DNA of 64,000 nucleotides. Origin: Oerskovia paurometabola (GTDB lineage: Bacteria; Actinomycetota; Actinomycetes; Actinomycetales; Cellulomonadaceae). Of this stretch, positions 1 to 64,000 are shown one piece after another (positions within the stretch are counted from its first letter, which is position 1; the number at the start of each line of letters is the position of its first letter). Under the pieces are notes generated by a model. The model ran no database searches. It saw only the letters and a program-made list of their open reading frames with translations, and had not been told where the DNA came from. The DNA lies in the NCBI RefSeq assembly GCF_016907365.1, contig NZ_JAFBBV010000001.1, forward strand, positions 930,001 to 994,000. Reading direction: 5' to 3'. The position numbers were made by a program, and so were the translations under genes.

Positions 1-363
1 GTCGGGCAGGCGGCGCACGAGCGCGGGGCCGCCGAGCGAGAAGAGCGCGACGAGCACCAGGAGGCACATGGCCTCCATCTCGCCGTGCCCCGTGCCCGAC
101 GGCGCCCCCTCCTCCGCGCCCACGTCGCCGAGCGGGTGGCCCAGGGTGGGAGCCGCCTCGGCGGCGACCGTGTGCGCGGGCCCGTGCGCCACGGGGCTGC
201 CCGACATCTGGTGCATCCCGACGAACCCGCCGAGCAGCACCACCATCCCGAGCAGCACCGCGAACCGCCGGACGAGGCCGGCGGTTCGGGCGGGCCGGAC
301 CGTGTCGCCCAGGTGGGCGGTCGACAGGGTCCTGGCCAGGGCGGTCGGGGACATCACGGACAT
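1..363 (-). CDS. DUF6153-like small membrane protein (truncated by window edge)
   Basis: The reading frame starts with ATG at 363 and runs open through the left window edge, so at least 121 residues are visible and the C-terminus is missing. It has a hydrophobic segment at about residues 34-50, then a His/Met-containing stretch (MHQM near 51-54, HGEM near 94-97), a Cys near residue 100 and a second hydrophobic stretch. This arrangement resembles the DUF6153 family of small actinobacterial membrane proteins often found beside copper genes. It begins only 3 bases after the stop of the upstream copper ATPase, so the two are almost certainly one operon under the CsoR-type operator. A role in copper handling is inferred from neighbourhood and from the His/Met/Cys residues; no enzymatic motif is visible. 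A second ATG at 351 is an alternative start. Confidence 0.6.
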   Translation of the reverse strand, partial: MSVMSPTALARTLSTAHLGDTVRPARTAGLVRRFAVLLGMVVLLGGFVGMHQMSGSPVAHGPAHTVAAEAAPTLGHPLGDVGAEEGAPSGTGHGEMEAMCLLVLVALFSLGGPALVRRLPD

Positions 364-366
364 CGT

Positions 367-2643
367 CTACGAGGCTGCCACACGCTCGGGGTCGAGGTCC
401 AGGCGGCGCAGGAGCTGCGCGTTGAGGGCCACGATCACGGTCGACAGGGACATGAGCAGTGCGCCCACCGCCATGGGCATGACGAACCCGACCGGCGCCA
501 GGACGCCTGCCGCGAGCGGCACCGACACCAGGTTGTACCCGGCGGCCCACCACAGGTTCTGCTTCATCTTGCGGTAGCTGGCCCGGGAGAGCTCGATGAC
601 CGACAGGACCGAGCGCGGGTCGTCGCTCGCGAGGATGACCCCGGCCGACGCGATGGCCACGTCGGTGCCCGCGCCGATCGCGATGCCCACGTCCGCCTGG
701 GCGAGCGCGGGGGCGTCGTTGACGCCGTCGCCGACCATCGCGACCTTGTGCCCGCGCGCCTGGAGCTCGGAGACCTTGTCGCCCTTGTCGCCCGGACGGA
801 CCCCGGCGAACACCTCGTCGATGCCGAGCTCGTCGGCCACCGACTGCGCCACGGCCTGCGCGTCACCCGTGATCATGACGACCCGGATGTTGCGCCGGTG
901 CAGGGCGTCGATCGCCTCCCGGGACTCGGGCCTGATCTCGTCGGCCAGCGCGAAGCCGCCCAGCACCCGCGGAGTGCCGGAGCCCAGGTCGAGCGCGTGC
1001 AGGACCGTCGCGCCCTCGCCCTCCCATGCGGCGGCGTCGGGCACGGGGTCGAGGCCGTGCTCCCGCAGGAGCGACGGGCCGCCCACCGCCACCCGGCGAC
1101 CGTCCACGAGACCCGAGACGCCCACTGCGGTCGAGGACTGGAAGTCCTCGGCGCGCGGCACCCGCACGCCCCTGTCCGCAGCGGCGCCCACGATCGCGCG
1201 GGCCAGGGGGTGCTGCGAGTCGGCCTCGACGGCCGCCGCGAGCGCGAGCAGCTCGTCCTCGCTGCCCGACGTCGCGACCAGGTGTGTCACGACGGGCTCG
1301 CCCTTGGTCAGGGTGCCGGTCTTGTCGAACAGGACAGCGTCGACCGTGCGCATCTGCTCGAGCGCCATGCGGTCCTTGACGAGCACGCCCGCCTTGGCCG
1401 CGCGCTCGGTCGAGATCGACACGACGAGCGGGATCGCGAGGCCAAGCGCGTGGGGGCACGCGATGACGAGGACCGTGATGGTCCGGATCAGCGCGCTCTC
1501 CGGCGTGCCCCACACGGTCCAGGAGATCAGCGTCAGCACCGCGGCGCCGAGCGCGAACCAGAAGAGCCAGCCTGCTGCGCGGTCCGCGAGACGCTGCGCG
1601 TGCGACGACGACGCCTGCGCCTGCGTCACCAGGCGCTGGATGCCCGCGAGCGCCGTGTCGTCGCCGACCGCGTCGACCTTGACGCGCAGCGCCTGGTCGG
1701 TCGCGACCGTCCCGGCCACGACGTGGTCGCCGACCGTCCGGCGCACCGGGCGCGACTCGCCCGTGATCATCGACTCGTCGACGTCCGCAGTCCCTTCCGA
1801 GACCACGCCGTCCGCGGGCACGCGCCCACCAGGACGCACCACGACGACGTCGCCCACGACAAGGTCCGTCGGGGAGACCGTGGACACCTGGCCGTCGTCA
1901 CTCACGCGCTCGGCCTCGTCGGGCAGCAGCGCCGCGAGCGACTCCAGGGCCGACGACGACTGCGCGAGCGACCGCATCTCGATCCAGTGGCCCAGCAGCA
2001 TGATCACGACCAGCAGCGCGAGCTCCCACCAGAAGTCGAGCTCGTGCGACAGGATCCCCAGGCTCGCGCCCCACGACGACACGAACGCGACCGTGATCGC
2101 GAGCGCGACGAGCAGCATCATGCCGGGCTTGCGCGCCTTGAGCTCGTCGAACGCGCCCGTGAGGAACGGCTTGCCACCCCACACGTACATGACCGTGCCG
2201 AGGACCGGCGAGATCCACGCGATGCCCGGGACGTCCGGGAGCGAGTAGCCGATGATCGACGCGAACATCTCGCTCGCGAGGACCGTCGGGACCGCGAGGG
2301 CCAGCATGATCCAGAACAGGCGGCGGAACATCGCGACGTGGCCTGCGTGACCGCCGTGCCCGCCGTGGCCCTCGTGACCTGCGTGGGCAGCGGCGTGGCC
2401 GTCGTGCGCGGAGTGGTCCTCGTGGCCGCCGGCGTGGGCCGAGTGGTCGGTCGCGGTCATGGTCGCCATGTCATGACCTGCGTGGCCCTGGTGCTCGGTG
2501 TGGCTCCGGTGCTCGGCGTGGCCCGCGTGCGAGCCGTCGTCGCCCGTGTGCTGCGCGTCGTCGCGACCTGCGTGCCCGCCGTGACCGGTGCGGTCACCGT
2601 GCTCGTCGTGCTCACCGTGCTCGTCGTGGTCCATGGGATTCAC
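367..2643 (-). CDS. copB: CopB-type copper-translocating P-type ATPase
   Basis: A P1B-type ATPase of about 758 residues that should pump copper (or silver) out across the cytoplasmic membrane using ATP. The first ~100 residues carry 26 histidines in HxxH-like patterns. After that come the transmembrane helices, the actuator TGES loop (~294), a CPH motif (~396-398) in the transport helix, the phosphorylation motif DKTGT (~440) and the hinge GDGVND. CPH instead of CPC, plus the His-rich N-terminus, is typical of the CopB (P1B-3) class, linked to Cu(II)/Ag(I), rather than CopA. I chose the GTG at 2643 because a GGAGG lies 8 bases upstream; ATG at 2634 is possible. The DUF6153-like gene follows 3 bases downstream. 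The upstream dyad at 2690-2706 suggests copper induction through a CsoR repressor encoded elsewhere. Confidence 0.92.
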   Translation of the reverse strand: MNPMDHDEHGEHDEHGDRTGHGGHAGRDDAQHTGDDGSHAGHAEHRSHTEHQGHAGHDMATMTATDHSAHAGGHEDHSAHDGHAAAHAGHEGHGGHGGHAGHVAMFRRLFWIMLALAVPTVLASEMFASIIGYSLPDVPGIAWISPVLGTVMYVWGGKPFLTGAFDELKARKPGMMLLVALAITVAFVSSWGASLGILSHELDFWWELALLVVIMLLGHWIEMRSLAQSSSALESLAALLPDEAERVSDDGQVSTVSPTDLVVGDVVVVRPGGRVPADGVVSEGTADVDESMITGESRPVRRTVGDHVVAGTVATDQALRVKVDAVGDDTALAGIQRLVTQAQASSSHAQRLADRAAGWLFWFALGAAVLTLISWTVWGTPESALIRTITVLVIACPHALGLAIPLVVSISTERAAKAGVLVKDRMALEQMRTVDAVLFDKTGTLTKGEPVVTHLVATSGSEDELLALAAAVEADSQHPLARAIVGAAADRGVRVPRAEDFQSSTAVGVSGLVDGRRVAVGGPSLLREHGLDPVPDAAAWEGEGATVLHALDLGSGTPRVLGGFALADEIRPESREAIDALHRRNIRVVMITGDAQAVAQSVADELGIDEVFAGVRPGDKGDKVSELQARGHKVAMVGDGVNDAPALAQADVGIAIGAGTDVAIASAGVILASDDPRSVLSVIELSRASYRKMKQNLWWAAGYNLVSVPLAAGVLAPVGFVMPMAVGALLMSLSTVIVALNAQLLRRLDLDPERVAAS

Positions 2644-2689
2644 TGTCCCGTCCTCCCTCGTATCGCGCCGGGCGACCTTGGCGCCCAGC

Positions 2690-2706
2690 ATACCCCCTAG
2701 GGGTAT
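2690..2706 (-). promoter_or_regulatory. CsoR-type copper operator in the copB promoter
   Basis: Perfect 6-base arms ATACCC and GGGTAT are separated by CCTAG, a GC-rich dyad of the form bound by CsoR/RcnR-family copper repressors. A TATGCT hexamer on the minus strand (complement of 2687-2692) abuts it and could be the -10 of copB, which would place the operator in the promoter spacer. No csoR gene is visible in this window. Confidence 0.75.
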
Positions 2707-2825
2707 CGATAACTCTTGATACTGCCGCAGCATTCCCGGTCCGTCAAGAGGAAGCCGCGAGACGCCGACGCGCGGTGCCCCGGTCGCGGACCTAGCCTGA
2801 AAGCCCGACGACGGGCGGAGCAGCC

Positions 2826-4040
2826 ATGACCCTGGTCCTTCACGACGAGCTCTTCGACGCGCAGCTCGTCCGAGCGCTCGCGTACACCGCGCAGGGCGGC
2901 GCGGAGATCGGTGAGTGCCTCGAGACCGCCCGCCGCATCACCCGGACCGACGGGAACCAGTGGTACGACGAGTGGTCCGCGACCGCCGCGCGCGTCGAGA
3001 AGGCTGCCGAGGAGAGCGACATCGCAGGCCACCGGGCCAGTGCCCGCGGTGCCTGGCTGCGCGCCTCGAACTACTACCGCACGGCTGGGCTCTTTCTCAT
3101 GGGGGCGCCCGTCGACGACAGGTTCCGCGAGAGCTCGCGCCGTCAGACCGAGACCTTCCGCAAGGGGGCCGCACTCCTGGACCTTCCCCCGGACGTGCTC
3201 GAGATCGGTTTCGAGGGCGGGACGCTCCCCGGCTACTTCTACCGGGCCGCCGACGACGGACGCCCGCGTCCCACGGTCCTGCTCGTCGACGGCTACGACG
3301 GCACGGCCGAGGAGCTGTACTTCGCGAACGCGGTCGCGGCGCTCGACCGGGGGTACGACGTCCTCGCGTTCGACGGCCCGGGTCAGGGCAGCGTGATCCT
3401 CGACCAGGGCATCGCGTTCCGGCCGGACTGGGAGACCGTGGTGAGCGCCGTCGTCGACCACGCGCTGACCCTGGACGAGGTGGACCCGCAGCGCATCGTG
3501 GTGCACGGCTGGAGCTTCGGCGGCTACCTCGCGCCCCGCGCCGCGACCGGGGAGCACCGCCTCGCGGCCTGCGTCGCCGACAGCGGACCGTACGACCTGT
3601 TCGACACGGTCGCTGCGAAGTTCCCCTCGCTCCTGGCAGGCCACCTCGGCGACGACCACGGGGCCGCTCTCCGGGTCGTCGAGACCGCGCTGCACCAGCT
3701 CCTCAAGAAGCCCTCGGCGGGCTGGGCGCTGCGCCGGAACCTGTGGGTGCACGGCGTACGCGACCCGCTCGACTTCGTCAGGATGTCCCGTGACTACACG
3801 CTGCGCGGGCGTGAGCACCTCATCCGTTGCCCGGTGCTCGTGTGCCGCACCGTGGGCGACGACCTGTCGGTCTCGTCCCGGACCCTCGCCGAGAACCTCA
3901 CGTGCCCGACCGAGTACGTCGAGCTCGGCCCCGGGGACGGCGTCACGGGCCACTGCGAGATGACCGGCCGAGGGGTCTTCCACCGGCGCGTGTACGACTG
4001 GCTCGACGAGACCCTCGGATACGACGGCACCCCCGCGTAG
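2826..4040 (+). CDS. alpha/beta hydrolase (dipeptidyl-peptidase/esterase-like)
   Basis: A 404-residue cytosolic alpha/beta hydrolase with a helical N-terminal part (~1-125) before the core fold. The nucleophile elbow GWSFGG puts the catalytic serine at 230; Asp345 or Asp346 and His376 (in GHCEM) fit the rest of the triad. The layout, a helical N-domain plus a core with an FDGPGQG segment near 182-188, resembles the FrsA-like family that includes 2,6-dihydroxypseudooxynicotine hydrolase. The substrate cannot be told from sequence. The start at 2826 has a GGAG six bases upstream. The gene stands alone between the divergent copper operon and a convergent cupin gene. Confidence 0.82.
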   Translation: MTLVLHDELFDAQLVRALAYTAQGGAEIGECLETARRITRTDGNQWYDEWSATAARVEKAAEESDIAGHRASARGAWLRASNYYRTAGLFLMGAPVDDRFRESSRRQTETFRKGAALLDLPPDVLEIGFEGGTLPGYFYRAADDGRPRPTVLLVDGYDGTAEELYFANAVAALDRGYDVLAFDGPGQGSVILDQGIAFRPDWETVVSAVVDHALTLDEVDPQRIVVHGWSFGGYLAPRAATGEHRLAACVADSGPYDLFDTVAAKFPSLLAGHLGDDHGAALRVVETALHQLLKKPSAGWALRRNLWVHGVRDPLDFVRMSRDYTLRGREHLIRCPVLVCRTVGDDLSVSSRTLAENLTCPTEYVELGPGDGVTGHCEMTGRGVFHRRVYDWLDETLGYDGTPA

Positions 4041-4064
4041 CCTCCCGGTGCCGGGGTGCGCCCG

Positions 4065-4397
4065 TCAGGGAGCCGTGGGCACGCTCGTGACCGTCGTCAG
4101 GAGGAACGCCGAGTCCTCCAGGGCGGCGACGGCGTGCCGCTCGTGCGTGAGCACGCGCAGCTCGCCCGGACCGACCTCCTCGTCGCCCTCCAGCGCCGTG
4201 ACGCGGACGCGGCCACGCAGCACCTGGATGCTCGCGGCGGGCGGCGAGTTGTGCTCGCCGAGCTCGACGCCCGCGAGGATCGCGATGATGGTCTGGCGCA
4301 GGACGCCGTCGTGCAGCACGACCTCCGCGCTGCGGCCGTTGTCGCCGTCCCGGGCGCGCGTGAGGTGCGCGTCGGTGAGCAGCTCGAGGTTCGTCAT
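4065..4397 (-). CDS. cupin-domain protein
   Basis: A small 110-residue protein that looks like one cupin barrel. A first motif with Glu-His and then GRVRV lies around residues 47-64, and a second, His-containing motif around 80-100 (GELRVLTHERHAV). Single-domain cupins of this size usually bind a metal and act as sensors or minor isomerases; no activity can be assigned here. It lies upstream of, and on the same strand as, the SDR gene complement (SDR is transcribed towards it with a 142-base gap), so they might be loosely co-transcribed. No signal peptide is seen. Confidence 0.65.
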   Translation of the reverse strand: MTNLELLTDAHLTRARDGDNGRSAEVVLHDGVLRQTIIAILAGVELGEHNSPPAASIQVLRGRVRVTALEGDEEVGPGELRVLTHERHAVAALEDSAFLLTTVTSVPTAP

Positions 4398-4539
4398 GGG
4401 GGTTTCCGTTCGGCCGGGGGTGGGGCTTCCATCATGGCGGTCGGGCGTCCGGTTCGCCCGGTGTGCGCGGGTGCCCGACGGCGTCGCTCACCGCGCCTCG
4501 TCGGCGCGCCCGGGTACGTGGCCTGGGGCGGGCGCCGGG

Positions 4540-5418
4540 CTACTGGATCCCGAACCCGCCATCGGTGGTGAGAACCTGCCCGACGACCCACGAGCCCGCC
4601 GGTCCGGCGAGCCACGCGATGAGGCGGGCAGGGTCGGCGGGCTCGCCCCAGCGGCCGAACGGGGTCGCCGCGCGCAGGGCCTCGAGCTCGGCGAGCGGCC
4701 GGTCGGTCGACCCCGGGTCGAGGTACCCGGTGTTGACGGGGCCAGGGTTGACGGTGTTGAGCACGATGCCCAGGTCGAGCAGCTCGGCCGCGACCGTCGC
4801 GGTGACTCCGGCGAGCGCGGCCTTGGACGCCGCGTAGGCGACCTCGCCGCGCATCGGCCCGGCCTGCTGGCCCGAAGTCATCCAGAAGACCTTGGGCGCC
4901 GTCTCCGGGTCGGCCGGGCCCTGGCGGGCGGAGCGCTCTCCGGGCCGGGCTCCGGGCTTCCCGTCGGTCCGGGCGTGCTCGAGCGCGAACCGGCGCGTGA
5001 GCAGGAGCGTCGAGCGCGTGTTGGCCCCCCAGAACGCGTCGAGGGTGTCGGCGTCCATGTCGAGGATCGAGCCGTCGCCGCCGCTGCGCGCGTGGTTGCA
5101 CACGAGGACGTCGACCGACCCGGTGAGCGCGAGAGCGGCATCGAACAGTGCGTCGAGCCGAGCGGGATCGCGCAGGTCGGCGCTCGCCGCTCCTGACACC
5201 GCCTCGCCACGGAGCGCCGCCCGGACGCCGTCGGCGACCGCGTCGAGATCGTCCCCGCCCCAGGGCAGGGCGGCGTCGTGCGGGGCGTAGTGGTGCGTGA
5301 AGACGTTGGCGCCCTGGGCGGCGAGCTCGCGGGCGACGGCGTAACCGATCCCCTTGCGCCGGGACACGCCGGTCACGAGGGCGGTACGGCCGGCGAGAGG
5401 GAGGTGAGGGGTCGTCAT
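4540..5418 (-). CDS. SDR-family oxidoreductase (3-oxoacyl-ACP-reductase-like)
   Basis: A 292-residue short-chain dehydrogenase/reductase. The cofactor loop TGVSRRKGIG is at 16-25, a CNHA segment sits at 107-110, Ser182 is the likely active-site serine, and Tyr195/Lys199 form the YxxxK pair. The NPGPVNTGY segment after the active site is typical of the fold. Unusually, a polar insertion of about 23 residues (~152-174, rich in Gly, Pro, Arg) precedes the catalytic serine, making it longer than the ~250-residue norm. The ATG at 5418 has TACGGT six bases upstream (complement of 5425-5430), so the mRNA may be leaderless. Substrate unknown; annotation as FabG-like is by general similarity. Confidence 0.85.
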   Translation of the reverse strand: MTTPHLPLAGRTALVTGVSRRKGIGYAVARELAAQGANVFTHHYAPHDAALPWGGDDLDAVADGVRAALRGEAVSGAASADLRDPARLDALFDAALALTGSVDVLVCNHARSGGDGSILDMDADTLDAFWGANTRSTLLLTRRFALEHARTDGKPGARPGERSARQGPADPETAPKVFWMTSGQQAGPMRGEVAYAASKAALAGVTATVAAELLDLGIVLNTVNPGPVNTGYLDPGSTDRPLAELEALRAATPFGRWGEPADPARLIAWLAGPAGSWVVGQVLTTDGGFGIQ

Positions 5419-5489
5419 GCGGCGACCGTAGCGACTCGGCGAAACGGTCTCCAGGCCATTTCGCAGCCGCCTGCACGCCCCCTCCGGGG

Positions 5490-5505
5490 TGTGACGCCGG
5501 TCACT
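5490..5505. promoter_or_regulatory. possible CRP/GlxR-type box
   Basis: TGTGA, six bases, TCACT: one mismatch from the ideal dyad TGTGA-N6-TCACA bound by CRP-family regulators. It lies in the 5419-5537 space between the divergent SDR and small hypothetical genes, about 70 bases upstream of the SDR start. Confidence 0.4.
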
Positions 5506-5555
5506 CGTCGGCAGGTCGGCGCGCGATCCGGGGACGGGTGACAGAGCATGGGGTG

Positions 5556-5792
5556 ATGCACGTGCCCACCTTCGTCGACGTCTGGCAGCTCCTCAACGAC
5601 GCCGATCGCGAACGTCTCGCCGAGATCGACGAGACCGAGACCGAGATCCTCGACTTCCTGCGGACGCAGCCCGTCGAGGACGTCGACGCGCCCCTGTTCT
5701 CCGACCTGCAGGTCGAGCGCCTGCGCGTCTACCGGGCAGCGCTCGAGCGCGCCAACCCGGGCGAGTCCCAGCCCGAGGCCGCGTCGGCCTAG
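5556..5792 (+). CDS. small hypothetical protein
   Basis: I do not recognise this gene. It encodes a short acidic, mostly helical soluble protein of 78 residues from ATG 5556, or 84 from GTG 5538. It contains an LLNDADRERLAEID segment, a PVEDVDAP linker and a second helix. There is no signal peptide, membrane segment, cysteine pair or DNA-binding motif. Third-codon G/C bias fits a real gene. It is divergent from the SDR gene and convergent with the DUF6993-like gene. Which start is used is uncertain; neither has a strong ribosome-binding site. Confidence 0.5.
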   Translation: MHVPTFVDVWQLLNDADRERLAEIDETETEILDFLRTQPVEDVDAPLFSDLQVERLRVYRAALERANPGESQPEAASA

Positions 5793-5843
5793 CACCGCGC
5801 GCCGCATCCGGTGCCCGGCTGCGGGCCGTCGGCGTCAGCAGAG

Positions 5844-6437
5844 TCAGTGGGTCGGCATCTCCAGGCAGCCGCCGTCGGCGATCGGGCCGCCCGCCTCGAG
5901 GGTCACGCCCTCCGGTGCGATCCCGCCGTAGACGCAGCCCCCGGGGACGCTCACACCGACCCCGAAGGTCGTCGCGGGGTCGCCCGACACCGTCGTCTCG
6001 GGAGTCACGCCGAACGTCTCGAACCCCGCACCCGTCAGCGCGGCCACGACCTCGTCGCGGCGCAGGGTCTCGCCCGTGACGAGCGGGGTGAGCGCGGCCT
6101 CGACCGCGGGGACGGACAGCGCGGCCTCGGCGTCCGACGCGGGGGTCCCGCGGCGCTCGCGGTAGGCCTCGTTCGAGGAGTCGAGTCCCTGGTTCTCCGG
6201 CTCGGGGGTCTGGCCCGTCGACCCGGTGACCGAGGAGGACACGTCCTGGGGCGCGTCGGGCCCGCCGGACGTGTCGAACGCGTCGGGCCACCGGCCGATC
6301 AGGACCACGAAGCCCACGAAGGCCGCGACCAGTGCGACCGTGACGAGGGCCACGAGCCCGACCACGACCCGGACGACCCACGTGGCCGCACGTGAACGAC
6401 CAGCGGGCGTGACGCCGTCGGGCAGGGGGCGGTTCAT
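5844..6437 (-). CDS. DUF6993-like membrane-anchored protein
   Basis: A 197-residue protein with a short cytoplasmic N-terminus, one strong transmembrane segment at about 20-48, a polar Ser/Thr/Gly/Pro linker, and an extracytoplasmic C-terminal domain (~100-197). That domain ends with two cysteines in CVYGG and GGCLEM, which could form a disulphide. The GGPIADGGC ending resembles actinobacterial proteins labelled DUF6993, of unknown function. GAGACT six bases before the ATG (complement of 6444-6449) may be the -10 of a leaderless transcript. It is separated from the upstream hydrolase gene by a strong terminator hairpin, so it probably has its own promoter. Confidence 0.6.
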   Translation of the reverse strand: MNRPLPDGVTPAGRSRAATWVVRVVVGLVALVTVALVAAFVGFVVLIGRWPDAFDTSGGPDAPQDVSSSVTGSTGQTPEPENQGLDSSNEAYRERRGTPASDAEAALSVPAVEAALTPLVTGETLRRDEVVAALTGAGFETFGVTPETTVSGDPATTFGVGVSVPGGCVYGGIAPEGVTLEAGGPIADGGCLEMPTH

Positions 6438-6516
6438 CCGGCGAGTCTCGCGGCCCGGCGACCCACGCGTCCAGCGCAGGGCGCGACCCTGCGCGAGATC
6501 TCCACGAGCGGACGCG

Positions 6517-6551
6517 ACGGGGCGAGGGCGGTCGGACCGCCCTCGCCCCGT
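6517..6551 (-). terminator. hairpin terminator after the secreted hydrolase
   Basis: Perfect 16-base arms (ACGGGGCGAGGGCGGT and its complement) flank a 3-base loop, just downstream of the stop of the minus-strand hydrolase. No T-tract follows, as is common in high-GC actinobacteria. Confidence 0.75.
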
Positions 6552-6573
6552 GCCGCGCCGTCCGCATCACGGC

Positions 6574-8262
6574 CTACGTCACCGGCAGCCTCAGCGCCTC
6601 GCCGAGCGGGACCGACGGCCCCTGGAACGGCACCATGTCCTGGGCGCACGTCGCGCCGTCGGTCGCCTCGAGGTCGACGAGGTAGCGGGCCACCGCGGCG
6701 TCGGCGCACGCGGACTTGCCGACGATCGTGTGTCCCCACCCCTCGACGGTGAGCACGCGTGCGTCGGGCCAGCGGTCGGCGTACGGCTGCGTGAACGCGT
6801 AGGGCGTCGCCGGGTCGAACCGGGTGCCGACGACGAGCACCGGCGCTTCGGTCGTCTGGTCCCACGGACCGGTGAACGCGTCGCGGTCGGTCACCGGGAC
6901 GAACTCGCACTGGATGCCGACCCAGCCGCGGTAGCGGCCGAAGTGCGGGTACTGCGCGTCGAGCGCGTCGACCTTCGCCGCGTACGACCGGGGGGCGCCC
7001 GGCGTGGTGACGTCCACGCACAGGCTCGCGAGCGCGCCGCCGACCGACGGGTAGTCCTGCGCGTACCCGGCGCGGCGCAGGAGCTCCCCGAGGGACGGGG
7101 CGGCGCTGCGGGCGCCGGGCGCGTCCGCGGCAGGCGGCCCGACGGCGCCGCTCAGCACCGCGAGGCTCGCGAGCGTCAGGTCGAGGTCGCCCCAGGCGAC
7201 GGGCTCGTAGAGGTAGGAGAAGACGAGCGCCACGGTCTCGGGATACCCGATCGGGACGGTCGAACCGTCCGGGAGCGGCACCTCGACGGGTGTCTCGCGC
7301 AAGGCTGCGTACGTCGCCTCGACGACCTCGGCCGGGTCGCCGAGCGACGCCAGCGCGCAGGCCGTCGGGCCCGCCTCGGTGCACAGCCGCGCGAACTCGC
7401 CGAACGTCTCGGTCGCGCCCGCGGCCTGCCCGATGCGCGCGCCCAGCAGCTCGTCGGACCCGACGCCCGACCAGGCGTCGACGTCCATCGTCCCGTCGAG
7501 CACCATCGCGCGGACCCGGTCCGGGAACAGCGCCGCGTACGTGGCCCCGAGGACCGTGCCGTACGAGTAGCCGACGTAGCTGAGCTCGTCGTCGCCCACG
7601 GCCTGGCGCAGCAGGTCCATGTCGCGAGCGACGTTCGCGGTCGACGAGTGCGAGATGCGGTCCCCGGAGAAGAGGGTGCACGACGCCCCGAGGGTCGCCA
7701 TCTGCCCGAGGAAGCGCCGCTCCTCGCGGTCGGTGACCGGGAACGCCGGCACGCTCGACATGAACGCCGTCTCGCGCTCGGCGTCGCGGAAGCACGTCGC
7801 CGGGTCGGACGTCCCGACCGCGCGCGGGTCGAACCCGATCACGTCGAAACGGGCGAGCACCTCGTCGTCGAACAGCCTGCCGCCGAGCTGGTGGAGGCCC
7901 TCGACGCCCGGGCCGCCCGGCCCGCCGAAGTTCGTGAACAGGCTCCCGACGCGCTGCGTCGGGTCGGTCGCGGGCAGCCGGGTCAGGCCGATCGTGGTGG
8001 TCCGGCCCCGCGGACGGTCGTAGTCCGTGGGGACCTCGACGCTCGCGCACTCGAACGCCTCGAGGCCCGCGCCGTCGCACGGCCCCCACGCGATCTGGGG
8101 CACCGCGGCCTCGACCTGCCCGGCCTCGACCTGCCCGCCCGGCGACGGCGGATCACCCCCCGGCCCGGTGGCGGCCACGGCAGGCATGCCACCCAGGAGA
8201 AGGACCGCCGCCAGCGTGGACGCTGCGGCGCGGACTCGTGTCGTCGTCGATCGCGAAGTCAT
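6574..8262 (-). CDS. secreted alpha/beta hydrolase, tripeptidyl-aminopeptidase-like
   Basis: A 562-residue exported serine hydrolase of the Streptomyces SlpD/SlpE and tripeptidyl-aminopeptidase type (peptidase S33-like), expected to trim short peptides outside the cell. From ATG 8262 there is an N-terminal signal peptide ending near ...GMPAVAA. The oxyanion motif NFGGPGGPG follows at ~111-119 and the nucleophile elbow GYSYG at ~231-235 (Ser233). A C-terminal TAP-like lid/core segment has DPATPY and the catalytic His in WGHT. Paired cysteines suggest disulphides in the exported form. ATG 8271 is an equally possible start; neither has a clear ribosome-binding site. It is divergent from the UbiB-like gene. 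Confidence 0.88.
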   Translation of the reverse strand: MTSRSTTTRVRAAASTLAAVLLLGGMPAVAATGPGGDPPSPGGQVEAGQVEAAVPQIAWGPCDGAGLEAFECASVEVPTDYDRPRGRTTTIGLTRLPATDPTQRVGSLFTNFGGPGGPGVEGLHQLGGRLFDDEVLARFDVIGFDPRAVGTSDPATCFRDAERETAFMSSVPAFPVTDREERRFLGQMATLGASCTLFSGDRISHSSTANVARDMDLLRQAVGDDELSYVGYSYGTVLGATYAALFPDRVRAMVLDGTMDVDAWSGVGSDELLGARIGQAAGATETFGEFARLCTEAGPTACALASLGDPAEVVEATYAALRETPVEVPLPDGSTVPIGYPETVALVFSYLYEPVAWGDLDLTLASLAVLSGAVGPPAADAPGARSAAPSLGELLRRAGYAQDYPSVGGALASLCVDVTTPGAPRSYAAKVDALDAQYPHFGRYRGWVGIQCEFVPVTDRDAFTGPWDQTTEAPVLVVGTRFDPATPYAFTQPYADRWPDARVLTVEGWGHTIVGKSACADAAVARYLVDLEATDGATCAQDMVPFQGPSVPLGEALRLPVT

Positions 8263-8282
8263 CGGGACCATCCGAGCACGAC

Positions 8283-8295
8283 CATGTCGGACATG
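8283..8295. promoter_or_regulatory. perfect 13-base palindrome in a divergent promoter region
   Basis: CATGTC-G-GACATG lies between the divergent secreted hydrolase and the UbiB-like kinase genes, 20 bases upstream of the hydrolase start. It could be a repressor operator. No regulator gene is adjacent, so this is only a candidate. Confidence 0.35.
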
Positions 8296-8393
8296 CACCT
8301 CGAGGCTCGGCACGAGTCCCTCGACGCGACGACCGTCCCCGCCCGGTGCGTGTCCTCCTGCGCTCGCCCGCCCGGCGCGGGAGAGTAGGGGCC

Positions 8394-10481
8394 ATGCAGA
8401 TCCTCTCCTCGATCGGGACGGCCCTGTTCACCGGTGCCGCCACGATCGTCATGGTCCTCCTGCTCGCGGCGACGGCCCGCAGGGTCCTGGGAGTGCCGGT
8501 CGGGTGGATCCGGTCGATCCTCATGACGGTCTTCGTGGTCTCGCTCGGGTCGTGGGGGCTCACCGAGGGGTTCCAGCAGCTCGGGGTCCTGGAGGCCGAC
8601 GGGTCGCTCACGGTCCACCCCGGGGTCGTCCTCGTGATCGTCGTCCTCGCGTGGGCGTGGTCGTTCGTGATCGGCCTCGGTCTGCTGCTCGTCCTGGAGC
8701 TCCTGGTACCGACGGGCAGCATCCCGACCCCGTGGCGCGCGGTCGTCGAGCTGCGCAGGGGGTCCAAGGACCTGTGGCGCTACACCCAGATCATGGGGAT
8801 CATGATCCGCCACGGCCTGGGCGGGTTCTTCGGTCGCGGCGCACGGCGGCGCAGCCACCAGAGGACCACCGACTCCGAGGAGAGGGCCGTCGCGCGCGAG
8901 CTGCGGGCCGCGCTGAGCGACGCGGGCGTGACGTTCGTGAAGCTCGGCCAGATGCTCTCGACCCGTGCGGACCTGCTGCCCGCGGTGTACGTCGAGGAGC
9001 TGTCCCGGCTCCAGAGCCAGGTCCCGCCCGCGCCCTGGGCGCACATCGAGGCCATGGTCACGCGGTCGATCGGCGCGCCCGTGGACACCGTGTTCGCATA
9101 CTTCGACCCCGATCCCATCGCGTCCGCCTCGGTCGGCCAGGTGCACTGCGCGACCCTGCTCGACGGACGCGAGGTCGTCGTCAAGGTCCAGCGGCCAGGA
9201 GCACGCCAGCAGGTCCTCGGCGACCTGCGCATCGTGCTGCGGATCGCGCGCAGGCTCCAGCGCGACACGTCGTGGGGGCCGTCGCTGGGCATCATGGACC
9301 TCGCCGAAGGCTTCGCGGCCTCCCTGCGCGAGGAGCTCGACTACACGACCGAGCTCGAGAACACGCTCAACGTGCAGGGCGCGCTCGCGACGATCCGCCG
9401 GTCGAAGCGGCACCCGCTGCCCGGGGCCCACCAGGTCGAGGATCCCGACGCGAACGTGCCTCTCGTCGAGATCCCGTACGTGCACCCCGAGCTGTCGAGC
9501 TCGACGCTCCTGGTCATGGACCGTCTCGACGGCACTCCCGTCGGGGACGCGGCCGACCTGCTCGCGACGTTCGACGACGACACGCGCCACGACATCGCGG
9601 CCCGCCTGCTGCGCGTCACGCTCGACCAGATCGTCGTGACCGGGGTGTTCCACGCCGACCTGCACCCGGGCAACGTCTTCCTGCGTGACGACGGCTCGCT
9701 CGGGCTGCTCGACTTCGGCTCGGTCGGCCGGCTCGACGAGGCCGAGCGGGTCGCTCTCGCGGCGGTGCTGCTCGCGGTCGAGGCCGACGACTCGATCGCG
9801 GCGACCGACGCGCTCATCGAGCTGCTCGACCAGCCCGACAGCTTCGACGAGCGCAGGTTCGAGCGCTCGGTCGGTCGGCTCATCCTGCGGTTCCGCGGGG
9901 CAGGGGCGGCGAGCAGCGGCTCGCTGTTCGCGGCGATGGTCCGCCTCGTGAACGACGCAGGCATGGGCGTGCCGCCGCAGGTCGCTGCGGCGTTCCGCAC
10001 GATCGCGGCGCTCGACGGGACGCTGCACCTGCTCTCGCCCTCGTTCGAGCTCGTCTCCTCGGCGCGCGACGAGGGCGAGGAGCTGCTGCGCAACATGGTC
10101 AGCCTGCGCAAGATCCGCGCGAAAGCCGGGTCCCAGCTCCTGGCGTTCGCCCCGTCGATCGAACGCCTTCCCCGGCGCCTCAACAAGATCACGTCGGACC
10201 TCGAGGCGGGCAGGTTCACCGTCAACGTCCGGGCGTTCGCCGACCCGGGTGACCGGAAGTTCGTCACGAGCCTCGTGCAGCAGGTCATCTCGACCATCAT
10301 CGCGGCCGCGAGCGTCGTGGGCGGGGTCTTCCTCCTCATCGCGGAGAACGGCCCGCAGCTCACGAACGACCTGAGCTGGTACTCGGTGTTCGGCGCCGTG
10401 ATGCTGTTCATCGGTGCGGTGCTCAGCATCCGCGTGCTGATCTACGCGTTCCGGGGCGCCCCGGCCGACCGGAGCTGGTAG
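8394..10481 (+). CDS. ABC1/UbiB-family atypical kinase, membrane-anchored
   Basis: A 695-residue ABC1/ADCK/UbiB-family protein. It has N-terminal membrane helices (roughly 5-27, 38-58, 77-106). The family signature KxGQ comes next (Lys183, Gln186), then the nucleotide-binding Lys264 in VVVKVQRPG, the catalytic-loop motif HADLHPGN from His420, and the metal-binding DFGS from Asp440. Two C-terminal membrane helices follow (~630-690), as in UbiB. Family members are ATPases supporting isoprenoid-quinone or other lipid metabolism; here menaquinone is the likely quinone, but the substrate is inferred. The ATG at 8394 was chosen for the GGGAG upstream and because the protein then begins with a membrane helix. 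The RNase Z gene follows after 3 bases. Confidence 0.88.
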   Translation: MQILSSIGTALFTGAATIVMVLLLAATARRVLGVPVGWIRSILMTVFVVSLGSWGLTEGFQQLGVLEADGSLTVHPGVVLVIVVLAWAWSFVIGLGLLLVLELLVPTGSIPTPWRAVVELRRGSKDLWRYTQIMGIMIRHGLGGFFGRGARRRSHQRTTDSEERAVARELRAALSDAGVTFVKLGQMLSTRADLLPAVYVEELSRLQSQVPPAPWAHIEAMVTRSIGAPVDTVFAYFDPDPIASASVGQVHCATLLDGREVVVKVQRPGARQQVLGDLRIVLRIARRLQRDTSWGPSLGIMDLAEGFAASLREELDYTTELENTLNVQGALATIRRSKRHPLPGAHQVEDPDANVPLVEIPYVHPELSSSTLLVMDRLDGTPVGDAADLLATFDDDTRHDIAARLLRVTLDQIVVTGVFHADLHPGNVFLRDDGSLGLLDFGSVGRLDEAERVALAAVLLAVEADDSIAATDALIELLDQPDSFDERRFERSVGRLILRFRGAGAASSGSLFAAMVRLVNDAGMGVPPQVAAAFRTIAALDGTLHLLSPSFELVSSARDEGEELLRNMVSLRKIRAKAGSQLLAFAPSIERLPRRLNKITSDLEAGRFTVNVRAFADPGDRKFVTSLVQQVISTIIAAASVVGGVFLLIAENGPQLTNDLSWYSVFGAVMLFIGAVLSIRVLIYAFRGAPADRSW

Positions 10482-10484
10482 GAG

Positions 10485-11411
10485 ATGTCCCGTCGCGAGC
10501 TCGTCGTCCTCGGCACCGCCAGCCAGGTGCCCACGCGTACCCGCAACCACAACGGCTACGTCCTGTTCTGGGACGACGAGGCGGTCCTGTTCGACCCGGG
10601 CGAGGGCACGCAGCGGCAGATGCTGCGGGCGGGGGTGTCGGCGACGGACCTGACGCGGATCGCGATCACGCACCTGCACGGCGACCACAGCCTGGGGCTG
10701 GCCGGCGTCGTGCAGCGGATCAGCCTGGACGGCGTGCCGCACACGGTCCCGGTGTCCTTCCCGGCCTCGGGCGCGACGTGGGTCGACCACCTGCTCGACG
10801 CCACGTCCTACCACCACCGTGCGGACCTCGCGCTGCAGCCGCTCTCCGATGACGGGGTCGTCCCGCCAGTCCGGGCCGAACCCGGGTTCGTCCTGCGCGC
10901 CGAGCGGCTCGACCACGGCGTCGAGGCGTTCGGCTACCGGCTCGACGAGCCGGCGGGACGGCGCATGGTCCCGGAGCTGCTCGCGGCCGCCGGGATCCAC
11001 GGGCCCACGGTCGGGCTGCTCCAGCGCGAGGGCGTCGTCGAGGTGGGTGCCGGGACGATCGGGCTCGAGGACGTGAGCGTCGTGCGACCTGGGCAGTCGT
11101 TCGCGTTCGTCATGGACACGCGCCTGTGCGACGCGGTCTTCTCGCTCGCGCGGGGAGTCGACCTGCTCGTCATCGAGGCGACGTTCCTCGACAGGGACCG
11201 CGACCTCGCCCACGCGTTCGGTCACCTGACCGCGCTCCAGGCGGCGACGGTCGCGGCCGAGTGCGGCGTCCGGTCGCTCGTCCTGACGCACTTCTCGCAG
11301 CGCTACCAGGACCCGGCCGAGTTCTGGGCCGAGGCAAGGACCGTGTTCGACGGCGAGCTCACGGTCGCCGAGGACCTCGACCGTGTGCAGGTCCCCCCGC
11401 GCGCACACTGA
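10485..11411 (+). CDS. rnz: ribonuclease Z (metallo-beta-lactamase fold)
   Basis: A 308-residue MBL-fold nuclease expected to cut the 3' trailer of tRNA precursors. The zinc motif THLHGDH is at residues 62-68. An early GTASQ loop at ~10-14 and a later HGVEAFGYR segment are typical of RNase Z/ElaC. C-terminal metal ligands include FGHLT and THFSQRY. The length fits the short ElaC form. The start at 10485 is decided by a GGAG contained in the UbiB-like stop region (TAGGAG directly before ATG), so the two genes are translationally close and probably co-transcribed. It is cytosolic. tRNAs lacking an encoded CCA end would be the usual substrates; no tRNA gene is in the window. Confidence 0.88.
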
Positions 11412-11529
11412 CCCGGCGTCGGACGGGGGCGGCCGAGAACGTGTCCGAGGTCGTTCTCGTGGGGATGGCGGCCTTTCTCCCGTGCTCGACGGCGCAGAGT
11501 CCCGTGGTCGGCACCACTACCCTCGGAGC

Positions 11530-11802
11530 ATGCCCGACGCGCCCGATGAGCAGGACCAGCCCGACGCGCCCGACGACGCCCCCCGCCGCCTTCGCTGGGG
11601 CTGGCTGCTCCTCGCCGTGGTGGTCGCGGTCGTGTCCTTCCTCGCCGTGAGCGTCCAGTCCGGCCGGTGCGTCGACTCCGTCACGCCCGGTGCGTCCTAC
11701 TGCACCAGCGGCCCCGTGCTCGGCACCGGGGGCTGGCTCGTCGGTCTCGCTGGAGCGGGGTTCGTCATCTATGCGGTGCGCCGGGGGCTCGGTCGGCGGT
11801 AG
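11530..11802 (+). CDS. small membrane protein, unknown function
   Basis: I do not recognise this 90-residue protein. An acidic Asp/Pro-rich N-terminus (~1-20) is followed by a transmembrane segment (~23-43), a short loop with two cysteines (CVDSV and YCTSG, probably outside the membrane), and a second transmembrane segment (~66-84) ending in Arg-rich residues. TACCCT lies six bases before ATG 11530, which suggests a leaderless transcript and fixes this start. It sits alone between RNase Z and a pentapeptide-repeat gene; the context gives no functional clue. Confidence 0.6.
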   Translation: MPDAPDEQDQPDAPDDAPRRLRWGWLLLAVVVAVVSFLAVSVQSGRCVDSVTPGASYCTSGPVLGTGGWLVGLAGAGFVIYAVRRGLGRR

Positions 11803-11841
11803 GCGCCAGGGCCGTCGGTGCCTCCCGCTACGGTCCACCTC

Positions 11842-12462
11842 ATGGCTGATCGCGCGCACGGCACCCCCACCCCGCCCACCGACTCCTCGGTCGACCGCGA
11901 GGACTGGTACGGCCGCGACCTCGACGGCGAGACGTTCGAGCGCGTCGCGTTCGGTGACTGCGACTTCTCCGAGATCACGACGACGGGCGCCACGTTCACC
12001 GAGTGCACGTTCCGCAACGTCCGGTTCAACGCGTCGACCCACACCGACTCGGCCTTCGCGAACTGCACCTTCTCGCGCTGCTCCTTCTTCGACACCACGT
12101 TCACGCGCTGCAAGACCGTGGGGTCGACGTTCACCGAGTGCAGCTTCGACCTCCTCAAGGTCGTGGGCGGGAACTGGTCGTTCGTGACGATGGTCGGGGC
12201 GGACCTGCGCAGCGTCACCGTCACCGGGGCGCGCTTCCGCGAGGCGGACCTGACGGGCGCCCGCTGCCAGGGGGCCGTGCTGCGCGACCTCGACCTGTCC
12301 GGGGCCTGGCTGCACAAGGCCGACTTCACGGGCACGGACCTGCGTGGCAGCGACCTCAGCGCGCTCGACCCTCTGAGCAGCATCGTGCAGGGGGCGATCG
12401 TGGACCCGGCGCAGGCGCTCGTGGTCGCCGAGGCCCTGGGCCTGGACGTGCGGACGCACTGA
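11842..12462 (+). CDS. pentapeptide-repeat protein
   Basis: A 206-residue soluble protein made largely of pentapeptide repeats of the A(D/N)LXX type, which fold as a right-handed quadrilateral beta-helix. The first half carries aromatic/cysteine-rich repeats (FTECTFRNVRF, FANCTFSRCSF), the second half classic ADLTGARC, DLSGAWL and DLRGSDLS units. Some relatives (Qnr, MfpA) protect DNA gyrase by DNA mimicry, but this function cannot be assumed. The ATG at 11842 has TACGGT seven bases upstream, giving a likely leaderless mRNA. No partner gene is evident. Confidence 0.82.
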   Translation: MADRAHGTPTPPTDSSVDREDWYGRDLDGETFERVAFGDCDFSEITTTGATFTECTFRNVRFNASTHTDSAFANCTFSRCSFFDTTFTRCKTVGSTFTECSFDLLKVVGGNWSFVTMVGADLRSVTVTGARFREADLTGARCQGAVLRDLDLSGAWLHKADFTGTDLRGSDLSALDPLSSIVQGAIVDPAQALVVAEALGLDVRTH

Positions 12463-12544
12463 GTGCGGGTGGGCAGTGCGGACTCGCCGAGTGCGGTGGG
12501 GCGGGGCGCGCACCGACGACACGCCGAGGCTCCCCGGCGGCGCG

Positions 12545-12558
12545 GTGAGACGCGTCAC
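12545..12558. promoter_or_regulatory. weak CRP-like dyad upstream of the fused sigma-factor gene
   Basis: GTGA, six bases, TCAC lies about 90 bases before the start at 12649. It is the core of a CRP/GlxR-type dyad but lacks the outer T/A pair, so it is only a weak candidate. Confidence 0.25.
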
Positions 12559-12648
12559 GTTCGCGTCATGATCGCCTCAGGATCGTGTCTCTTCCCCTGA
12601 CAGGCGCTTCACGCCCGACCCTCGGGCACGCCGCGGAAGGACCCACCC

Positions 12649-14673
12649 ATGTCGACGACGAGCGAGACCGACCTCCGGGCCTTGGCCGACGAGGAGCTGG
12701 TCGACGCCGTCCGCGGTGGCTCGCAGGACGCGTACGCGGTCCTGTGGTCGCGCCACTCGGGGGCCGGACGCGGTGCGGCGCGCCGCGTCACGTCGTCGTT
12801 CGACCCGGACGACCTGGTCCAGGAGTCCTTCCTGCGCATCCTGCGCGCGATCCAGGCGGGCAACGGACCGACCGGCCCCTTCCGCCCCTACCTCTACCAG
12901 ACGGTGCGCAGCGTCGCGATCACGTGGTCGCACGCGCCGGACCCGATCTCGGTCGACCAGGTGCCCGAGGTGGCCGACCCGGTCGACATGGCCGACGTCG
13001 TGGTCGAGGGGTCGGTCACGGTCACGGCCTTCAAGGCGCTGCCCGCACGGTGGCAGGCCGTGCTCTGGTACACCGAGGTCGAGGGCATGGAGGCTCGCGA
13101 GGTCGCGCCGCTGCTCGGCCTCAGCGCGGGGTCGGTCTCGGCCCTGGCCTACCGGGCGCGCGAGGGGTTGCGCCGGTCCTGGCTCCAGGCCCACGTCAAC
13201 ACGGCCGCGGTCTCCGACGAGTGCCGGTGGGCCGCGGAGCAGATGGGCGACTACAACCGCGGCGCCCTGAGCGCGCGGAACAAGGACCGTTTCGAGGAGC
13301 ACCTCACGGGGTGCTTGCCGTGCTCGATCCTGGTCGACGAGGTCGACCAGGTCGCCTCGCGGCTGGGACTCCTGCTCGTCCCGCTGGTGCTGGGTGTCCC
13401 GGCAGTCCTGGGCGGTACCTCGGCGGCGCTCGGGGGAGCGGGGTTCGTCCCGGCCAAGGGCGTCTTCATCGACCCGACGGCGGACCTCGCCCTGGGTGTC
13501 GCGGGCGCCGAGGGCACTGCGGGCGGGTCCGGTGGTGGAGCGGGCGGTGGGTCGACCGGGTCCACGGGCGGGGCCGCGAGCAATGTCCCGGTGGGGGCCG
13601 CAGGTGCCGGGGTCACGGGGGCGGCCGCGGCCTCCGGGCTCTCGGGCGGGGCGATCCTCGCTCTCGTCACCGCCGGAGTCGCCGTCGCGGTCGGTGCGGT
13701 CGCGGTCGCGCAGCCGTGGGGAGCCACCCCGCCCGTCGTGGCGGAGCACTCAGGACCGAGCCCCGAGAACTCGTCCGACGGGGCGTCCCAGGCCCCGTCG
13801 GACGACGGGCTGGCCCTCGTGCCGGGGGCGGACCCGACAGATCCCACGACGGTCCCGGACGAGGTGCTGCCGGTGCCGGCACCTGCTGCGGGCCAGGACG
13901 AGGGCACCGCGGCGGACCTCCCGTCCCGGGGGGCGGGGACCGGTCGCGCGACGACCTCGGTCGTCCCGGCGCCGGTTCCAGCCGTTCCGGTGGTGCCACC
14001 GTCCGGGCCGCCCGTGGACCCTGCGCCGGTGCCTCCGCCGAGTCCCGAGACTCCTGTCGACCCGGAGACCCCTGTCGACCCGGAGACCCCCGTCGACCCG
14101 GAGACCCCTGTCGACCCGGAGCTCGGCGCGCCGACCCTGGTCGCCCCGCCCGCGGGCGAGCTGGTCTACCTGCCCGAGCTCTCGGGCACGGGCGAGCCCG
14201 GTGCGACGGTCACGATCTCGGCGACCGGCCACGGAGCCTCTGCCGTCGTCGCCAGCGCGGACGTCGCACCCGACGGCACGTGGCGAGCGACGCCGTCGGG
14301 CAGTGCGACCGTGTGGGAGACGCTCACCGCGACGCAGGAGCGCAACGGCACGACCTCCGAGGCCACGAACGTCCCGGGGCCGTTCACGTTCCTGCTGCCC
14401 TCGATCCTCGCCCCCGCGGACGGCGACGTCGTCGACTGGGCGCCGTCGATCACGGTGCGGATCGACGGACGCGCCGGGCTCACGACCGAGGCGTTCCTCG
14501 ACGGGCGGTCGACGGGCAACACGCACACGATGACGGGCAGGCCGCTCGGCCTCGTCGCCTCAGGGCTCGCGCCGGGCGAGCACACGCTCGGGCTGCGCTA
14601 CGTCGACCGCGCGACCGGCGCCGTCGGGCCGATCGTGACGTCGACGTTCACGATCGGCCCGCTACCCAGCTAG
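12649..14673 (+). CDS. ECF sigma factor fused to zinc-finger anti-sigma, membrane and Ig-like domains
   Basis: A 674-residue single-chain regulator. Residues ~10-90 form sigma region 2 (DDLVQESFLRIL) and ~125-178 sigma region 4, with a helix-turn-helix including APLLGLSAGSVSALAYRAREGLR. A zinc-binding anti-sigma signature follows: His218, Cys222, Cys225 in EEHLTGCLPC. Hydrophobic segments lie near 238-260 and 325-350, then a Pro/Thr-rich linker with PVDPET repeats (14053-14121) and Ig-like modules (~490-674) outside the cell. This matches the general plan of ECF groups with C-terminal anti-sigma and transmembrane extensions (ECF52/53-like). Signal sensing by the external part would control the tethered sigma domain; how it is released is unknown. 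A strong start context was not found, but the sigma domain begins right after this ATG. Confidence 0.82.
   Translation: MSTTSETDLRALADEELVDAVRGGSQDAYAVLWSRHSGAGRGAARRVTSSFDPDDLVQESFLRILRAIQAGNGPTGPFRPYLYQTVRSVAITWSHAPDPISVDQVPEVADPVDMADVVVEGSVTVTAFKALPARWQAVLWYTEVEGMEAREVAPLLGLSAGSVSALAYRAREGLRRSWLQAHVNTAAVSDECRWAAEQMGDYNRGALSARNKDRFEEHLTGCLPCSILVDEVDQVASRLGLLLVPLVLGVPAVLGGTSAALGGAGFVPAKGVFIDPTADLALGVAGAEGTAGGSGGGAGGGSTGSTGGAASNVPVGAAGAGVTGAAAASGLSGGAILALVTAGVAVAVGAVAVAQPWGATPPVVAEHSGPSPENSSDGASQAPSDDGLALVPGADPTDPTTVPDEVLPVPAPAAGQDEGTAADLPSRGAGTGRATTSVVPAPVPAVPVVPPSGPPVDPAPVPPPSPETPVDPETPVDPETPVDPETPVDPELGAPTLVAPPAGELVYLPELSGTGEPGATVTISATGHGASAVVASADVAPDGTWRATPSGSATVWETLTATQERNGTTSEATNVPGPFTFLLPSILAPADGDVVDWAPSITVRIDGRAGLTTEAFLDGRSTGNTHTMTGRPLGLVASGLAPGEHTLGLRYVDRATGAVGPIVTSTFTIGPLPS
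14053..14121 (+). repeat. 18-base tandem repeat encoding PVDPET
   Basis: Nearly four copies of an 18-base unit (CCT GTC GAC CCG GAG ACC with one silent change) encode an extracellular proline-rich spacer in the fused sigma factor. Copy number may vary between strains by slippage. Confidence 0.85.
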
Positions 14674-14679
14674 TCGGCC

Positions 14680-15588
14680 CTAGTCGGCCGGGCGCCGGAC
14701 CACGGTCACCGGGCACGTCGCGTACTCGACGGCCTGCCGGCTCACCGAGCCCAGGAGGAGGCGGTCGAACCCGCCCGTACCCCGGTTGCCGACGACCAGG
14801 CGCTCGGCGCCCTCCGACGCCTCGAGGAGCCCTTTCGCAGGGTGGGCGTGCACGACGCTGCGGCGGACCTGGTCCTCGGGCAGGTCCACGCCCGCAGCCT
14901 CGAGCGCACGGTCGAGCTGCTCGCCGGCGAACTTCTCGTAGTCGTCGATGGGCGGGGTCCAGCCCCACGAGTCGGGCAGCGGGGCCAGCGTGACGATCTG
15001 CCAGCAGAACACCGCGTCCAGGACCGAGCCCCTGCGGCGGGCGACCTCGAGCCCGTGACGCAGCGCATGCACCGACGTGCGCGAGCCGTCCACCCCCACC
15101 ACGACACGCGGGGGCGCGTCGGCCGCGGCAGGGGCTCCGGCGTCGTCCGTCTCGTCGTCACCGGCGGACCGCACGACCGTCACCGGGACCTGCGTCGCGC
15201 CCTGGACGACGGCCGACGACACCGAGCCCAGCACGAGCCGACCCAGCCGACCCAGCCCACGGCTGCCCACCACGAGCATCTCCGAGTGCTCCGCGCGGGC
15301 CAACAGCGCGGTGGCCGCCGAGCCCTGGACCTGCTCCGCGTGCGTGACCGCGTCGACCCCCGTGCGGTGCCGGGCCTCGTCCAGGAGGGTCAGGACCTGG
15401 TCCTGCTTGAGGTCCGCGAGATGGCTGAAGTCGGCCGGCTCCGAGGGACGAGGACCGTCCTTCCAGGACGGTTCCCAGGCGAGGACCGCCGTGAGCGGCA
15501 CACCCCGCGAACCCGCCTCGACGAGCGCCCAGTCGAGGGCTTCCTGGGACCGGGCCGATCCGTCCACACCGACGACCACGTCACTCAT
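14680..15588 (-). CDS. tandem-domain universal stress protein
   Basis: A 302-residue cytosolic protein made of two UspA domains. The first begins VVVGVDGSARSQEAL and ends with a nucleotide-binding loop GSRGLGRLGRLVLGSVS. The second begins VVVGVDGSRTS (~150-160) and ends GNRGTGGFDRLLLGSVS. Both loops fit the G-x2-G-x9-G(S/T) ATP-binding signature. Such tandem Usps in actinobacteria are usually induced by hypoxia or stationary phase. I chose ATG 15588 because AGGTG lies six bases upstream; a GTG at 15597 is less likely. It lies convergent with the sigma gene, whose stop is 6 bases away. Confidence 0.9.
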   Translation of the reverse strand: MSDVVVGVDGSARSQEALDWALVEAGSRGVPLTAVLAWEPSWKDGPRPSEPADFSHLADLKQDQVLTLLDEARHRTGVDAVTHAEQVQGSAATALLARAEHSEMLVVGSRGLGRLGRLVLGSVSSAVVQGATQVPVTVVRSAGDDETDDAGAPAAADAPPRVVVGVDGSRTSVHALRHGLEVARRRGSVLDAVFCWQIVTLAPLPDSWGWTPPIDDYEKFAGEQLDRALEAAGVDLPEDQVRRSVVHAHPAKGLLEASEGAERLVVGNRGTGGFDRLLLGSVSRQAVEYATCPVTVVRRPAD

Positions 15589-15740
15589 CGACGTCACCTG
15601 CTCTCTCGTTCGACGACCAGCCGGGGCTCCTGCGCACCGTCCGCACCTCCATCTTGGCCGTTCCCGCGAGCCACGTCACGCCTGGGCGTGTCTGCTTGAT
15701 CACGAGGGGCCGTCAGCATCGCCCGGACCGTGCCAGGGCC

Positions 15741-16373
15741 TTAGAAACGAGGCCCGTCGTCGCCGTGCAGGAGGTTGCGGATCGGGGCCGTGGAGATGTC
15801 CACGCGGTCCACGAGGTCGGTCGGCCCGGACACGATCACGGCCCGGTCGGCGAGGGGCACGTACACCGCGACGGTCGCCCGGACGGCGACCCGGACGCAC
15901 GGGTGCGAGACGTCGTCGACCACGAAGGCCGTGTGCTGGAGAGGCGCCTGGTCGACCTCCTCGACGATGGCCCGCATCGCGGAGCGGTAGTCCTGGTAGG
16001 CGTCGGCGAAGTCCGCGCCCGTCGGCCCCTCGGTGCCGTCGGGGGCGTCGTTGTGCAGGGGTGCGGCGAGCGCACCGCTCAAGGCCGCGCGCACGATGTC
16101 CTCGATCTGCTGCGGGTCGTCCGTCCCGACGCGCAGCGTCTCGACGTCGACCGCCTCGCCGACGAACGACACATAGGCGCGCAGGAAGCGCTCCTCGGTC
16201 GGGTCGCGGTCGTCGTCCCCGGCGCCCGTCCCGGTGACGGTCTCCTCCTCGAGGTCCAGGCCCCACGTGAGCGGGTCCGTGATCTCGCCGACGACACCGC
16301 TGAAGCGGGCGAAGCGCGCGACGATCTGCTCCCACGACTCGTGGGCTCCTGCTGGTTCGTCCGGCTTGTGCAT
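15741..16373 (-). CDS. hypothetical protein
   Basis: I do not recognise this 210-residue acidic soluble protein. It begins MHKPDEPAG, is helical in its first half, and has a C-terminal half with several beta-like segments (HTAFVVDDVSHPCVRVAVRATVAVYVPLADRAVIVSG). No signal peptide, membrane segment or known motif is seen. The start at 16373 has a good GGGAGG ribosome-binding site. It lies between the universal stress gene (same strand, downstream) and a divergent YwiC-like gene. Codon use matches its neighbours, so it is likely a real gene of unknown role. Confidence 0.6.
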   Translation of the reverse strand: MHKPDEPAGAHESWEQIVARFARFSGVVGEITDPLTWGLDLEEETVTGTGAGDDDRDPTEERFLRAYVSFVGEAVDVETLRVGTDDPQQIEDIVRAALSGALAAPLHNDAPDGTEGPTGADFADAYQDYRSAMRAIVEEVDQAPLQHTAFVVDDVSHPCVRVAVRATVAVYVPLADRAVIVSGPTDLVDRVDISTAPIRNLLHGDDGPRF

Positions 16374-16556
16374 CGTCCTCCCTCGGACTGGCGCGTGCCC
16401 CTGCCTCGAGACTGCCCCTGTGGCGTCCTGGGGTCAACGATGGTGGCGGCGCGTCCGTCGCGCACGTCGGGAGCGGGTGAGTCCGGTCGGCGGAACGTGT
16501 GGTCCGCCCGCCGGGACGACGCCCTGGTCTGCGACGACGCGTGCCAACCTCGGGGC

Positions 16557-17504
16557 ATGACCCAGGGGAGCTCGCAGCCTGAGCGGCGTCCCACGAGGCG
16601 TCGACGACGCCGCGGCCCCGGCTGGGTGCCCGACCAGCACGGCGCCTGGGCGATGCTCGCGGTGCCGCTGCTGGTCGGGATCTTCCTCGGCGGGCCTGCG
16701 TGGGTGCACGTGCCGCTCGCCGTCCTGTGGTTCGTCGGGTACTTCGCGTTCTTCGCGACGGGCCTGTGGCTCAAGTCGCGGTTCAAGGCGCGCTGGTGGC
16801 CGCCCGTGCGGGCGTACGGGATCGCGACGGTCGTCCCAGCCGTCGCGGTCCTGCTCGTGCGCCCCGACCTCCTCGCGTGGGTGCCGCTCTTCCTCCCGCT
16901 CGTCGCAGTGAGCCTGTGGAGCTCGTACCGACGCAGCGAGCGCTCGTTGCTCAACGACGGCGCCACGGTGCTCGCGGCGTGCCTCATGCTGCCGGTCGCG
17001 TTCGCGGCGGGCGTGGACCCGGTGCCGGGTGGGTGGCCGGGCACGGCGTGGCTGGGCGGTTGGCCGGACGCGCGCCTGCCCGACGGCGTCACGGGCGTCG
17101 CGGGGATCGGGTGGCCCCAGGTGTGGGCGCTGTTCGTGCTCGTGCTGGCCTACTTCGCGGGGACGATCCTCTACGTCAAGACGCTGATCCGGGAGCGCGG
17201 CGAGCGCTCCTACCTCGTCGCGTCGGTGGTCTACCACCTGGCGGCCGGCGTGGTCGCGTCCGCCGCCCTCGCGGCGGCAGGGCTCGTGTGGTGGCCCGCC
17301 GGGGTGCTGTTCGCCGGGCTCACGGTGCGGGCGGTCTGGGTGCCGCGCACCGCAGCGAAGCCCCTGCAGTTCGGGATGGGCGAGGTCGTGGCGAGCGTTC
17401 TGGTGGCGGTCGTGGCGCTCGTGCTGCCGCAGACGTCCGAGGTGGCCGGGTCCGTCGCGTCGGTCGCCCTCGGGACGGGCACCGCGACGGCCGTGGTGCC
17501 CTGA
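16557..17504 (+). CDS. YwiC-like integral membrane protein
   Basis: A 315-residue polytopic membrane protein. After an Arg-rich N-terminus (~8-22), the segment VPDQHGAWAMLAVPLL is the family hallmark of YwiC-like proteins, followed by about eight or nine hydrophobic helices. In Bacillus, ywiC lies near nitrate-respiration genes, but the biochemical role is not established. CAACCT six bases before ATG 16557 suggests a leaderless transcript and fixes this start. The next gene, clpC, is 230 bases downstream with its own promoter region. Confidence 0.8.
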   Translation: MTQGSSQPERRPTRRRRRRGPGWVPDQHGAWAMLAVPLLVGIFLGGPAWVHVPLAVLWFVGYFAFFATGLWLKSRFKARWWPPVRAYGIATVVPAVAVLLVRPDLLAWVPLFLPLVAVSLWSSYRRSERSLLNDGATVLAACLMLPVAFAAGVDPVPGGWPGTAWLGGWPDARLPDGVTGVAGIGWPQVWALFVLVLAYFAGTILYVKTLIRERGERSYLVASVVYHLAAGVVASAALAAAGLVWWPAGVLFAGLTVRAVWVPRTAAKPLQFGMGEVVASVLVAVVALVLPQTSEVAGSVASVALGTGTATAVVP

Positions 17505-17734
17505 CCTCGCGTTTCGGTCATCCCCACCTCGCCTAACGGTCACCGACGGGCGGAACGGACAGCCTCCGGACACCGGTCACGGTCCTGCCGAAGGTCACGG
17601 AGCGAGCCCCTCGTCACGCCCCTGGCGAACAAGGGCATATCCGTGGGGTCGGCCCCGTTGGTCCCGGATAGAGTCGTTGCGGTCAGGCCTGAGCACCACC
17701 GGTGCGGGTGTACGCCGCTCGTGAGGAGCAGCAC

Positions 17735-20302
17735 ATGTTCGAGAGATTTACCGACCGAGCCCGTCGGGTCGTCGTCCTTGCCCAAGAAGAGGCACGGATG
17801 CTCAACCACAACTACATCGGCACCGAGCACATCCTGCTCGGCCTCATCCACGAGGGAGAGGGAGTCGCAGCCAAGGCGCTGGAGTCCCTCAACATCTCCC
17901 TCGACGGTGTGCGCTCGCAGGTCACCGAGATCATCGGCGAGGGCCAGCAGGCCCCCAGCGGGCACATCCCGTTCACGCCGCGCGCCAAGAAGGTCCTGGA
18001 GCTCTCGCTCCGCGAGGCCCTTCAGCTCGGCCACAACTACATCGGCACCGAGCACATCCTGCTCGGGCTCATCCGTGAGGGAGAGGGTGTCGCAGCCCAG
18101 GTCCTCACCAAGATGGGTGCCGACCTCAACCGCGTGCGCCAGCAGGTCATCCAGCTGCTGTCCGGGTACCAGGGCAAGGAGCCCGTCGCCGCGGGCGGCC
18201 CCGCCGAGGGCCAGCCCTCCGGCTCGGCCGTGCTCGACCAGTTCGGCCGCAACCTCACGCAGGCCGCACGCGAGGGCAAGCTCGACCCCGTCATCGGACG
18301 CACCTCGGAGATCGAGCGCGTCATGCAGGTTCTCTCTCGCCGCACCAAGAACAACCCGGTGCTGATCGGTGAGCCGGGCGTCGGCAAGACGGCCGTCGTC
18401 GAGGGCCTCGCCCAGGACATCGTCCGCGGCGACGTGCCGGAGACGCTCAAGGACAAGCAGCTCTACACGCTGGACCTCGGCGCCCTGGTCGCCGGGTCCC
18501 GCTACCGCGGTGACTTCGAGGAGCGCCTGAAGAAGGTCCTCAAGGAGATCCGCACGCGCGGCGACATCATCCTGTTCATCGATGAGATCCACACCCTCGT
18601 CGGTGCGGGTGCTGCCGAGGGCGCGATCGACGCTGCGAGCATCCTCAAGCCGATGCTGGCCCGTGGAGAGCTCCAGACCATCGGTGCGACCACGCTCGAC
18701 GAGTACCGCAAGCACATCGAGAAGGACCCGGCCCTGGAGCGTCGTTTCCAGCCGATCCTCGTCTCGGAGCCGAGCCTGCCGCACGCGATCGAGATCCTCA
18801 AGGGTCTGCGCGACCGCTACGAGGCGCACCACCGCGTGTCCATCACGGACGCCGCGCTGGTGGCCGCCGCGACGCTGGCCGACCGGTACATCAACGACCG
18901 GTACCTGCCGGACAAGGCGATCGACCTGGTCGACGAGGCCGGTGCGCGCCTGCGCATCCGTCGCATGACCGCCCCGCCGGAGCTCAAGGAGCTCGACGAG
19001 CAGATCGCCGAGGCGCGTCGCGACAAGGAGTCCGCGATCGACGAGCAGGACTTCGAGAAGGCCGCGCGCCTGCGCGACACCGAGAAGCAGCTCACGCAGC
19101 AGCGCGCGGACAAGGAGAAGGCCTGGAAGGCCGGAGACCTGGACACCGTCGCCGAGGTGGACGAGGACCTGATCGCCGAGGTGCTCGCGATGTCCACCGG
19201 CATCCCGGTGCTCAAGCTCACCGAGCAGGAGTCGTCGCGCCTGCTGAAGATGGAGGACGAGCTGCACAAGCGCGTCGTCGGCCAGGAGACGGCCATCAAG
19301 GCCCTCTCCCAGGCGATCCGCCGCACGCGTGCAGGCCTCAAGGACCCCAAGCGTCCGGGTGGCTCGTTCATCTTCGCCGGCCCCACGGGTGTCGGTAAGA
19401 CCGAGCTGGCCAAGGCGCTCGCCGAGTTCCTCTTCGGGGACGAGGAAGCGCTCATCCAGCTCGACATGTCCGAGTTCTCGGAGAAGCACACGGTCTCGCG
19501 TCTCTTCGGTTCGCCCCCCGGCTACGTCGGATACGACGAGGGTGGCCAGCTGACGGAGAAGGTCCGTCGCCGTCCGTTCTCCGTGGTCCTGTTCGACGAG
19601 GTGGAGAAGGCGCACGCCGACATCTTCAACTCGCTCCTGCAGATCCTCGAGGACGGTCGCCTGACCGACTCGCAGGGCCGCGTGGTGGACTTCAAGAACA
19701 CCGTCATCATCATGACCACGAACCTCGGTACGCGGGACATCGCCAAGGGTCTCCAGACCGGCTTCAACGCCGGCGGTGACCTCGTGACGAGCTACGACCG
19801 CATGAAGGCCAAGGTGAACGACGAGCTGAAGCAGCACTTCCGCCCGGAGTTCCTCAACCGCGTCGACGACGTGGTGGTCTTCCCGCAGCTCTCGCAGACC
19901 GAGATCGTCCAGATCGTCGACCTGATGATCGCCAAGCTGGACAAGCGCCTGCGCGACAAGGACATGGGCATCGAGCTCACGACCGCCGCGAAGGCACTGC
20001 TGGCCGAGAAGGGCTACGACCCGGTCCTCGGTGCTCGTCCGCTGCGTCGCGCGATCCAGCGGGACATCGAGGACGTGCTGTCCGAGAAGATCCTGTTCGG
20101 CGAGCTCAAGGCCGGTCAGATCGTCCTGGTCGACGCCGAGGGCGAGGGCCTGCTGGGCGAGTTCACGTTCCGCGGCGTCTCCAAGGACGACCACGAGCGT
20201 GGCCCGGTGAGCGTCGCCGCGACGGCAGCGCTCAACGCTCCCGCGGGCATCTCGACGGCCGACCTCCCGCCGACCGGCGAGCTGCAGGCCGGCGCGGAGT
20301 GA
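17735..20302 (+). CDS. clpC: ClpC, AAA+ unfoldase of the ClpCP protease
   Basis: An 855-residue HSP100 unfoldase that recognises and unfolds proteins for ClpP. It has an N-domain of two Clp repeats (~1-145), the first AAA+ module with Walker A GEPGVGKT (~212-219), and the ClpC-specific UVR/middle region (~420-460, [13 protein letters not shown]). The second AAA+ module has Walker A GPTGVGKT (~549-556) and a C-terminal D2-small domain. Length and the UVR motif distinguish ClpC from ClpA and ClpB. GAGGAG before ATG 17735 gives a good ribosome-binding site. A perfect hairpin terminator follows at 20357-20390, so it is monocistronic. In actinobacteria clpC is commonly controlled by ClgR; I did not find a clean ClgR box in 17505-17734. 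Confidence 0.96.
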
Positions 20303-20356
20303 TCCTCCCGGCAGCCACCGGCTGTCGATCCCCGGTCGTCTGACGCCGACCGGCAC

Positions 20357-20390
20357 GAAGGGCCCCGATCCTCACGGATCGGGGCCCTTC
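20357..20390 (+). terminator. clpC terminator hairpin
   Basis: Perfect 15-base arms beginning GAAGGGCCCCGATCC flank the 4-base loop TCAC. No T-run follows. Confidence 0.85.
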
Positions 20391-20501
20391 GGCGCGTCCG
20401 GGGACGTAGGGCCGCGGGTTCAGGACCAACGTCCCTGACGGCGGGGCGCCCTGCCGCGCGAAACTGGTACATCCGTATTAGTTCAAGAGAACGGCAGGCA
20501 C

Positions 20502-20960
20502 ATGGCCCCCCAGTACACCGCGACGGTCACCGGCACCGCGAAGTCCCCGACCCGCCTCGACGTCCAGATCAGGGACTTCTCCGTCACGATCGACGAACCC
20601 GCGTCGCTCGGCGGCGACGACACCGGCCCCAACCCTGTCGAGCTCGTCCTGTCCGGGCTTGCCGGCTGCCTCAACATCACGACCCACATGGTCGCCAAGG
20701 AACGCGGCATCGAGGTGCGGAGCCTGAGCGTCACGGCGACGGGATCGCTCAACCCCCAGCGACTCATGGGACGCCCGACCCCGGACCGGGCAGGCTTCCA
20801 GGGCATCCGGCTCGAGATCGACGTCGACGCCGACGCGAGCCCCGAGGAGATCGACGCGCTCCTCCTGGCCGCGGAGGAACGCTGCTGCGTCGCGGACAAC
20901 CTGATGAACGCGACCCCGGTCAGCGTCGTGCGCGCGGGAGCCACGGCTTCGGCGGTCTGA
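20502..20960 (+). CDS. OsmC-family peroxiredoxin-like protein
   Basis: A 152-residue OsmC/Ohr-family protein, which uses paired cysteines to reduce organic hydroperoxides. Cys56 lies in the first conserved motif (SGLAGCLNI). The second motif EERCCVADN carries Cys128 and Cys129, where the family normally has one resolving cysteine (CxxN-like). The N-terminal half is beta-rich, as expected. The start follows GGCAGGCAC directly upstream. The gene is alone between the clpC terminator and a convergent SRPBCC gene, with its own promoter in 20391-20501. Whether it is peroxide- or osmotically induced is not visible. Confidence 0.85.
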   Translation: MAPQYTATVTGTAKSPTRLDVQIRDFSVTIDEPASLGGDDTGPNPVELVLSGLAGCLNITTHMVAKERGIEVRSLSVTATGSLNPQRLMGRPTPDRAGFQGIRLEIDVDADASPEEIDALLLAAEERCCVADNLMNATPVSVVRAGATASAV

Positions 20961-21027
20961 CGTCCCGGAGCAAGGGCGCACCGTCAGGGCCCGAGGCTGT
21001 GGCCGTCCGGCTGCCGCCCGCCCGCAG

Positions 21028-21054
21028 GCCGACCCGGGACGGTGCCGGGTCGGC
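21028..21054. terminator. bidirectional hairpin between convergent genes
   Basis: GCCGACCCGG and CCGGGTCGGC arms (10 perfect pairs, 7-base loop) lie between the stops of the OsmC (+) and SRPBCC (-) genes. Confidence 0.65.
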
Positions 21055-21064
21055 TCCGGCGAGG

Positions 21065-21478
21065 TCAGTCGTGGCCCGCGAGCGAGGCGAGCGCCGAGCG
21101 CCACAGCTCCTCGGAGTGCTCGACCGCCTCGGGGGTGTCGTTGTTGTCCTGACGGATGGTCACCCGCGTGCCCTTGGGATCCGGGGCGAGCGTGATCGCG
21201 ACCTCGTGGTGGTTCTCCGGGACGTCCGGAAGGCCGCTGCTCGGTGAGAAGTGCGTGAAGCGCAGGGTGCGGGGCCGGTCGACCTCGAGCACCGTGCCGT
21301 GGTCCTCGAAGTGCTTGCCCTGGTACTGGCCCTCGAACGTGATGGTGCTGCCCGGCTGGTAGTCCGTCTCGACGTTGGCCCCCAGCATCCACGTCGCGGA
21401 GGGGTGGACGAGCTCGGCCCACACGCGTTCGGGGCGGGCGGCGATGTGGATCGAGGCGGTGGCGACGAGTCCGGTCAT
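21065..21478 (-). CDS. SRPBCC (START-like) family protein
   Basis: A 137-residue helix-grip protein of the SRPBCC superfamily, which binds small hydrophobic ligands in a central cavity. It has the typical VWAELVHPSATWMLGANVETDYQPG opening segment split over ~16-40, a central beta-sheet and a C-terminal helix ending in SEELWRSALASLAGHD. No catalytic residues can be named. ATG 21478 is supported by GAGGAGAGG just upstream; longer forms upstream are unlikely. The ligand is unknown. The gene lies convergent with OsmC and is preceded by the aminotransferase gene on the same strand, 139 bases away. Confidence 0.78.
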   Translation of the reverse strand: MTGLVATASIHIAARPERVWAELVHPSATWMLGANVETDYQPGSTITFEGQYQGKHFEDHGTVLEVDRPRTLRFTHFSPSSGLPDVPENHHEVAITLAPDPKGTRVTIRQDNNDTPEAVEHSEELWRSALASLAGHD

Positions 21479-21617
21479 GGACCTCTCCTCTTCGAGCGGT
21501 TTTCCCCGACCGTAGCCCTCGGGGCCGTGGTCGGCACGTGCGGGGCGCACGGACCCGGCCGTCCACGAGCCCGCGCCCGAGAGCACGAGACGAGCGGCGC
21601 CGTCGGGCAGCGAGTCT

Positions 21618-22805
21618 TCAGCCCGCCTCGCCGAACGCCGCCGCGAAGCGCGGCAGGCTCGCCTCGAGCGTGTCCATGCTCGCCGTGAGCGAGATGCGGA
21701 ACCGGCCCGGCGTCTCGAAGTACTTCCCGCCGAGGACCAGGACGTCGTGCTCGGCGAGGAGGGCTTCGAAGGCGCGGTCGTCGGGGTCGGGGGAGCGGGG
21801 GAACAGGTAGAACGTGCCCTCGGGGCGGTGCACGTCGTAGCCGATGTTGCGCAGCCCGGCGACCATCAGGTCGCGCTTGCGCTGGTAGAGCGCGACGTCG
21901 AACGGGATGCGCTCCAGGAGCGGCAGCGCGTGCTGGAGGACGGCGTTGGGGAACGCGTACCCGATCGCGATCTGGAGCGCCTCGATCGCGGGCCGCAGCT
22001 CCGCGCGCCCCGGCAGGGTCGGTGGGACCGCGAGGTACCCGATGCGCTGCCCCGGCGCGAGCAGCGTCTTGCCGTAGCTGTAGGCCAGCAGGGTCCACGG
22101 GTAGACCTCGGCGGGGCTGTGGAACTCCGTGCTGTCGAAGACGATCCGGTGGTAGGGCTCGTCGGAGACCACGAAGATGCGGCGTCCGGCGCGTGCCGAC
22201 GCCTCGTCGAGCAGAGCGGCCAGACGGCGCAGCTCGCCCAGGGGGTACACGCGCCCGGTCGGGTTGTTGGGCGTGTTGACGAGCACGACGCGGGTGCGCG
22301 GCGTGATCGCGTCGGCGATCGCGTCGAGGTCCAGGTCGAACGTCTCGGCAGAGACCGGCACCTTGACCGGCACGAGCCCGGCCTCGCGCACGATCACCTC
22401 GTACGCGAACCAGGGCGGCACGCTGTAGACGACCTCGTCGCCCGGGTCGCACACGAGCTTGAGCGCGAGGGCGAGCGCGGTGAAGCCGCCCGTGGTGAGG
22501 TGCACGTCGTCGGGCTCGAAGGGCAGGTCCACCACGCCGCGCAGGGACTCCGCGGCGGCGGCCCGCGCCGCGGGCTCGCTGACCTTGTACCCGAACCAGT
22601 GCTCGTCGCGCGGGACGGCGCTCGCGCGCAGCGCCTCGACGTACTCGGTCGGGGCGGGGTCGTGCGGGTTGCCGAACGTGAGGTCGAGGACCCCGGGGCG
22701 GGCTCGGCGCTCGGGGTACTCGTGCGCGAAGAAGCCCAGCAAGAAGTCGAACGGGGTGGACCGCGCGAGGTCGCGTGCGCGTCGGGAGATCGTCTCGTCG
22801 GCCAT
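21618..22805 (-). CDS. PLP-dependent class I/II aminotransferase
   Basis: A 395-residue fold-type I aminotransferase. Recognisable landmarks are TTGGFTA (~104-110, cofactor phosphate contacts), NTPNNPTGR (~178-186), SDEPYHR (Asp215, Tyr218) and the Schiff-base lysine Lys246 in SYGKTLLAPGQRIGY. The arginine that grips the substrate carboxylate should be near the C-terminus (PGRFRIS). Substrate specificity is not clear; aspartate- or alanine-type amino acids are the usual range. GAGGAG before ATG 22805 supports the start. It stands downstream of the ECF42 sigma gene with a 235-base gap that holds no obvious feature, so it is probably separately expressed. Confidence 0.86.
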   Translation of the reverse strand: MADETISRRARDLARSTPFDFLLGFFAHEYPERRARPGVLDLTFGNPHDPAPTEYVEALRASAVPRDEHWFGYKVSEPAARAAAAESLRGVVDLPFEPDDVHLTTGGFTALALALKLVCDPGDEVVYSVPPWFAYEVIVREAGLVPVKVPVSAETFDLDLDAIADAITPRTRVVLVNTPNNPTGRVYPLGELRRLAALLDEASARAGRRIFVVSDEPYHRIVFDSTEFHSPAEVYPWTLLAYSYGKTLLAPGQRIGYLAVPPTLPGRAELRPAIEALQIAIGYAFPNAVLQHALPLLERIPFDVALYQRKRDLMVAGLRNIGYDVHRPEGTFYLFPRSPDPDDRAFEALLAEHDVLVLGGKYFETPGRFRISLTASMDTLEASLPRFAAAFGEAG

Positions 22806-23040
22806 GGGAGCTCCTCGCTCGGGCGACGGCGGTGTGGACGGCGGTGTCCGTGAGTGGTCGCCGGGCGGCGACGGGCGGCGGTGCAGGGCCGCGAGGATCA
22901 GGCGTCTCCACACTAGCACCGGGCCCGCAGACGGGCCGGGGAGCCGCGGAGGCCCGACGGCGCCGCTCGCCTTGGGCGGGCAGGTGTCGTCGCGGAGACG
23001 GAGCACGGGCCGGCTCGCCCGTCCGGGAGGCGTCCGACCG

Positions 23041-24324
<1,284 letters not shown>

Positions 24325-24325
24325 G

Positions 24326-24697
24326 TCAGGCCGCGAAGTCGTCGCCCATGATCGGGCGGATCTCCATGGGCTCGCCCAGGACCTCGACCATGCGGCTGAC
24401 GATCTCGACGGCGCGCTCGTGGCTCGTGCAGTCGATGATCGCGAAGCTCGCGAGGACCTCCTTGAGCTCGGCGAACGGCCCGTCGGTCGCGACCACGCCG
24501 GAGTCGGTCAGGCGCACCGTCGTGCTCACCGCCGGGTGGCCCAGACCTTCGCTCGACACGAACTCGCCGGTCCGGCGCAGCTCCGCCTCGAACTCCTGGT
24601 AGGCCGCGAAGGCCGTGAGGGCGTCGTCGGTCGGCGTGTCGGCGTTGCCGGCGTCCCACGCGGCGGTCGGGGTGTATCCGAGCAACAGGTACTTCAT
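24326..24697 (-). CDS. YCII/DGPF-domain protein, partner of the ECF42 sigma factor
   Basis: A 123-residue protein with a ferredoxin-like YCII fold. It begins MKYLLLGYTP and contains the conserved TDGPFAELKEVL segment (~72-83, the DGPF motif), then an EIRPIMGDD ending. Such proteins are encoded next to nearly all ECF42 sigma factors and are among their targets, but their biochemical role is unknown. GGAGGAG sits just upstream of ATG 24697. The sigma gene begins one base after its stop. The DUF998 gene ends 44 bases upstream, so the three genes form an operon. Confidence 0.88.
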   Translation of the reverse strand: MKYLLLGYTPTAAWDAGNADTPTDDALTAFAAYQEFEAELRRTGEFVSSEGLGHPAVSTTVRLTDSGVVATDGPFAELKEVLASFAIIDCTSHERAVEIVSRMVEVLGEPMEIRPIMGDDFAA

Positions 24698-24741
24698 GTG
24701 GTTCTCCTCCGAACGGGCTGGCCGGGTCCGTGACCAGACTC

Positions 24742-25416
24742 TCAGGCGGTGACGAGGGTCCGCAGCCGCAGCGCGAGCACCGTGGTCCAGGTGAAGGCGA
24801 CGAGGCCGTTGACGGCGACCTGGAGGCTCGCGGTCTCGGGTGAGACGGGCATGAGCAACAGGAGGCCGACGACACCGTGACCGACCGCGGCCAGGACCCG
24901 GCGGGCACGCACCGCGCGGACGGTGAGGACGACCGCCGCTGCGGCGAGCGCGGTGAAGGCGACGGCGGCGACCACCGAGTGAGCGATGCCGTGCCACGAC
25001 ATCGACGCTGCCGGTCCGTCCGGCGTGCCGACGGGGAAGCCGTTCTCGGGGTCCATGACGAAGACGCCTGCGAGCACGAAGCCGACCCCGGCGATCCCCA
25101 GCAGGACGGGGACGGCGCGTCGACCTGCTCCTTCCCTGACGATCCGTCGGTGGGCCACCGCCAGGGCGATGAGGCCGAGGCCGGTCAGGGCGAAGGTGAG
25201 GATCTGGACCCAGCCGAGGTCTCCCGTGGAGAGCTGGCTGAGCGGGTGGACACGCAGGTCGAAACCCTCGCGAGCGACGGACTGCACGCCCGCGGAGACG
25301 ACGAAGAAGGGACCGGCGAGGGTCGCCGCGACGAGCAGCGAGCGGGTGTGCGGGTGGCGGTCGGGCGGCGGGTTCGATCCGGTGGGTGGCGTGGTCGGCC
25401 GGGTCTGGCTGGTCAT
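24742..25416 (-). CDS. DUF998 membrane protein in the ECF42 operon
   Basis: A 224-residue polytopic membrane protein. After a Pro/Thr-rich N-terminal tail (~1-26) come about six transmembrane segments. The conserved DUF998 features are the HPLSQLS turn after helix 1 and a DPENGFPVGTPDGP loop in the middle, followed by SWHGIAHS with conserved histidines. The function is unknown; the His-bearing loops face outside in most predictions. It is the first gene of the operon DUF998-YCII-sigma, with GAGGAG before ATG 25416 and the TGTCGA-N17-CGAGG promoter about 36 bases upstream. Confidence 0.82.
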   Translation of the reverse strand: MTSQTRPTTPPTGSNPPPDRHPHTRSLLVAATLAGPFFVVSAGVQSVAREGFDLRVHPLSQLSTGDLGWVQILTFALTGLGLIALAVAHRRIVREGAGRRAVPVLLGIAGVGFVLAGVFVMDPENGFPVGTPDGPAASMSWHGIAHSVVAAVAFTALAAAAVVLTVRAVRARRVLAAVGHGVVGLLLLMPVSPETASLQVAVNGLVAFTWTTVLALRLRTLVTA

Positions 25417-25451
25417 CGGGATCTCCTCGGGTGACGGGACGGTTCACGGCT

Positions 25452-25480
25452 ACCTCGGTGCCCCGGCAGAGATCTCGACA
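25452..25480 (-). promoter_or_regulatory. ECF42-type promoter for the DUF998-YCII-sigma operon
   Basis: On the minus strand, TGTCGAGA (from 25480) is followed after 15 bases by CGAGGT (ending 25452), about 36 bases before the DUF998 ATG. TGTCGA is the -35 element reported for ECF42 promoters. The facing promoter at 25515 has the same elements and the same spacing. Confidence 0.75.
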
Positions 25481-25489
25481 TCCCTTCGA

Positions 25490-25505
25490 TGTGACGCGCA
25501 TCACA
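25490..25505. promoter_or_regulatory. perfect CRP/GlxR-type box between two divergent ECF promoters
   Basis: TGTGA-CGCGCA-TCACA is a perfect 5-6-5 dyad matching the CRP-family consensus. It is exactly 9 bases from the -35 element of each flanking ECF promoter, so it is centred between them. Confidence 0.65.
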
Positions 25506-25514
25506 CCGCAGGCG

Positions 25515-25543
25515 TGTCGAGAGATCGCGGGTCGCGACGAGGT
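25515..25543 (+). promoter_or_regulatory. ECF42-type promoter for the lipocalin-like gene
   Basis: TGTCGAGA, 15 bases, CGAGGT: the mirror image of the promoter at 25452-25480. The start codon of the gene it would drive is 50 bases downstream of the -10 element. Confidence 0.75.
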
Positions 25544-25592
25544 GTCCCTGACTGCACCGACCGGCGCAGCGCGAGAGCGAAGGAGAGAGATC

Positions 25593-26084
25593 ATGAACGA
25601 CACCCCGCACGTGGCCCGCGTCGACGAGCCGGCGGTGACCGACGTCGACGCCTACGGCCTCGACGAGCAGGCTCCGCCCAGCGCGGGCCTGCGTGCCCTG
25701 GAACGGCTCGTCGGCACCTGGCAGGTGACCGGCGGCGCGCAGGGCGAGGTCACCTACGAGTGGATGGAGGGCGGGTACTTCCTCCTCCAACGGGTCCGCC
25801 TCTCGCAGTTCGGCCAGGAGATCGCCGGGCTCGAGGTCATCGGCAACCTCCACCCGTTCGGCGAGCCCGTGGGCGACGACGTCGTCTCCCGCTTCTACGA
25901 CTCCCTGGGCAACACGCTGGACTACGTGTACGAGCTGGCCGGTGACCGTCTGACGATCTGGGCGGTGGCCAAGGGTGGGCCTGCCTACTTCGAGGGCCTG
26001 TTCGACGCCGACGGCGACTCGGTCGTCGGGGAGTGGGTCTACCCGGGTGGGGGCGGGTACGCCTCGACCATGACCCGCCGCTGA
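25593..26084 (+). CDS. DUF1579-like / lipocalin-like protein, ECF42 target
   Basis: A 163-residue soluble protein. After a variable N-terminus (~1-30) it has the segment LERLVGTWQVTGGAQGEVTYEWMEGGYFLLQR split across ~36-68, typical of DUF1579 and related lipocalin-like stress proteins. Beta strands follow to the end (VSRFYDSLGNTLDYVYELAGDRLTIW). A ligand-binding barrel is likely; the ligand is unknown. AGGAGAGAGATC before ATG 25593 is a strong ribosome-binding site. It is driven by its own TGTCGA-type promoter, facing the sigma operon, and ends at a strong hairpin. Confidence 0.75.
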   Translation: MNDTPHVARVDEPAVTDVDAYGLDEQAPPSAGLRALERLVGTWQVTGGAQGEVTYEWMEGGYFLLQRVRLSQFGQEIAGLEVIGNLHPFGEPVGDDVVSRFYDSLGNTLDYVYELAGDRLTIWAVAKGGPAYFEGLFDADGDSVVGEWVYPGGGGYASTMTRR

Positions 26085-26090
26085 GCGAAG

Positions 26091-26128
26091 CCGTCCTCCG
26101 CGCGACGGGCAGCGCGCGGAGGACGGCG
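26091..26128 (+). terminator. terminator of the lipocalin-like gene
   Basis: Perfect 14-base arms (GCCGTCCTCCGCGC and complement) flank a 10-base loop, starting 6 bases after the stop codon. Confidence 0.8.
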
Positions 26129-26326
26129 CCGTGCGCCCCGCGCTCGCCCCGTCGCAGGGACGGACCGTGGGCGACCTCACACCGGTTGCTGACGCCGGGA
26201 CACGTTAAGATGGTCCGTCTGTCCGACTTCGTAGTTGGGGCGGTCGAACGGTCTGCGGCATCTCGCGACACGTCTCGATCCGGGCTGGAAACCCCACGAT
26301 CCCCGCTGCGTCCCCGAAGGTCGGTC

Positions 26327-27862
26327 ATGCCCGTCTCCCCTCCCTCCACCTCTGTGCCCTCGGCCCAGGTGCTCCCTCCCTCCGCCGAGCCCCACGGCTC
26401 CGCACCGGTCGAGCCGGACGCGCCGGTCGCGACCGGCCCCCGTCGCTGGTGGATCCTCGTCATCCTCGCGCTCACGCAGCTCCTGGTCGTGCTCGACGGC
26501 ACGATCGTCAACATCGCCCTCCCGCAGGCCCAGCTCGAGCTGGGCCTGACCGACACCGAGCGCCAGTGGGTCGTCACGGCCTATGCGCTCGCGTTCGGCG
26601 CGCTCCTGCTCCTCGGCGGGCGCATCGCCGACTACTGGGGACGCAAGCGCACCTACCTGCTCGGGATGGTCGGGTTCGGGGTCGCGTCCCTGCTCGCCGG
26701 GCTCGCGCGCAACGGCACCGAGCTCGTCGCGATGCGCGGCCTCCAGGGCGTGTTCGCGGCACTGCTCGCGCCGGCCGCGCTCGCGCTGCTCACGGTCTCG
26801 TTCCCGCGCGGCAAGGAGCGGAACACGGCCTTCGCGGTCTTCGGGTCGGTCGCGGGGGTGGGCGCCGCCGTCGGGCTGGTGCTGGGCGGTGCCCTGACCG
26901 AGTTCGCCGACTGGCGCTGGTGCCTGTGGGTCGACGTGCCCGTCGTCTTGGTCGCGCTGGTCGCCGGCCAGGTGCTGATCCGTGAGAGCAAGGCGGACGG
27001 GGACAACCGGTACGACGTCCTGGGGACGGTCGTCGTGGTGCTCGGCCTCGGCTCGCTCGTCTACGGGTTCACGCTCGCCGAGCACAGCTGGGCCGCGCCC
27101 GAGACGATCGCGTGCCTCGCAGCGGGTGTCGTCCTCCTCGCGCTGTTCGTATGGATCGAGTCGCGCGTCGCGCAGCCGCTGCTGCCGCTGCGGGTCCTGA
27201 CGAACAAGGTCCGGGCGGGCGCGTTCCTGCTGCAGGCGATCTTCGGTGCGCTCATGATCGGTGCGCTCCTGTACCTCGCGCTCCACCTGCAGATCGTCAT
27301 GGGCCTCTCGCCCCTGCAGGCCGGCCTGGGCACGCTGCCCATGACGATCATGACGCTCGTCCTGGCGCCCGTGGTCACCCAGCTCCTCGCGCGGTTCGGT
27401 CCCCGGCCCCTCATGATCGGCGGGCCGCTGGTCGCCGCCGCGGCGCTCGCCTACCTGAGCCGGATCACGGTGGACGGGTCGTACGCGGTCGAGGTCCTGC
27501 CGGCTCTCCTCGTGCTGGGTGCGGGGATGGCCCTGGTGCTGGTGCCGCTGCAGAACGTCGCGCTCGCGGGCGTCGAGCCGCACGACGCGGGGGCCGCGAG
27601 CGCGACCGTCAACGCCTCGATGCAGATCGGCGGCTCGATCGGGCTGTCCGTCTTCACCACGCTCTACGCCGGCGCGGTCGCCGGGGCCGTCGTCACGGAC
27701 GAGGCGTCACGGCTCGCGGCGTTCGTCGACGGCTACTCGGCGGCGTTCGTCGCGACCGCGGTCACGATGGTCGTGGGTGCCGTCCTCGCGGCCGTGCTGA
27801 TCCGCGGGAGCAAGGAGCGCCTCCTGCCGCAGGGCGACCAGGTCGCGGTCCACCTGGGCTGA
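26327..27862 (+). CDS. DHA2-family MFS drug exporter (EmrB/QacA type)
   Basis: A 511-residue, 14-helix transporter that should use the proton gradient to export toxic compounds. The Pro/Ser-rich N-terminus precedes helix 1, which contains the family motif LDGTIVNIALPQAQ (~65-78). The loop 2-3 motif GGRIADYWGRKRTYLLG is clear (motif A), and motif C (GSVAGVGAAVGLVLGG) is in helix 5, marking an antiporter. GAAGG lies before ATG 26327. A TAAGAT hexamer at 26206-26211 may be part of its promoter. No regulator gene adjoins it and the substrate cannot be inferred. It is convergent with the kinase gene, with a 40-base gap holding a short GCCGTC-CC-GACGGC hairpin. Confidence 0.9.
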   Translation: MPVSPPSTSVPSAQVLPPSAEPHGSAPVEPDAPVATGPRRWWILVILALTQLLVVLDGTIVNIALPQAQLELGLTDTERQWVVTAYALAFGALLLLGGRIADYWGRKRTYLLGMVGFGVASLLAGLARNGTELVAMRGLQGVFAALLAPAALALLTVSFPRGKERNTAFAVFGSVAGVGAAVGLVLGGALTEFADWRWCLWVDVPVVLVALVAGQVLIRESKADGDNRYDVLGTVVVVLGLGSLVYGFTLAEHSWAAPETIACLAAGVVLLALFVWIESRVAQPLLPLRVLTNKVRAGAFLLQAIFGALMIGALLYLALHLQIVMGLSPLQAGLGTLPMTIMTLVLAPVVTQLLARFGPRPLMIGGPLVAAAALAYLSRITVDGSYAVEVLPALLVLGAGMALVLVPLQNVALAGVEPHDAGAASATVNASMQIGGSIGLSVFTTLYAGAVAGAVVTDEASRLAAFVDGYSAAFVATAVTMVVGAVLAAVLIRGSKERLLPQGDQVAVHLG

Positions 27863-27902
27863 GCCGCCGTCCCGACGGCGTCGCTCGCCCTTGCGGGCCG
27901 CG

Positions 27903-28529
27903 TCAGCCCGCGAGGAGCGCCCGGATGTCCCGCTCGGCCTGACCGGGCGACGCCGTGCGGCAGCCCTTGTCGACCCAGCCCTGGATCAGGCGTGGCTCGT
28001 CGCGCAGCAGCCCCCAGCCGCGGCGCAGCAGCGTCAGGGGCGGCTTGCGCGACTCCCCGAGGTCGCGCAGCAGCCGGAACCAGAACGTCATGAGCCGCGG
28101 CCTGCGCAGGCAGATCGCGTCGGCCAGGATGCCCTCGGCACGGCAGGCCGCGACGAGCTCGGCCGCGAAGATCCCCTCCGCGATCACGAGGCGCGACCCG
28201 GACACGTCCAGATGCGTCGTGCCCGTGCGGCGCGACGTGGGGATGTCGTACACCGGGACGTCCGAGTGGCCCGTCGTGACGAGCGCGAGCAGCGCGTCCA
28301 TGGCGCTCGCCGAGTCCCAGCTCCCGGGGGAGTCCCAGTCGACGATCCCGAAACGCTGCGGCATCCCGGGGTGGTCGACGTCGTGGTAGAAGTCGTCGAG
28401 CTCGACGACCGGCAGGCCCAGGCGGCGGGTGAGCGACGTCTTGCCCGAGCCCGACGGCCCCGTCAGCAGGACGATCCGACGGGGTGGGACACGCGTGCCC
28501 TCGGGCAGGTCGAAGAGGCCGTTCGTCAC
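27903..28529 (-). CDS. uridine-kinase-like P-loop protein
   Basis: A 208-residue P-loop kinase. The Walker A loop GPSGSGKTS is at 24-32 (Lys30). LDDFYHDVDHPGMP carries the conserved Asp and Tyr of uridine kinases around 44-57, and DWDSPGSWD plus IAEGIFAAEL follow. This fits the uridine kinase family that phosphorylates uridine or cytidine, although such short actinobacterial homologues have not all been tested. The start is GTG 28529, with GAGAAT six bases upstream (complement of 28536-28541), consistent with a leaderless mRNA. It is divergent from the chitinase gene, with the large hairpin 28592-28631 in between. Confidence 0.82.
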   Translation of the reverse strand: MTNGLFDLPEGTRVPPRRIVLLTGPSGSGKTSLTRRLGLPVVELDDFYHDVDHPGMPQRFGIVDWDSPGSWDSASAMDALLALVTTGHSDVPVYDIPTSRRTGTTHLDVSGSRLVIAEGIFAAELVAACRAEGILADAICLRRPRLMTFWFRLLRDLGESRKPPLTLLRRGWGLLRDEPRLIQGWVDKGCRTASPGQAERDIRALLAG

Positions 28530-28591
28530 CCGACCATTCTCCCAGCCCGCGGACGCACCTGGTGCGCGGCGCCGTCGGGCCGCTGCTTGGT

Positions 28592-28631
28592 GTCAGGACG
28601 AGCGTGGCTCCGAGGCCACGCTCGTCCTGAC
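28592..28631. repeat. 17-base-pair hairpin in a divergent intergenic region
   Basis: GTCAGGACGAGCGTGGC and its complement flank a 6-base loop. It lies upstream of both the kinase and the chitinase genes, where a terminator is not expected, and shares its arms with the hairpin at 38424-38465. Confidence 0.75.
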
Positions 28632-28787
28632 GCGACGCCTGAGAGCCACATCGGAGGGCTGCGGGAACCACGTACGTAGCGAACTGTGCGGGCGCCCCTG
28701 ATGTGGGCGCCGCGACGCGCGGCCTAGCGTGACGGCACACGATGCCGCGGCAACGGTGCCGCAGCCGTGCTGGGGAGGCGGTCGATC

Positions 28788-31427
28788 ATGCAACGAAGCA
28801 GACGGTCCGTGAGGCGGTGGCTCGCAGGAGTCGCCGCGACGGCAGTGGTGGCAGTCCCGCTCGTCGCGCAGGTACCCGTGGCGTCCGCGGCCGAGGCGTG
28901 CGCGCCCGCGTGGTCGGCGTCGTCGGCGTACACGGGCGGCAGCGTCGCGTCGTACAGCGGGTCCAACTACAAGGCGTCCTGGTGGACCCAGGGCGAGACG
29001 CCCGGCACGCAGCAGTGGGGCGCGTGGAAGGTCGTCGGGCCCTGCGGGACGGACCCGACCGGCACGACCGGTGGGACGACGGGCGGCGACCCGACGGGCA
29101 CGACCGGCGGGACCACGGGCACGACCGGCGGCACGACCGGCACGACCGGTGGGACGACCGGAGGCGACCCGACCGGCGCCGACCCCGGCACCCCCATCTC
29201 CACGAACCCGCAGGAGAAGTGCCGCCCCGACGGGCTCGCCGTCAACAAGACCGTCGACGTGCCCTACTGCGACGTGTACGACGAGGCCGGGCGCGAGAAG
29301 CTGCCCAACGGTCTCGACCGCCGCGTGATCGGGTACTTCACGTCGTGGCGGACCGGCAAGGAGGGGACGCCGTCGTACCTGGCGAGCGACATCCCGTGGA
29401 CCAAGCTGTCGCACATCAACTACGCGTTCGCGCACGTCGGACCGGACTCGAAGATCTCGGTGAACGCCGAGTCGGCGACGAGCGAGGCGACGGGCCTGAC
29501 GTTCACGGGCGCCGAGAACGCGCTCGACCCGACCGTTCCCTACAAAGGCCACTTCAACCAGCTCACCAAGTTCAAGAAGCAGCACCCGGGAGTGCGCACG
29601 CTCGTGTCGGTCGGCGGCTGGGCCGAGACCGGCGGCTACTTCGGGGCCGACGGGAACCGCGTCGCCTCCGGTGGCTTCTACACCCTCGACACGCAGGCCG
29701 AGTACGACGCGTTCGCGGCGTCCGCGGTCGCGATGGTGCGGACCTACGGGTTCGACGGGATCGACATCGACTACGAGTACCCGACCTCGAACGTCAAGGC
29801 CGGGAACCCGGACGACTTCCAGATCGCCGACGCGCGGCGCGGCCAGCTCTGGAAGAACTACGAGCAGCTCATGAAGACCACGCGCGAGGCCCTCGACAAG
29901 GCCGCGGCGCAGGACGGCGAGTACTACATGCTGACCATCGCGGCACCCGCGTCCGGGTGGCTGCTGCGCGGCATGGAGGTCTTCCAGATCATGCCGTACC
30001 TCGACTACGTCAACGTGATGTCGTACGACCTGCACGGGACGTGGAACGACTTCGTGGGCGGCAACGGCGCCCTGTACGACGACGGCAAGGACGGTGAGCT
30101 CGCGGCCGCCGGCGTGTACGGGGCGTACGACGGGATCGGGTACCTCAACGCCGACTGGGCCGCGCACTACTTCCGCGGCGCCGTGCAGGCCGGGCGCATC
30201 AACATCGGCGTCCCGTTCTACACGCGCGGCTGGACCAACGTCCAGGGCGGGACCAACGGGCTGTGGGGCAAGGCGGCGCTGCCCGACCAGACCAAGTGCC
30301 CGCCGGGCACCGGGCCCTCGCTGGGCGGCACGTCCAAGTGCGGCAACGGCGCGGGCGGGATCGACAACGTCTGGTACGACGTCGACAAGGCCGGGGCCAA
30401 GATCCCCGCGGGCGGCAACCCGATCTGGCACATGCTGAACCTGCAGAACGGGAAGGTCGGCTCGTACGCGGCGGCCTACGGCGCGCCGACCGGTCCGCTG
30501 ACCGGGACCTACCAGCACAACTTCGACCCGGTCACCAAGACCGAGTGGTGGTGGAACGCGCAGACGAAGTCGTTCATCTCGGGCGACTCCGACCAGGCGA
30601 TCCAGGCCAAGGCCGACTACGTGGTCGCGGGCGGCTACGGCGGCCTGATGATCTGGGAGCTGGCCGGGGACTACGGCCTGGACGCGGCGAGCGGCGAGTA
30701 CGGCATGGGAGACAGCCTCGTGACGCGCATGCACTCGACGTTCTCCTCCGCGGCGCCCTACGGCGCGGCCAAGTCCAAGACCGCGACGCCGGCGCAGGCG
30801 ATCGACCTCGGGGTGTCGTTCTCGGAGTTCGCGCTCGGAGACAACAACTACCCGATCAACCCCCGGGTGACGTTCTCCAACCGGTCGACGGTCGCGATCC
30901 CGGCCGGGTCGACCATCTCGTTCGACTTCGCGACGACCACCTCGGCCACGATCGGTGAGCAGAACGGCTGGGGCATCACGACGGTCGCGGGGCACTCGGG
31001 CAACAACGTGGGCGGGCTCAAGGGGGACCTGCACTCGGCGACGCTCAAGGTGCCCTCGGGGGGCATCCCGGCGGGCGGCTCGGCGTACACCAAGCTGTCG
31101 TGGCGGCTGCCCATGGCGCAGATCTCGAACGTCCGCGTGACGATCGGGACGAACACCTACGCCACGACCTACGACCACCCGCGCGGTGTGAAGGTCGTGA
31201 ACCCGGTGGTCTCCGGCGGGACGACGGGCGGCACTCCCGGGGGTACCCCGGGCGGGAACACCGGCGGCGCCGGGTGCTCGGCGGCCCCGTGGGCCGCCGG
31301 GACGGCGTACAACGGCAGCGCGCAGGTCACGCACGCGGGCCACAGGTGGTCCGCCAGGTACTGGACGCAGGGCAACGCCCCCGTGGCCAGCGACTGGGGG
31401 CCGTGGAAGGACGAAGGGGCGTGCTGA
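28788..31427 (+). CDS. secreted GH18 chitinase with CBM5/12 modules at both ends
   Basis: An 879-residue exported chitinase that hydrolyses beta-1,4 bonds of chitin by substrate-assisted catalysis. The signal peptide (~1-35) ends VASA. Modules in order are: CBM5/12 (~36-88, with WSASSAYTGGSVASYSG and W/Y surface residues); a Gly/Thr/Asp/Pro linker (~89-131); the GH18 barrel (~165-650) with DGIDIDYEYP, catalytic Glu330 and Asp323/326/328; a beta-sandwich carbohydrate-binding-like module (~665-800); a Gly-rich linker; and a second CBM5/12 (~825-879). GGGGAGG precedes ATG 28788. Length and module order match ChiC-type chitinases of Streptomyces and Cellulosimicrobium. A long hairpin follows the stop. 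Confidence 0.95.
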   Translation: MQRSRRSVRRWLAGVAATAVVAVPLVAQVPVASAAEACAPAWSASSAYTGGSVASYSGSNYKASWWTQGETPGTQQWGAWKVVGPCGTDPTGTTGGTTGGDPTGTTGGTTGTTGGTTGTTGGTTGGDPTGADPGTPISTNPQEKCRPDGLAVNKTVDVPYCDVYDEAGREKLPNGLDRRVIGYFTSWRTGKEGTPSYLASDIPWTKLSHINYAFAHVGPDSKISVNAESATSEATGLTFTGAENALDPTVPYKGHFNQLTKFKKQHPGVRTLVSVGGWAETGGYFGADGNRVASGGFYTLDTQAEYDAFAASAVAMVRTYGFDGIDIDYEYPTSNVKAGNPDDFQIADARRGQLWKNYEQLMKTTREALDKAAAQDGEYYMLTIAAPASGWLLRGMEVFQIMPYLDYVNVMSYDLHGTWNDFVGGNGALYDDGKDGELAAAGVYGAYDGIGYLNADWAAHYFRGAVQAGRINIGVPFYTRGWTNVQGGTNGLWGKAALPDQTKCPPGTGPSLGGTSKCGNGAGGIDNVWYDVDKAGAKIPAGGNPIWHMLNLQNGKVGSYAAAYGAPTGPLTGTYQHNFDPVTKTEWWWNAQTKSFISGDSDQAIQAKADYVVAGGYGGLMIWELAGDYGLDAASGEYGMGDSLVTRMHSTFSSAAPYGAAKSKTATPAQAIDLGVSFSEFALGDNNYPINPRVTFSNRSTVAIPAGSTISFDFATTTSATIGEQNGWGITTVAGHSGNNVGGLKGDLHSATLKVPSGGIPAGGSAYTKLSWRLPMAQISNVRVTIGTNTYATTYDHPRGVKVVNPVVSGGTTGGTPGGTPGGNTGGAGCSAAPWAAGTAYNGSAQVTHAGHRWSARYWTQGNAPVASDWGPWKDEGAC
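29052..29180 (+). repeat. Gly-Thr linker-coding repeat in the chitinase
   Basis: Imperfect repeats of GGCACGACCGG(T/C)GGGACGACC-like units encode TGTTGGTTGGDP linkers between the N-terminal CBM5/12 and the GH18 domain. The repeat makes replication slippage likely. Confidence 0.75.
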
Positions 31428-31443
31428 CCCCCTGATGCCGGTG

Positions 31444-31512
31444 CCGAGGTAGAGGGACCGCGCCGAGGTGGAGGGCTGGAGCCCTCTCCCTCGGCGGCGG
31501 CCCTCTACCTCG
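31444..31512 (+). terminator. nested inverted repeat after the chitinase gene
   Basis: Outer arms CGAGGTAGAGGG and CCCTCTACCTCG (12 pairs, 31445-31456 and 31501-31512) enclose an inner hairpin centred on GAGGGC-TGGA-GCCCTC. It sits between the chitinase stop and the NUDIX gene and probably terminates transcription. Confidence 0.75.
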
Positions 31513-31537
31513 CGCACGTCGGTCGTAGGCTTCCCGG

Positions 31538-32122
31538 GTGACCTCCGCCGAAGACCTTGCCGCCACCGCCCTCGACTCGATCCGGTCCTGGGTGCCGCTG
31601 AGCCCCGCGCAGGCCGCGCTGCGCGAAAAGTACGTGGCGTTCGTCGAGGAGGGGCGGGGGGACGTGATCTTCCGCGGTGGCGCCGAGCACCTGACGGGGA
31701 GCTGCTTCGTGCTGACCCCGGACCTGCTGCACGTGCTGCTGTGCTTCCACCGCAAGGGCCAGTTCTGGGTCCAGGTCGGCGGTCACGTCGAGCCGGGCGA
31801 CGAGAGCCTGGCGGCAGCGGCTTTCCGCGAGGCCCGCGAGGAGAGCGGCATCGTCGGGCTGGAGCCCTTCGAGCCCGGCGGCGCGCCCGTGGACCTGCAC
31901 CGGCACGCGCTGTCCTCCCGCTTCGGCACGTGCCTGGTCCACTGGGACGTGGGCTATGTCGCGTTCGCGGACCTCGAGGCGCTGCCCGTGGTCAGCGACG
32001 AGAGCGAGGCCGTCGCGTGGTTCCGTGTCGACCGGCTCCCGCCCGACACGCCCGAGGACTTCCCCGTGCGGCTCCGCACGGTCCTCGAGGAGATGACGCA
32101 CCGCCGTCGGGCCTCGGACTGA
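31538..32122 (+). CDS. NUDIX hydrolase
   Basis: A 194-residue Nudix enzyme that should cleave a nucleoside-diphosphate-linked compound, using a divalent metal. The Nudix box runs about 81-105, with GGHVEPGDES followed by REAREESGI, so the catalytic glutamates are around 98-102. The spacing between GG and RE is one residue longer than the strict consensus but occurs in related actinobacterial members. Start is GTG 31538, with TAGGCT six bases upstream, which points to a leaderless mRNA. It is downstream of the chitinase terminator and 32 bases before the acetyltransferase gene. Substrate unknown. Confidence 0.85.
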   Translation: MTSAEDLAATALDSIRSWVPLSPAQAALREKYVAFVEEGRGDVIFRGGAEHLTGSCFVLTPDLLHVLLCFHRKGQFWVQVGGHVEPGDESLAAAAFREAREESGIVGLEPFEPGGAPVDLHRHALSSRFGTCLVHWDVGYVAFADLEALPVVSDESEAVAWFRVDRLPPDTPEDFPVRLRTVLEEMTHRRRASD

Positions 32123-32136
32123 CGGTGCCCACGGTC

Positions 32137-32156
32137 ATGTGTACGCTTGTACACAT
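32137..32156 (+). promoter_or_regulatory. operator overlapping the -10 and start codon of the acetyltransferase-TetR operon
   Basis: Perfect 8-base arms ATGTGTAC and GTACACAT with a 4-base centre GCTT. The TACGCT at 32142-32147 would be the -10, seven bases before ATG 32155, so a bound protein would block both promoter and start. The downstream TetR-family gene is the likely binder. Confidence 0.75.
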
Positions 32157-32739
32157 GACTTTCCCGGACCCCTCCGACCAGCGCACCATGCGCGAGCGCA
32201 TGCTCGCGGGCGACCTCTACCTCGCCGACGACCCGCAGATCGCGGCCGACTCCGAGCGTGCCATGTCGCTCAGCCACCGCTTCAACACCCTGGACCCCCA
32301 CGACGGCACGGCTCGCCGCGAGGTGCTGACCGAGCTGCTCGGCGCGTTCGGCGAGGGCAGCGACATCCGCCCCCCGTTCCGCTGCGACCTCGGCTACCGG
32401 ACCACGGTCGGCGCGCGCGTCTTCGTGAACTTCAACCTCGTGTGCCTCGACGTCGCGCCCGTCACGATCGGTGACGACGTACTGATCGGCCCCAACGTCC
32501 AGCTCCTGACGCCCACGCACCCCGTCGAGCCCGGCCCGCGCCGGGACAAGTGGGAGGCCGCGCAGCCCATCACGATCGGCGACAACGTGTGGCTCGGCGG
32601 CGGTGTGACGGTGTGCCCGGGCGTGACGATCGGCGAGAACACGGTCGTGGGCGCAGGGTCCGTCGTCACGCGCGACCTGCCCGCGAACGTCGTGGCCGTG
32701 GGCAACCCGGCCCGCGTGCTGCGCCACATCGACGAGTGA
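32155..32739 (+). CDS. maltose/galactoside O-acetyltransferase-like protein
   Basis: A 194-residue left-handed beta-helix acyltransferase of the Maa/LacA/NodL family, which moves an acetyl group from acetyl-CoA to a sugar hydroxyl. The N-terminal Mac domain (MRERMLAGDLYLADDPQIAADS) precedes hexapeptide repeats such as VTIGDDVLIGPNVQL and ITIGDNVWLGGGVTV. THPVEPG near residue 120 carries the conserved catalytic His. The start is ATG 32155, inside the operator. The TetR gene follows with a GTGA overlap, so the two are one operon. It may detoxify a thio-sugar or antibiotic; this is inferred from the family only. Confidence 0.88.
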   Translation: MTFPDPSDQRTMRERMLAGDLYLADDPQIAADSERAMSLSHRFNTLDPHDGTARREVLTELLGAFGEGSDIRPPFRCDLGYRTTVGARVFVNFNLVCLDVAPVTIGDDVLIGPNVQLLTPTHPVEPGPRRDKWEAAQPITIGDNVWLGGGVTVCPGVTIGENTVVGAGSVVTRDLPANVVAVGNPARVLRHIDE

Positions 32740-33293
32740 CCGCGGTGCGCCGCGTCGACCCCGACCGCAAGGACCGGATCGTCGACGCGGCCCTCGACGT
32801 CATCGCCGAGCACGGCGTCGCGGGCGCGACTCACCGGGTGATCGCCGCCGCGGCCGACGTGCCGCTCGGGTCCATGACGTACCACTTCGAGAACCTCGAC
32901 GACGTGCTGCGGCTCGCGTTCGAGCGGCACGCGGCCCAGGCCGCGGCGCGCTTCGAGGCGGCGATGGACGCGGTCCCCGAGGGCGGCGACCCGGTCGAGG
33001 CTCTCGTCGCGCTGGTCTGCGACGAGTCGGGCAGCTACCAGCGGGACCTGCTGGTCGCGCTCGAGCTCTACGTGCTCGTGGCCCGCAAGCCCGCCTTCCG
33101 CGCGGTCACGCAGCGGTGGATGGCCGCGAGCCAGGCCGCGCTGCGGCGGCACGTGGACGCGGACGTCGTGCCCGACCTCGACGCCCTCATCGAGGGGCTC
33201 GTGCTGCACTCCGTGCTGTCGACCGGGCCCGACGGGCGGCCATCGCTCGACCCCGAGCGCGTGCGCCGCGCGGTGCGACGCCAGGTGGGCTGA
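32736..33293 (+). CDS. TetR-family regulator, likely autorepressor
   Basis: A 185-residue regulator. The DNA-binding helix-turn-helix lies at ~10-55 (DRIVDAALDVIAEHGVAGATHRVIAAAADVPLGSMTYHF, here split for length). The C-terminal ligand domain is helical and of unknown specificity. It begins at GTG 32736, overlapping the acetyltransferase stop by 4 bases (GTGA), so the genes are translationally coupled; a GTG at 32745 is an alternative start. The palindrome at 32137-32156 in their shared promoter is the obvious binding site, giving autoregulation of the whole operon. It is convergent with lutC. Confidence 0.85.
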   Translation: MTAVRRVDPDRKDRIVDAALDVIAEHGVAGATHRVIAAAADVPLGSMTYHFENLDDVLRLAFERHAAQAAARFEAAMDAVPEGGDPVEALVALVCDESGSYQRDLLVALELYVLVARKPAFRAVTQRWMAASQAALRRHVDADVVPDLDALIEGLVLHSVLSTGPDGRPSLDPERVRRAVRRQVG

Positions 33294-33327
33294 GCGCCTG
33301 CTCGGCACCGAGGGTGGGGTGAGGGGC

Positions 33328-33993
33328 TCAGCCCCAGAGGATCACGTGCAGCGTCCTCGGCCCGTGCACGCCCTCGACGCGCGAGAGCTCGATGTCGCTC
33401 GTCGCGCTCGGCCCCGAGATCCACGTCTGCGGGCGCGTGGGGTGTGCGGCGAGGATCGTCACGGCCTCGGGCAGCGTGTGCACGACGTCGCCGGTCCGCA
33501 CGACGCACACGTGCAGGTCCGGGACGAGCGTGATCGCGCGGCGCCCTTGGTCGTCCTCGCCGTCCAGGACGATCGTCCCGGTGTCCGCGACGGCCAGCCG
33601 CGACGCGGTGAGGACCGCGTCGACATGGTCGAGCTCGGCCGCGGTCCGCCGGTCCTCCCGCGAGTCGTGCACGACGGCGGTCGTGGCCCCGAGCGCGCTC
33701 GTCCAGCCTGCGGGAACACCCGGGGGCACGACGACGGAGCGCGCGTCGGCAAGCAGCTCGCCCACGGTGCGGGCCAGGTCGGTCTCGGTCGCGGCCCGGT
33801 GGACGATCGCCCGGTAGTCGACGAGCCGGTCGACCAGGATCTCGACCGCCTCGGGGGACCCGGGGGAGTGCTCGCCCGTCGTCCGGTACTCGCGCGAGAC
33901 CGGTGCCTGTGCGGCCACGGCGTCCCCGAGGTGCGCGCCGTCGGTGATGACGGCCGCGCGCACGCGGGCCAGGATGTCGTCGCGCGCGCTCAT
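33328..33993 (-). CDS. lutC: LutC, lactate-utilisation subunit
   Basis: A 221-residue LUD-domain protein, third gene of the L-lactate oxidation operon. In Bacillus, LutABC together oxidise L-lactate to pyruvate through Fe-S clusters; the LutC subunit itself has no cluster motif. The N-terminal half is helical; the C-terminal half has SRLAVADTGTIVLDG and HVCVVRTGDVV, typical of LUD proteins. The ATG overlaps the lutB stop by 4 bases (ATGA), so it is coupled. No metal-binding cysteines are seen. Confidence 0.9.
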   Translation of the reverse strand: MSARDDILARVRAAVITDGAHLGDAVAAQAPVSREYRTTGEHSPGSPEAVEILVDRLVDYRAIVHRAATETDLARTVGELLADARSVVVPPGVPAGWTSALGATTAVVHDSREDRRTAAELDHVDAVLTASRLAVADTGTIVLDGEDDQGRRAITLVPDLHVCVVRTGDVVHTLPEAVTILAAHPTRPQTWISGPSATSDIELSRVEGVHGPRTLHVILWG

Positions 33994-35591
33994 CGGGCGT
34001 CTCCGGTCGTATCGGGGGAGACGGGAGGGACCGGCTCGCGCGGAGCGTGGTCGGTGGCCCACCACTCGCGGAAGCTCTGCTTGGGCAGGACCGGCAGGTC
34101 GCGCGCGTCGGTCCACCTCGACCCCGGGAACGGCAGCGACGAGATGCGGCCGGAGCTGCCGCCCAGGACCCGGGTCACGCCGCCGGCCTTCTCGGCGAGC
34201 TCGAAACGGCCGGGCTTGGCCATGACGAACGACGCGGCCTTCATGGCCGCTCCCCAGGCCGTGGGGCGGCCCCGGTCCTGGTCGACCTCGCGTGCCCGCA
34301 GGTGCACGAGCAGCGACGGGATGTCGATCTTCACGGGGCACACGTCGTAGCACGCACCGCACAGCGTCGAGGCGTACGGCAGCGAGTTGTTGGGGTCGGA
34401 CTTCCCCGTCGACCCCGTGAGCTGGGGCGTGAGGACCGCGCCGATGGGGCCCGGGTAGACCGAGCCGTACGCGTGCCCGCCCACGCGCTCGTACACCGGG
34501 CACACGTTGAGGCAGGCCGAGCAGCGGATGCAGTGCAGGGCCGCGCGGCCCACGTCGTCGGCCAGGGCCTTGGTGCGCCCGTTGTCGAGCAGGACCAGGT
34601 GGAACTCCTGCGGTCCGTCGCCCGGCGTGACGCCCGTCCACAGGGACGTGTACGGGTTCATGCGCTCGCCGGTCGAGGACCTGGGCAGGAGCGCCATGAA
34701 GACCTCGAGGTCCTGGTAGGTGGGGATGAGCTTCTCGATGCCCATGACGGTGATGAGGGTCTCGGGGAGCGTGAGGCACATGCGCCCGTTGCCCTCGGAC
34801 TCGACGACCGCGAGCGTGCCCGTGTCCGCGACCGCGAAGTTCGCGCCGCTGATCGCGACCTTCGCGGAGAGGAACTTGCGGCGCAGGTGCGCACGGGCGG
34901 CCATGGCGAGCTCGCGCGGGGCGTCGGTCAGGTCGGGCGGGGCGTCGCCCATGCGTTCGAGGAAGATCTCGCGGATCTCGGAGCGGTTGCGGTGGATCGC
35001 CGGCACGAGGATGTGCGAGGGCATGTCGTCGGCGAGCTGCACGATGAGCTCTGCGAGGTCGGTCTCGAACGCCGCGATGCCCTCCTCGGCGAGCGCCTCG
35101 TTGAGCCCGATCTCCTGCGTGACCATGGACTTGACCTTGACGACCTCGGTCTCGCCCGTGGCCTTGACCAGCTCTGTCACGATGCGGTTGGCCTCGGCGG
35201 CGTCCCGCGCCCAGTGCACGACGCCGCCGCGTGCCGTCACGTTGCGCTCGAGCTCTTCGAGGAGGTGCGGGAGGTCGCTCATGACGTGGGCCTTGATGGT
35301 CGAGCCCGCGTCGCGCAGCGCCTCCCAGTCGGGCACCTCGCCGACGACGGCCGCGCGCTTGGCCCGGATGGTCGAGGTCGCGTGGGCCAGGTTGCGGCGC
35401 AGCTGCGTGTTCTGCAGCGCCTGCTTGGCGGCCTCGGGGAACGTCTCGCCCCAGCGCAGCGGAGCGTCGGGGTGCGGCACGTCGTCGGCCCAGCCGGGGC
35501 TCGCGGTGGTGCCGGGCGAGCCGTGGTGCGTGCCGCCGTCGGGCAGGGTCGTCGCGCCGCGACGGGTGGGGAAGCCCAGGAAGGTGCTCAT
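33990..35591 (-). CDS. lutB: LutB, iron-sulfur subunit of lactate utilisation
   Basis: A 533-residue protein, with an N-terminal LUD domain and a C-terminal part with two [4Fe-4S] ferredoxin-type clusters. The cysteines are in CIRCSACLNVCPVYER (Cys354, 357, 360, 364) and in CGACYDVCPVKID (Cys411, 414, 418). It should carry electrons from lactate oxidation. The length is slightly above Bacillus LutB (~476) because of an N-terminal extension (residues ~1-50). It overlaps lutA by 4 bases upstream and lutC by 4 downstream, the usual lut layout. Confidence 0.93.
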   Translation of the reverse strand: MSTFLGFPTRRGATTLPDGGTHHGSPGTTASPGWADDVPHPDAPLRWGETFPEAAKQALQNTQLRRNLAHATSTIRAKRAAVVGEVPDWEALRDAGSTIKAHVMSDLPHLLEELERNVTARGGVVHWARDAAEANRIVTELVKATGETEVVKVKSMVTQEIGLNEALAEEGIAAFETDLAELIVQLADDMPSHILVPAIHRNRSEIREIFLERMGDAPPDLTDAPRELAMAARAHLRRKFLSAKVAISGANFAVADTGTLAVVESEGNGRMCLTLPETLITVMGIEKLIPTYQDLEVFMALLPRSSTGERMNPYTSLWTGVTPGDGPQEFHLVLLDNGRTKALADDVGRAALHCIRCSACLNVCPVYERVGGHAYGSVYPGPIGAVLTPQLTGSTGKSDPNNSLPYASTLCGACYDVCPVKIDIPSLLVHLRAREVDQDRGRPTAWGAAMKAASFVMAKPGRFELAEKAGGVTRVLGGSSGRISSLPFPGSRWTDARDLPVLPKQSFREWWATDHAPREPVPPVSPDTTGDAR

Positions 35592-36394
35592 CGTGCGGCC
35601 TCCTCGTCGTCGGAGTGGGCGTGGGCCGGTTCGGCCACGAGCGTCGGCGCGTCCTGCGTCGAGGCCAGGATCTCCGCGAGGTGCATGGTGCGCACCCCCG
35701 TGCGCAGCTTCGACAGGCCGCCGCCGATGTGCATGAGGCACGAATAGTCGCCCGCCGTCAGGACCTCGGCGCCCGTCGACTTCACGTCCGACATCTTGTC
35801 GCTGAGCATCGCGGTCGACGTCTCGGAGTTCTTGAGCGCGAAGGTCCCGCCGAACCCGCAGCAGCTCTCGGCGCCGGGGAGCTCGACGAGGTCGATCCCG
35901 TCGACGGCGCGCAGGAGCTGGAGGGGCTTGTCGCCCACGCGGATCATGCGCAGCGAGTGGCACGTCGGGTGGTAGGTGACACGGTGCGGGAAGTGCGCGC
36001 CGACGTCGGTCACGCCGAGCACGTCGACGAGCAGCTCGGACAGCTCGTAGGTCTTGGCGGCCAGGGCCTCGGCGGTCGCGCCGAGCTTCTCCTGGCCCGC
36101 GCGCCGGCAGACCATGGCCTGCTGGTGGCGGATCGAGCCGGTGCACGAGCCCGACGGCACGACGATCGCGTCCCACTCGCCGTCGAGCGCGGGCGCGAAC
36201 GCCTCGACGTGGTTCCTGATGACGGGCACGGCCTCGTCGAAGTAGCCCGTGTTGACGTGCATCTGCCCGCAGCACGTCTGCTGCTCGGGGAAGTAGACCT
36301 CGTGGCCGAGGCGTTCGAGGAGCTGGACGGTGGCCCGGGGGGCCTGGGGGAACATCGCGTCGGCGATGCAGGTGGCGGCGAGGGCGATACGCAC
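35588..36394 (-). CDS. lutA: LutA, Fe-S oxidoreductase of lactate utilisation
   Basis: A 268-residue protein with two CCG domains, which bind Fe-S clusters. The first CCG is at residues 41-43 (QQTCCGQMH) and the second at 178-180 (ESCCGFGG), with further cysteines at 84 and 145. It is the first gene of the lutABC operon; lutB begins 4 bases before its stop. The 255-base upstream region contains two perfect GntR-type operators and a TACAGT hexamer (complement of 36537-36542) between them, which may be the -10. Its divergent regulator is the FCD protein at 36650. Confidence 0.92.
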   Translation of the reverse strand: MRIALAATCIADAMFPQAPRATVQLLERLGHEVYFPEQQTCCGQMHVNTGYFDEAVPVIRNHVEAFAPALDGEWDAIVVPSGSCTGSIRHQQAMVCRRAGQEKLGATAEALAAKTYELSELLVDVLGVTDVGAHFPHRVTYHPTCHSLRMIRVGDKPLQLLRAVDGIDLVELPGAESCCGFGGTFALKNSETSTAMLSDKMSDVKSTGAEVLTAGDYSCLMHIGGGLSKLRTGVRTMHLAEILASTQDAPTLVAEPAHAHSDDEEAAR

Positions 36395-36508
36395 TGGGTA
36401 CTCCAGCCGGGCAGGGGGCGGTGGGATTCAGTCTGGTCCCGGCGGGCGGCGAGTGCCCGTCGGAGGTGCCGCGCGGCCCTCCCGGCCCCTGCTCGGCGAC
36501 GAGCAGGT

Positions 36509-36523
36509 TGTGGTCTGACCACA
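36509..36523. promoter_or_regulatory. FadR/GntR-type operator 1 at lutA
   Basis: Perfect 15-base palindrome TGTGGTC-T-GACCACA. It contains the TGGT-N3-ACCA core of the FadR/FCD regulators (LldR-like). It is 47 bases, centre to centre, from operator 2. Confidence 0.85.
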
Positions 36524-36555
36524 CAGTGTCCGAGCCACTGTAGACCATCGTGCCC

Positions 36556-36570
36556 TGTGGTCGGACCACA
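36556..36570. promoter_or_regulatory. FadR/GntR-type operator 2 at lutA
   Basis: Perfect 15-base palindrome TGTGGTC-G-GACCACA, identical to operator 1 apart from the central base. The two sites flank the possible lutA -10 element TACAGT. A pair of sites 47 bases apart could allow looping or cooperative repression. Confidence 0.85.
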
Positions 36571-36649
36571 TGGGCACGATGTGTCAGAACCGGCGCGACA
36601 CCACCGTCGTACTCGTTCCGATACGCACGTGCAGCACTACGCTGACCTC

Positions 36650-37336
36650 GTGCGCACCCACGAGATCGTCCTCGCCCGGATCGAGGCGGACCTGACCGCC
36701 GGCCGCTGGGGCCTCGGCGAACGCCTCCCGGCCGAGCGTGCGCTCGCCGAGGAGCTCGGCGTCTCGCGCCCCTCGGTCCGCGAGGCGCTGCGCGTCCTGG
36801 AGGCCATGGGCATCGTCCGCACCGCGGTCGGTTCAGGGCCCGACGCCGGAGCCACCGTCATCGACCGGCCCGCAGCAGGCCTGGGGGCGGCCGTGCGACT
36901 GCACGTCGCGTCCGGGACCCTCGTGGTCCGGGACGTCGTGGAGACCCGGGTGCTGCTGGAGACCTGGGCGGTCGGCCAGGCCGCCGCGAAGGCCGCGGGC
37001 GCCGGGCTCGCGGAGGCCGTCGCGCTGCTCGACGCCATGGACGACCCCTCGCTCGACGCGGCCCGCTTCCGCGAGCTCGACGCGGCGTTCCACGTGGAAC
37101 TCGTCCGGCTCGCGGGCAACACGCTCGTCGAGGCCGTCATGACCGGGCTCCGAGGGGCGATCGAGTCCTACGTCGCTGCCGGGACGGAACGGTTGGAGGA
37201 CTGGCCCCGCACCGCGGTGCGGCTGCGCGCCGAGCACCGCGCGATCCTCGACGCGGTCGCGAACGGTGACGCGGCGGGCGCGGTCGTGGCCGTGCGCGAG
37301 CACATCGAGGGCTTCTACCGCGAGGCGGGGTTGTGA
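36650..37336 (+). CDS. GntR/FadR-family (FCD) regulator of the lut operon
   Basis: A 228-residue regulator from the GTG at 36650. A winged helix-turn-helix at ~1-65 (RLPAERALAEELGVSRPSVREALRVLEAMG) is followed by an FCD ligand domain (~85-220). That domain has metal-ligand-type residues: Asp in the FRELDAAFHVELV segment and His in the C-terminal AEHRAILDAV and REHIEGF segments. Such proteins sense small carboxylates; here lactate is likely because it lies divergent from lutABC. TACGCT is at 36638-36643, six bases before GTG, indicating a leaderless mRNA. It was placed at GTG 36650 for this reason and because the family N-terminus fits. A strong hairpin follows the stop. Confidence 0.85.
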   Translation: MRTHEIVLARIEADLTAGRWGLGERLPAERALAEELGVSRPSVREALRVLEAMGIVRTAVGSGPDAGATVIDRPAAGLGAAVRLHVASGTLVVRDVVETRVLLETWAVGQAAAKAAGAGLAEAVALLDAMDDPSLDAARFRELDAAFHVELVRLAGNTLVEAVMTGLRGAIESYVAAGTERLEDWPRTAVRLRAEHRAILDAVANGDAAGAVVAVREHIEGFYREAGL

Positions 37337-37354
37337 GTCAGAACCCGGGGCGCG

Positions 37355-37381
37355 CGAGGTAGGGGGCAGCCCCCTACCTCG
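37355..37381 (+). terminator. terminator of the FCD regulator
   Basis: Perfect 12-base arms CGAGGTAGGGGG and CCCCCTACCTCG flank a 3-base loop CAG. The arms share CGAGGTAG with the outer arms of the chitinase terminator at 31445. Confidence 0.8.
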
Positions 37382-37473
37382 GCGTTCGTCCCCGCGAGGC
37401 GCGGGCCCGGGCGGCCACGTCGTAGTGTTCCTCTGGGCCTACCGGTCCGCCGCCCACCCCCGGAGGACTCCGC

Positions 37474-38418
37474 ATGACCATCGACCACCTCGACGTCCTC
37501 GCCGCGGCGCAGCGCATCGCGGGGCAGGTTCGGCCCGTCGCGCTCGCCCCCATGGACCCGGGTGCTCTCGGTGCCGCGACGGGCGTGTTCGCGCTCGAGC
37601 TCATGCAGCACACGGGCTCGTTCAAGGCGCGCGGAGCCCTGAACTTCGTGGGTGCCCACCTCGACGCAGGCACGCTGCCCGACGCCGGGATCGTGATCGC
37701 GTCGGGCGGCAACGCGGGCATGGCGAACGCGTGGGCGGCGAGGGCGCACGGGGTCCGGGCGACCGTGTTCGTGCCCGAGACCGCGCCGCCGGTCAAGGTC
37801 GCGCGCCTGCGCACCCTCGGCGCCGAGGTCCACCAGGTCGGGTCCGAGTACGCCGAGGCCCTCGACGCCGCGCAGTCCTTCGCGGACGAGACCGGGGCCC
37901 TGGCGTCGCACGCCTACGACAACCCCTTGATCGCGGCGGGCGCGGGCACGCTCCTGCAGGAGATCGTCGCGGTCCGCCCCGACGTCAGCACGGTCGTCGT
38001 CGCGGTCGGCGGCGGCGGGCTGTTCAGCGGCGTGGCCGCCGCGGCACGTCCGCACGGGATCAGGGTCGTGGCGGTCGAGCCGCACGGTGCGCAGGCCCTG
38101 CGCGCCGCGCTCGACGCGGGTCGCGTGGTGGACGTCCCCGTCGCGTCGGTCGCCGCCGACTCGCTCGGCGCCCGCCGCACCTCCGAGATGGCGCTGTCGC
38201 TCGCGCAGCACGCGGACGTGCGCTCGGTCCTGGTGTCCGACGACGCGATCGTCGCCGCGCGCCGGCACCTGTGGGACGAGCGGCGGCTCGTCGTCGAGCA
38301 CGGGGCCGCGGCGGCGCTCGCGGCGCTCGAGTCGCGCACGTACGTGCCCGACCCCGGCGAGCGCGTCGCCGTCGTGCTGTGCGGGGCGAACACGGACCCT
38401 GCGGACCTGGCGCGCTGA
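37474..38418 (+). CDS. PLP-dependent threonine/serine dehydratase-like protein
   Basis: A 314-residue fold-type II PLP enzyme. The Schiff-base lysine is Lys51 in TGSFKARGA. SGGNAGMANAWAARAHG, with the substrate-binding serine, follows at ~76-92, then the phosphate-binding loop VGGGGLFSGV near 174-183. It probably eliminates ammonia from L-threonine, L-serine or a related amino acid. It lacks a C-terminal ACT domain, so it should not be isoleucine-inhibited; it is the short, catabolic type. GGAGGA upstream supports ATG 37474. It lies between two hairpins and is convergent with the MFS gene. Confidence 0.82.
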   Translation: MTIDHLDVLAAAQRIAGQVRPVALAPMDPGALGAATGVFALELMQHTGSFKARGALNFVGAHLDAGTLPDAGIVIASGGNAGMANAWAARAHGVRATVFVPETAPPVKVARLRTLGAEVHQVGSEYAEALDAAQSFADETGALASHAYDNPLIAAGAGTLLQEIVAVRPDVSTVVVAVGGGGLFSGVAAAARPHGIRVVAVEPHGAQALRAALDAGRVVDVPVASVAADSLGARRTSEMALSLAQHADVRSVLVSDDAIVAARRHLWDERRLVVEHGAAAALAALESRTYVPDPGERVAVVLCGANTDPADLAR

Positions 38419-38423
38419 GCGCC

Positions 38424-38465
38424 TGTCAGGACGAGCACGGTTTGCGGTGCACGCTCGTCCTGACA
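38424..38465. terminator. bidirectional hairpin sharing arms with the 28592 element
   Basis: TGTCAGGACGAGC and GCTCGTCCTGACA (13 pairs) flank a 16-base loop. It is 5 bases after the dehydratase stop and 22 before the end of the convergent MFS gene. The right arm with its flank, CACGCTCGTCCTGAC, is identical to that at 28617-28631. Confidence 0.75.
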
Positions 38466-38487
38466 CCGGCGCCCGGCCGGCGCGAGG

Positions 38488-39870
38488 TCAGTCCGTGGTC
38501 CTGGCGGCCGACGGCAGCGCGTCGTCGGCCCACGTCTCCGGGGTGCCGACGCGCCAGAGCGGGCGTGCCGCTGCGATGACGGCGACCGTGGCGACGAGCA
38601 GCCCCGCGAGCGCCACGAGCGCGGTCCCGATCCCGAACCGGTCGAGCAACCCGGCCCCGACGAGCGGGATCAGGGGTCCGGCGGCGAGCCCGGTCAGTCC
38701 CATGATCGAGGCGAGGCGTCCTTGCATCTCGAGCGGGGTGATCGCCGCTGCGTAGCCCGCGAGACCCGCGTTGACGGCCGGGACCAGGAGGACGGCGAGC
38801 GGCAGCACGGCCACGTAGGCGGGGTAGGTCTGGAGGGCGGCCATGAGGGTCGCGCCGAGGGCGAGGGTGACCAGTGCGGCGACCGTGAGCGCCCCGGCCC
38901 GGACGCGCGCGACGAGCCGCGGTGCGAGCACGGCCCCGACGAGGATGCCCGCACCCACGGCGAGGTCGATGATCCCGATGAGGACGGGGGCGACCCCGGT
39001 CCGGACGAGCTCGAGGTTGATCCCGACGAGCAGCCCGCCGAACGCGACGTTGATGACGACGAAGAGGCCCAGGAGCGTCCGGAAGAGCGGGACCGACCAG
39101 ACGAAGCGCAGCCCCTGGCGCAGCGCCTCGACGGGTCGGGTCGTGCGGGCCTCCGCGGTGTCGCCGTTGAGTGGCTCGCGCACAGCCCACGTGCATGCCG
39201 CGGTCGCGGCCGACCCGATCGCCGCTGCGACGAGCGGGACCGCGTGCCCGACGGCGAAGAGCAGGCCGCCGACGGGGCCTGCGAGCAGGCTCGCGACGGC
39301 GTCCCGCCCCTGGGACGCGGCGAGCGCGGTCGGGAGCTGGGGGGTCGGGACGACGGAGCGGAAGGCTCCGCTCGTCGCGGGGTCGACGAAGGCTCCCACG
39401 ACCGAGGCGCCGAACAGCACCAGCGCGAGGTGCCAGGCGGTGAGCGATCCGAGCGCTGCTGCGACGCCCACGGTCACCCAGAGGGCGGCGCCCACGGCGC
39501 TCGCGGCGACGATGAGTCGACGCCGGTCGACGCGGTCCGCGACGACGCCGGCCGGCAGCGTCGCGAGCAGGGCCCCGACCTGGCCGACCGCTGCGACGGC
39601 TCCGGCCTGGAGGACCGACCCGGTCAGCGAGTAGGCGACGAGCGGGACGGCGAACAGGGCGAGGCCGGCTCCGAGCGACTCGGTCGTCAGCCCGGACATC
39701 AGGAGCATGTACGACCGGTTGCGCAGGAGGGGTGGAGCGGGGGAGGGGGCGTCGCCGGGGGGCTCTGGCGAGACGGGTGCTGCGGGTGAGTCGGAGAGCA
39801 GGACCGGGTCCGGGGCCGCGGTGTCCGTCGAGGCGCGGGGAGGTGGCGGCGTGCTCTGGGTGGTCGACAT
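38488..39870 (-). CDS. MFS transporter, divergent target of the ArsR-like regulator
   Basis: A 460-residue transporter with a proline-rich cytosolic N-terminus (~1-45) and 12 predicted helices. A motif-A-like loop (PAGVVADRVDRRRL) lies near 99-112, and no soluble binding domain is present. It resembles enterobactin/macrolide-type MFS exporters (MefA/EntS-like). The start is ATG 39870, with TACGGT seven bases upstream (complement of 39878-39883). The ArsR-like regulator begins 90 bases away on the other strand, with a palindrome in between, which suggests the exporter is induced by a compound sensed by the regulator. The substrate is unknown. Confidence 0.85.
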   Translation of the reverse strand: MSTTQSTPPPPRASTDTAAPDPVLLSDSPAAPVSPEPPGDAPSPAPPLLRNRSYMLLMSGLTTESLGAGLALFAVPLVAYSLTGSVLQAGAVAAVGQVGALLATLPAGVVADRVDRRRLIVAASAVGAALWVTVGVAAALGSLTAWHLALVLFGASVVGAFVDPATSGAFRSVVPTPQLPTALAASQGRDAVASLLAGPVGGLLFAVGHAVPLVAAAIGSAATAACTWAVREPLNGDTAEARTTRPVEALRQGLRFVWSVPLFRTLLGLFVVINVAFGGLLVGINLELVRTGVAPVLIGIIDLAVGAGILVGAVLAPRLVARVRAGALTVAALVTLALGATLMAALQTYPAYVAVLPLAVLLVPAVNAGLAGYAAAITPLEMQGRLASIMGLTGLAAGPLIPLVGAGLLDRFGIGTALVALAGLLVATVAVIAAARPLWRVGTPETWADDALPSAARTTD

Positions 39871-39899
39871 GCGACACACCGTAGTCTCGCAACAACTGA

Positions 39900-39919
39900 T
39901 GCGCAATGATGATTGCGCA
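39900..39919. promoter_or_regulatory. operator in the divergent MFS/ArsR-like promoter region
   Basis: Perfect 8-base arms TGCGCAAT and ATTGCGCA with a 4-base centre GATG. The centre lies about 40-50 bases from each start codon, and 17-30 bases upstream of the two predicted -10 elements, so binding could block both promoters. Confidence 0.75.
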
Positions 39920-39960
39920 AGTGGTCGTGCGGACGGCGACGGCGTTGCTAGCCTCGGGGG

Positions 39961-40527
39961 ATGCGCGAGACCTTCCACGTCCAGGACCCCACGGCGCTCC
40001 GGGCCGTCGCGCACCCCATGCGGCAGCGGATCCTCACCGAGCTCGCGGCCCTCGGGCACGCCCGGGCCGCGGACCTCGCACAGGCGATCGGAGAGCCCGC
40101 GAACTCCATCAGCTTTCACCTGCGGGTGCTGGCCAAGGCGGGCATGATCGCCGAGGCACCCGAGCACGCGCGCGACCGGCGCGACCGCGTGTGGACCAAC
40201 GTCGCCGAGAGGTACGTCGTCGACCCCGGGTCGCCCGAGACGGTCCGGGAGGTCGTCCGCCCGGCACTGGTGTGGGCCGAGCGCCTGTTCGTCGAGGCGA
40301 ACGACGAGAAGGCCCGGCTGGACGACCGGTTGCTCGCGATCAACGCGCTCGTCCTCACGCCAGGTCTGGCCGCGGAGATGACGCAGGACCTGGCGGACCT
40401 GCTCGAACGCTGGGCCGACCGCGCGCTGACCGAGGCCAAGGAGTCGCCCGACCCGGCGCGGCGCGCCTACCAGGTGCTTGCGGTGCTGGCTCCCCACGGG
40501 CAGGACAGGAGCGACGACACGCACTGA
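39961..40527 (+). CDS. ArsR-like winged-helix regulator
   Basis: A 188-residue regulator with a winged helix at ~10-75 (ALRAVAHPMRQRILTELAALGHARAADLAQAIGEPANSISFHLRVLAKAG, here split for length). The C-terminal part is helical and acidic and may form the effector domain. It belongs to the ArsR/HTH_20 group. No metal-binding cysteine cluster is present, so a metal signal is unlikely. TAGCCT is six bases before ATG 39961, so the mRNA is probably leaderless. The divergent MFS gene and the palindrome at 39900-39919 make it the likely local repressor. Confidence 0.85.
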   Translation: MRETFHVQDPTALRAVAHPMRQRILTELAALGHARAADLAQAIGEPANSISFHLRVLAKAGMIAEAPEHARDRRDRVWTNVAERYVVDPGSPETVREVVRPALVWAERLFVEANDEKARLDDRLLAINALVLTPGLAAEMTQDLADLLERWADRALTEAKESPDPARRAYQVLAVLAPHGQDRSDDTH

Positions 40528-40551
40528 GGTGCCGTCACGTCGTTGCACGAG

Positions 40552-40607
40552 GACGCCCGACGGCGGAGCGCACCCGGGTACGTGGGGGTGCTCCGCCGTC
40601 GGGCGTC
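40552..40607. terminator. bidirectional hairpin between ArsR-like and prfC genes
   Basis: Perfect 18-base arms, GACGCCCGACGGCGGAGC and its complement, flank a 20-base loop that can pair further. It lies between the convergent regulator and release-factor genes. Confidence 0.85.
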
Positions 40608-40655
40608 GAGGGCTCTGCGGGCATCTACGGCGCTGCGGCCGTCGCGCCCGGCGCG

Positions 40656-42308
40656 TCAGCCGAAGATCTCGTCCTCGAGCAGCACCACGTCGTCGAGGCG
40701 GTTGCGCACCGACGTCACGCGCCAGCGGTCCGGGAAGAGCGCCAGGTACTCGCCGTCCTCGCGCTGGAGCACCTCGACCCCCGGCTGCTCGTTGAGCTTC
40801 GCGACCCAGTCCTTCGTGGTGCGCAGCGCCATCGAGTAGCCCAGGCGGTCGAGCGTCACGGGCGCGTTGAACTCGGTCGCCATACGGTGCTCGGCGACCT
40901 CGAACTGCATGGGCCCGACCACGGCCAGGACGGGCGCCTGGTCACCGCGCAGGTCCGAGCGCAGGACCTGGACGACGCCCTCGGCGCCGAGCTGCATGAC
41001 GCCGCGCTGGAACTGCTTGTAGCGCGAGACGTCCTTGGCGCGCATGACCGCGAAGTGCTCGGGCGCGAACGTCGGCAGGGGCGGGAACTCGACCTTCTTG
41101 TCCAGGTACAGCGTGTCGCCCACGCGCAGGCCCGCCGCGTTGACGAGGCCCACGACGTCGCCCGGGTAGGCCGTGTCGACGATCGTGCGCTCGCGCCCGA
41201 AGACCTGCTGGGCGTACTTGGTCGCGAACGGCTTGCCCGTGCGGGCCGAGCTCACGACCATGCCGCGCTCGAACACGCCCGAGCAGATGCGCGCGAACGC
41301 GAGGCGGTCGCGGTGCGCGGTGTCCATGCCAGCCTGCATCTTGAAGACGAACGCGCTGAAGGGCGCCTCCACGGGACGTGTGTCCTCGTTCACGGTGACG
41401 CGCGGCGAGGGGGAGGGGGCGACGTCGACCAGGACGTCGAGCAGCGCGTGGACACCGAAGTTCTGCACGGCCGAGCCGAACAGCACCGGCGTGGTCTGGC
41501 CGGCCAGGAACGACTCCTGGTCGTGGTCGCCGTTGGTGTCGGCGAGCAGCTCGGCCTCCTCGACGGCGGTCGTCCAGGCGTCGCCCTCGCGTGTCAGGGC
41601 CGCGTCCGGGTCCATGACCTCCTCGGGCGCGATGGTGGTGCCGCCGGCCGTGCGGGTGTAGTGCACGTACTGACCGGTCCGGCGGTCCAGGACACCGCGG
41701 AAGTCGCCGCCGACGCCCACGGGCCACGTGAGCGGGGTCGGGACCAGGCCCGTGCGCTCCTGGATCTCGTCCATGAGCTCGAGCGCGTCCTTGCCTGGAC
41801 GGTCCCACTTGTTGATGACGGTGATGAGGGGGATGCCGCGGTGCTTGCAGACCGCGAAGAGCTTCATGGTCTGGACCTCGAGCCCCTTGGCCGCGTCGAC
41901 GAGCATCACGGCCGCGTCGACCGCGGACAGCACGCGGTACGTGTCCTCGGAGAAGTCGGCGTGGCCCGGGGTGTCGACCAGGTTGATCATGGCGTCCCGG
42001 TAGGTGAACTGCAGCGCGGCCGACGTGATCGAGATCCCGCGGTCCTGCTCCATGTCCATCCAGTCGGACACCGTGCGCTTGCCCGCCTTGCCGTCCGCGC
42101 GCCCCGCCTCGCGGATCGCGTTGGCGTGCAGCGCGAGCGCCTCGGTGAGCGTCGACTTGCCCGCGTCCGGGTGGCTGATGACCGCGAACGAGCGGCGGCG
42201 CGAGGCCTCCGCGAGGACGGTCGCCCGCTCCTTCGCGGGGCTCGCCGGGGAGGCGGCCGCGGGAGCGGTGGTGCTGGAGGTCGTGGTGGGCTGGTCCGCT
42301 GAGGGCAC
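40656..42308 (-). CDS. prfC: peptide chain release factor 3
   Basis: A 550-residue translational GTPase that recycles RF1/RF2 after peptide release. GTPase motifs: G1 in SHPDAGKST (~45-53), G3 DTPGH (~112-116), G4 NKWD (~166-169). Later segments include the RF3-specific FKMQAGMD and QFEVAEHRM. An unusual low-complexity N-terminus (~7-26, rich in Thr, Ser, Ala, Pro) precedes the G domain. I chose GTG 42308 with AGGAC about 8 bases upstream; longer ORF extension to 42431 is unlikely. Convergent with the regulator gene, separated by the hairpin at 40552-40607. Confidence 0.93.
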   Translation of the reverse strand: MPSADQPTTTSSTTAPAAASPASPAKERATVLAEASRRRSFAVISHPDAGKSTLTEALALHANAIREAGRADGKAGKRTVSDWMDMEQDRGISITSAALQFTYRDAMINLVDTPGHADFSEDTYRVLSAVDAAVMLVDAAKGLEVQTMKLFAVCKHRGIPLITVINKWDRPGKDALELMDEIQERTGLVPTPLTWPVGVGGDFRGVLDRRTGQYVHYTRTAGGTTIAPEEVMDPDAALTREGDAWTTAVEEAELLADTNGDHDQESFLAGQTTPVLFGSAVQNFGVHALLDVLVDVAPSPSPRVTVNEDTRPVEAPFSAFVFKMQAGMDTAHRDRLAFARICSGVFERGMVVSSARTGKPFATKYAQQVFGRERTIVDTAYPGDVVGLVNAAGLRVGDTLYLDKKVEFPPLPTFAPEHFAVMRAKDVSRYKQFQRGVMQLGAEGVVQVLRSDLRGDQAPVLAVVGPMQFEVAEHRMATEFNAPVTLDRLGYSMALRTTKDWVAKLNEQPGVEVLQREDGEYLALFPDRWRVTSVRNRLDDVVLLEDEIFG

Positions 42309-42471
42309 TGGAACGTCCTGTGGCTTCCTGCAGTTTCCTGCGCGATCGAGGTCGAGGGGGTGGGGCGCATCCGCGCGGGACGCAGCACCCAGCTCTCCAT
42401 TCTCCCGCGAGATCGAGGTCGCGCTGACCACGTGCCGAGAGCCCCGGTCGACTGGCCGCGGCGGGGCCCGC

Positions 42472-44073
42472 TCACTCCGGCGCAGGGCCGCCCCGGCTGA
42501 GCCGGATCTCCTCCAGGTCGAGGCGCGCCTGGACCTGACGCAGGACGGTGTCGTCGATCGCGCGCTGGTCGCGCAGCCGCACGACCGTGTCGCGCTTGCG
42601 GGCCAGGAGCGCTAGCCGCAGCTCGGTGTACTCGTCGTCGAGGCGCACCGCGGGGTCCGGCTCGCCGCCCTCGTCGCCCTCCGCGTCCCGGGCGCGCAGC
42701 AGCGTCAGGTGCTCCTCGTACTCACCGCGCAGGCGGTCGACGACCGACGGGTCGGTGCCGAGCGCCGCCGCGACGTCGGGCAACGCGTCGAGGGCCTCCT
42801 GCGCAGCCGTCTCGTCGGCGAGCCGGCGCTCGCGGGCGACCCCGTCGTCGTCGGGCAGGCGGGCCCACCGGATCGTGGGAGCCAGCAGGAGTCCCTGGAC
42901 CACGAGCGTCGTCGCGACCACGCCGCACGTGATGAACACGATGAGGTCCCGGTCGGGGAACGGAGCCCCCGAGCTCAGGGTCGCCGGTACGGCGAGCGCC
43001 GCGGCGAGCGAGACCGCGCCCCGAAACCCCGCGACGGTGCTGACCGCGCGCGCCCGGTTCGTGACGCGCCGCCCGCGTTGGGAGGGTCGCCGGTCGACGA
43101 GCCGGATCGTGTACGCCGAGAGCACGAGGAAGCCGAACCGGACCACGAGGATGACCGCGCACACGACCGCGACCCCGACGACCGCCGTCACGAGGTCCTC
43201 CGAGACCAGGTTGCGTACCGCGGACTGCGCCTCGAGCCCCACGAGCACGAACAGCGACGCGTTGATGAGGTACGTCGAGACCGACCAGAACGCGACGGTC
43301 TGCTGCCGGGTCACCGCGCGCCCGATCCGCGGCCCGACCTGGCTCATGACCAGCCCGCACACCACCACGGCCAGCACCCCGGACGCCTCGATCAGCTCGG
43401 CGAGCAGGTACGCCGTGAACGGGATGAGCAGGACCACGACGTTGCCCAGCAGCGGGTCGTCGATGCGGCGCCTCACCTGGACGGCGAGCCACGCGACGAG
43501 CAGACCCACCGCGATGCCGCCCCCGTACGCGAGCACGAACAGCCAGGTCACGTGCCCGGCGCTGAGCGTCTCCTCACCCACGGTCACGCCCACCGCGACG
43601 CCGTAGAGCACGAGCGCGGTGCCGTCGTTGACGAGGCTCTCGGCCCGCAGGACCGTGACCGTGCGTCGGGGCAGCGCCCGCGCGAGGACCCCGACGGCGG
43701 TCGCGTCGGTCGGCGCGACCGCCGCCCCGAGCACCCACGCGGGTCCCCAGGGCAGGCCCAGCGCATGGGCCGCCGCGGCGACCGCGGCAGCCGTCACGAC
43801 CACGAGCAGCGTGCTCGTCAGCACGATCCCGCGCAGCGTCGCGCGGATCTCCCGCAGCGAGATGGTGATGGCCTCCCAGTAGAGGAGCACCGGGAGGAAC
43901 ACCAGCAGCATGAGCTCGGGCGGCAGGTGCACCTGCCGCAGCGCCGGGACGAACCCGAGCGCGATCCCCGCGACGAGCAGCAGGATCGGGTCCGCGACCC
44001 GGGTGCGGCGCGCGAGGATCCCGCACACGACGATGACGACGCCGAGGACGACGACGAGCTCGAGCCCGATCAC
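42472..44073 (-). CDS. CPA1-family Na+/H+ antiporter
   Basis: A 533-residue monovalent-cation/proton antiporter. Twelve or so helices (~1-410) include the conserved VAPTDATAVGVLARALP segment with its Asp, near 125-140, and a second NDGTALVLYGVAVG segment near 150-165. A cytosolic helical tail (~420-533) is rich in Arg, Glu and Asp and may regulate it. It should exchange Na+ or K+ for H+ to control internal pH. Starts at GTG 44073, with GGAGGAGG upstream. It is 163 bases upstream of prfC on the same strand; 42309-42471 shows no clear promoter. Confidence 0.88.
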   Translation of the reverse strand: MIGLELVVVLGVVIVVCGILARRTRVADPILLLVAGIALGFVPALRQVHLPPELMLLVFLPVLLYWEAITISLREIRATLRGIVLTSTLLVVVTAAAVAAAAHALGLPWGPAWVLGAAVAPTDATAVGVLARALPRRTVTVLRAESLVNDGTALVLYGVAVGVTVGEETLSAGHVTWLFVLAYGGGIAVGLLVAWLAVQVRRRIDDPLLGNVVVLLIPFTAYLLAELIEASGVLAVVVCGLVMSQVGPRIGRAVTRQQTVAFWSVSTYLINASLFVLVGLEAQSAVRNLVSEDLVTAVVGVAVVCAVILVVRFGFLVLSAYTIRLVDRRPSQRGRRVTNRARAVSTVAGFRGAVSLAAALAVPATLSSGAPFPDRDLIVFITCGVVATTLVVQGLLLAPTIRWARLPDDDGVARERRLADETAAQEALDALPDVAAALGTDPSVVDRLRGEYEEHLTLLRARDAEGDEGGEPDPAVRLDDEYTELRLALLARKRDTVVRLRDQRAIDDTVLRQVQARLDLEEIRLSRGGPAPE

Positions 44074-44130
44074 GGCCTCCTCCTCTCGGCTCCGTCGGCA
44101 GTCCGGCGTCCCGGCCGCCGGTACCCCGTG

Positions 44131-44802
44131 CTACTTCGCCGTCGGGACCGGGTGCCCCTCCGAGGCCTGCACGACGACGATGCCGCGCCCCGTGAGACCG
44201 AGCTGGTACGCCTCGCCCGACCCGCGGCCGATCGCGGCCGAGAGCTTCGCGGTCTTGCGGATCGTGGACGTGAGAGAGCTCGACCACAGGACCGCGGCCT
44301 GCATGTCGACGTACGTGGGCTCGTCGACGTCGAGGACCACGGGTGTCCCGTACGCCGTCACGGCGAGCGAACCCGTCCCCGTGAACGTCGTGTTGAAGAG
44401 GCCGCCGCTCATCATGGACGCGCCCTCGACACGGTTGATGTCCCAGGTCAGGGTGCTCTCGAACGCGAGGACGTTCGACCCGTTGACCGTGACGGCCTCG
44501 TCCTCCAGGTGCAGGACGAACACCTGGTCCGCGTCCTGCGCGAGGAAGACGTCGCCGCTGCCCGAGACCTTCATGAGGGACATGCCCTCGCCCGTGAAGG
44601 CCTTCTTGAACATCTTGGCGACGCCGCCCGAGCCCTCGTACGCGAAGTCGACGTCACCCTGGTAGGCGACCATCGAGCCCTGACGGGCGTAGAAGAACCC
44701 GCCCGTGCCCGCGAGGTCGACCTTGAGCATGCGGTCGTTCTGCAGCTGGAAGCTCCCCGGTTCGCCCGGCTGTTCGACGTGGTTCATGAGTGTGCTGCGC
44801 AT
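44131..44802 (-). CDS. AIM24-family protein
   Basis: A 223-residue beta-rich protein of the AIM24 / TIGR00266-type family (two-barrel, mitochondrial biogenesis homologue). Typical segments are MLKVDLAGTGGFFYARQGSMVAYQG, GVAKMFKKAFTGEG, and NTTFTGTGSLAVTAYGTPVVLDVD, with repeated Gly turns. Bacterial function is unknown. ATG 44802 was taken because GATGAT lies seven bases upstream (complement of 44810-44815), as for several leaderless genes here; ATG 44787 is an alternative. It follows the 198-residue hypothetical gene on the same strand after 39 bases, so co-transcription is possible. Confidence 0.82.
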   Translation of the reverse strand: MRSTLMNHVEQPGEPGSFQLQNDRMLKVDLAGTGGFFYARQGSMVAYQGDVDFAYEGSGGVAKMFKKAFTGEGMSLMKVSGSGDVFLAQDADQVFVLHLEDEAVTVNGSNVLAFESTLTWDINRVEGASMMSGGLFNTTFTGTGSLAVTAYGTPVVLDVDEPTYVDMQAAVLWSSSLTSTIRKTAKLSAAIGRGSGEAYQLGLTGRGIVVVQASEGHPVPTAK

Positions 44803-44841
44803 GGCACCGATCATCCGGCAACGGGGCCGCCCGTGCACGCG

Positions 44842-45438
44842 TCAGCGCCCGACGATCGTCGTCACGACGTCCGTCACGGCCGGTCGGCGCGGCGTGGAAC
44901 CGAACCCGAACCGGACGGGCGGGTCGACGTCCCGCAGGTCCCCGAGCGGCTCGCCGGCCCACTCGGTGCAGGCGCCGGTGATCTCGTGCACGTCCGTGGC
45001 GCCGTAGTGCTCGACCCGGCCGGGTCCGGCGCTCCCACGCGTCCGGACACCGCGGAGGAGGACCCGAGCGACCGGGTCGGTGAGGACCGTCGTCCGGTGG
45101 GAGGCCGCGACCCGCCGGGGCACCACGCGCAGTACGCCGCCGAGCACCGTCCGGCGCCCGACGCCGACCCACGCCTCGAGCGGCCCGGCGACCACGTGCC
45201 AGTCCTCGGACACGGCGACGGGGCACACCTCGACCCGGTCGAAGCGATACGTCGTCGCGACGAGGTCCGCGACCTGGTGCGACGGGGCGAGAAGGACGCG
45301 CTCGCCGTCGGGCCGCTCCACCATGACGTCGGCGAACGCGCCGAACGGGGACACGTCCCACCTGCCGACGACCAGTCGGGTCCCCGACGTCGTGCCCCAA
45401 CCGGCGATGCGGCCGCGGAACCGCTGGATGCTCGACAT
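44842..45438 (-). CDS. hypothetical protein
   Basis: I do not recognise this 198-residue soluble protein. It begins MSSIQRFRGRIAGWGTTSG and is beta-rich in its first half (RLVVGRWDVSPFGAFADVMVE; VLLAPSHQVADLV). The second half includes RFGFGSTPRRP near the C-terminus. No signal peptide, membrane segment or catalytic motif is seen. TAGGGT, seven bases before the ATG (complement of 45446-45451), suggests a leaderless transcript and fixes the start. It sits between the AIM24 gene and a small membrane-protein gene, all on the minus strand. Confidence 0.65.
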   Translation of the reverse strand: MSSIQRFRGRIAGWGTTSGTRLVVGRWDVSPFGAFADVMVERPDGERVLLAPSHQVADLVATTYRFDRVEVCPVAVSEDWHVVAGPLEAWVGVGRRTVLGGVLRVVPRRVAASHRTTVLTDPVARVLLRGVRTRGSAGPGRVEHYGATDVHEITGACTEWAGEPLGDLRDVDPPVRFGFGSTPRRPAVTDVVTTIVGR

Positions 45439-45448
45439 CCACCGAACC

Positions 45449-45862
45449 CTAGATCGCCGGAGCGACCCCGGTCGAGAAGAACGCCGCGACGACCGCTACG
45501 GCGGTCACGAGCACGAACGCCACGAACAGGGCGCGTCCCGTCCCCGGGCGCAGGGCCCACGGCCGACGGCGCACGACCAGCAGGAGCACGAGCGCCCCGA
45601 GGACGACGACCGCCGCGACCACGGCGGCGGCCGTCCGGGTGCTCTGCGCCGGGCAGGGAGGTGTCATGACGAAGGAACCGTCCGGTCCACCCCCGGCCAG
45701 GGCGCACACGACCTCGAGGTTGGCGCTCCACACCAGCACCACCAGCGCGGCCGCGGCCAGCAGCACGGCGCGCAGGACCGGGTGGGCCGGGCGGGCCTGC
45801 GCGGTGGGCGCCATCGGGTGTGCTGCCCCGGAGGGGCTGGTCGCGACCTCGTCGTCGGGCAT
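45449..45862 (-). CDS. small two-helix membrane protein
   Basis: I do not recognise this 137-residue protein. An acidic/polar N-terminus (~1-28) is followed by hydrophobic segments at ~31-52, ~80-98 and ~112-133, with two cysteines (VVCALAGG and PPCPAQ) in the outer loop. CAGACT six bases before ATG 45862 (complement of 45869-45874) fits a leaderless mRNA. The adjacent minus-strand genes follow within 10 bases of its stop, so it may start a three-gene unit with the 198-residue protein and AIM24. Confidence 0.55.
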   Translation of the reverse strand: MPDDEVATSPSGAAHPMAPTAQARPAHPVLRAVLLAAAALVVLVWSANLEVVCALAGGGPDGSFVMTPPCPAQSTRTAAAVVAAVVVLGALVLLLVVRRRPWALRPGTGRALFVAFVLVTAVAVVAAFFSTGVAPAI

Positions 45863-45977
45863 CGCAGCAGTCTGGCAAGTCCGACCCGATCCCGCCAGGC
45901 CCGACGGCGCCACGCCCGTCCCGCATGCGACCGGCGCGCCGCCGACACCACGGGCCTACCGGAGAGACCATGACGGG

Positions 45978-47447
45978 ATGAGTGCTGACAGCGAGGTCGC
46001 CGGCCGGGTACGGGTCGTGACGGGCAAGGGCGCGGTCGAGGGGACGGTCGCGGACGGCGTCGAGCGGTTCCTCGGGGTGCCGTACGCGGCGCCGCCCTTC
46101 CGTGACCGTCGCTTCGCCGCGCCCCGTCCGGTCGAGCCCTGGGCCGGGGTGCGGGACGCGACCCGGTACGGGGCCACGTCCCCGCAGTCTCCGTACCCGG
46201 GTGCGCTCGGCGAGCTGCTGCCGACCGTGACGATCGACGGCGAGGACGTCCTGCACGTCAACGTGTGGACCCCGGCGCAGCGGGGCACCGAGCTGCTGCC
46301 CGTGCTCGTGTGGATGCACGGCGGGTCGCTCGCGCACGGGTCGAACGCGCTGGCGGGCTACGACGGGACGCGGTTCGCGCAGGACGGCGTCGTGTTCGTC
46401 GGGGTCAACTACCGGCTCGGCGCCGAGGGGTTCTCGGTGCTCGACGGTGCGCCGCGCAACCTGGGCCTGGCCGACCAGCTCGCGGCGCTCGCCTGGGTCC
46501 AGGACGAGGTCGCGGCGTTCGGCGGCGATCCGCGGCGCGTGACGCTCGCAGGCCAGTCGGCGGGCGGGAACACGGTCTCGGCGATCCTGGCGCACCCCTC
46601 GGCGCCGGGGCTCGTCGCGCGCGCGATCGTGCAGAGCGGACCGCTGTCCGCGCAGCCGGCAGCCCGGGCAGGGCGCATCACGCGCGCCATGGGCAAGGAC
46701 CTCGCCGTCCCGACGACGCGCGAGGGGTTCGCGACCGTCCTGCCCGAGGCGCTGGTCGCCTCGCAGGACCGCGTCACGGCCGGGGCGACCCCGCTCACGG
46801 GAGGACCGGGGTTCGCGTTGTGCCTCGACGACGACCTGGTGCCCCGCACTCCCGAGGACGCGCTCGTGGCGGGGGCCGGGCGCGAGATCCCGCTGCTCGT
46901 CGGCGCCACGACCGAGGAGTACCGCCTCTGGTTCGTCCCCACGGGGCTGCTCGGTACGTTCAGGCGCCTGCACCTGGCGGTGGCCCGTCGCAAGGTCGGG
47001 ATCTCGGCACGGGCAGTCCGGCTGTTCCGCCGCAACCGCCCCGGGGCGCCCGTGGGGGCCGTCCTCGGGGCGCTCGCCACGGACGTCCTGCTGCGCGTCC
47101 CGCTCCAGCGGGTCGCCGACGCCCGCCGGTCCGCGGGAGCCGAGACCTACGTGTACGAGTTCGCCTGGCGCAGCCCGGTCGCGGACCTCGGGGCGGCCCA
47201 CGCCGTCGAGCTGGGGTTCGTGTTCGACGGCCTGGCGACGCCGGACTCGCGGGCGCTCGCCGGGCCCGAGGCCCCGCAGTCGCTCGCGACCTCGATGCAC
47301 TCCGCCTGGGTCGCGTTCGCGACGACGGGCGACCCGGGTTGGCAGCACTGGGACGAGACCCGCCCCGTGCGGGTCTTCGACGGCGAGGGCGACCCCGTGG
47401 TCCTCGCACCGCGCGACGACGAACGGGCTGCGCTCGACCGTCGGTAG
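45978..47447 (+). CDS. type-B carboxylesterase
   Basis: A 489-residue cytosolic serine esterase of the cholinesterase-like family, hydrolysing esters of broad range. It has VERFLGVPYAAPP at 28-40 (family N-terminal motif), oxyanion loop HGGS (114-117), and the nucleophile elbow GQSAGG with Ser194. The catalytic Glu and His lie further on; His is probably in the AHAVELGFVFDG region. No signal peptide is seen. The ATG was chosen because the family N-terminus begins soon after it and a GGAGAG precedes it. It is convergent with the choloylglycine-hydrolase-like gene. Confidence 0.88.
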   Translation: MSADSEVAGRVRVVTGKGAVEGTVADGVERFLGVPYAAPPFRDRRFAAPRPVEPWAGVRDATRYGATSPQSPYPGALGELLPTVTIDGEDVLHVNVWTPAQRGTELLPVLVWMHGGSLAHGSNALAGYDGTRFAQDGVVFVGVNYRLGAEGFSVLDGAPRNLGLADQLAALAWVQDEVAAFGGDPRRVTLAGQSAGGNTVSAILAHPSAPGLVARAIVQSGPLSAQPAARAGRITRAMGKDLAVPTTREGFATVLPEALVASQDRVTAGATPLTGGPGFALCLDDDLVPRTPEDALVAGAGREIPLLVGATTEEYRLWFVPTGLLGTFRRLHLAVARRKVGISARAVRLFRRNRPGAPVGAVLGALATDVLLRVPLQRVADARRSAGAETYVYEFAWRSPVADLGAAHAVELGFVFDGLATPDSRALAGPEAPQSLATSMHSAWVAFATTGDPGWQHWDETRPVRVFDGEGDPVVLAPRDDERAALDRR

Positions 47448-47485
47448 ACGGTGGGAGGGCCCTGGGGTCGGCCCGCGACAGAGGT

Positions 47486-48433
47486 CTACGCGAGGACGAG
47501 CTCCTCGCCGTCCGTCGCGTGCTCGGCCATCGCGACGCTGCGGACCGTCGGGTCGTCGTAGGTGTTCCAGTAGTACGTCGCGGTCCGCGAGGAGAAGAGC
47601 CCGGTGTAGATCGTGATCTCGAACTCGCCCGAGCCCATCGCGGCGCACCCGTCGACCATCGCGACCTGCTGCAGCGTGTGGAAGGCCCGGGAGACGTTCT
47701 CCTCCTCGGTCCCCTTGGTCCGGTAGTGGGCGTTGACGTACGCGGCACGGACGAACCGGGAGGGCGAGTAGTAGTCCCCGGGGATGCCGCGCATGTGCGA
47801 GCCCGAGCCGAACGGGGTGAGGTGCGCCCTGCCCAGCTGGGTCTCCTGGGGGAACTCGGGCGAGGTGTTGAGGTAGTTGCGCAGGTTCTCGTGGTGCCAG
47901 GCGAACCCGGGCTGGTTCGTCAGGACGTCGACGTCGTCGTCGAAGACCTGCATGCCCTCGCTGGTGTGCTCCACCACGATGGCGCGCTTCCCGTCAGCGA
48001 TGATCCAGTGGAGCAGCGAGCTCGGGTACTTGTCGTTGATCGGCTTGTCGACGATGACCACGTCCGCGAGCGCTGCCTCGACCTCGTCCACGCTCGCGAA
48101 CTGGGAGCTCACCCACAGGGGGAACTCGTACGCGGCGACGTTGACCGCGCCGTCGACGGGGCCGGGGGCGTAGGCCGCGTACCCCGGGAAGTTGAGCCCT
48201 GCGACGGCCAGGCCCGCGTCGTTGCCGCAGTCGAAGTAGAGCGGCGTGCTCTCCTCCACGATGCCCATGCCGATGGTCGCGTGCTTGATGCCGGACACCG
48301 CGCCGAACGGGGACCTCGGCGCGTAGCCCGTGGGCGTCAGCACCACCTGCTCACCGTAACCGCTGGTCCAGTCGAGGTTTCGTGCGAGATAGGTGCTGCC
48401 CTGACCGTCCGAGAACCTGATGCCTGTGCACAT
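47486..48433 (-). CDS. choloylglycine-hydrolase-family Ntn amidase
   Basis: A 315-residue N-terminal-nucleophile hydrolase (linear-amide C-N hydrolase family, including bile-salt hydrolase and penicillin V acylase). The start MCTGIRF places the nucleophile Cys2 for exposure by removal of Met. Other family residues follow: Arg18 and Asp21 in ARNLDW, Asn in LTNQPGF (~170), and Arg in SPSRFVRA (~225). No signal peptide is present, so it is cytosolic. ATG 48433 has AAAGAGG upstream and sets Cys at position 2. A soil actinobacterium is more likely to use it on acyl-homoserine lactones or penicillin-type amides than bile salts; this is inference. Confidence 0.88.
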   Translation of the reverse strand: MCTGIRFSDGQGSTYLARNLDWTSGYGEQVVLTPTGYAPRSPFGAVSGIKHATIGMGIVEESTPLYFDCGNDAGLAVAGLNFPGYAAYAPGPVDGAVNVAAYEFPLWVSSQFASVDEVEAALADVVIVDKPINDKYPSSLLHWIIADGKRAIVVEHTSEGMQVFDDDVDVLTNQPGFAWHHENLRNYLNTSPEFPQETQLGRAHLTPFGSGSHMRGIPGDYYSPSRFVRAAYVNAHYRTKGTEEENVSRAFHTLQQVAMVDGCAAMGSGEFEITIYTGLFSSRTATYYWNTYDDPTVRSVAMAEHATDGEELVLA

Positions 48434-48630
48434 GCCGATGCCTCTTTCGTCGTGGTTGCCACGTGAGGCGTGCGCGGTTCGCCGAGCCACCGCGTCGTGC
48501 CCCCTTCCTCCCATCGTCGTGCCGGCGTGACGATCGTGCTCGGTGGGGCCGGTTCCGCTCCTCGGCTCGTCGACCGGCCGTCGACGCCGACGACTTGGTC
48601 GATCCGCCCACCCGGGGGAATGATCGACCC

Positions 48631-49653
48631 ATGCTCACCCTCACCGGAGCCGCCGGCTCGCGCATCGTCGGGATCGGCCACCACCAGCCCGAGCGGACGC
48701 TCACCAACGACGACATCGCCCAGCTGGTCGAGACCAACGACGAGTGGATCCGGTCCCGTACGGGCATCGTGACGCGGCACGTCGCGGCCGAGGACGAGAC
48801 CGTGGCCGACATGGCCACCGCGGCCGCCCGGCACGCCCTGCAGGACGCCGGCGTCGCGGCGAGCGAGGTCGACATGGTCATCGTCGCGACGGCCACGGCG
48901 CGCGACCGCTCGCCCAACACCGCGGGCCGCGTGGCGTACAACCTGCGCACGGGCGTCATGCCCGGTCAGTCCACGCCCGAGGAGGAGGACGCACCCGACC
49001 TGCGCGGCGTCGTCGGGCCCGTGATCCTGGACGTCAACGTCGCGTGCTCGGGCTTCGCGCACGCCTTGGCGCTCGCGGACCAGGCGATCCGCACGGGCTC
49101 CGCGACCACGGCCCTCGTGATCGGCGCCGAGAAGCTCACCGACTTCACCGACTGGACCGACCGGGTGACGTGCATCCTCACGGCCGACGGCGCGGGCGCG
49201 TTCGTGGTGCAGGGCACCGACACCCCGGGGATCGGACCCGTCGCGTGGGGCTCGGAGCCCGAGCTGACCCCGGCCGTGCTCATCGAGGCCCCGGACGAGA
49301 AGTTCGTGCAGGACGGGCGCGCGGTGTTCCGCTGGGCCATCACGCGCGCGGCGGACCGGGCGCGCGCCGCGGTCGAGAAGTCGGGCTTGACGCTCGACGA
49401 CATCGAGGTGCTCGTCGCGCACCAGGCGAACCTGCGCATCATCGAGCCGCTCGCCAAGGCGCTGGGCCTCGAGGACAAGGTCGTCGTCACGGACATCACG
49501 GAGTCGGGCAACACGTCGGCCGCGAGCATCCCGCTGGGCCTGTCGAAGTGGTGGCACTCGGGCAAGATCCCGGCGGGGGTGCCCGCGTTGCTCATCGGCT
49601 TCGGCGGCGGCTTCGCGTGGGCCGGGCAGGTCGTGCAGACGCCCACGCGCTGA
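48631..49653 (+). CDS. ketoacyl-ACP synthase III (FabH-like)
   Basis: A 340-residue thiolase-fold condensing enzyme. The triad is Cys139 (NVACSGF), His264 (VAHQANLRI) and Asn294 (ESGNTSAAS). It should join acetyl- or branched acyl-CoA to malonyl-ACP. A ~20-residue polar insertion (~107-128, GVMPGQSTPEEEDAPDLRG) before the catalytic cysteine is unusual for FabH and would lie near the acyl tunnel. No ACP, FabD or other fatty-acid gene adjoins it, so it may be a secondary enzyme. AATGAT six bases before ATG 48631 suggests a leaderless transcript. Confidence 0.88.
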   Translation: MLTLTGAAGSRIVGIGHHQPERTLTNDDIAQLVETNDEWIRSRTGIVTRHVAAEDETVADMATAAARHALQDAGVAASEVDMVIVATATARDRSPNTAGRVAYNLRTGVMPGQSTPEEEDAPDLRGVVGPVILDVNVACSGFAHALALADQAIRTGSATTALVIGAEKLTDFTDWTDRVTCILTADGAGAFVVQGTDTPGIGPVAWGSEPELTPAVLIEAPDEKFVQDGRAVFRWAITRAADRARAAVEKSGLTLDDIEVLVAHQANLRIIEPLAKALGLEDKVVVTDITESGNTSAASIPLGLSKWWHSGKIPAGVPALLIGFGGGFAWAGQVVQTPTR

Positions 49654-49698
49654 TCCGCCCGCCGAGACGGCCGTGCCCCCGCGTGCCACGCTGGGCGC

Positions 49699-50367
49699 AT
49701 GGCTGGTGACGCGCGCGTGCGCCGCCTGCGCCGCGAGGCGTGGGGGTTCGTCGTCGGGTCGGCGTGCTTCCTGGTCGGCGCGGTGCCGTTCTACGCGCAG
49801 GCCGTGGGTCCCGTCGTCGTCGGTGTGACGTTCTGCGTGGGCTCGGTCTTCTTCACGCTCGCGGCGGCGATCCAGCTCAGCCTCAGCGGTCGCCGAGTGC
49901 CGCGTCGGGGCACGCTCCCGGCCGACCGGTGGGACTGGTGGGCCGCGGCGGTCCAGCTCGTCGGGACCCTCTTCTTCAACATCAGCACCGCGGCCGCCCT
50001 GGGGGCGGCGATCGCGGACCCCGCGCGCCTGGGCGCGGGCTGGCGGCCCGACGCCTACGGGTCGGTCGCGTTCCTCGTCGCGAGCGCGTTCGCGGTCGTC
50101 GCGACCCGGGACCGGGGCCACCTGTGGGACGCGGACGCGCGCACGTGGCACGGGACGTGGCTCAACCTCGTGGGGTCGGTCGCGTTCGGCGCGTCGGCCG
50201 TGGGGGCGTACGTGGTGCCGCAGACGGACTCGCTCGTGAGCGCGTTCTGGGCGAACCTCGGCACGCTCCTGGGGGCGGTGTGCTTCCTGGTCGCGGCGCT
50301 GCTGTCGCGCCGCACGATCGACGCCCCGGCTCCTGCGGCGTCGCGCGGTCCGCGTCCTGCGCCCTGA
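49699..50367 (+). CDS. polytopic membrane protein (YrhK-like)
   Basis: A 222-residue protein with about six hydrophobic segments (~13-33, 38-60, 80-102, 118-136, 150-172, 180-203). The pattern, including FVVGSACFLVGAVPFY and a later GSVFFTLAAAIQ segment, resembles YrhK-domain membrane proteins. The function is unknown. CACGCT six bases before ATG 49699 is similar to the other leaderless-type contexts. It lies 45 bases downstream of the FabH-like gene on the same strand and is convergent with the MarR-family regulator, whose stop is 6 bases away. Confidence 0.55.
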   Translation: MAGDARVRRLRREAWGFVVGSACFLVGAVPFYAQAVGPVVVGVTFCVGSVFFTLAAAIQLSLSGRRVPRRGTLPADRWDWWAAAVQLVGTLFFNISTAAALGAAIADPARLGAGWRPDAYGSVAFLVASAFAVVATRDRGHLWDADARTWHGTWLNLVGSVAFGASAVGAYVVPQTDSLVSAFWANLGTLLGAVCFLVAALLSRRTIDAPAPAASRGPRPAP

Positions 50368-50373
50368 GCGCGG

Positions 50374-50907
50374 CTAGCGGGGGGTGCGGGCCCGTGTCGA
50401 GGACGCGGCGTCCATGCCCTGCACGACGACGGCGCACCGGTCCTCGTCGTGGGTCGCCCCGTCGGCGGCGCGGTCGAGGAGGCGGCGCAGGGTCGCACGC
50501 TCGGCGGCGTCGAGGCCTCCGAGCAGGTCCTCCTCGGCGGCGGAGACGCGGGCGTCGAGGTCGGCGAGGACCTCGCGTCCCTTGGCGGTCGCGACGATGC
50601 GACGGGTCCGACGGTCGGTCGGGTCGGCCTGCCGCTCGACGAGGTCGCAGCCGACGTACTTGTCGATGAGGTAGGTCATGACGGTCCGGTCGATGCCGAG
50701 GCGCGCGGCGAGCGCGGCCTGGCTGGGCGGGGTGTCGTGCACGACGGCGGAGAGCACCTGGTAGCAGCGTGTCCCGTCGGGCAGGTCCTCGGCGAGCGAG
50801 TCGACCCGTGCGCTCCACTCGCGCAGGAGCGCGGTGAGCGGCCAGCCGAGGGGGCTGGGGGTGCGGGTGGTGTCCGGCGTCGTGAGGGTCACGGGACCAG
50901 GATACAT
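50374..50907 (-). CDS. MarR-family regulator, divergent from the flavin-enzyme fusion
   Basis: A 177-residue winged-helix regulator. The DNA-binding part is at ~60-120 (QAALAARLGIDRTVMTYLIDKYVGCDLVERQADPTDRRTRRI, with the wing DPTDRRTR). I placed the start at ATG 50907; the longer form from GTG 50955 would begin inside the palindrome at 50944-50964. Helices at both ends should dimerise and bind a phenolic or other aromatic effector. The divergent fusion oxidoreductase and the palindrome between them make it its likely repressor. Confidence 0.85.
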   Translation of the reverse strand: MYPGPVTLTTPDTTRTPSPLGWPLTALLREWSARVDSLAEDLPDGTRCYQVLSAVVHDTPPSQAALAARLGIDRTVMTYLIDKYVGCDLVERQADPTDRRTRRIVATAKGREVLADLDARVSAAEEDLLGGLDAAERATLRRLLDRAADGATHDEDRCAVVVQGMDAASSTRARTPR

Positions 50908-50943
50908 CGGAATGATCTCGATGGAAGATGAGTTGCTGGTGAT

Positions 50944-50964
50944 ATCGTCTGTCACTCAGACGAT
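50944..50964. promoter_or_regulatory. operator between MarR and the flavin-enzyme fusion
   Basis: Perfect 8-base arms ATCGTCTG and CAGACGAT with a 5-base centre. It lies 37 bases upstream of the chosen MarR start and 46 bases upstream of the fusion gene. Confidence 0.75.
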
Positions 50965-51009
50965 CTTTGGAGACGACCGCCGCCCCCGCGGCACACGGAG
51001 CGCGCACGC

Positions 51010-53286
51010 ATGACGGACTACGGCCACGACCTCATCCTCGGGACCTTCCTGACCCCGCAGAACAGCGACCCGCAGGCGCCCGTGCGCCTCGCGCAGATCA
51101 CCGAGAACGCGGGGCTCGACCTCGTGACCTTCCAGGACCACCCCTACCAGGCGGGGTTCCTCGACACCTGGACCCTCATGACCTGGGTCGCCGCGGCGAC
51201 CGAGCGCGTGCACGTCGCGGGCAACGTCCTCAACCTGCCGCTGCGCCCGCCGGCCGTCCTGGCGCGCGCTGCCGCGAGCCTCGACCTGCTCTCGGGCGGG
51301 CGGTACGCCATGGGGCTGGGGGCGGGTGCGTTCTGGGACGCGATCGAGGCCATGGGCACGCCGCGCCTGACGCCGGGCGAGGCGGTCACGGCCCTCGACG
51401 AGGCCGTCGACATCATCCGCGGCATCTGGGACACGAGCGACCGCACGCCCCTGCGCGTGCACGGCACGCACCACCAGGTCGACGGCGCCAAGCGCGGCCC
51501 GGCCCCCGCGCACGACATCCCGATCTGGATCGGCGCCGTCAAGCCGCGCATGCAGCGGCTCATCGGCCGCAAGGGCGACGGCTGGCTGCCGTCCCTGTCA
51601 TACCTCCAGCCCGGCGACCTCGCCAAGGGCAACGCGGTGATCGACGAGGCCGCGGTCGCGGCCGGACGCGACCCGAGCGCGGTGCGCCGCATGGTCAACG
51701 TCAACGGCAGGTTCACCCCGAGCCGCCTGGGCTACCTCCAGGGCCCCGTCGAGCAGTGGGTCGAGGAGCTCGGCAACCTCGCGCTCGAGGACGGCGTCTC
51801 CGGGTTCGTCCTCGCGACCGACGACCCGCGCGAGATCCAGGTCTTCGGCGAGGAGGTCGCCCCGGCGCTGCGCGAGCTCGTCGCGGCCGAGCGCCGGTCG
51901 GTCGGCACGGCTCCCGCCGGTCGCCGTCGCGGCGCCCTCGCGCTGGCGGCCCGCCGCGACGGGATCGACTACGACGGCCTGCCCGACTCGTTGACCGAGC
52001 GCGCCGTCGAGCCGGGCGACCGCGCCTACGACACGGTCCGCCACACCTACATGCGCTCGGGTGCCCCGGGCATCGTGCTGCGCCCGCGCACCGCGGACGA
52101 GGTCGCCGAGGCCGTCGTCTGGGCCGGCGAGCAGGGCGTGCCGCTCGCGGTCCGCTCGGCGGGCCACGGCATCAGCGGTCGCTCGACCAACGACGGCGGC
52201 GTGCTGCTCGACGTCGGGGCCCTGGACCAGGTCACCGTGCCCGACGACGGCTCGCACCGCGTGCGCCTGGGTGCGGGCGGGACGTGGGGCCAGGTCGCCG
52301 AGGCGCTCTCCCCGCACGGCCTCGCGATCAGCTCGGGCGACTCGGGCGGCGTGGGCGTCGGCGGCCTCGCCACGACGGGCGGCATCGGCCTCCTGGGCCG
52401 CAAGCACGGCCTGACGATCGACCACGTGGTCGCGGCGGAGATCGTGACCGCGGACGGTCGGGTGCGCGTCGTCGACGCCGAGGACGACCCCGAGCTCTTC
52501 TGGGCCCTGCGCGGCGCGGGCGGCAACATGGGCGTCGTGACCTGGGTCGACGTCGAGGCGACGCCCGTGACCGACCTCGTCTACTCGACCATGGTGCTCG
52601 ACGCGTCGGACACCGCGGGACTGCTCGAGCGCTGGGCCGCGACGGTCGAGTCGGCGCCGCGCGAGCTCACGAGCTTCCTGCACATGAGCGGGGCTCGCGG
52701 CGGACGTGGCCCCATGGCCCAGCTCATGACCGTGTGGGCCGACGACGACACGGGGGCAGCGATCCGCGCGCTCGAGTCCCTCGCCGACTCGGCCCCTCTG
52801 CTCGACCACCAGGCCGTGCTGACGCCGTACTCGGGCATCGTGCGCCGGGCCGACGCCCAGCACTCGGGCGGCGGAGAGCCCGGCTCGCGCTCGGGCCTGA
52901 TCGAGCACGTCGACCAGGCCACGGCCCGCGACCTCGCCCGCTTCCTCGACGGCGGCGGCGCGCAGCTCCTCCAGCTCCGCGCGGTCGGCGGGGCGGTCAA
53001 CGACGTCGCGCCCGACGCGACGGCGTACGCGCACCGCACGCAGAACTTCTCGGTCGCGGCCTTCGGGTCGCGCCGCGGACCCGGCGGGATCGACGGCGCG
53101 TGGGACGAGCTCGTGCACCCGCACACCGACGGGCTCTACCTGTCGTTCGAGACCGACCCGCGTCCAGAGCGCCTGCGTGAGGCGTTCCCCGAGCCGACGC
53201 TCTCGCGCCTGCGTCAGGTCAAGCGTCAGGTCGACCCGACGAACCTGTTCTCGGCGAACTTCCCGATCCCGCCGGCGGACGCCTGA
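51010..53286 (+). CDS. fusion of LLM flavin oxidoreductase and FAD-linked (BBE) oxidase
   Basis: A 758-residue two-enzyme protein. Residues ~1-295 are a luciferase-like (LLM) flavin-dependent oxidoreductase, with LGTFLTPQNSDP, FQDHPYQAGF and GGRYAMGLGAGAFWD; the family uses FMN or F420. After a short linker (~296-315), residues ~316-758 are a PCMH/FAD-binding oxidase with VRSAGHGISGRS (His386, probably 8-alpha-linked to FAD) and a C-terminal BBE segment ending NLFSANFPIPP. No cysteine fits a second FAD link. The two are normally separate genes. GGAG precedes ATG 51010. A divergent MarR gene and operator suggest induction by an aromatic compound. Confidence 0.88.
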   Translation: MTDYGHDLILGTFLTPQNSDPQAPVRLAQITENAGLDLVTFQDHPYQAGFLDTWTLMTWVAAATERVHVAGNVLNLPLRPPAVLARAAASLDLLSGGRYAMGLGAGAFWDAIEAMGTPRLTPGEAVTALDEAVDIIRGIWDTSDRTPLRVHGTHHQVDGAKRGPAPAHDIPIWIGAVKPRMQRLIGRKGDGWLPSLSYLQPGDLAKGNAVIDEAAVAAGRDPSAVRRMVNVNGRFTPSRLGYLQGPVEQWVEELGNLALEDGVSGFVLATDDPREIQVFGEEVAPALRELVAAERRSVGTAPAGRRRGALALAARRDGIDYDGLPDSLTERAVEPGDRAYDTVRHTYMRSGAPGIVLRPRTADEVAEAVVWAGEQGVPLAVRSAGHGISGRSTNDGGVLLDVGALDQVTVPDDGSHRVRLGAGGTWGQVAEALSPHGLAISSGDSGGVGVGGLATTGGIGLLGRKHGLTIDHVVAAEIVTADGRVRVVDAEDDPELFWALRGAGGNMGVVTWVDVEATPVTDLVYSTMVLDASDTAGLLERWAATVESAPRELTSFLHMSGARGGRGPMAQLMTVWADDDTGAAIRALESLADSAPLLDHQAVLTPYSGIVRRADAQHSGGGEPGSRSGLIEHVDQATARDLARFLDGGGAQLLQLRAVGGAVNDVAPDATAYAHRTQNFSVAAFGSRRGPGGIDGAWDELVHPHTDGLYLSFETDPRPERLREAFPEPTLSRLRQVKRQVDPTNLFSANFPIPPADA

Positions 53287-53357
53287 GTTCCTGCGGGTCG
53301 CTCCTGACTGCGAGCGGCCCGCAGACCGCCGTGGGGGGCTGGGTGCAGAATGGCAGC

Positions 53358-54401
53358 ATGCCTCTCGCACCCCGCTACCTCGCCGCCGACGACCGCTACG
53401 AGTCCATGACGTACCGGCGATCCGGTCGCAGCGGCCTCGCCCTGCCCGCGCTGTCGCTGGGCCTCTGGCACAACTTCGGCGACGTCAACCCGTTCGACAA
53501 CCAGCGCGCGATCCTGCGCCGCGCGTTCGACCTGGGGATCACGCACTTCGACCTCGCGAACAACTACGGCCCGCCCTACGGCTCGGCCGAGGAGAACTTC
53601 GGGCGCCACCTCGCGCGCGACCTGCGGCCCTACCGCGACGAGCTCGTGATCTCGAGCAAGGCCGGGTACGACATGTGGCCCGGCCCCTACGGCGACGGCG
53701 GCTCGCGCAAGTACCTGCTGTCCTCGCTCGACCAGTCCCTCGCTCGCATGGGCCTCGACTACGTCGACATCTTCTACTCGCACCGGTTCGACCCCACGGT
53801 CCCGCTCGAGGAGACCATGGGCGCGCTCCACACGGCCGTGGTGAGCGGGCGGGCGCTGTACGTCGGCGTCTCCAATTACTCGCCGTCCCAGACCCGCGAG
53901 GCCGCGCAGATCCTCGCCGACCTCGGCACGCCCCTGCTCATCCACCAGCCCAGCTACTCGATGTTCAACCGGCACGTCGAGCTGCCCGAGGCCGGGCACG
54001 ACGACGGCGAGAACCTGCTCGACGTCGTCGAGGACCTCGGCGTCGGGACCATCGTCTTCTCGCCCCTCCAGCAGGGCCTGCTCACGGACCGCTACCTCTC
54101 GGGCGAGGTGCCCGCGGACTCGCGCGCCGCCGTCGGGCACTTCCTCAAGCCCGCCGCCATCTCCGAGACGTACCTCGAGCGCGCCCGTGCGCTGAACGAG
54201 ATCGCGGCCGGGCGCGGTCAGTCGCTCGCGCAGCTCGCGCTGAGCTGGGTCCTGCGCGACGAGCGCATCACGTCGGCGCTCGTCGGGGCGAGCAGCGTCG
54301 CGCAGCTCGAGAACAACGTCGCGGCGCTCGACGCTCCCGCGCTCACGGCCGAGGAGATCGCGGCGATCGAGCCGTTCGCCATCGACGGCACGACGCGCTG
54401 A
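53358..54401 (+). CDS. aldo/keto reductase, YghZ-type
   Basis: A 347-residue (beta/alpha)8 NADPH-dependent reductase of the YghZ/L-glyceraldehyde-3-phosphate reductase branch. The tetrad is Asp65, Tyr70, Lys101 and His about 136 (FYSHRFDP). FDLANNYGPPYGSAEENFG is the typical early motif. It may reduce methylglyoxal or other aldehydes; the substrate is inferred from the family. CAGAAT six bases before ATG 53358 suggests a leaderless mRNA and fixes the start. A large hairpin follows the stop. Confidence 0.9.
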   Translation: MPLAPRYLAADDRYESMTYRRSGRSGLALPALSLGLWHNFGDVNPFDNQRAILRRAFDLGITHFDLANNYGPPYGSAEENFGRHLARDLRPYRDELVISSKAGYDMWPGPYGDGGSRKYLLSSLDQSLARMGLDYVDIFYSHRFDPTVPLEETMGALHTAVVSGRALYVGVSNYSPSQTREAAQILADLGTPLLIHQPSYSMFNRHVELPEAGHDDGENLLDVVEDLGVGTIVFSPLQQGLLTDRYLSGEVPADSRAAVGHFLKPAAISETYLERARALNEIAAGRGQSLAQLALSWVLRDERITSALVGASSVAQLENNVAALDAPALTAEEIAAIEPFAIDGTTR

Positions 54402-54428
54402 GCCCACCCGCTCGACCCGGCGGCGGTA

Positions 54429-54466
54429 CCCGAGGTCGGTCAGGCGCGTGCCTGACCGACCTCGGG
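54429..54466. terminator. bidirectional hairpin between the AKR and ABC genes
   Basis: Perfect 17-base arms, CCCGAGGTCGGTCAGGC and its complement, flank the 4-base loop GCGT. It lies between the convergent aldo/keto reductase and ABC ATPase genes. Confidence 0.88.
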
Positions 54467-54482
54467 CGCGGCACCGAGGTGC

Positions 54483-55256
54483 TCAGCTCCAGCGCTGGAC
54501 CGCGAGCGGCGCGGCCTCCGCGAGCTCACGGACCACGGGGTGCTCGCTCTCCGCGAGGACCTGCTGCAGCGGACCGGACTCGACGAACTCGCCGTCGACC
54601 AGCAGGTGCGCCGACGACGTCATGCGGTGCACGAGCTCGAGGTCGTGCGACACCAGGAGCACGCCCGTGCCGAGCCGCGTGGCCGTCTCCTTGACCCGCC
54701 CGGCGATCTCGCCGCGCATGGTCGGGTCGAGCGCCGTGAGCGGCTCGTCGAGGAGCAGCACGTCGGGTCGCGTCGCGAGCGCACGGGCCATGGCCACGCG
54801 CTGACGCTCGCCGCCCGACAGCGTGCGCAGCGGGCGGTCCGCGTAGCGGTGCTCGAGGGCGACGAGGTCCAGGAGGTCCTCGATCGACTGCCCCGAGGGG
54901 CGCCCGCCCTTGCGTGCGTCGGTGAGCCCCGACTTGAGCACGTGCGTCACGGTGCTCGCGGGGTCGATGCCCGGCAGGCCGTCCTGCGACACGCGTCGCA
55001 CCGCGGCCTTGAACGTCTTCTTGTCGCGCCGTCCGAGGCGCGTCACGGTCCGTCCGCCCCACGTCACGGCCCCGCTCGAGGGCTTGACCTCGCCCAGCAG
55101 CGCGCTCACGAGCGTCGACTTCCCGACGCCCGACGGGCCGACGATCCCCACGGGCTCCTGCCCCGCCGCGAGCTCGATCGAGACGCCGCGCAGGACGTCC
55201 TCGCCGCCGTGCCCGGCCCAGAGGTCGCGCGCCTGCAGGATGTGGGTGGTCGTCAT
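54483..55256 (-). CDS. orphan ABC-transporter ATPase (oligopeptide-type)
   Basis: A 257-residue ABC ATPase. Walker A GPSGVGKST is at 40-48, the signature LSGGERQRV near 144-152, Walker B VLLLDEPL near 163-170, and the H-loop SHD near 200. Sequence style resembles the DppF/OppF oligopeptide importer ATPases. No permease or binding-protein gene adjoins it, so it is either an orphan working with a distant permease, or a non-transport ABC protein. GGAAGGA before ATG 55256 supports the start. It lies 168 bases downstream of the ROK gene on the same strand. Confidence 0.85.
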   Translation of the reverse strand: MTTTHILQARDLWAGHGGEDVLRGVSIELAAGQEPVGIVGPSGVGKSTLVSALLGEVKPSSGAVTWGGRTVTRLGRRDKKTFKAAVRRVSQDGLPGIDPASTVTHVLKSGLTDARKGGRPSGQSIEDLLDLVALEHRYADRPLRTLSGGERQRVAMARALATRPDVLLLDEPLTALDPTMRGEIAGRVKETATRLGTGVLLVSHDLELVHRMTSSAHLLVDGEFVESGPLQQVLAESEHPVVRELAEAAPLAVQRWS

Positions 55257-55365
55257 GCCCGGTCCTTCCGAGGGTGGGTCAACCAGATCAGGGGCGTGGG
55301 TGTCCCCGGTGGTCCAACGAACGACGGTACCCGCGTTCTCCCGGTGGACGGTGCGTCGCGGGTCA

Positions 55366-55384
55366 CACCGGCCACCGGCCGGTG
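55366..55384 (-). terminator. short hairpin after the ROK gene
   Basis: CACCGGCC and GGCCGGTG (8 pairs, 3-base loop) lie just downstream of the ROK stop in the transcribed direction. It may be a weak terminator. Confidence 0.4.
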
Positions 55385-55424
55385 CGCGCCCGGTGCGCGC
55401 CCGCGACGCCTCGAGGTGACCGGG

Positions 55425-56684
55425 TCAGTCGCTCGTCGTCCACGCCGACGGCGCCGCGACCACGTCCCGCAGCACGGTGCGTGCGCCGCCGATCATGGCC
55501 GCGTGCCCCGCGACGAGCGCGGGCCTCAGGTCGAGCTCGGTCCAGGGCGACGCGAGGACGCGGGTCGTGAGCTCGGTCGTCAGGGCCTCGCGCAGGTAGG
55601 GCAGCAGGTCGGTGTAGATGCCGCCCAGCAGCACGGTCTCGATGTCGACGAGGTTGACGAAGTTCGCGAGCGCGCGCCCCAGCGCGGTCCCGGCCGAGGT
55701 CGCGGCCTCGCGGGCCGACGGCGTGCCCTCCGCGAGAGCCTCGAGGAACGTCTCGACGGGCGCGTCGACGGGGATGCCGGCCGCGCGCAGCATGGCGTCC
55801 TTGCCGGCGTACTGCTCGAGGCAGCCCGTGGCGCCGCACAGGCAGCGCGGCCCGTGCGGGTCGACCACGACGTGCCCGATCTCGCCGCTCCAGCCCCGGT
55901 TCCCGAGGAAGAGCTCGCGGTCGATCACGATCGCGGAGCCGATGCCCACCTCGCCCGAGACGTAGAGGAACGACGACGGCACGGGGGGAGCGGCGTCGTC
56001 GGGCCTGTGGTCCTGCGCACCCGCGACGAGCTGCGCGAGGCCTGCGAGGTTGGCCTCGTTGGCGATCTCGACGGGCAGGCGGTCGGGCAGGCCGAGCAGG
56101 GGCAGGGGCAGGAACGAGGACCAGCCGAGGTTGGGGGCGACCTGGAGGCGGCCCGCGCGGGCGTCGACCAGGCCGGGCAGCGCGAGGCGCGCGCCCGCGA
56201 CCTGCATGTCCTGGGCCTCGACGTCCTCGACGAGGCGGCGGGCGAGCGCGCCCAGGCGTCCGAGGACCTCGGCCGGGTCGCTGCCGTGCAGGTCGCCCGG
56301 CACGACCTCCTGCGCGACGACCTGCCCCGTGAGGTCGAGGACGGTGCCGCCCAGGTAGTCGACGTTGACCTCGAGGCCCAGCCCGACGATGGTGCGCTCG
56401 GCGGGCGTGAGGGGGACGGCGGGGCGTCCGGCGCGCAGCGGGGTCACGGGCGGGAGCTCGCGCACGAGGCGGGCCTCGATGAGCTGGTCGACGAGTACGG
56501 ACACCGTGGCGCGCGTGAGCCCGGTGGCGGCGGCGATGTCGGCGCGCGAGCGGGGGCGTGGCGCGTCGAAGAGCGCCTGGGAGACCAGGGCGAGGTTGTA
56601 CTCGCGCAGGGTGTGCTGGCGGGCGGCCGTGGGGCGCGCCCGGGTGGGCGTCCTGACGCCGGTCGAGGACTCGTCGCGGTTCAC
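55425..56684 (-). CDS. xylR: ROK-family repressor, likely XylR
   Basis: A 419-residue regulator. A winged helix at ~25-90 (SRADIAAATGLTRATVSVLVDQLIEARLV split for length) is followed by a ROK sugar-kinase-like domain that binds the effector. The ROK zinc-site cysteines are in the CLCGATGCLEQY segment (~277-288). It is divergent from xylA, so xylose is the likely effector. GTG 56684 has TAAGGT six bases upstream (complement of 56691-56696), consistent with a leaderless mRNA; this hexamer overlaps the -35 region of the xylA promoter, which would couple the two promoters. Confidence 0.87.
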   Translation of the reverse strand: MNRDESSTGVRTPTRARPTAARQHTLREYNLALVSQALFDAPRPRSRADIAAATGLTRATVSVLVDQLIEARLVRELPPVTPLRAGRPAVPLTPAERTIVGLGLEVNVDYLGGTVLDLTGQVVAQEVVPGDLHGSDPAEVLGRLGALARRLVEDVEAQDMQVAGARLALPGLVDARAGRLQVAPNLGWSSFLPLPLLGLPDRLPVEIANEANLAGLAQLVAGAQDHRPDDAAPPVPSSFLYVSGEVGIGSAIVIDRELFLGNRGWSGEIGHVVVDPHGPRCLCGATGCLEQYAGKDAMLRAAGIPVDAPVETFLEALAEGTPSAREAATSAGTALGRALANFVNLVDIETVLLGGIYTDLLPYLREALTTELTTRVLASPWTELDLRPALVAGHAAMIGGARTVLRDVVAAPSAWTTSD

Positions 56685-56687
56685 GTC

Positions 56688-56716
56688 TTGACCTTACCGA
56701 CAGGACCGCATAAGTT
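56688..56716 (+). promoter_or_regulatory. sigma-70-type promoter of xylAB
   Basis: TTGACC, 17 bases, TAAGTT: a near-consensus housekeeping promoter, with start of transcription expected near 56723. The AT-rich stretch directly downstream (56713-56730) is a likely site for the ROK repressor, but I could not define a clean dyad. Confidence 0.7.
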
Positions 56717-56781
56717 CATCCATACAACAAATGACGGCCTGCTCGATGACTGAGCCGGCCCATCTCGACGAGGAGACTGTC

Positions 56782-57963
56782 GTGGCTGACGCGATCGACC
56801 AGAACATCAACTTTTCCTTCGGCCTGTGGACCGTGGGCTGGACCGGCCAGGACCAGTTCGGCGGAGCCAGCCGCCCCCACCTCGACCCGGCCGAGTCCGT
56901 GCGCAAGCTCGCCGACCTGGGCGCGTGGGGCTTCACGTTCCACGACGACGACGTCGTGCCCTTCGGCTCCGACGACGCGACCCGCGAGCAGCTCCTCGGC
57001 GAGGTCAAGAAGGCCGCCGACGAGACCGGCCTGACCATCGAGATGGTCACGACCAACCTCTTCAGCCACCCCGTCTTCAAGGACGGCGGCCTCACCTCGA
57101 ACGACCGCGGCGTCCGCCGCTACGCGCTCCGCAAGGTGCTGCGCAACGTGGACCTCACCGCGTCTCTCGGCGCCAAGACGTTCGTCATGTGGGGCGGCCG
57201 CGAGGGCACCGAGTACGACGGCGCCAAGGACCTCCACTCCGCGCACGAGCGCTACGCCGAGGGCCTCGACCTCACGGCCGCGTACATCAAGGACCAGGGC
57301 TACGACATCAAGATCGCGCTCGAGCCCAAGCCCAACGAGCCCCGCGGCGACATCTTCCTCCCGACCATCGGGCACGCCCTCGCGCTCATCGCGAAGCTCG
57401 AGCACGGCGACATCGTGGGCCTCAACCCCGAGACGGGCCACGAGCAGATGGCGGGCCTGAACTACACGCACGGCCTCGCGCAGGCGCTGTGGGCCGGCAA
57501 GCTCTTCCACATCGACCTCAACGGCCAGCGGTCCATCAAGTTCGACCAGGACCTCGTGTTCGGCCACGGCGACCTGCTCTCCGCGTTCTTCACGGTCGAC
57601 CTCATCGAGAGCGGCTTCCCCAACGGCGGACCCCGCTACGAGGGCCCCCGCCACTTCGACTACAAGCCCTCGCGCACCGAGAACGAGGTCGGCGTCTGGG
57701 ACTCGGCCAAGGCCAACATGGAGACCTACTCGATGCTCGCGCGCAAGTCCGCCGAGTACCGGGCCGACCCCGAGGTCCAGGCCGCGTTCGAGCACGCGGG
57801 CGTGTTCGAGCTCGGCGAGAGCACCCTGGGTGCGGGCGAGACCGTCGCCGACCTGATCGCGGACCGCGGCGCCTACGAGGAGTTCGACGTCGAGGCCGCC
57901 GCCGAGCGCGACTTCGGCTTCGTGCGCCTCAACCAGCTCGCGCTCAAGCACCTGATCGGCTGA
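56782..57963 (+). CDS. xylA: xylose isomerase
   Basis: A 393-residue metal-dependent TIM-barrel enzyme that turns D-xylose into D-xylulose. His54 and Asp57 ([11 protein letters not shown]) form the ring-opening pair. Metal ligands are in LEPKP (around 180-184) and later His and Asp residues; the [14 protein letters not shown] segment carries more. Length fits the short actinobacterial class I type. The start is GTG 56782, with GGAG six bases upstream; the ATG at 56731 would add a poorly supported 17-residue extension. The stop overlaps the xylB ATG by one base (TGATG), so the genes are coupled. Confidence 0.97.
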
Positions 57964-59459
57964 TGGGCGGCTCTCCCGGGTCGGCCGCCGGCGTCCTCGT
58001 CGCAGGGGTCGACTCGTCGACGCAGTCGTGCAAGGTCGTCGTCCGTGACGCGCGCACCGGGGCGCTGGTGCGCTCGGGCTCGGCGTCGCACCCCGACGGC
58101 ACCGAGGTCTCGCCCGACGCCTGGTGGGCCGCGTTCCGCACCGCGGCCGAGGTCGCGGGCGGGCTCGACGACGTCGCGGCCCTGGCCGTGGGCGGGCAGC
58201 AGCACGGCATGGTCGTGCTCGACGCCGACGGCGAGGTGATCCGTCCCGCGCTCCTGTGGAACGACACCCGCTCGGCCGGCGCCGCGCAGGACCTGGTCCG
58301 TGAGCTCGGCGCCGGGGACACCGGTGCCGGGGCCAAGGCGTGGGCCGAGGCCGTCGGGTCCGTGCCCGTCGCGTCGCTGACCGTGACGAAGCTGCGCTGG
58401 CTGCGCGACGCCGAGCCGCAGAACGCGGCACGGGTCGCGGCCGTCGCGCTCCCGCACGACTGGCTGACGTGGCGGATCGCCGGCTACGGCCCGCGGAGCG
58501 AGGGGCTCGAGCCCGACCTCGGCGCGCTCGTGACCGACCGCTCCGACGCGTCCGGGACGGGCTACTTCGACGCCTCGGCCGACGGCGGGCGCGGGGCCTA
58601 CCGCACCGACCTGCTCGAGCTCGCGCTCGGACGCTCGGACGTGGTGCTGCCCCGGGTCCTCGGCCCGGGGGAGGACGGCGGGGTGGCCTCGGCCACCGTC
58701 GCCGGTGCCGCGGTGAGCGACGGGGCCCTGATCGGCCCCGGCGCGGGGGACAACGCGGCCGCGGCCCTGGGCCTCGGCATGCGCGCGGGCGACGTCGCGG
58801 TCTCGATCGGGACCTCAGGCGTCGTCTCCGCGATCGCGACGTCCCCCACGGCCGACGCGAGCGGGCTCGTCAACGGCTTCGCCGACGCCACGGGCAACTA
58901 CCTGCTGCTCGGGGTGACCCTCAACGCGAGCCGCGTCCTCGACGCGACCGCGCGGGTCCTGGGCGTGGACCACGCGGGCCTGTCCCGGCTCGCGCTCCAG
59001 GCCCCGGCGGGCGCCGACGGCCTCGTGCTCGTCCCCTACCTCGAGGGCGAGCGCACGCCGAACCGGCCGGACGCGAGCGGCACCCTGCACGGCATGCGTC
59101 TCGCGACCATGACGCCCGCGCACCTCGCGCGGGCCGCCGTGGAGGGCATGCTGTGCGGCCTGGCCGACGGGCTCGACGCCCTGCGCGCGCAGGGCGTGCA
59201 GGTCGAGCGCCTCCAGCTCATCGGCGGCGGCGCGCAGTCCGAGGCGGTGCGGCGCATCGCACCGCAGGTCTTCGGCCTGCCCGTCACGGTCCCCGAGCCG
59301 GGCGAGTACGTGGCCGACGGCGCCGCTCGCCAGGCGGCGTGGGTGCTGTCGGGCGAGGCGGAGGCTTCCCGGTGGGAGACGTCGTCGAGCACGGGCTACG
59401 ACGCGGACCCCGAGCCCGGGATCCGCGCGGGGTACGCGGCGGTGCGCGACCTGACCTGA
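57963..59459 (+). CDS. xylB: xylulokinase
   Basis: A 498-residue FGGY-family kinase that phosphorylates D-xylulose to xylulose 5-phosphate for the pentose phosphate pathway. The phosphate loop [13 protein letters not shown] is at ~14-26 and GGQQHGMV (xylulokinase signature) at ~78-85. The catalytic Asp is probably in LLWNDTRS (~100); the adenosine-binding GTSGVVS loop and the C-terminal GGGAQS segment follow. It starts with an ATG overlapping the xylA stop by one base and ends at a strong hairpin, so xylA-xylB form a two-gene operon. Confidence 0.96.
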
Positions 59460-59484
59460 GGTCGTCGTCGCTGGTGTCCTGACG

Positions 59485-59518
59485 AGGGGCCGCCGTTCCT
59501 GCGGGAACGGCGGCCCCT
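59485..59518. terminator. hairpin between xylB and the copper locus
   Basis: Perfect 15-base arms, AGGGGCCGCCGTTCC and its complement, flank the loop TGCG. It lies between convergent xylB and the YcnI-like gene and ends both transcripts. Confidence 0.85.
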
Positions 59519-59544
59519 TCGCGGTGCACGGCCCGACGTGCCGC

Positions 59545-60150
59545 TCAGGCGCGACGCCGGGCGAGGTACCAGGTGCCCGCGGCCGCCGCGGCGAGCGAGG
59601 CGGCCGCGACCGCCGCCAGGGTCTGCGCGAGGTTCGCGCCCGCAGGCCCGGAGGTCGCGCCGGGCCCACCCGGCGCGACCGGCTGCGGGGCGAGCGTCGC
59701 GGTGGTCGCCACGAAGCTCGGCGCGGGGTGCCCGCCCGCCGGGTCGGTGTCGACCCAGTCGTACGAGCCCTCGGTGCACGTCTGCGTCGTGGGGAACCAG
59801 AAGGCCTGCCCGGCGGTGCCCGTGACCCTGGCGACGAGCTCGAACCGGGCAGCGGTGCCGTCGGCGACCGGGGTCCCTTCCCAGCGGACCCCTCCCGGTT
59901 CCTGGGTCGACACCCATCCTTCCGGCTCGGCGGTCGAGACGGCCTCGACCCCTGCGGGGAGCGTGAGGTCGAGGCCCGTCGTCGGGGCGCCGTCGCACCC
60001 GTGCTCGAACGAGAACGTGAGCGTGGTGGTGCCGTCCCCGTTCGGCGTCGCGGTCTCCAGGAGGACGTGGGCCGCCGCGCCCTGCACGCCCGCCACGGTC
60101 AGCAGCGCGGCGAGACCGAGGGCCGCGGCTGCGCGAGAACGGCGCGTCAT
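59545..60150 (-). CDS. YcnI/DUF1775-like exported copper protein
   Basis: A 201-residue membrane-anchored exported protein. The signal peptide ends AAA before His28, so the mature protein would begin with histidine. A DUF1775-like beta-sandwich (~28-160) has cysteines in HGCDG and QTCTEG (possible disulphide) and a Trp in EGWVS. A Pro/Gly linker and a C-terminal membrane helix (~172-196) follow. The ATG overlaps the CopC-CopD stop by 4 bases, so it is translationally coupled. DUF1775 proteins such as YcnI bind Cu(II) through the N-terminal His. Confidence 0.8.
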   Translation of the reverse strand: MTRRSRAAAALGLAALLTVAGVQGAAAHVLLETATPNGDGTTTLTFSFEHGCDGAPTTGLDLTLPAGVEAVSTAEPEGWVSTQEPGGVRWEGTPVADGTAARFELVARVTGTAGQAFWFPTTQTCTEGSYDWVDTDPAGGHPAPSFVATTATLAPQPVAPGGPGATSGPAGANLAQTLAAVAAASLAAAAAGTWYLARRRA

Positions 60151-61832
60151 GGGGAGACCTCCACGGGAAGCGTGACGACCGGGTTCTCGTACTTCGAGGT
60201 GCGGACGCCGACCGTGACGTCCCACGCCCCGGCCATCGGCAGGTCGATCGAGGCCAGGTAGGTCCCGGTGCCGGTCCGTGTGACGGTGGGCGTGAAGGGG
60301 CCGATGCCCAGCTCGGGCTGCGTGAGCCCCACCTCGGGGAGCGCGACGGGGTCGAACGGGGCGCCGTCGGCGTCGAGCACGGTCAGCTCGAGCGAGTTGA
60401 TGCCGAGCGCGCCCGGCGTGACCCTGGCCTGGAGCGACCCGGACCCGAGGGGTTCGTCGAACTCCTGGGCGGGCGCAGTGCTCTGCGCCTCGACGGGGAC
60501 CCGGGTCCGCGCCTCGACCGGGCTCTGGGAGACGAGCACCCCGGTCACGACCAGCAGCACCGTCAGGACAGACGCCTCGGCAACGACCGTCCGGCGCAGA
60601 CGCAGACGGCCCTCGGGACCCTCCGCGACGTGCGGGACCAACCCGTACCGGTTCCACGCCGCGATCGCCACGAGGCTCAGCGCAAGGGCGACCTTGACCA
60701 GGAGCGTCCGGCCGTACCCGGTGGTCACCAGCGCGTCGAGCGAGCCGAGGATGCGCCAGGCCAGCAGCACGCCGCTCAGGGCGAGCGCGAGGACGAGCCA
60801 CGCGCCCACGGTCGAGAAGCGCAGGACCGTGCGCGCCGAGCGCTGGGCAGACGCCCCCGAGGAGCGCGCGAGCAGCAGGCACAGCCCCACGATCCCGCCG
60901 AACCACACGGACCCCGCGGCCACGTGCAGCACGTCGGCACCGAGGACGAGCCACGCCGGGCCGAACGTCCGGGTGTGCCCCACGACCGTCAGCGAGGTCG
61001 CGGCCAGCGCGGCAGTGCCGAGCGCGAGCGGGACGGGCCACCGCCGACGCGTCGCCCGGCCCGCCCGGGGGCAGAAGATGGTCGCGACGACCAGTCCCAC
61101 CAGGCCGAGGAGCGCGGCCAGGGCCGACTCGGACCCCAGGGCCGCGGTCCAGACCTCCGGCTCCAGGAGCGCTCCGGCCGCGCGGCCCGCCTGCCACACG
61201 GCCGTGACCGGTACCGAGACGAGCAGCCCCGCCCCGGCGAGGACCGCGAGCCCCCGGCGCGTGCGGTCGAGCCGACGCCGGAGCACGGGCATGGCCCCCG
61301 GGGTCGCGTCGAGCAGCAGGAGCTCGAAGACCACGAGGCCGGCCACCCCGAGCGTCCCGACGTAGACGAGCGCCTGGGACGCCCGCCGCAGCGTCGAGAC
61401 CGCCGCCGACGTCGAGGGCTCGGGGACCGCGGCGACGGTGTCGCTCGGTGCTCCGACCGAGAACGTGAACGCCCCCGCGACCGGGTGGGTGTCCCCGGAC
61501 GTGACGCGCCAGCTCACGACGTACGTGCCGTCGTCGAGCACAGCGGGCACCGCGATCTCCACGCGGGAGTCGACCGCCGTGGGCGTGACGGCCACGGCCG
61601 TCCCCGCGGCGTCGAGCAGCGCGACGCCGCCGGGCGGCACCTGTACGGGTTCGTTGAAAGTGAGGGTCAGCAGGGCGGGGGAGTCCTCGACGACGGAGCC
61701 GTCCCGAGGATCGCTGTCGACGATCACGGCGTGGGCCGCGGCCGGGGACGCTGACGCGAGCATCAGCACCACCCCGGCCACGGCCGACACCACGACCGCC
61801 GTCACCCCGCGCAGGACGCGGGCGACGTTCAT
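60147..61832 (-). CDS. CopC-CopD fusion, copper import/handling
   Basis: A 561-residue fusion. The signal peptide ends AAA before His34, which begins the mature CopC domain (~34-130). It has the Cu(II)-site residues His34, Asp114 and His116 (SGDTHPVAG). CopD follows as an eight-or-so-helix membrane domain (~160-430), then a C-terminal extracytoplasmic beta domain (~440-561) similar to YtkA/FixH-like modules. The protein should pass copper from outside across the membrane, perhaps for a cuproenzyme. It starts 8 bases after the YcnI gene and overlaps the YcnI-like gene by 4 bases. Confidence 0.88.
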   Translation of the reverse strand: MNVARVLRGVTAVVVSAVAGVVLMLASASPAAAHAVIVDSDPRDGSVVEDSPALLTLTFNEPVQVPPGGVALLDAAGTAVAVTPTAVDSRVEIAVPAVLDDGTYVVSWRVTSGDTHPVAGAFTFSVGAPSDTVAAVPEPSTSAAVSTLRRASQALVYVGTLGVAGLVVFELLLLDATPGAMPVLRRRLDRTRRGLAVLAGAGLLVSVPVTAVWQAGRAAGALLEPEVWTAALGSESALAALLGLVGLVVATIFCPRAGRATRRRWPVPLALGTAALAATSLTVVGHTRTFGPAWLVLGADVLHVAAGSVWFGGIVGLCLLLARSSGASAQRSARTVLRFSTVGAWLVLALALSGVLLAWRILGSLDALVTTGYGRTLLVKVALALSLVAIAAWNRYGLVPHVAEGPEGRLRLRRTVVAEASVLTVLLVVTGVLVSQSPVEARTRVPVEAQSTAPAQEFDEPLGSGSLQARVTPGALGINSLELTVLDADGAPFDPVALPEVGLTQPELGIGPFTPTVTRTGTGTYLASIDLPMAGAWDVTVGVRTSKYENPVVTLPVEVSP

Positions 61833-61840
61833 CGGTCGCG

Positions 61841-62581
61841 TCAGGCCTTGGGGCGACGGGCGAACGCGGCGCCGCCCAGGACGAGCCCCGCCGCACCGAG
61901 CACGAGCGCCACCCCGGACAGGACGAGGGGCAGCGACGACGGCTCGTCCGACGACCCGGCCGCGTCGGCCGTGTCGTCAGTGCCGTCGGCGCTCGCGGCC
62001 TCCGAGGCGGCCGCGTCGGAGACCGTCTCGACGTCCCCGTGCGCCTCCTCAGCCTCGGTGATCGTCAGGGTCGGGGCGGGGAGGTCGAGGTCGTGCGGGT
62101 CCTCGCCCTCGGCCGCGACCTGGACCCAGGCGGACTCGCCCTCCTGGCAGGTCTGGACGGTCGGGAAGACGAGGGTCTCGCCGACGGCGTCGGGGAGCTT
62201 GGTCGACAGGACGAGGGCGTCCCGGTACCCGTCGGGCAGCGGCGTCCTCGCGGTGTAGACGATCTCGCCGACGCGCTCGGTGAGCTGGCCGCCGTGACCG
62301 TCGTCGATCGGGGTCGCGAGGGTCACCATGACCTTCTCGACGTCCCAGCCGGGGTTGACCGTGGGGGTCACGCTCGTGATCGGCTCGGGGATCTGGATCG
62401 AGACCTTCGTCGTCGACGACTCGCCGCAGCCGTGCGGGACGCCGAACGTCAGGAGGGCGTAGGAGCCCGCGGTGGTCGTGTCGGGGTTGACCGACACGTG
62501 GGCGGACGCGCCGCTCGCGCCGAGCGCGAGGAGCAGGGTCGTCGCCGCGGCGACGGTGAGGAGCTTCGGTGAACGCTTCAT
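61841..62581 (-). CDS. ycnI: YcnI-family (DUF1775) copper-binding protein
   Basis: A 246-residue exported protein. The signal peptide ends ASA before His28, and the mature domain (~28-175) has the family residues FGVPHGCGESSTTKV, NPGWDVEK (Trp near the copper site) and TVQTCQEGE. A long acidic Ala/Asp/Ser linker (~190-215) leads to a C-terminal membrane helix (~218-240). DUF1775 proteins bind Cu(II) with the N-terminal His and act with YcnJ (CopCD-type). It lies 8 bases upstream of CopC-CopD, in the same order as Bacillus ycnIJ but reversed. Confidence 0.88.
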   Translation of the reverse strand: MKRSPKLLTVAAATTLLLALGASGASAHVSVNPDTTTAGSYALLTFGVPHGCGESSTTKVSIQIPEPITSVTPTVNPGWDVEKVMVTLATPIDDGHGGQLTERVGEIVYTARTPLPDGYRDALVLSTKLPDAVGETLVFPTVQTCQEGESAWVQVAAEGEDPHDLDLPAPTLTITEAEEAHGDVETVSDAAASEAASADGTDDTADAAGSSDEPSSLPLVLSGVALVLGAAGLVLGGAAFARRPKA

Positions 62582-62736
62582 GATCGGGGCACAGGCCTTC
62601 CGTGGTCGAACGCAGGGTCGCTCCCGCCGCGGGCACGCGGGCCCCGCGGTCGCTGGACGCGTGGGGGTGCGGCTCGACGACGTGTGCGCCGTCGAGGCGG
62701 CAGGGAGCGGGTCGCGGCAGGGAGCCGCGACCGAGG

Positions 62737-63291
62737 TCAAGGTGCTGCGTGGACCAGGACGGGAGGGGCGCGCCCCATGACCGCACCGCTGCCGGGGGCG
62801 GCGGGGGCGGGGGACGTCGAGGCGAGGACGAGGACGCCCCGCCCCCGGGCAGCGGGAGGACGCAGGAGGCGCGGGACCGAGCGCATGGTCAGCCATGACC
62901 ACAGGGCCCACAGCGCGCGGTCCGCGTGGGTCAGGAGCACCGAGACGACGAGCGTCGCGAGCACGTGCGCGGCGAGCATGGGCACGGGGTTCTCGGCGGA
63001 GTGCGCGTGCGCGGGCACCGGGGACGCCGCGAGGAGCGCGCACTGCTCGAACGTGTAGTGCAGGACGACCTGGCCCAGACCGAGCACGCCCAGCAGGAGC
63101 GGCAACGCCAGGCGGCGGCCCAGGATGCCGCGCAGCATCACGGCCGTGAGCATCACGAGGACCACGACCGGGACGGCTCCCGGTGCCGCGCCCCCGGCGA
63201 GGCGGTGCGAGACCAGGGACAGCCCGACGACCGCGGTGGCGAGCAACCCTGCTCGAACCCCGCGCAGCAGACCGACCGCCGGCGACAGCAC
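62737..63291 (-). CDS. membrane protein at the head of the second copper locus
   Basis: I do not recognise the family of this 184-residue protein. It has four or five hydrophobic helices (~5-27, 40-58, 62-83, 103-122, 125-135) and His-containing loops (VPAHAHSAENP), with a Cys in FEQCALL. A disordered C-terminal tail (~145-184) is rich in Ala, Pro and Arg. GTG 63291 has TACAGT six bases upstream (complement of 63298-63303). A 155-base gap separates it from ycnI on the same strand; a role in copper handling is inferred from location and the His/Cys residues only. Confidence 0.6.
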   Translation of the reverse strand: MLSPAVGLLRGVRAGLLATAVVGLSLVSHRLAGGAAPGAVPVVVLVMLTAVMLRGILGRRLALPLLLGVLGLGQVVLHYTFEQCALLAASPVPAHAHSAENPVPMLAAHVLATLVVSVLLTHADRALWALWSWLTMRSVPRLLRPPAARGRGVLVLASTSPAPAAPGSGAVMGRAPPVLVHAAP

Positions 63292-63410
63292 GCGACGACT
63301 GTAGCGGGCAGAGCGTCAGAAAAGGACCCCGTGTCCAGGAACGGCCATCTGCGTGCGCCTCTCCAGGCAGGGACCCGTCCGCAGACCGGACTTTCTGCCA
63401 GGATGCACGG

Positions 63411-63941
63411 ATGGTGCATCCCATCGACCTCATCCCTGTGGACGCGGAGGGCTTTGACGCCCTCGAACCGCCCGTTCCGGACGAGGCGTCCGAGTCGGCC
63501 GGTGCGGCGGGACCACATGCTGCTCGGGTCTTCCCTCTCCTCGTGGCCGGGGTCTTGCTGCTCGGCGCCTCATCGCTGCTGAGGCACCTCGGGCGCGTGC
63601 TCCAGGCGTCCGCGGTCGACCGTCTCGGGAGCGTCGACCTCTCGAGCTGGCAGTGGTCGGTCGGCGAGGGGGCGTTCGCGGCGCACGTCCTGTCCGTCGG
63701 GGCGGGAGCGGCGGTGCTGACCGTGGCGGTGCTTCGAGCGGCGCGCCTCGTGGACTCCTTGGCGCGGCCCGACGTCGCCGCATCAGCCCGGCCGGCTCGG
63801 GCCCGGTGGTTGGTCGTCGTGGTGGCCTGTGTGGTCGCTGTGGCTGTGATGGTGGCCGTGGCCTTCCCACCGGGCCGTGTGCCGAGTCAGGTGATCGTCC
63901 AGGACGTCCAGACCGGTCGGCTCTCGGTCCTCGACGGCTGA
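63411..63941 (+). CDS. two-helix membrane protein, unknown
   Basis: I do not recognise this 176-residue protein. After an acidic N-terminus (~1-35) it has transmembrane segments (~40-62, 85-112, 132-155) and a short polar C-terminus ending VQTGRLSVLDG. No known motif is seen. CAGGAT lies six bases before ATG 63411, as in the other leaderless-type starts. It is divergent from the copper locus (the 119-base gap shows no clear operator) and is followed by a strong hairpin terminator. Confidence 0.6.
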   Translation: MVHPIDLIPVDAEGFDALEPPVPDEASESAGAAGPHAARVFPLLVAGVLLLGASSLLRHLGRVLQASAVDRLGSVDLSSWQWSVGEGAFAAHVLSVGAGAAVLTVAVLRAARLVDSLARPDVAASARPARARWLVVVVACVVAVAVMVAVAFPPGRVPSQVIVQDVQTGRLSVLDG

Positions 63942-63962
63942 CCCGCTCCGGGCGCACGCACG

Positions 63963-64000
63963 AGGTGGGCCCGGTCCCCGAGCGGGAACCGGGCCCACCT
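63963..64000 (+). terminator. hairpin terminator at the window end
   Basis: AGGTGGGCCCGGT and ACCGGGCCCACCT (13 pairs, with an inner CCC/GGG) form a stem 22 bases after the stop of the membrane protein. The downstream side is cut by the window edge. Confidence 0.75.

Follow-up and report, generated by a model that had tools for sequence, protein, structure and literature searches.

The extracytoplasmic function (ECF) sigma factors are mostly depicted as switches that work alone. In the ECF42 group, the available part of one study gives the promoters of RpoE10 from S. meliloti as TGTCGG-N17-CGTC, reports that RpoE10 seems not to activate the operon that encodes it, and describes the group as lacking identifiable anti-sigma factors near its genes (PMC6180224). 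In Streptomyces tsukubaensis, two-hybrid and co-purification assays show binding of RsfG to SigG1, which it antagonises, and the accessible portion of the source calls RsfG the cognate anti-sigma factor (PMC7730460). In M. tuberculosis, 32 CRP(Mt) sites lie between divergent genes, and sites near the start are linked with repression while upstream sites are linked with activation, according to the sections available (PMC4117774). The related regulator GlxR can activate: in C. glutamicum, ldhA is expressed less when the GlxR site is mutated, according to the excerpt at hand (PMC7999487).

Here we analyse a locus of Oerskovia paurometabola in which an ECF42-type sigma operon and an RsfG-like gene diverge from a common region with a predicted CRP-type site. 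The window is the whole stretch of DNA analysed, 64,000 nucleotides in length. At a probability of roughly 0.6, we consider the best overall explanation to be a two-fold symmetric ECF42/RsfG-like module that shares one GlxR/Crp-type dimer.

Layout of the locus and its promoter region

A preliminary description had proposed the gene order DUF998-YCII-sigma on the minus strand and a lipocalin-like gene on the plus strand; this order matches the analysis here (Table 1). The sigma factor has the ECF sigma2/sigma4 core and the C-terminal extension of about 200 residues of DUF6596/TPR type (scored by PF20239) that characterize the ECF42 group, and a YCII-domain gene lies nearby (PF03795), in relatives too. 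No Rfam match was found in 22800-28600. Elsewhere in the window, positions 26206-26300, upstream of an MFS transporter gene, look similar by eye in several Oerskovia species and have no Rfam match, and a tandem repeat at 29052-29177 falls in the apparent linker of a chitinase-like gene.

Table 1. Features of the divergent locus, in coordinates of the window
Feature	Coordinates	Strand	Basis
ECF42-type sigma factor, C-terminal DUF6596 extension	23041..24324	minus	PF04542, PF08281, PF20239 (E=1.6e-36); tree
YCII-domain protein gene	24326..24697	minus	PF03795 E=2e-8
DUF998 protein gene, first of sigma operon	24742..25416	minus	PF06197 E=1.4e-29; not seen in some relatives
-10 element CGAGGT, sigma-operon promoter	25452..25457	minus	letter match; kept in aligned modules
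-35 element TGTCGA, sigma-operon promoter; 17 bp to own -10	25475..25480	minus	letter match; kept in aligned modules
Predicted CRP/GlxR-type palindrome TGTGA-N6-TCACA	25490..25505		9 bp to each -35; kept in 44/45 f105 loci
-35 element TGTCGA, rsfG-like gene promoter	25515..25520	plus	letter match; kept in aligned modules
-10 element CGAGGT, rsfG-like gene promoter	25538..25543	plus	letter match; kept in aligned modules
RsfG-family protein gene, 163 aa, putative anti-sigma or sigma modulator	25593..26084	plus	phmmer, AlphaFold2 model

Two outward-facing copies of TGTCGA-N17-CGAGGT (25480-25452 on the minus strand and 25515-25543 on the plus strand) stand between the two divergent start codons, letter for letter where they had first been described, and TGTGACGCGCATCACA occupies the exact centre between them. 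The perfect palindrome was likewise confirmed, with measured gaps of 9 and 9 bp to the -35 elements. Measured from its centre at 25497.5, the first T of either -35 lies at 17.5 bp and the final base of either -10 at 45.5 bp. Because the printed sequences of the RpoE10 promoters SMc01149 and SMb20475 stop 12 bp past the first base of the -10, a point that we take as the start, we predict starts at 25550 (plus) and 25445 (minus), which would place the box centre at -52.5 from both; for a third RpoE10 promoter, SMc01151, the motif overlaps the mapped start (all three from the available part of PMC6180224).

With a spacer of 16 to 19 bases, TGTCGA-N16..19-CGAGGT matches twice in the window, whereas shuffles average 0.10 and none of 100 reached two. 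The whole 4.33 Mb genome holds 26 such matches, and only the two at this locus have the 17-base spacer, in agreement with the small local regulon proposed earlier. The window contains a single TGTGA-N6-TCACA palindrome (shuffle mean 0.00); the genome contains 14, all of them intergenic by custom ORF scoring, against 0 for the reversed pattern. Shuffles, genome counts, reversed controls and the conservation in family f105 described below rule out a chance match as the source of the promoter-box-promoter frame.

Sigma factors with DUF6596 are present in 271 of 394 genomes of the class (E <= 1e-10). From the better-scoring places we took 89 loci, two of which are rsfG-linked and without box (L138 = G696, L152 = G311), leaving 87 controls. 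A perfect box is absent from these 87 other ECF42 loci (357 kb) and a one-mismatch box is present in 2, which rules out the box as a general ECF42 feature. A sigma-ORF filter was passed by 37 of the 89 loci, and the 12 of these with a canonical promoter read TGTC[GA]A-N17-CG[AT]C, in agreement with the S. meliloti RpoE10 sequences in the available part of PMC6180224; none of the 12 has a box within 150 bp of that promoter. Of the earlier assignment to the ECF42 promoter motif, the -35 TGTCGA and the 17-bp spacing therefore stand, whereas CGAGGT is better regarded as a -10 sub-type, kept in the clade, because the 12 other ECF42 loci read CG[AT]C at the same spacing.

Conservation and descent of the module

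Relatives were collected through the plus-strand protein and not through the motif. The arrangement was found in 52 genomes of five families, namely 44 of family f105, four Oerskovia, Actinoplanes and three single genomes (G226, G289 and G107). Within the genus Oerskovia, the plus-strand protein was matched in 5 of 7 genomes, once partially, and the DUF998 gene is present in four of the seven, all of which keep the layout. Loss of the palindrome in relatives had been set beforehand as one test of the earlier reading; the palindrome is kept in the four Oerskovia and in further families. Outside the genus, the frame measures 92 bp from -10 to -10 in Nocardiopsis sp. N85, in two Actinomadura and in genomes of families f21, f22 and f105, and Actinoplanes italicus carries the same frame at 91 bp. 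Gaps of 8 or 9 were found in the four Oerskovia, Actinoplanes italicus, one f21 genome and two f22 genomes. The Nocardiopsis and Actinomadura 92-mers are identical to those of three f105 genomes (G887, G1020 and G1043) and were counted once. The partial match is that of O. rustica (L223 of G003, 3777-4195), where the C-terminal part of the rsfG-like gene abuts a sigma-gene fragment, and DUF998, YCII and the entire promoter region are gone.

In f105, 341 genomes were searched and 98 matched at E <= 1e-50; the best 45 places (E <= 1.6e-74) and six lower-scoring ones were examined, picked by protein score and not by motif, with a frame script that covered 91-93 bp only. Among the best 45, a box within two mismatches lies 9 +/-1 bp from the promoters on both sides in 44, a figure that belongs to a widened pattern, the stricter one having fitted 32 loci. 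Of these 44 boxes, 17 are perfect, 20 deviate at one position and 7 at two; 40 loci have 9/9 gaps, and in the remaining four a single gap is one base longer or shorter. Among the 45, only G690 departs, with about 1.1 kb of additional DNA separating the two genes, and the six lower-scoring rsfG-like genes lack the frame. Within the DNA examined, 44 of the 45 loci have YCII on the strand opposite the rsfG-like gene and 42 have both YCII and sigma there, with DUF998 also present in 33 of those 42; several box-bearing loci are without DUF998 in the stretch read.

Across 48 distinct 92-mers, including one poor row (L078), mean information content was 1.80 and 1.89 bits for the -10s, 1.67 and 1.60 for the -35s, 1.78 and 1.64 for the half-sites, 0.85 for the box core, 0.76 and 0.58 for the promoter spacers, and 0.33 and 0.25 for the two gaps. 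The -10s, the -35s and the box half-sites are conserved, and the gaps are near background.

In searches by motif only, box-9-promoter at up to three mismatches matched 11 of the 394 class genomes, with 0 for the reversed control, and eight of the 11 hold divergent modules (G107 through one arm only, G730 with two modules); the other three (G651, G689 and G663) show single arms at three mismatches and were taken as chance. The -35/box/-35 core at up to two mismatches matched six of 396 genomes of the phylum (reversed control 0), with modules in G000, G289 and G226, and the two-mismatch core matches of G102, G352 and G303, seen in part, were also taken as chance.

The box is not indispensable, since five rsfG-linked ECF42 loci lack it. 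The -35s are divergent, the spacing wider and the box absent in G048 and G696; Kribbella L052 has neither DUF998 nor box; G311 has the rsfG-like and sigma genes on one strand and no box; and G690 is the f105 exception above. The genome G730 holds two modules that both keep promoter-box-promoter at 92 bp, the first with YCII and an rsfG-like gene and no sigma gene in the 6.5 kb read, the second with DUF998, YCII, sigma and a broken or decayed rsfG-like copy. These gene losses (L161 and L107) are complementary, and the duplication fits one sigma factor serving both modules.

A quick tree of 109 sigma sequences groups those linked to rsfG-like genes in a single clade (SH-aLRT 99), within which the 14 sigmas of CRP-box modules form a sub-clade (82, one change). 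On this tree, then, the predicted CRP box belongs to one ECF42 clade. In a tree of 76 RsfG-like proteins the ECF42-linked ones fall on one side of one branch (98/90; bootstrap not settled). The module set needs two changes there because G696 is placed next to Oerskovia on a weakly supported branch (88/68); G696 may thus have lost the box, or the branch may be misplaced. Taken as they are, the trees hint that one putative anti-sigma family may have changed its sigma partner once.

The RsfG-like partner and the proposed control of both promoters

The 163-aa plus-strand protein has no Pfam or NCBIfam match at E <= 0.001. Its AlphaFold2 model, built from 12 sequences with a mean pLDDT of 87.4, matches the RsfG structure 7qh3 (E 2.5e-18, 59-62% identity), and phmmer pairs it with the same protein at E=2.8e-52. 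The "lipocalin-like" label of the preliminary description, and with it a lipocalin of unknown role, was dropped in favour of this RsfG homology at about 60% identity. The whole-circuit reading offered there is supported as to the matched promoters and the shared CRP-type site and had missed the anti-sigma homology of the partner. In sequence and fold the protein belongs with RsfG; its neighbouring sigma factor is an ECF42 and not the ECF56 SnoaL_2 sigma.

Because of this identity, the gene pair is probably a sigma factor and its anti-sigma or modulator. An rsfG-like gene of either kind is found in 25 of the 394 class genomes. It appears that an ECF42 system has acquired an RsfG-type protein. 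We think it likely that the protein acts on the ECF42 sigma, and the circuit is probably one of sigma and anti-sigma rather than of sigma and effector. That the protein is instead an effector or ligand-binding target made under the sigma factor seems unlikely to us. Such a role would accord with the description of ECF42 as a group without identifiable anti-sigmas (PMC6180224, in its available part) and with the small-barrel fold, for which a structure search of the model returned weak matches to lipid-binding proteins and nitrobindin. It sits poorly with about 60% identity to a protein that binds and antagonises a sigma with a C-terminal extension (PMC7730460, accessible portion), and with the paralogue loci of the RsfG-like tree, where a sigma ORF with a SnoaL-like end lies just upstream in 2 of 19. 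One of the two was identified by Pfam (L087, where the rsfG-like gene follows a sigma with a SnoaL_2 domain) and one by reading (L089); a simple pattern found none in the other 17. By eye, an upstream CCGATTCC...CGTCATA-like element is often present in non-module paralogues (L270-L275 and several of L081-L089), and perhaps it is the promoter of the paralogues' own sigma.

We propose that the ECF42 sigma would transcribe both its own operon, DUF998-YCII-sigma, and the divergent RsfG-family gene from the two copies of TGTCGA-N17-CGAGGT; dependence of both promoters on this sigma is very probable from their sequences. A single GlxR/Crp-type dimer on the central palindrome, at about -52.5 from each predicted start, would most likely help both promoters, so that firing of the sigma loop would require cAMP-Crp and active sigma at the same time. 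Probably the RsfG-like product would then hold the sigma in check, and the two equal promoters would provide positive and negative feedback in a coupled form. We lean towards activation rather than repression by GlxR/Crp, because the fixed gap suggests a face-dependent contact with polymerase over simple blocking. In its most specific form, the proposal has one cAMP-Crp dimer engaging two divergent ECF42 polymerases at -52.5 and firing sigma and anti-sigma at matched strength, which we offer tentatively as doubtful; if true, sigma and anti-sigma would form a symmetric switch gated by cAMP in the manner of an AND-gate, ECF42 would have its first anti-sigma, and CRP would work on an ECF promoter from a position outside the textbook ones.

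Classical CRP activation takes place from -41.5, or from -61.5 and beyond. As -52.5 is not a textbook activating position, repression is possible, and GlxR/Crp could be a shared repressor that excludes the alpha C-terminal domains of both polymerases and keeps a self-amplifying loop off until cAMP falls. These domains dock upstream of the -35, and the box fills just that stretch at both promoters. A position of -52.5 is also not far upstream in terms of the positional rule for M. tuberculosis CRP, as set out in the available part of the source; the named repressing example there, however, occludes the start itself (PMC4117774). Blocking would moreover be expected to tolerate changes in spacing, yet 44 f105 loci keep it within +/-1 bp per side. 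On balance we judge shared repression rather improbable.

The bases beside the ten fixed letters of the box bear on the question of which regulator reads it. The Rex consensus is TTGTGAAN4TTCACAA. Position 6 of the module boxes is Y (T/C) and position 11 is R (A/G) in 38 of 39 distinct 92-mers, and both Rex inner bases, like both Rex flanks, occur in 0 of 39, which rules out a Rex site and bears out the claim of a CRP-family site between the promoters. The same genome holds a Crp-like protein close to PDB 3d0s (E 8.3e-81), a Crp/Fnr-family regulator that we take to be M. tuberculosis Rv3676, encoded beside an ORF read as endonuclease III, together with one gene with a PF00211 cyclase domain. 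Inner bases of CRP type also occur in two other perfect boxes, one upstream of citrate synthase and one upstream of an ECF sigma gene. We regard binding of GlxR/Crp to the box, predicted from its letters, as highly likely.

A reader other than the GlxR/Crp orthologue, whether a different CRP/FNR-family member or Rex, is quite improbable. Six of the 14 perfect palindromes in the Oerskovia genome carry T...A flanks of the Rex type, some near cytochrome bd-like and alcohol or aldehyde dehydrogenase genes, and so the ten fixed letters cannot alone separate CRP from Rex; the inner bases and flanks of the module boxes nevertheless speak against it, and PF00027 gives only two proteins in the genome, the second of which was read as running on into apparently reductase-like sequence. 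The neighbours of the Rex-flanked palindromes (L030-L033, L039 and L040; cytochrome bd-like by eye) make a Rex regulon possible at those places. Two further observations concern other parts of the genome: a cNMP-binding domain in an ORF read as running on into a reductase-like protein (L095 at G000:C1:826665, and L098) is about 5 kb from the second ECF42 gene, and a perfect palindrome at G000:C1:2644654-2644669 (L036), its inner bases of CRP type, is flanked by an Asp23-family gene and an ECF sigma gene.

That the symmetric layout is a by-product of descent through horizontal transfer, with a box that has no role, is very improbable, for although the scarcity of rsfG-like genes in the class (only 25 of 394 genomes) and the single clade of CRP-bearing sigmas would suit it, the gaps have drifted to near background while box and spacing have not, and a random 16-mer of the control loci comes within two mismatches of the box at 6.5e-5.

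Comparison with known systems

The preliminary description had known of no case with this symmetry, and we found no description of ECF42 with CRP or GlxR in the full-text literature searched, which is mostly without subscription papers and so is weak evidence; papers that name both ECF42 and CRP have CRP only in their reference lists. The conserved spacing suggests an unstudied switch that may link carbon or energy state to a sigma factor. A CRP site that keeps register with two ECF promoters across dozens of genomes from several families would couple an ECF loop directly to the cAMP (carbon/energy) state, and the module would offer a clean natural setting in which to study how CRP acts together with an ECF holoenzyme. 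Its RsfG-like partner is a candidate controller of an ECF42 factor, in a group reported without identifiable anti-sigmas in the part of PMC6180224 available.

The locus resembles the ECF42 systems of S. venezuelae (Sven_0747), P. putida (ECF-10) and S. meliloti (RpoE10) in its DUF6596/TPR-type extension, its YCII neighbour, its TGTC-type -35 and its 17-bp spacing. Unlike these systems, it has a divergent rsfG-like partner, a -10 that reads CGAGGT and not CG[AT]C, and a shared CRP-type site.

With SigG1-RsfG (ECF56) of Streptomyces tsukubaensis, it shares a sigma factor whose C-terminal extension is regulatory, and its partner protein has about 60% identity to RsfG. The known partner of RsfG, however, is an ECF56 factor with a SnoaL_2 domain, and the ECF42 extension is of a different, TPR type. 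In S. tsukubaensis, rsfG lies downstream of sigG1 and is co-transcribed with it, whereas here the gene is oriented away from its partner, an ECF42 sigma; the promoter motifs differ as well, and the accessible text mentions no CRP site for SigG1-RsfG (PMC7730460).

Finally, GlxR and CRP(Mt) sites offer the likeness of a CRP-type palindrome between divergent genes. Where two start distances are given for a CRP(Mt) site in the available part of the source, they are unequal, for example -62.5 and -130.5 (PMC4117774), whereas the module described here has equal predicted distances and two promoters of the ECF type.
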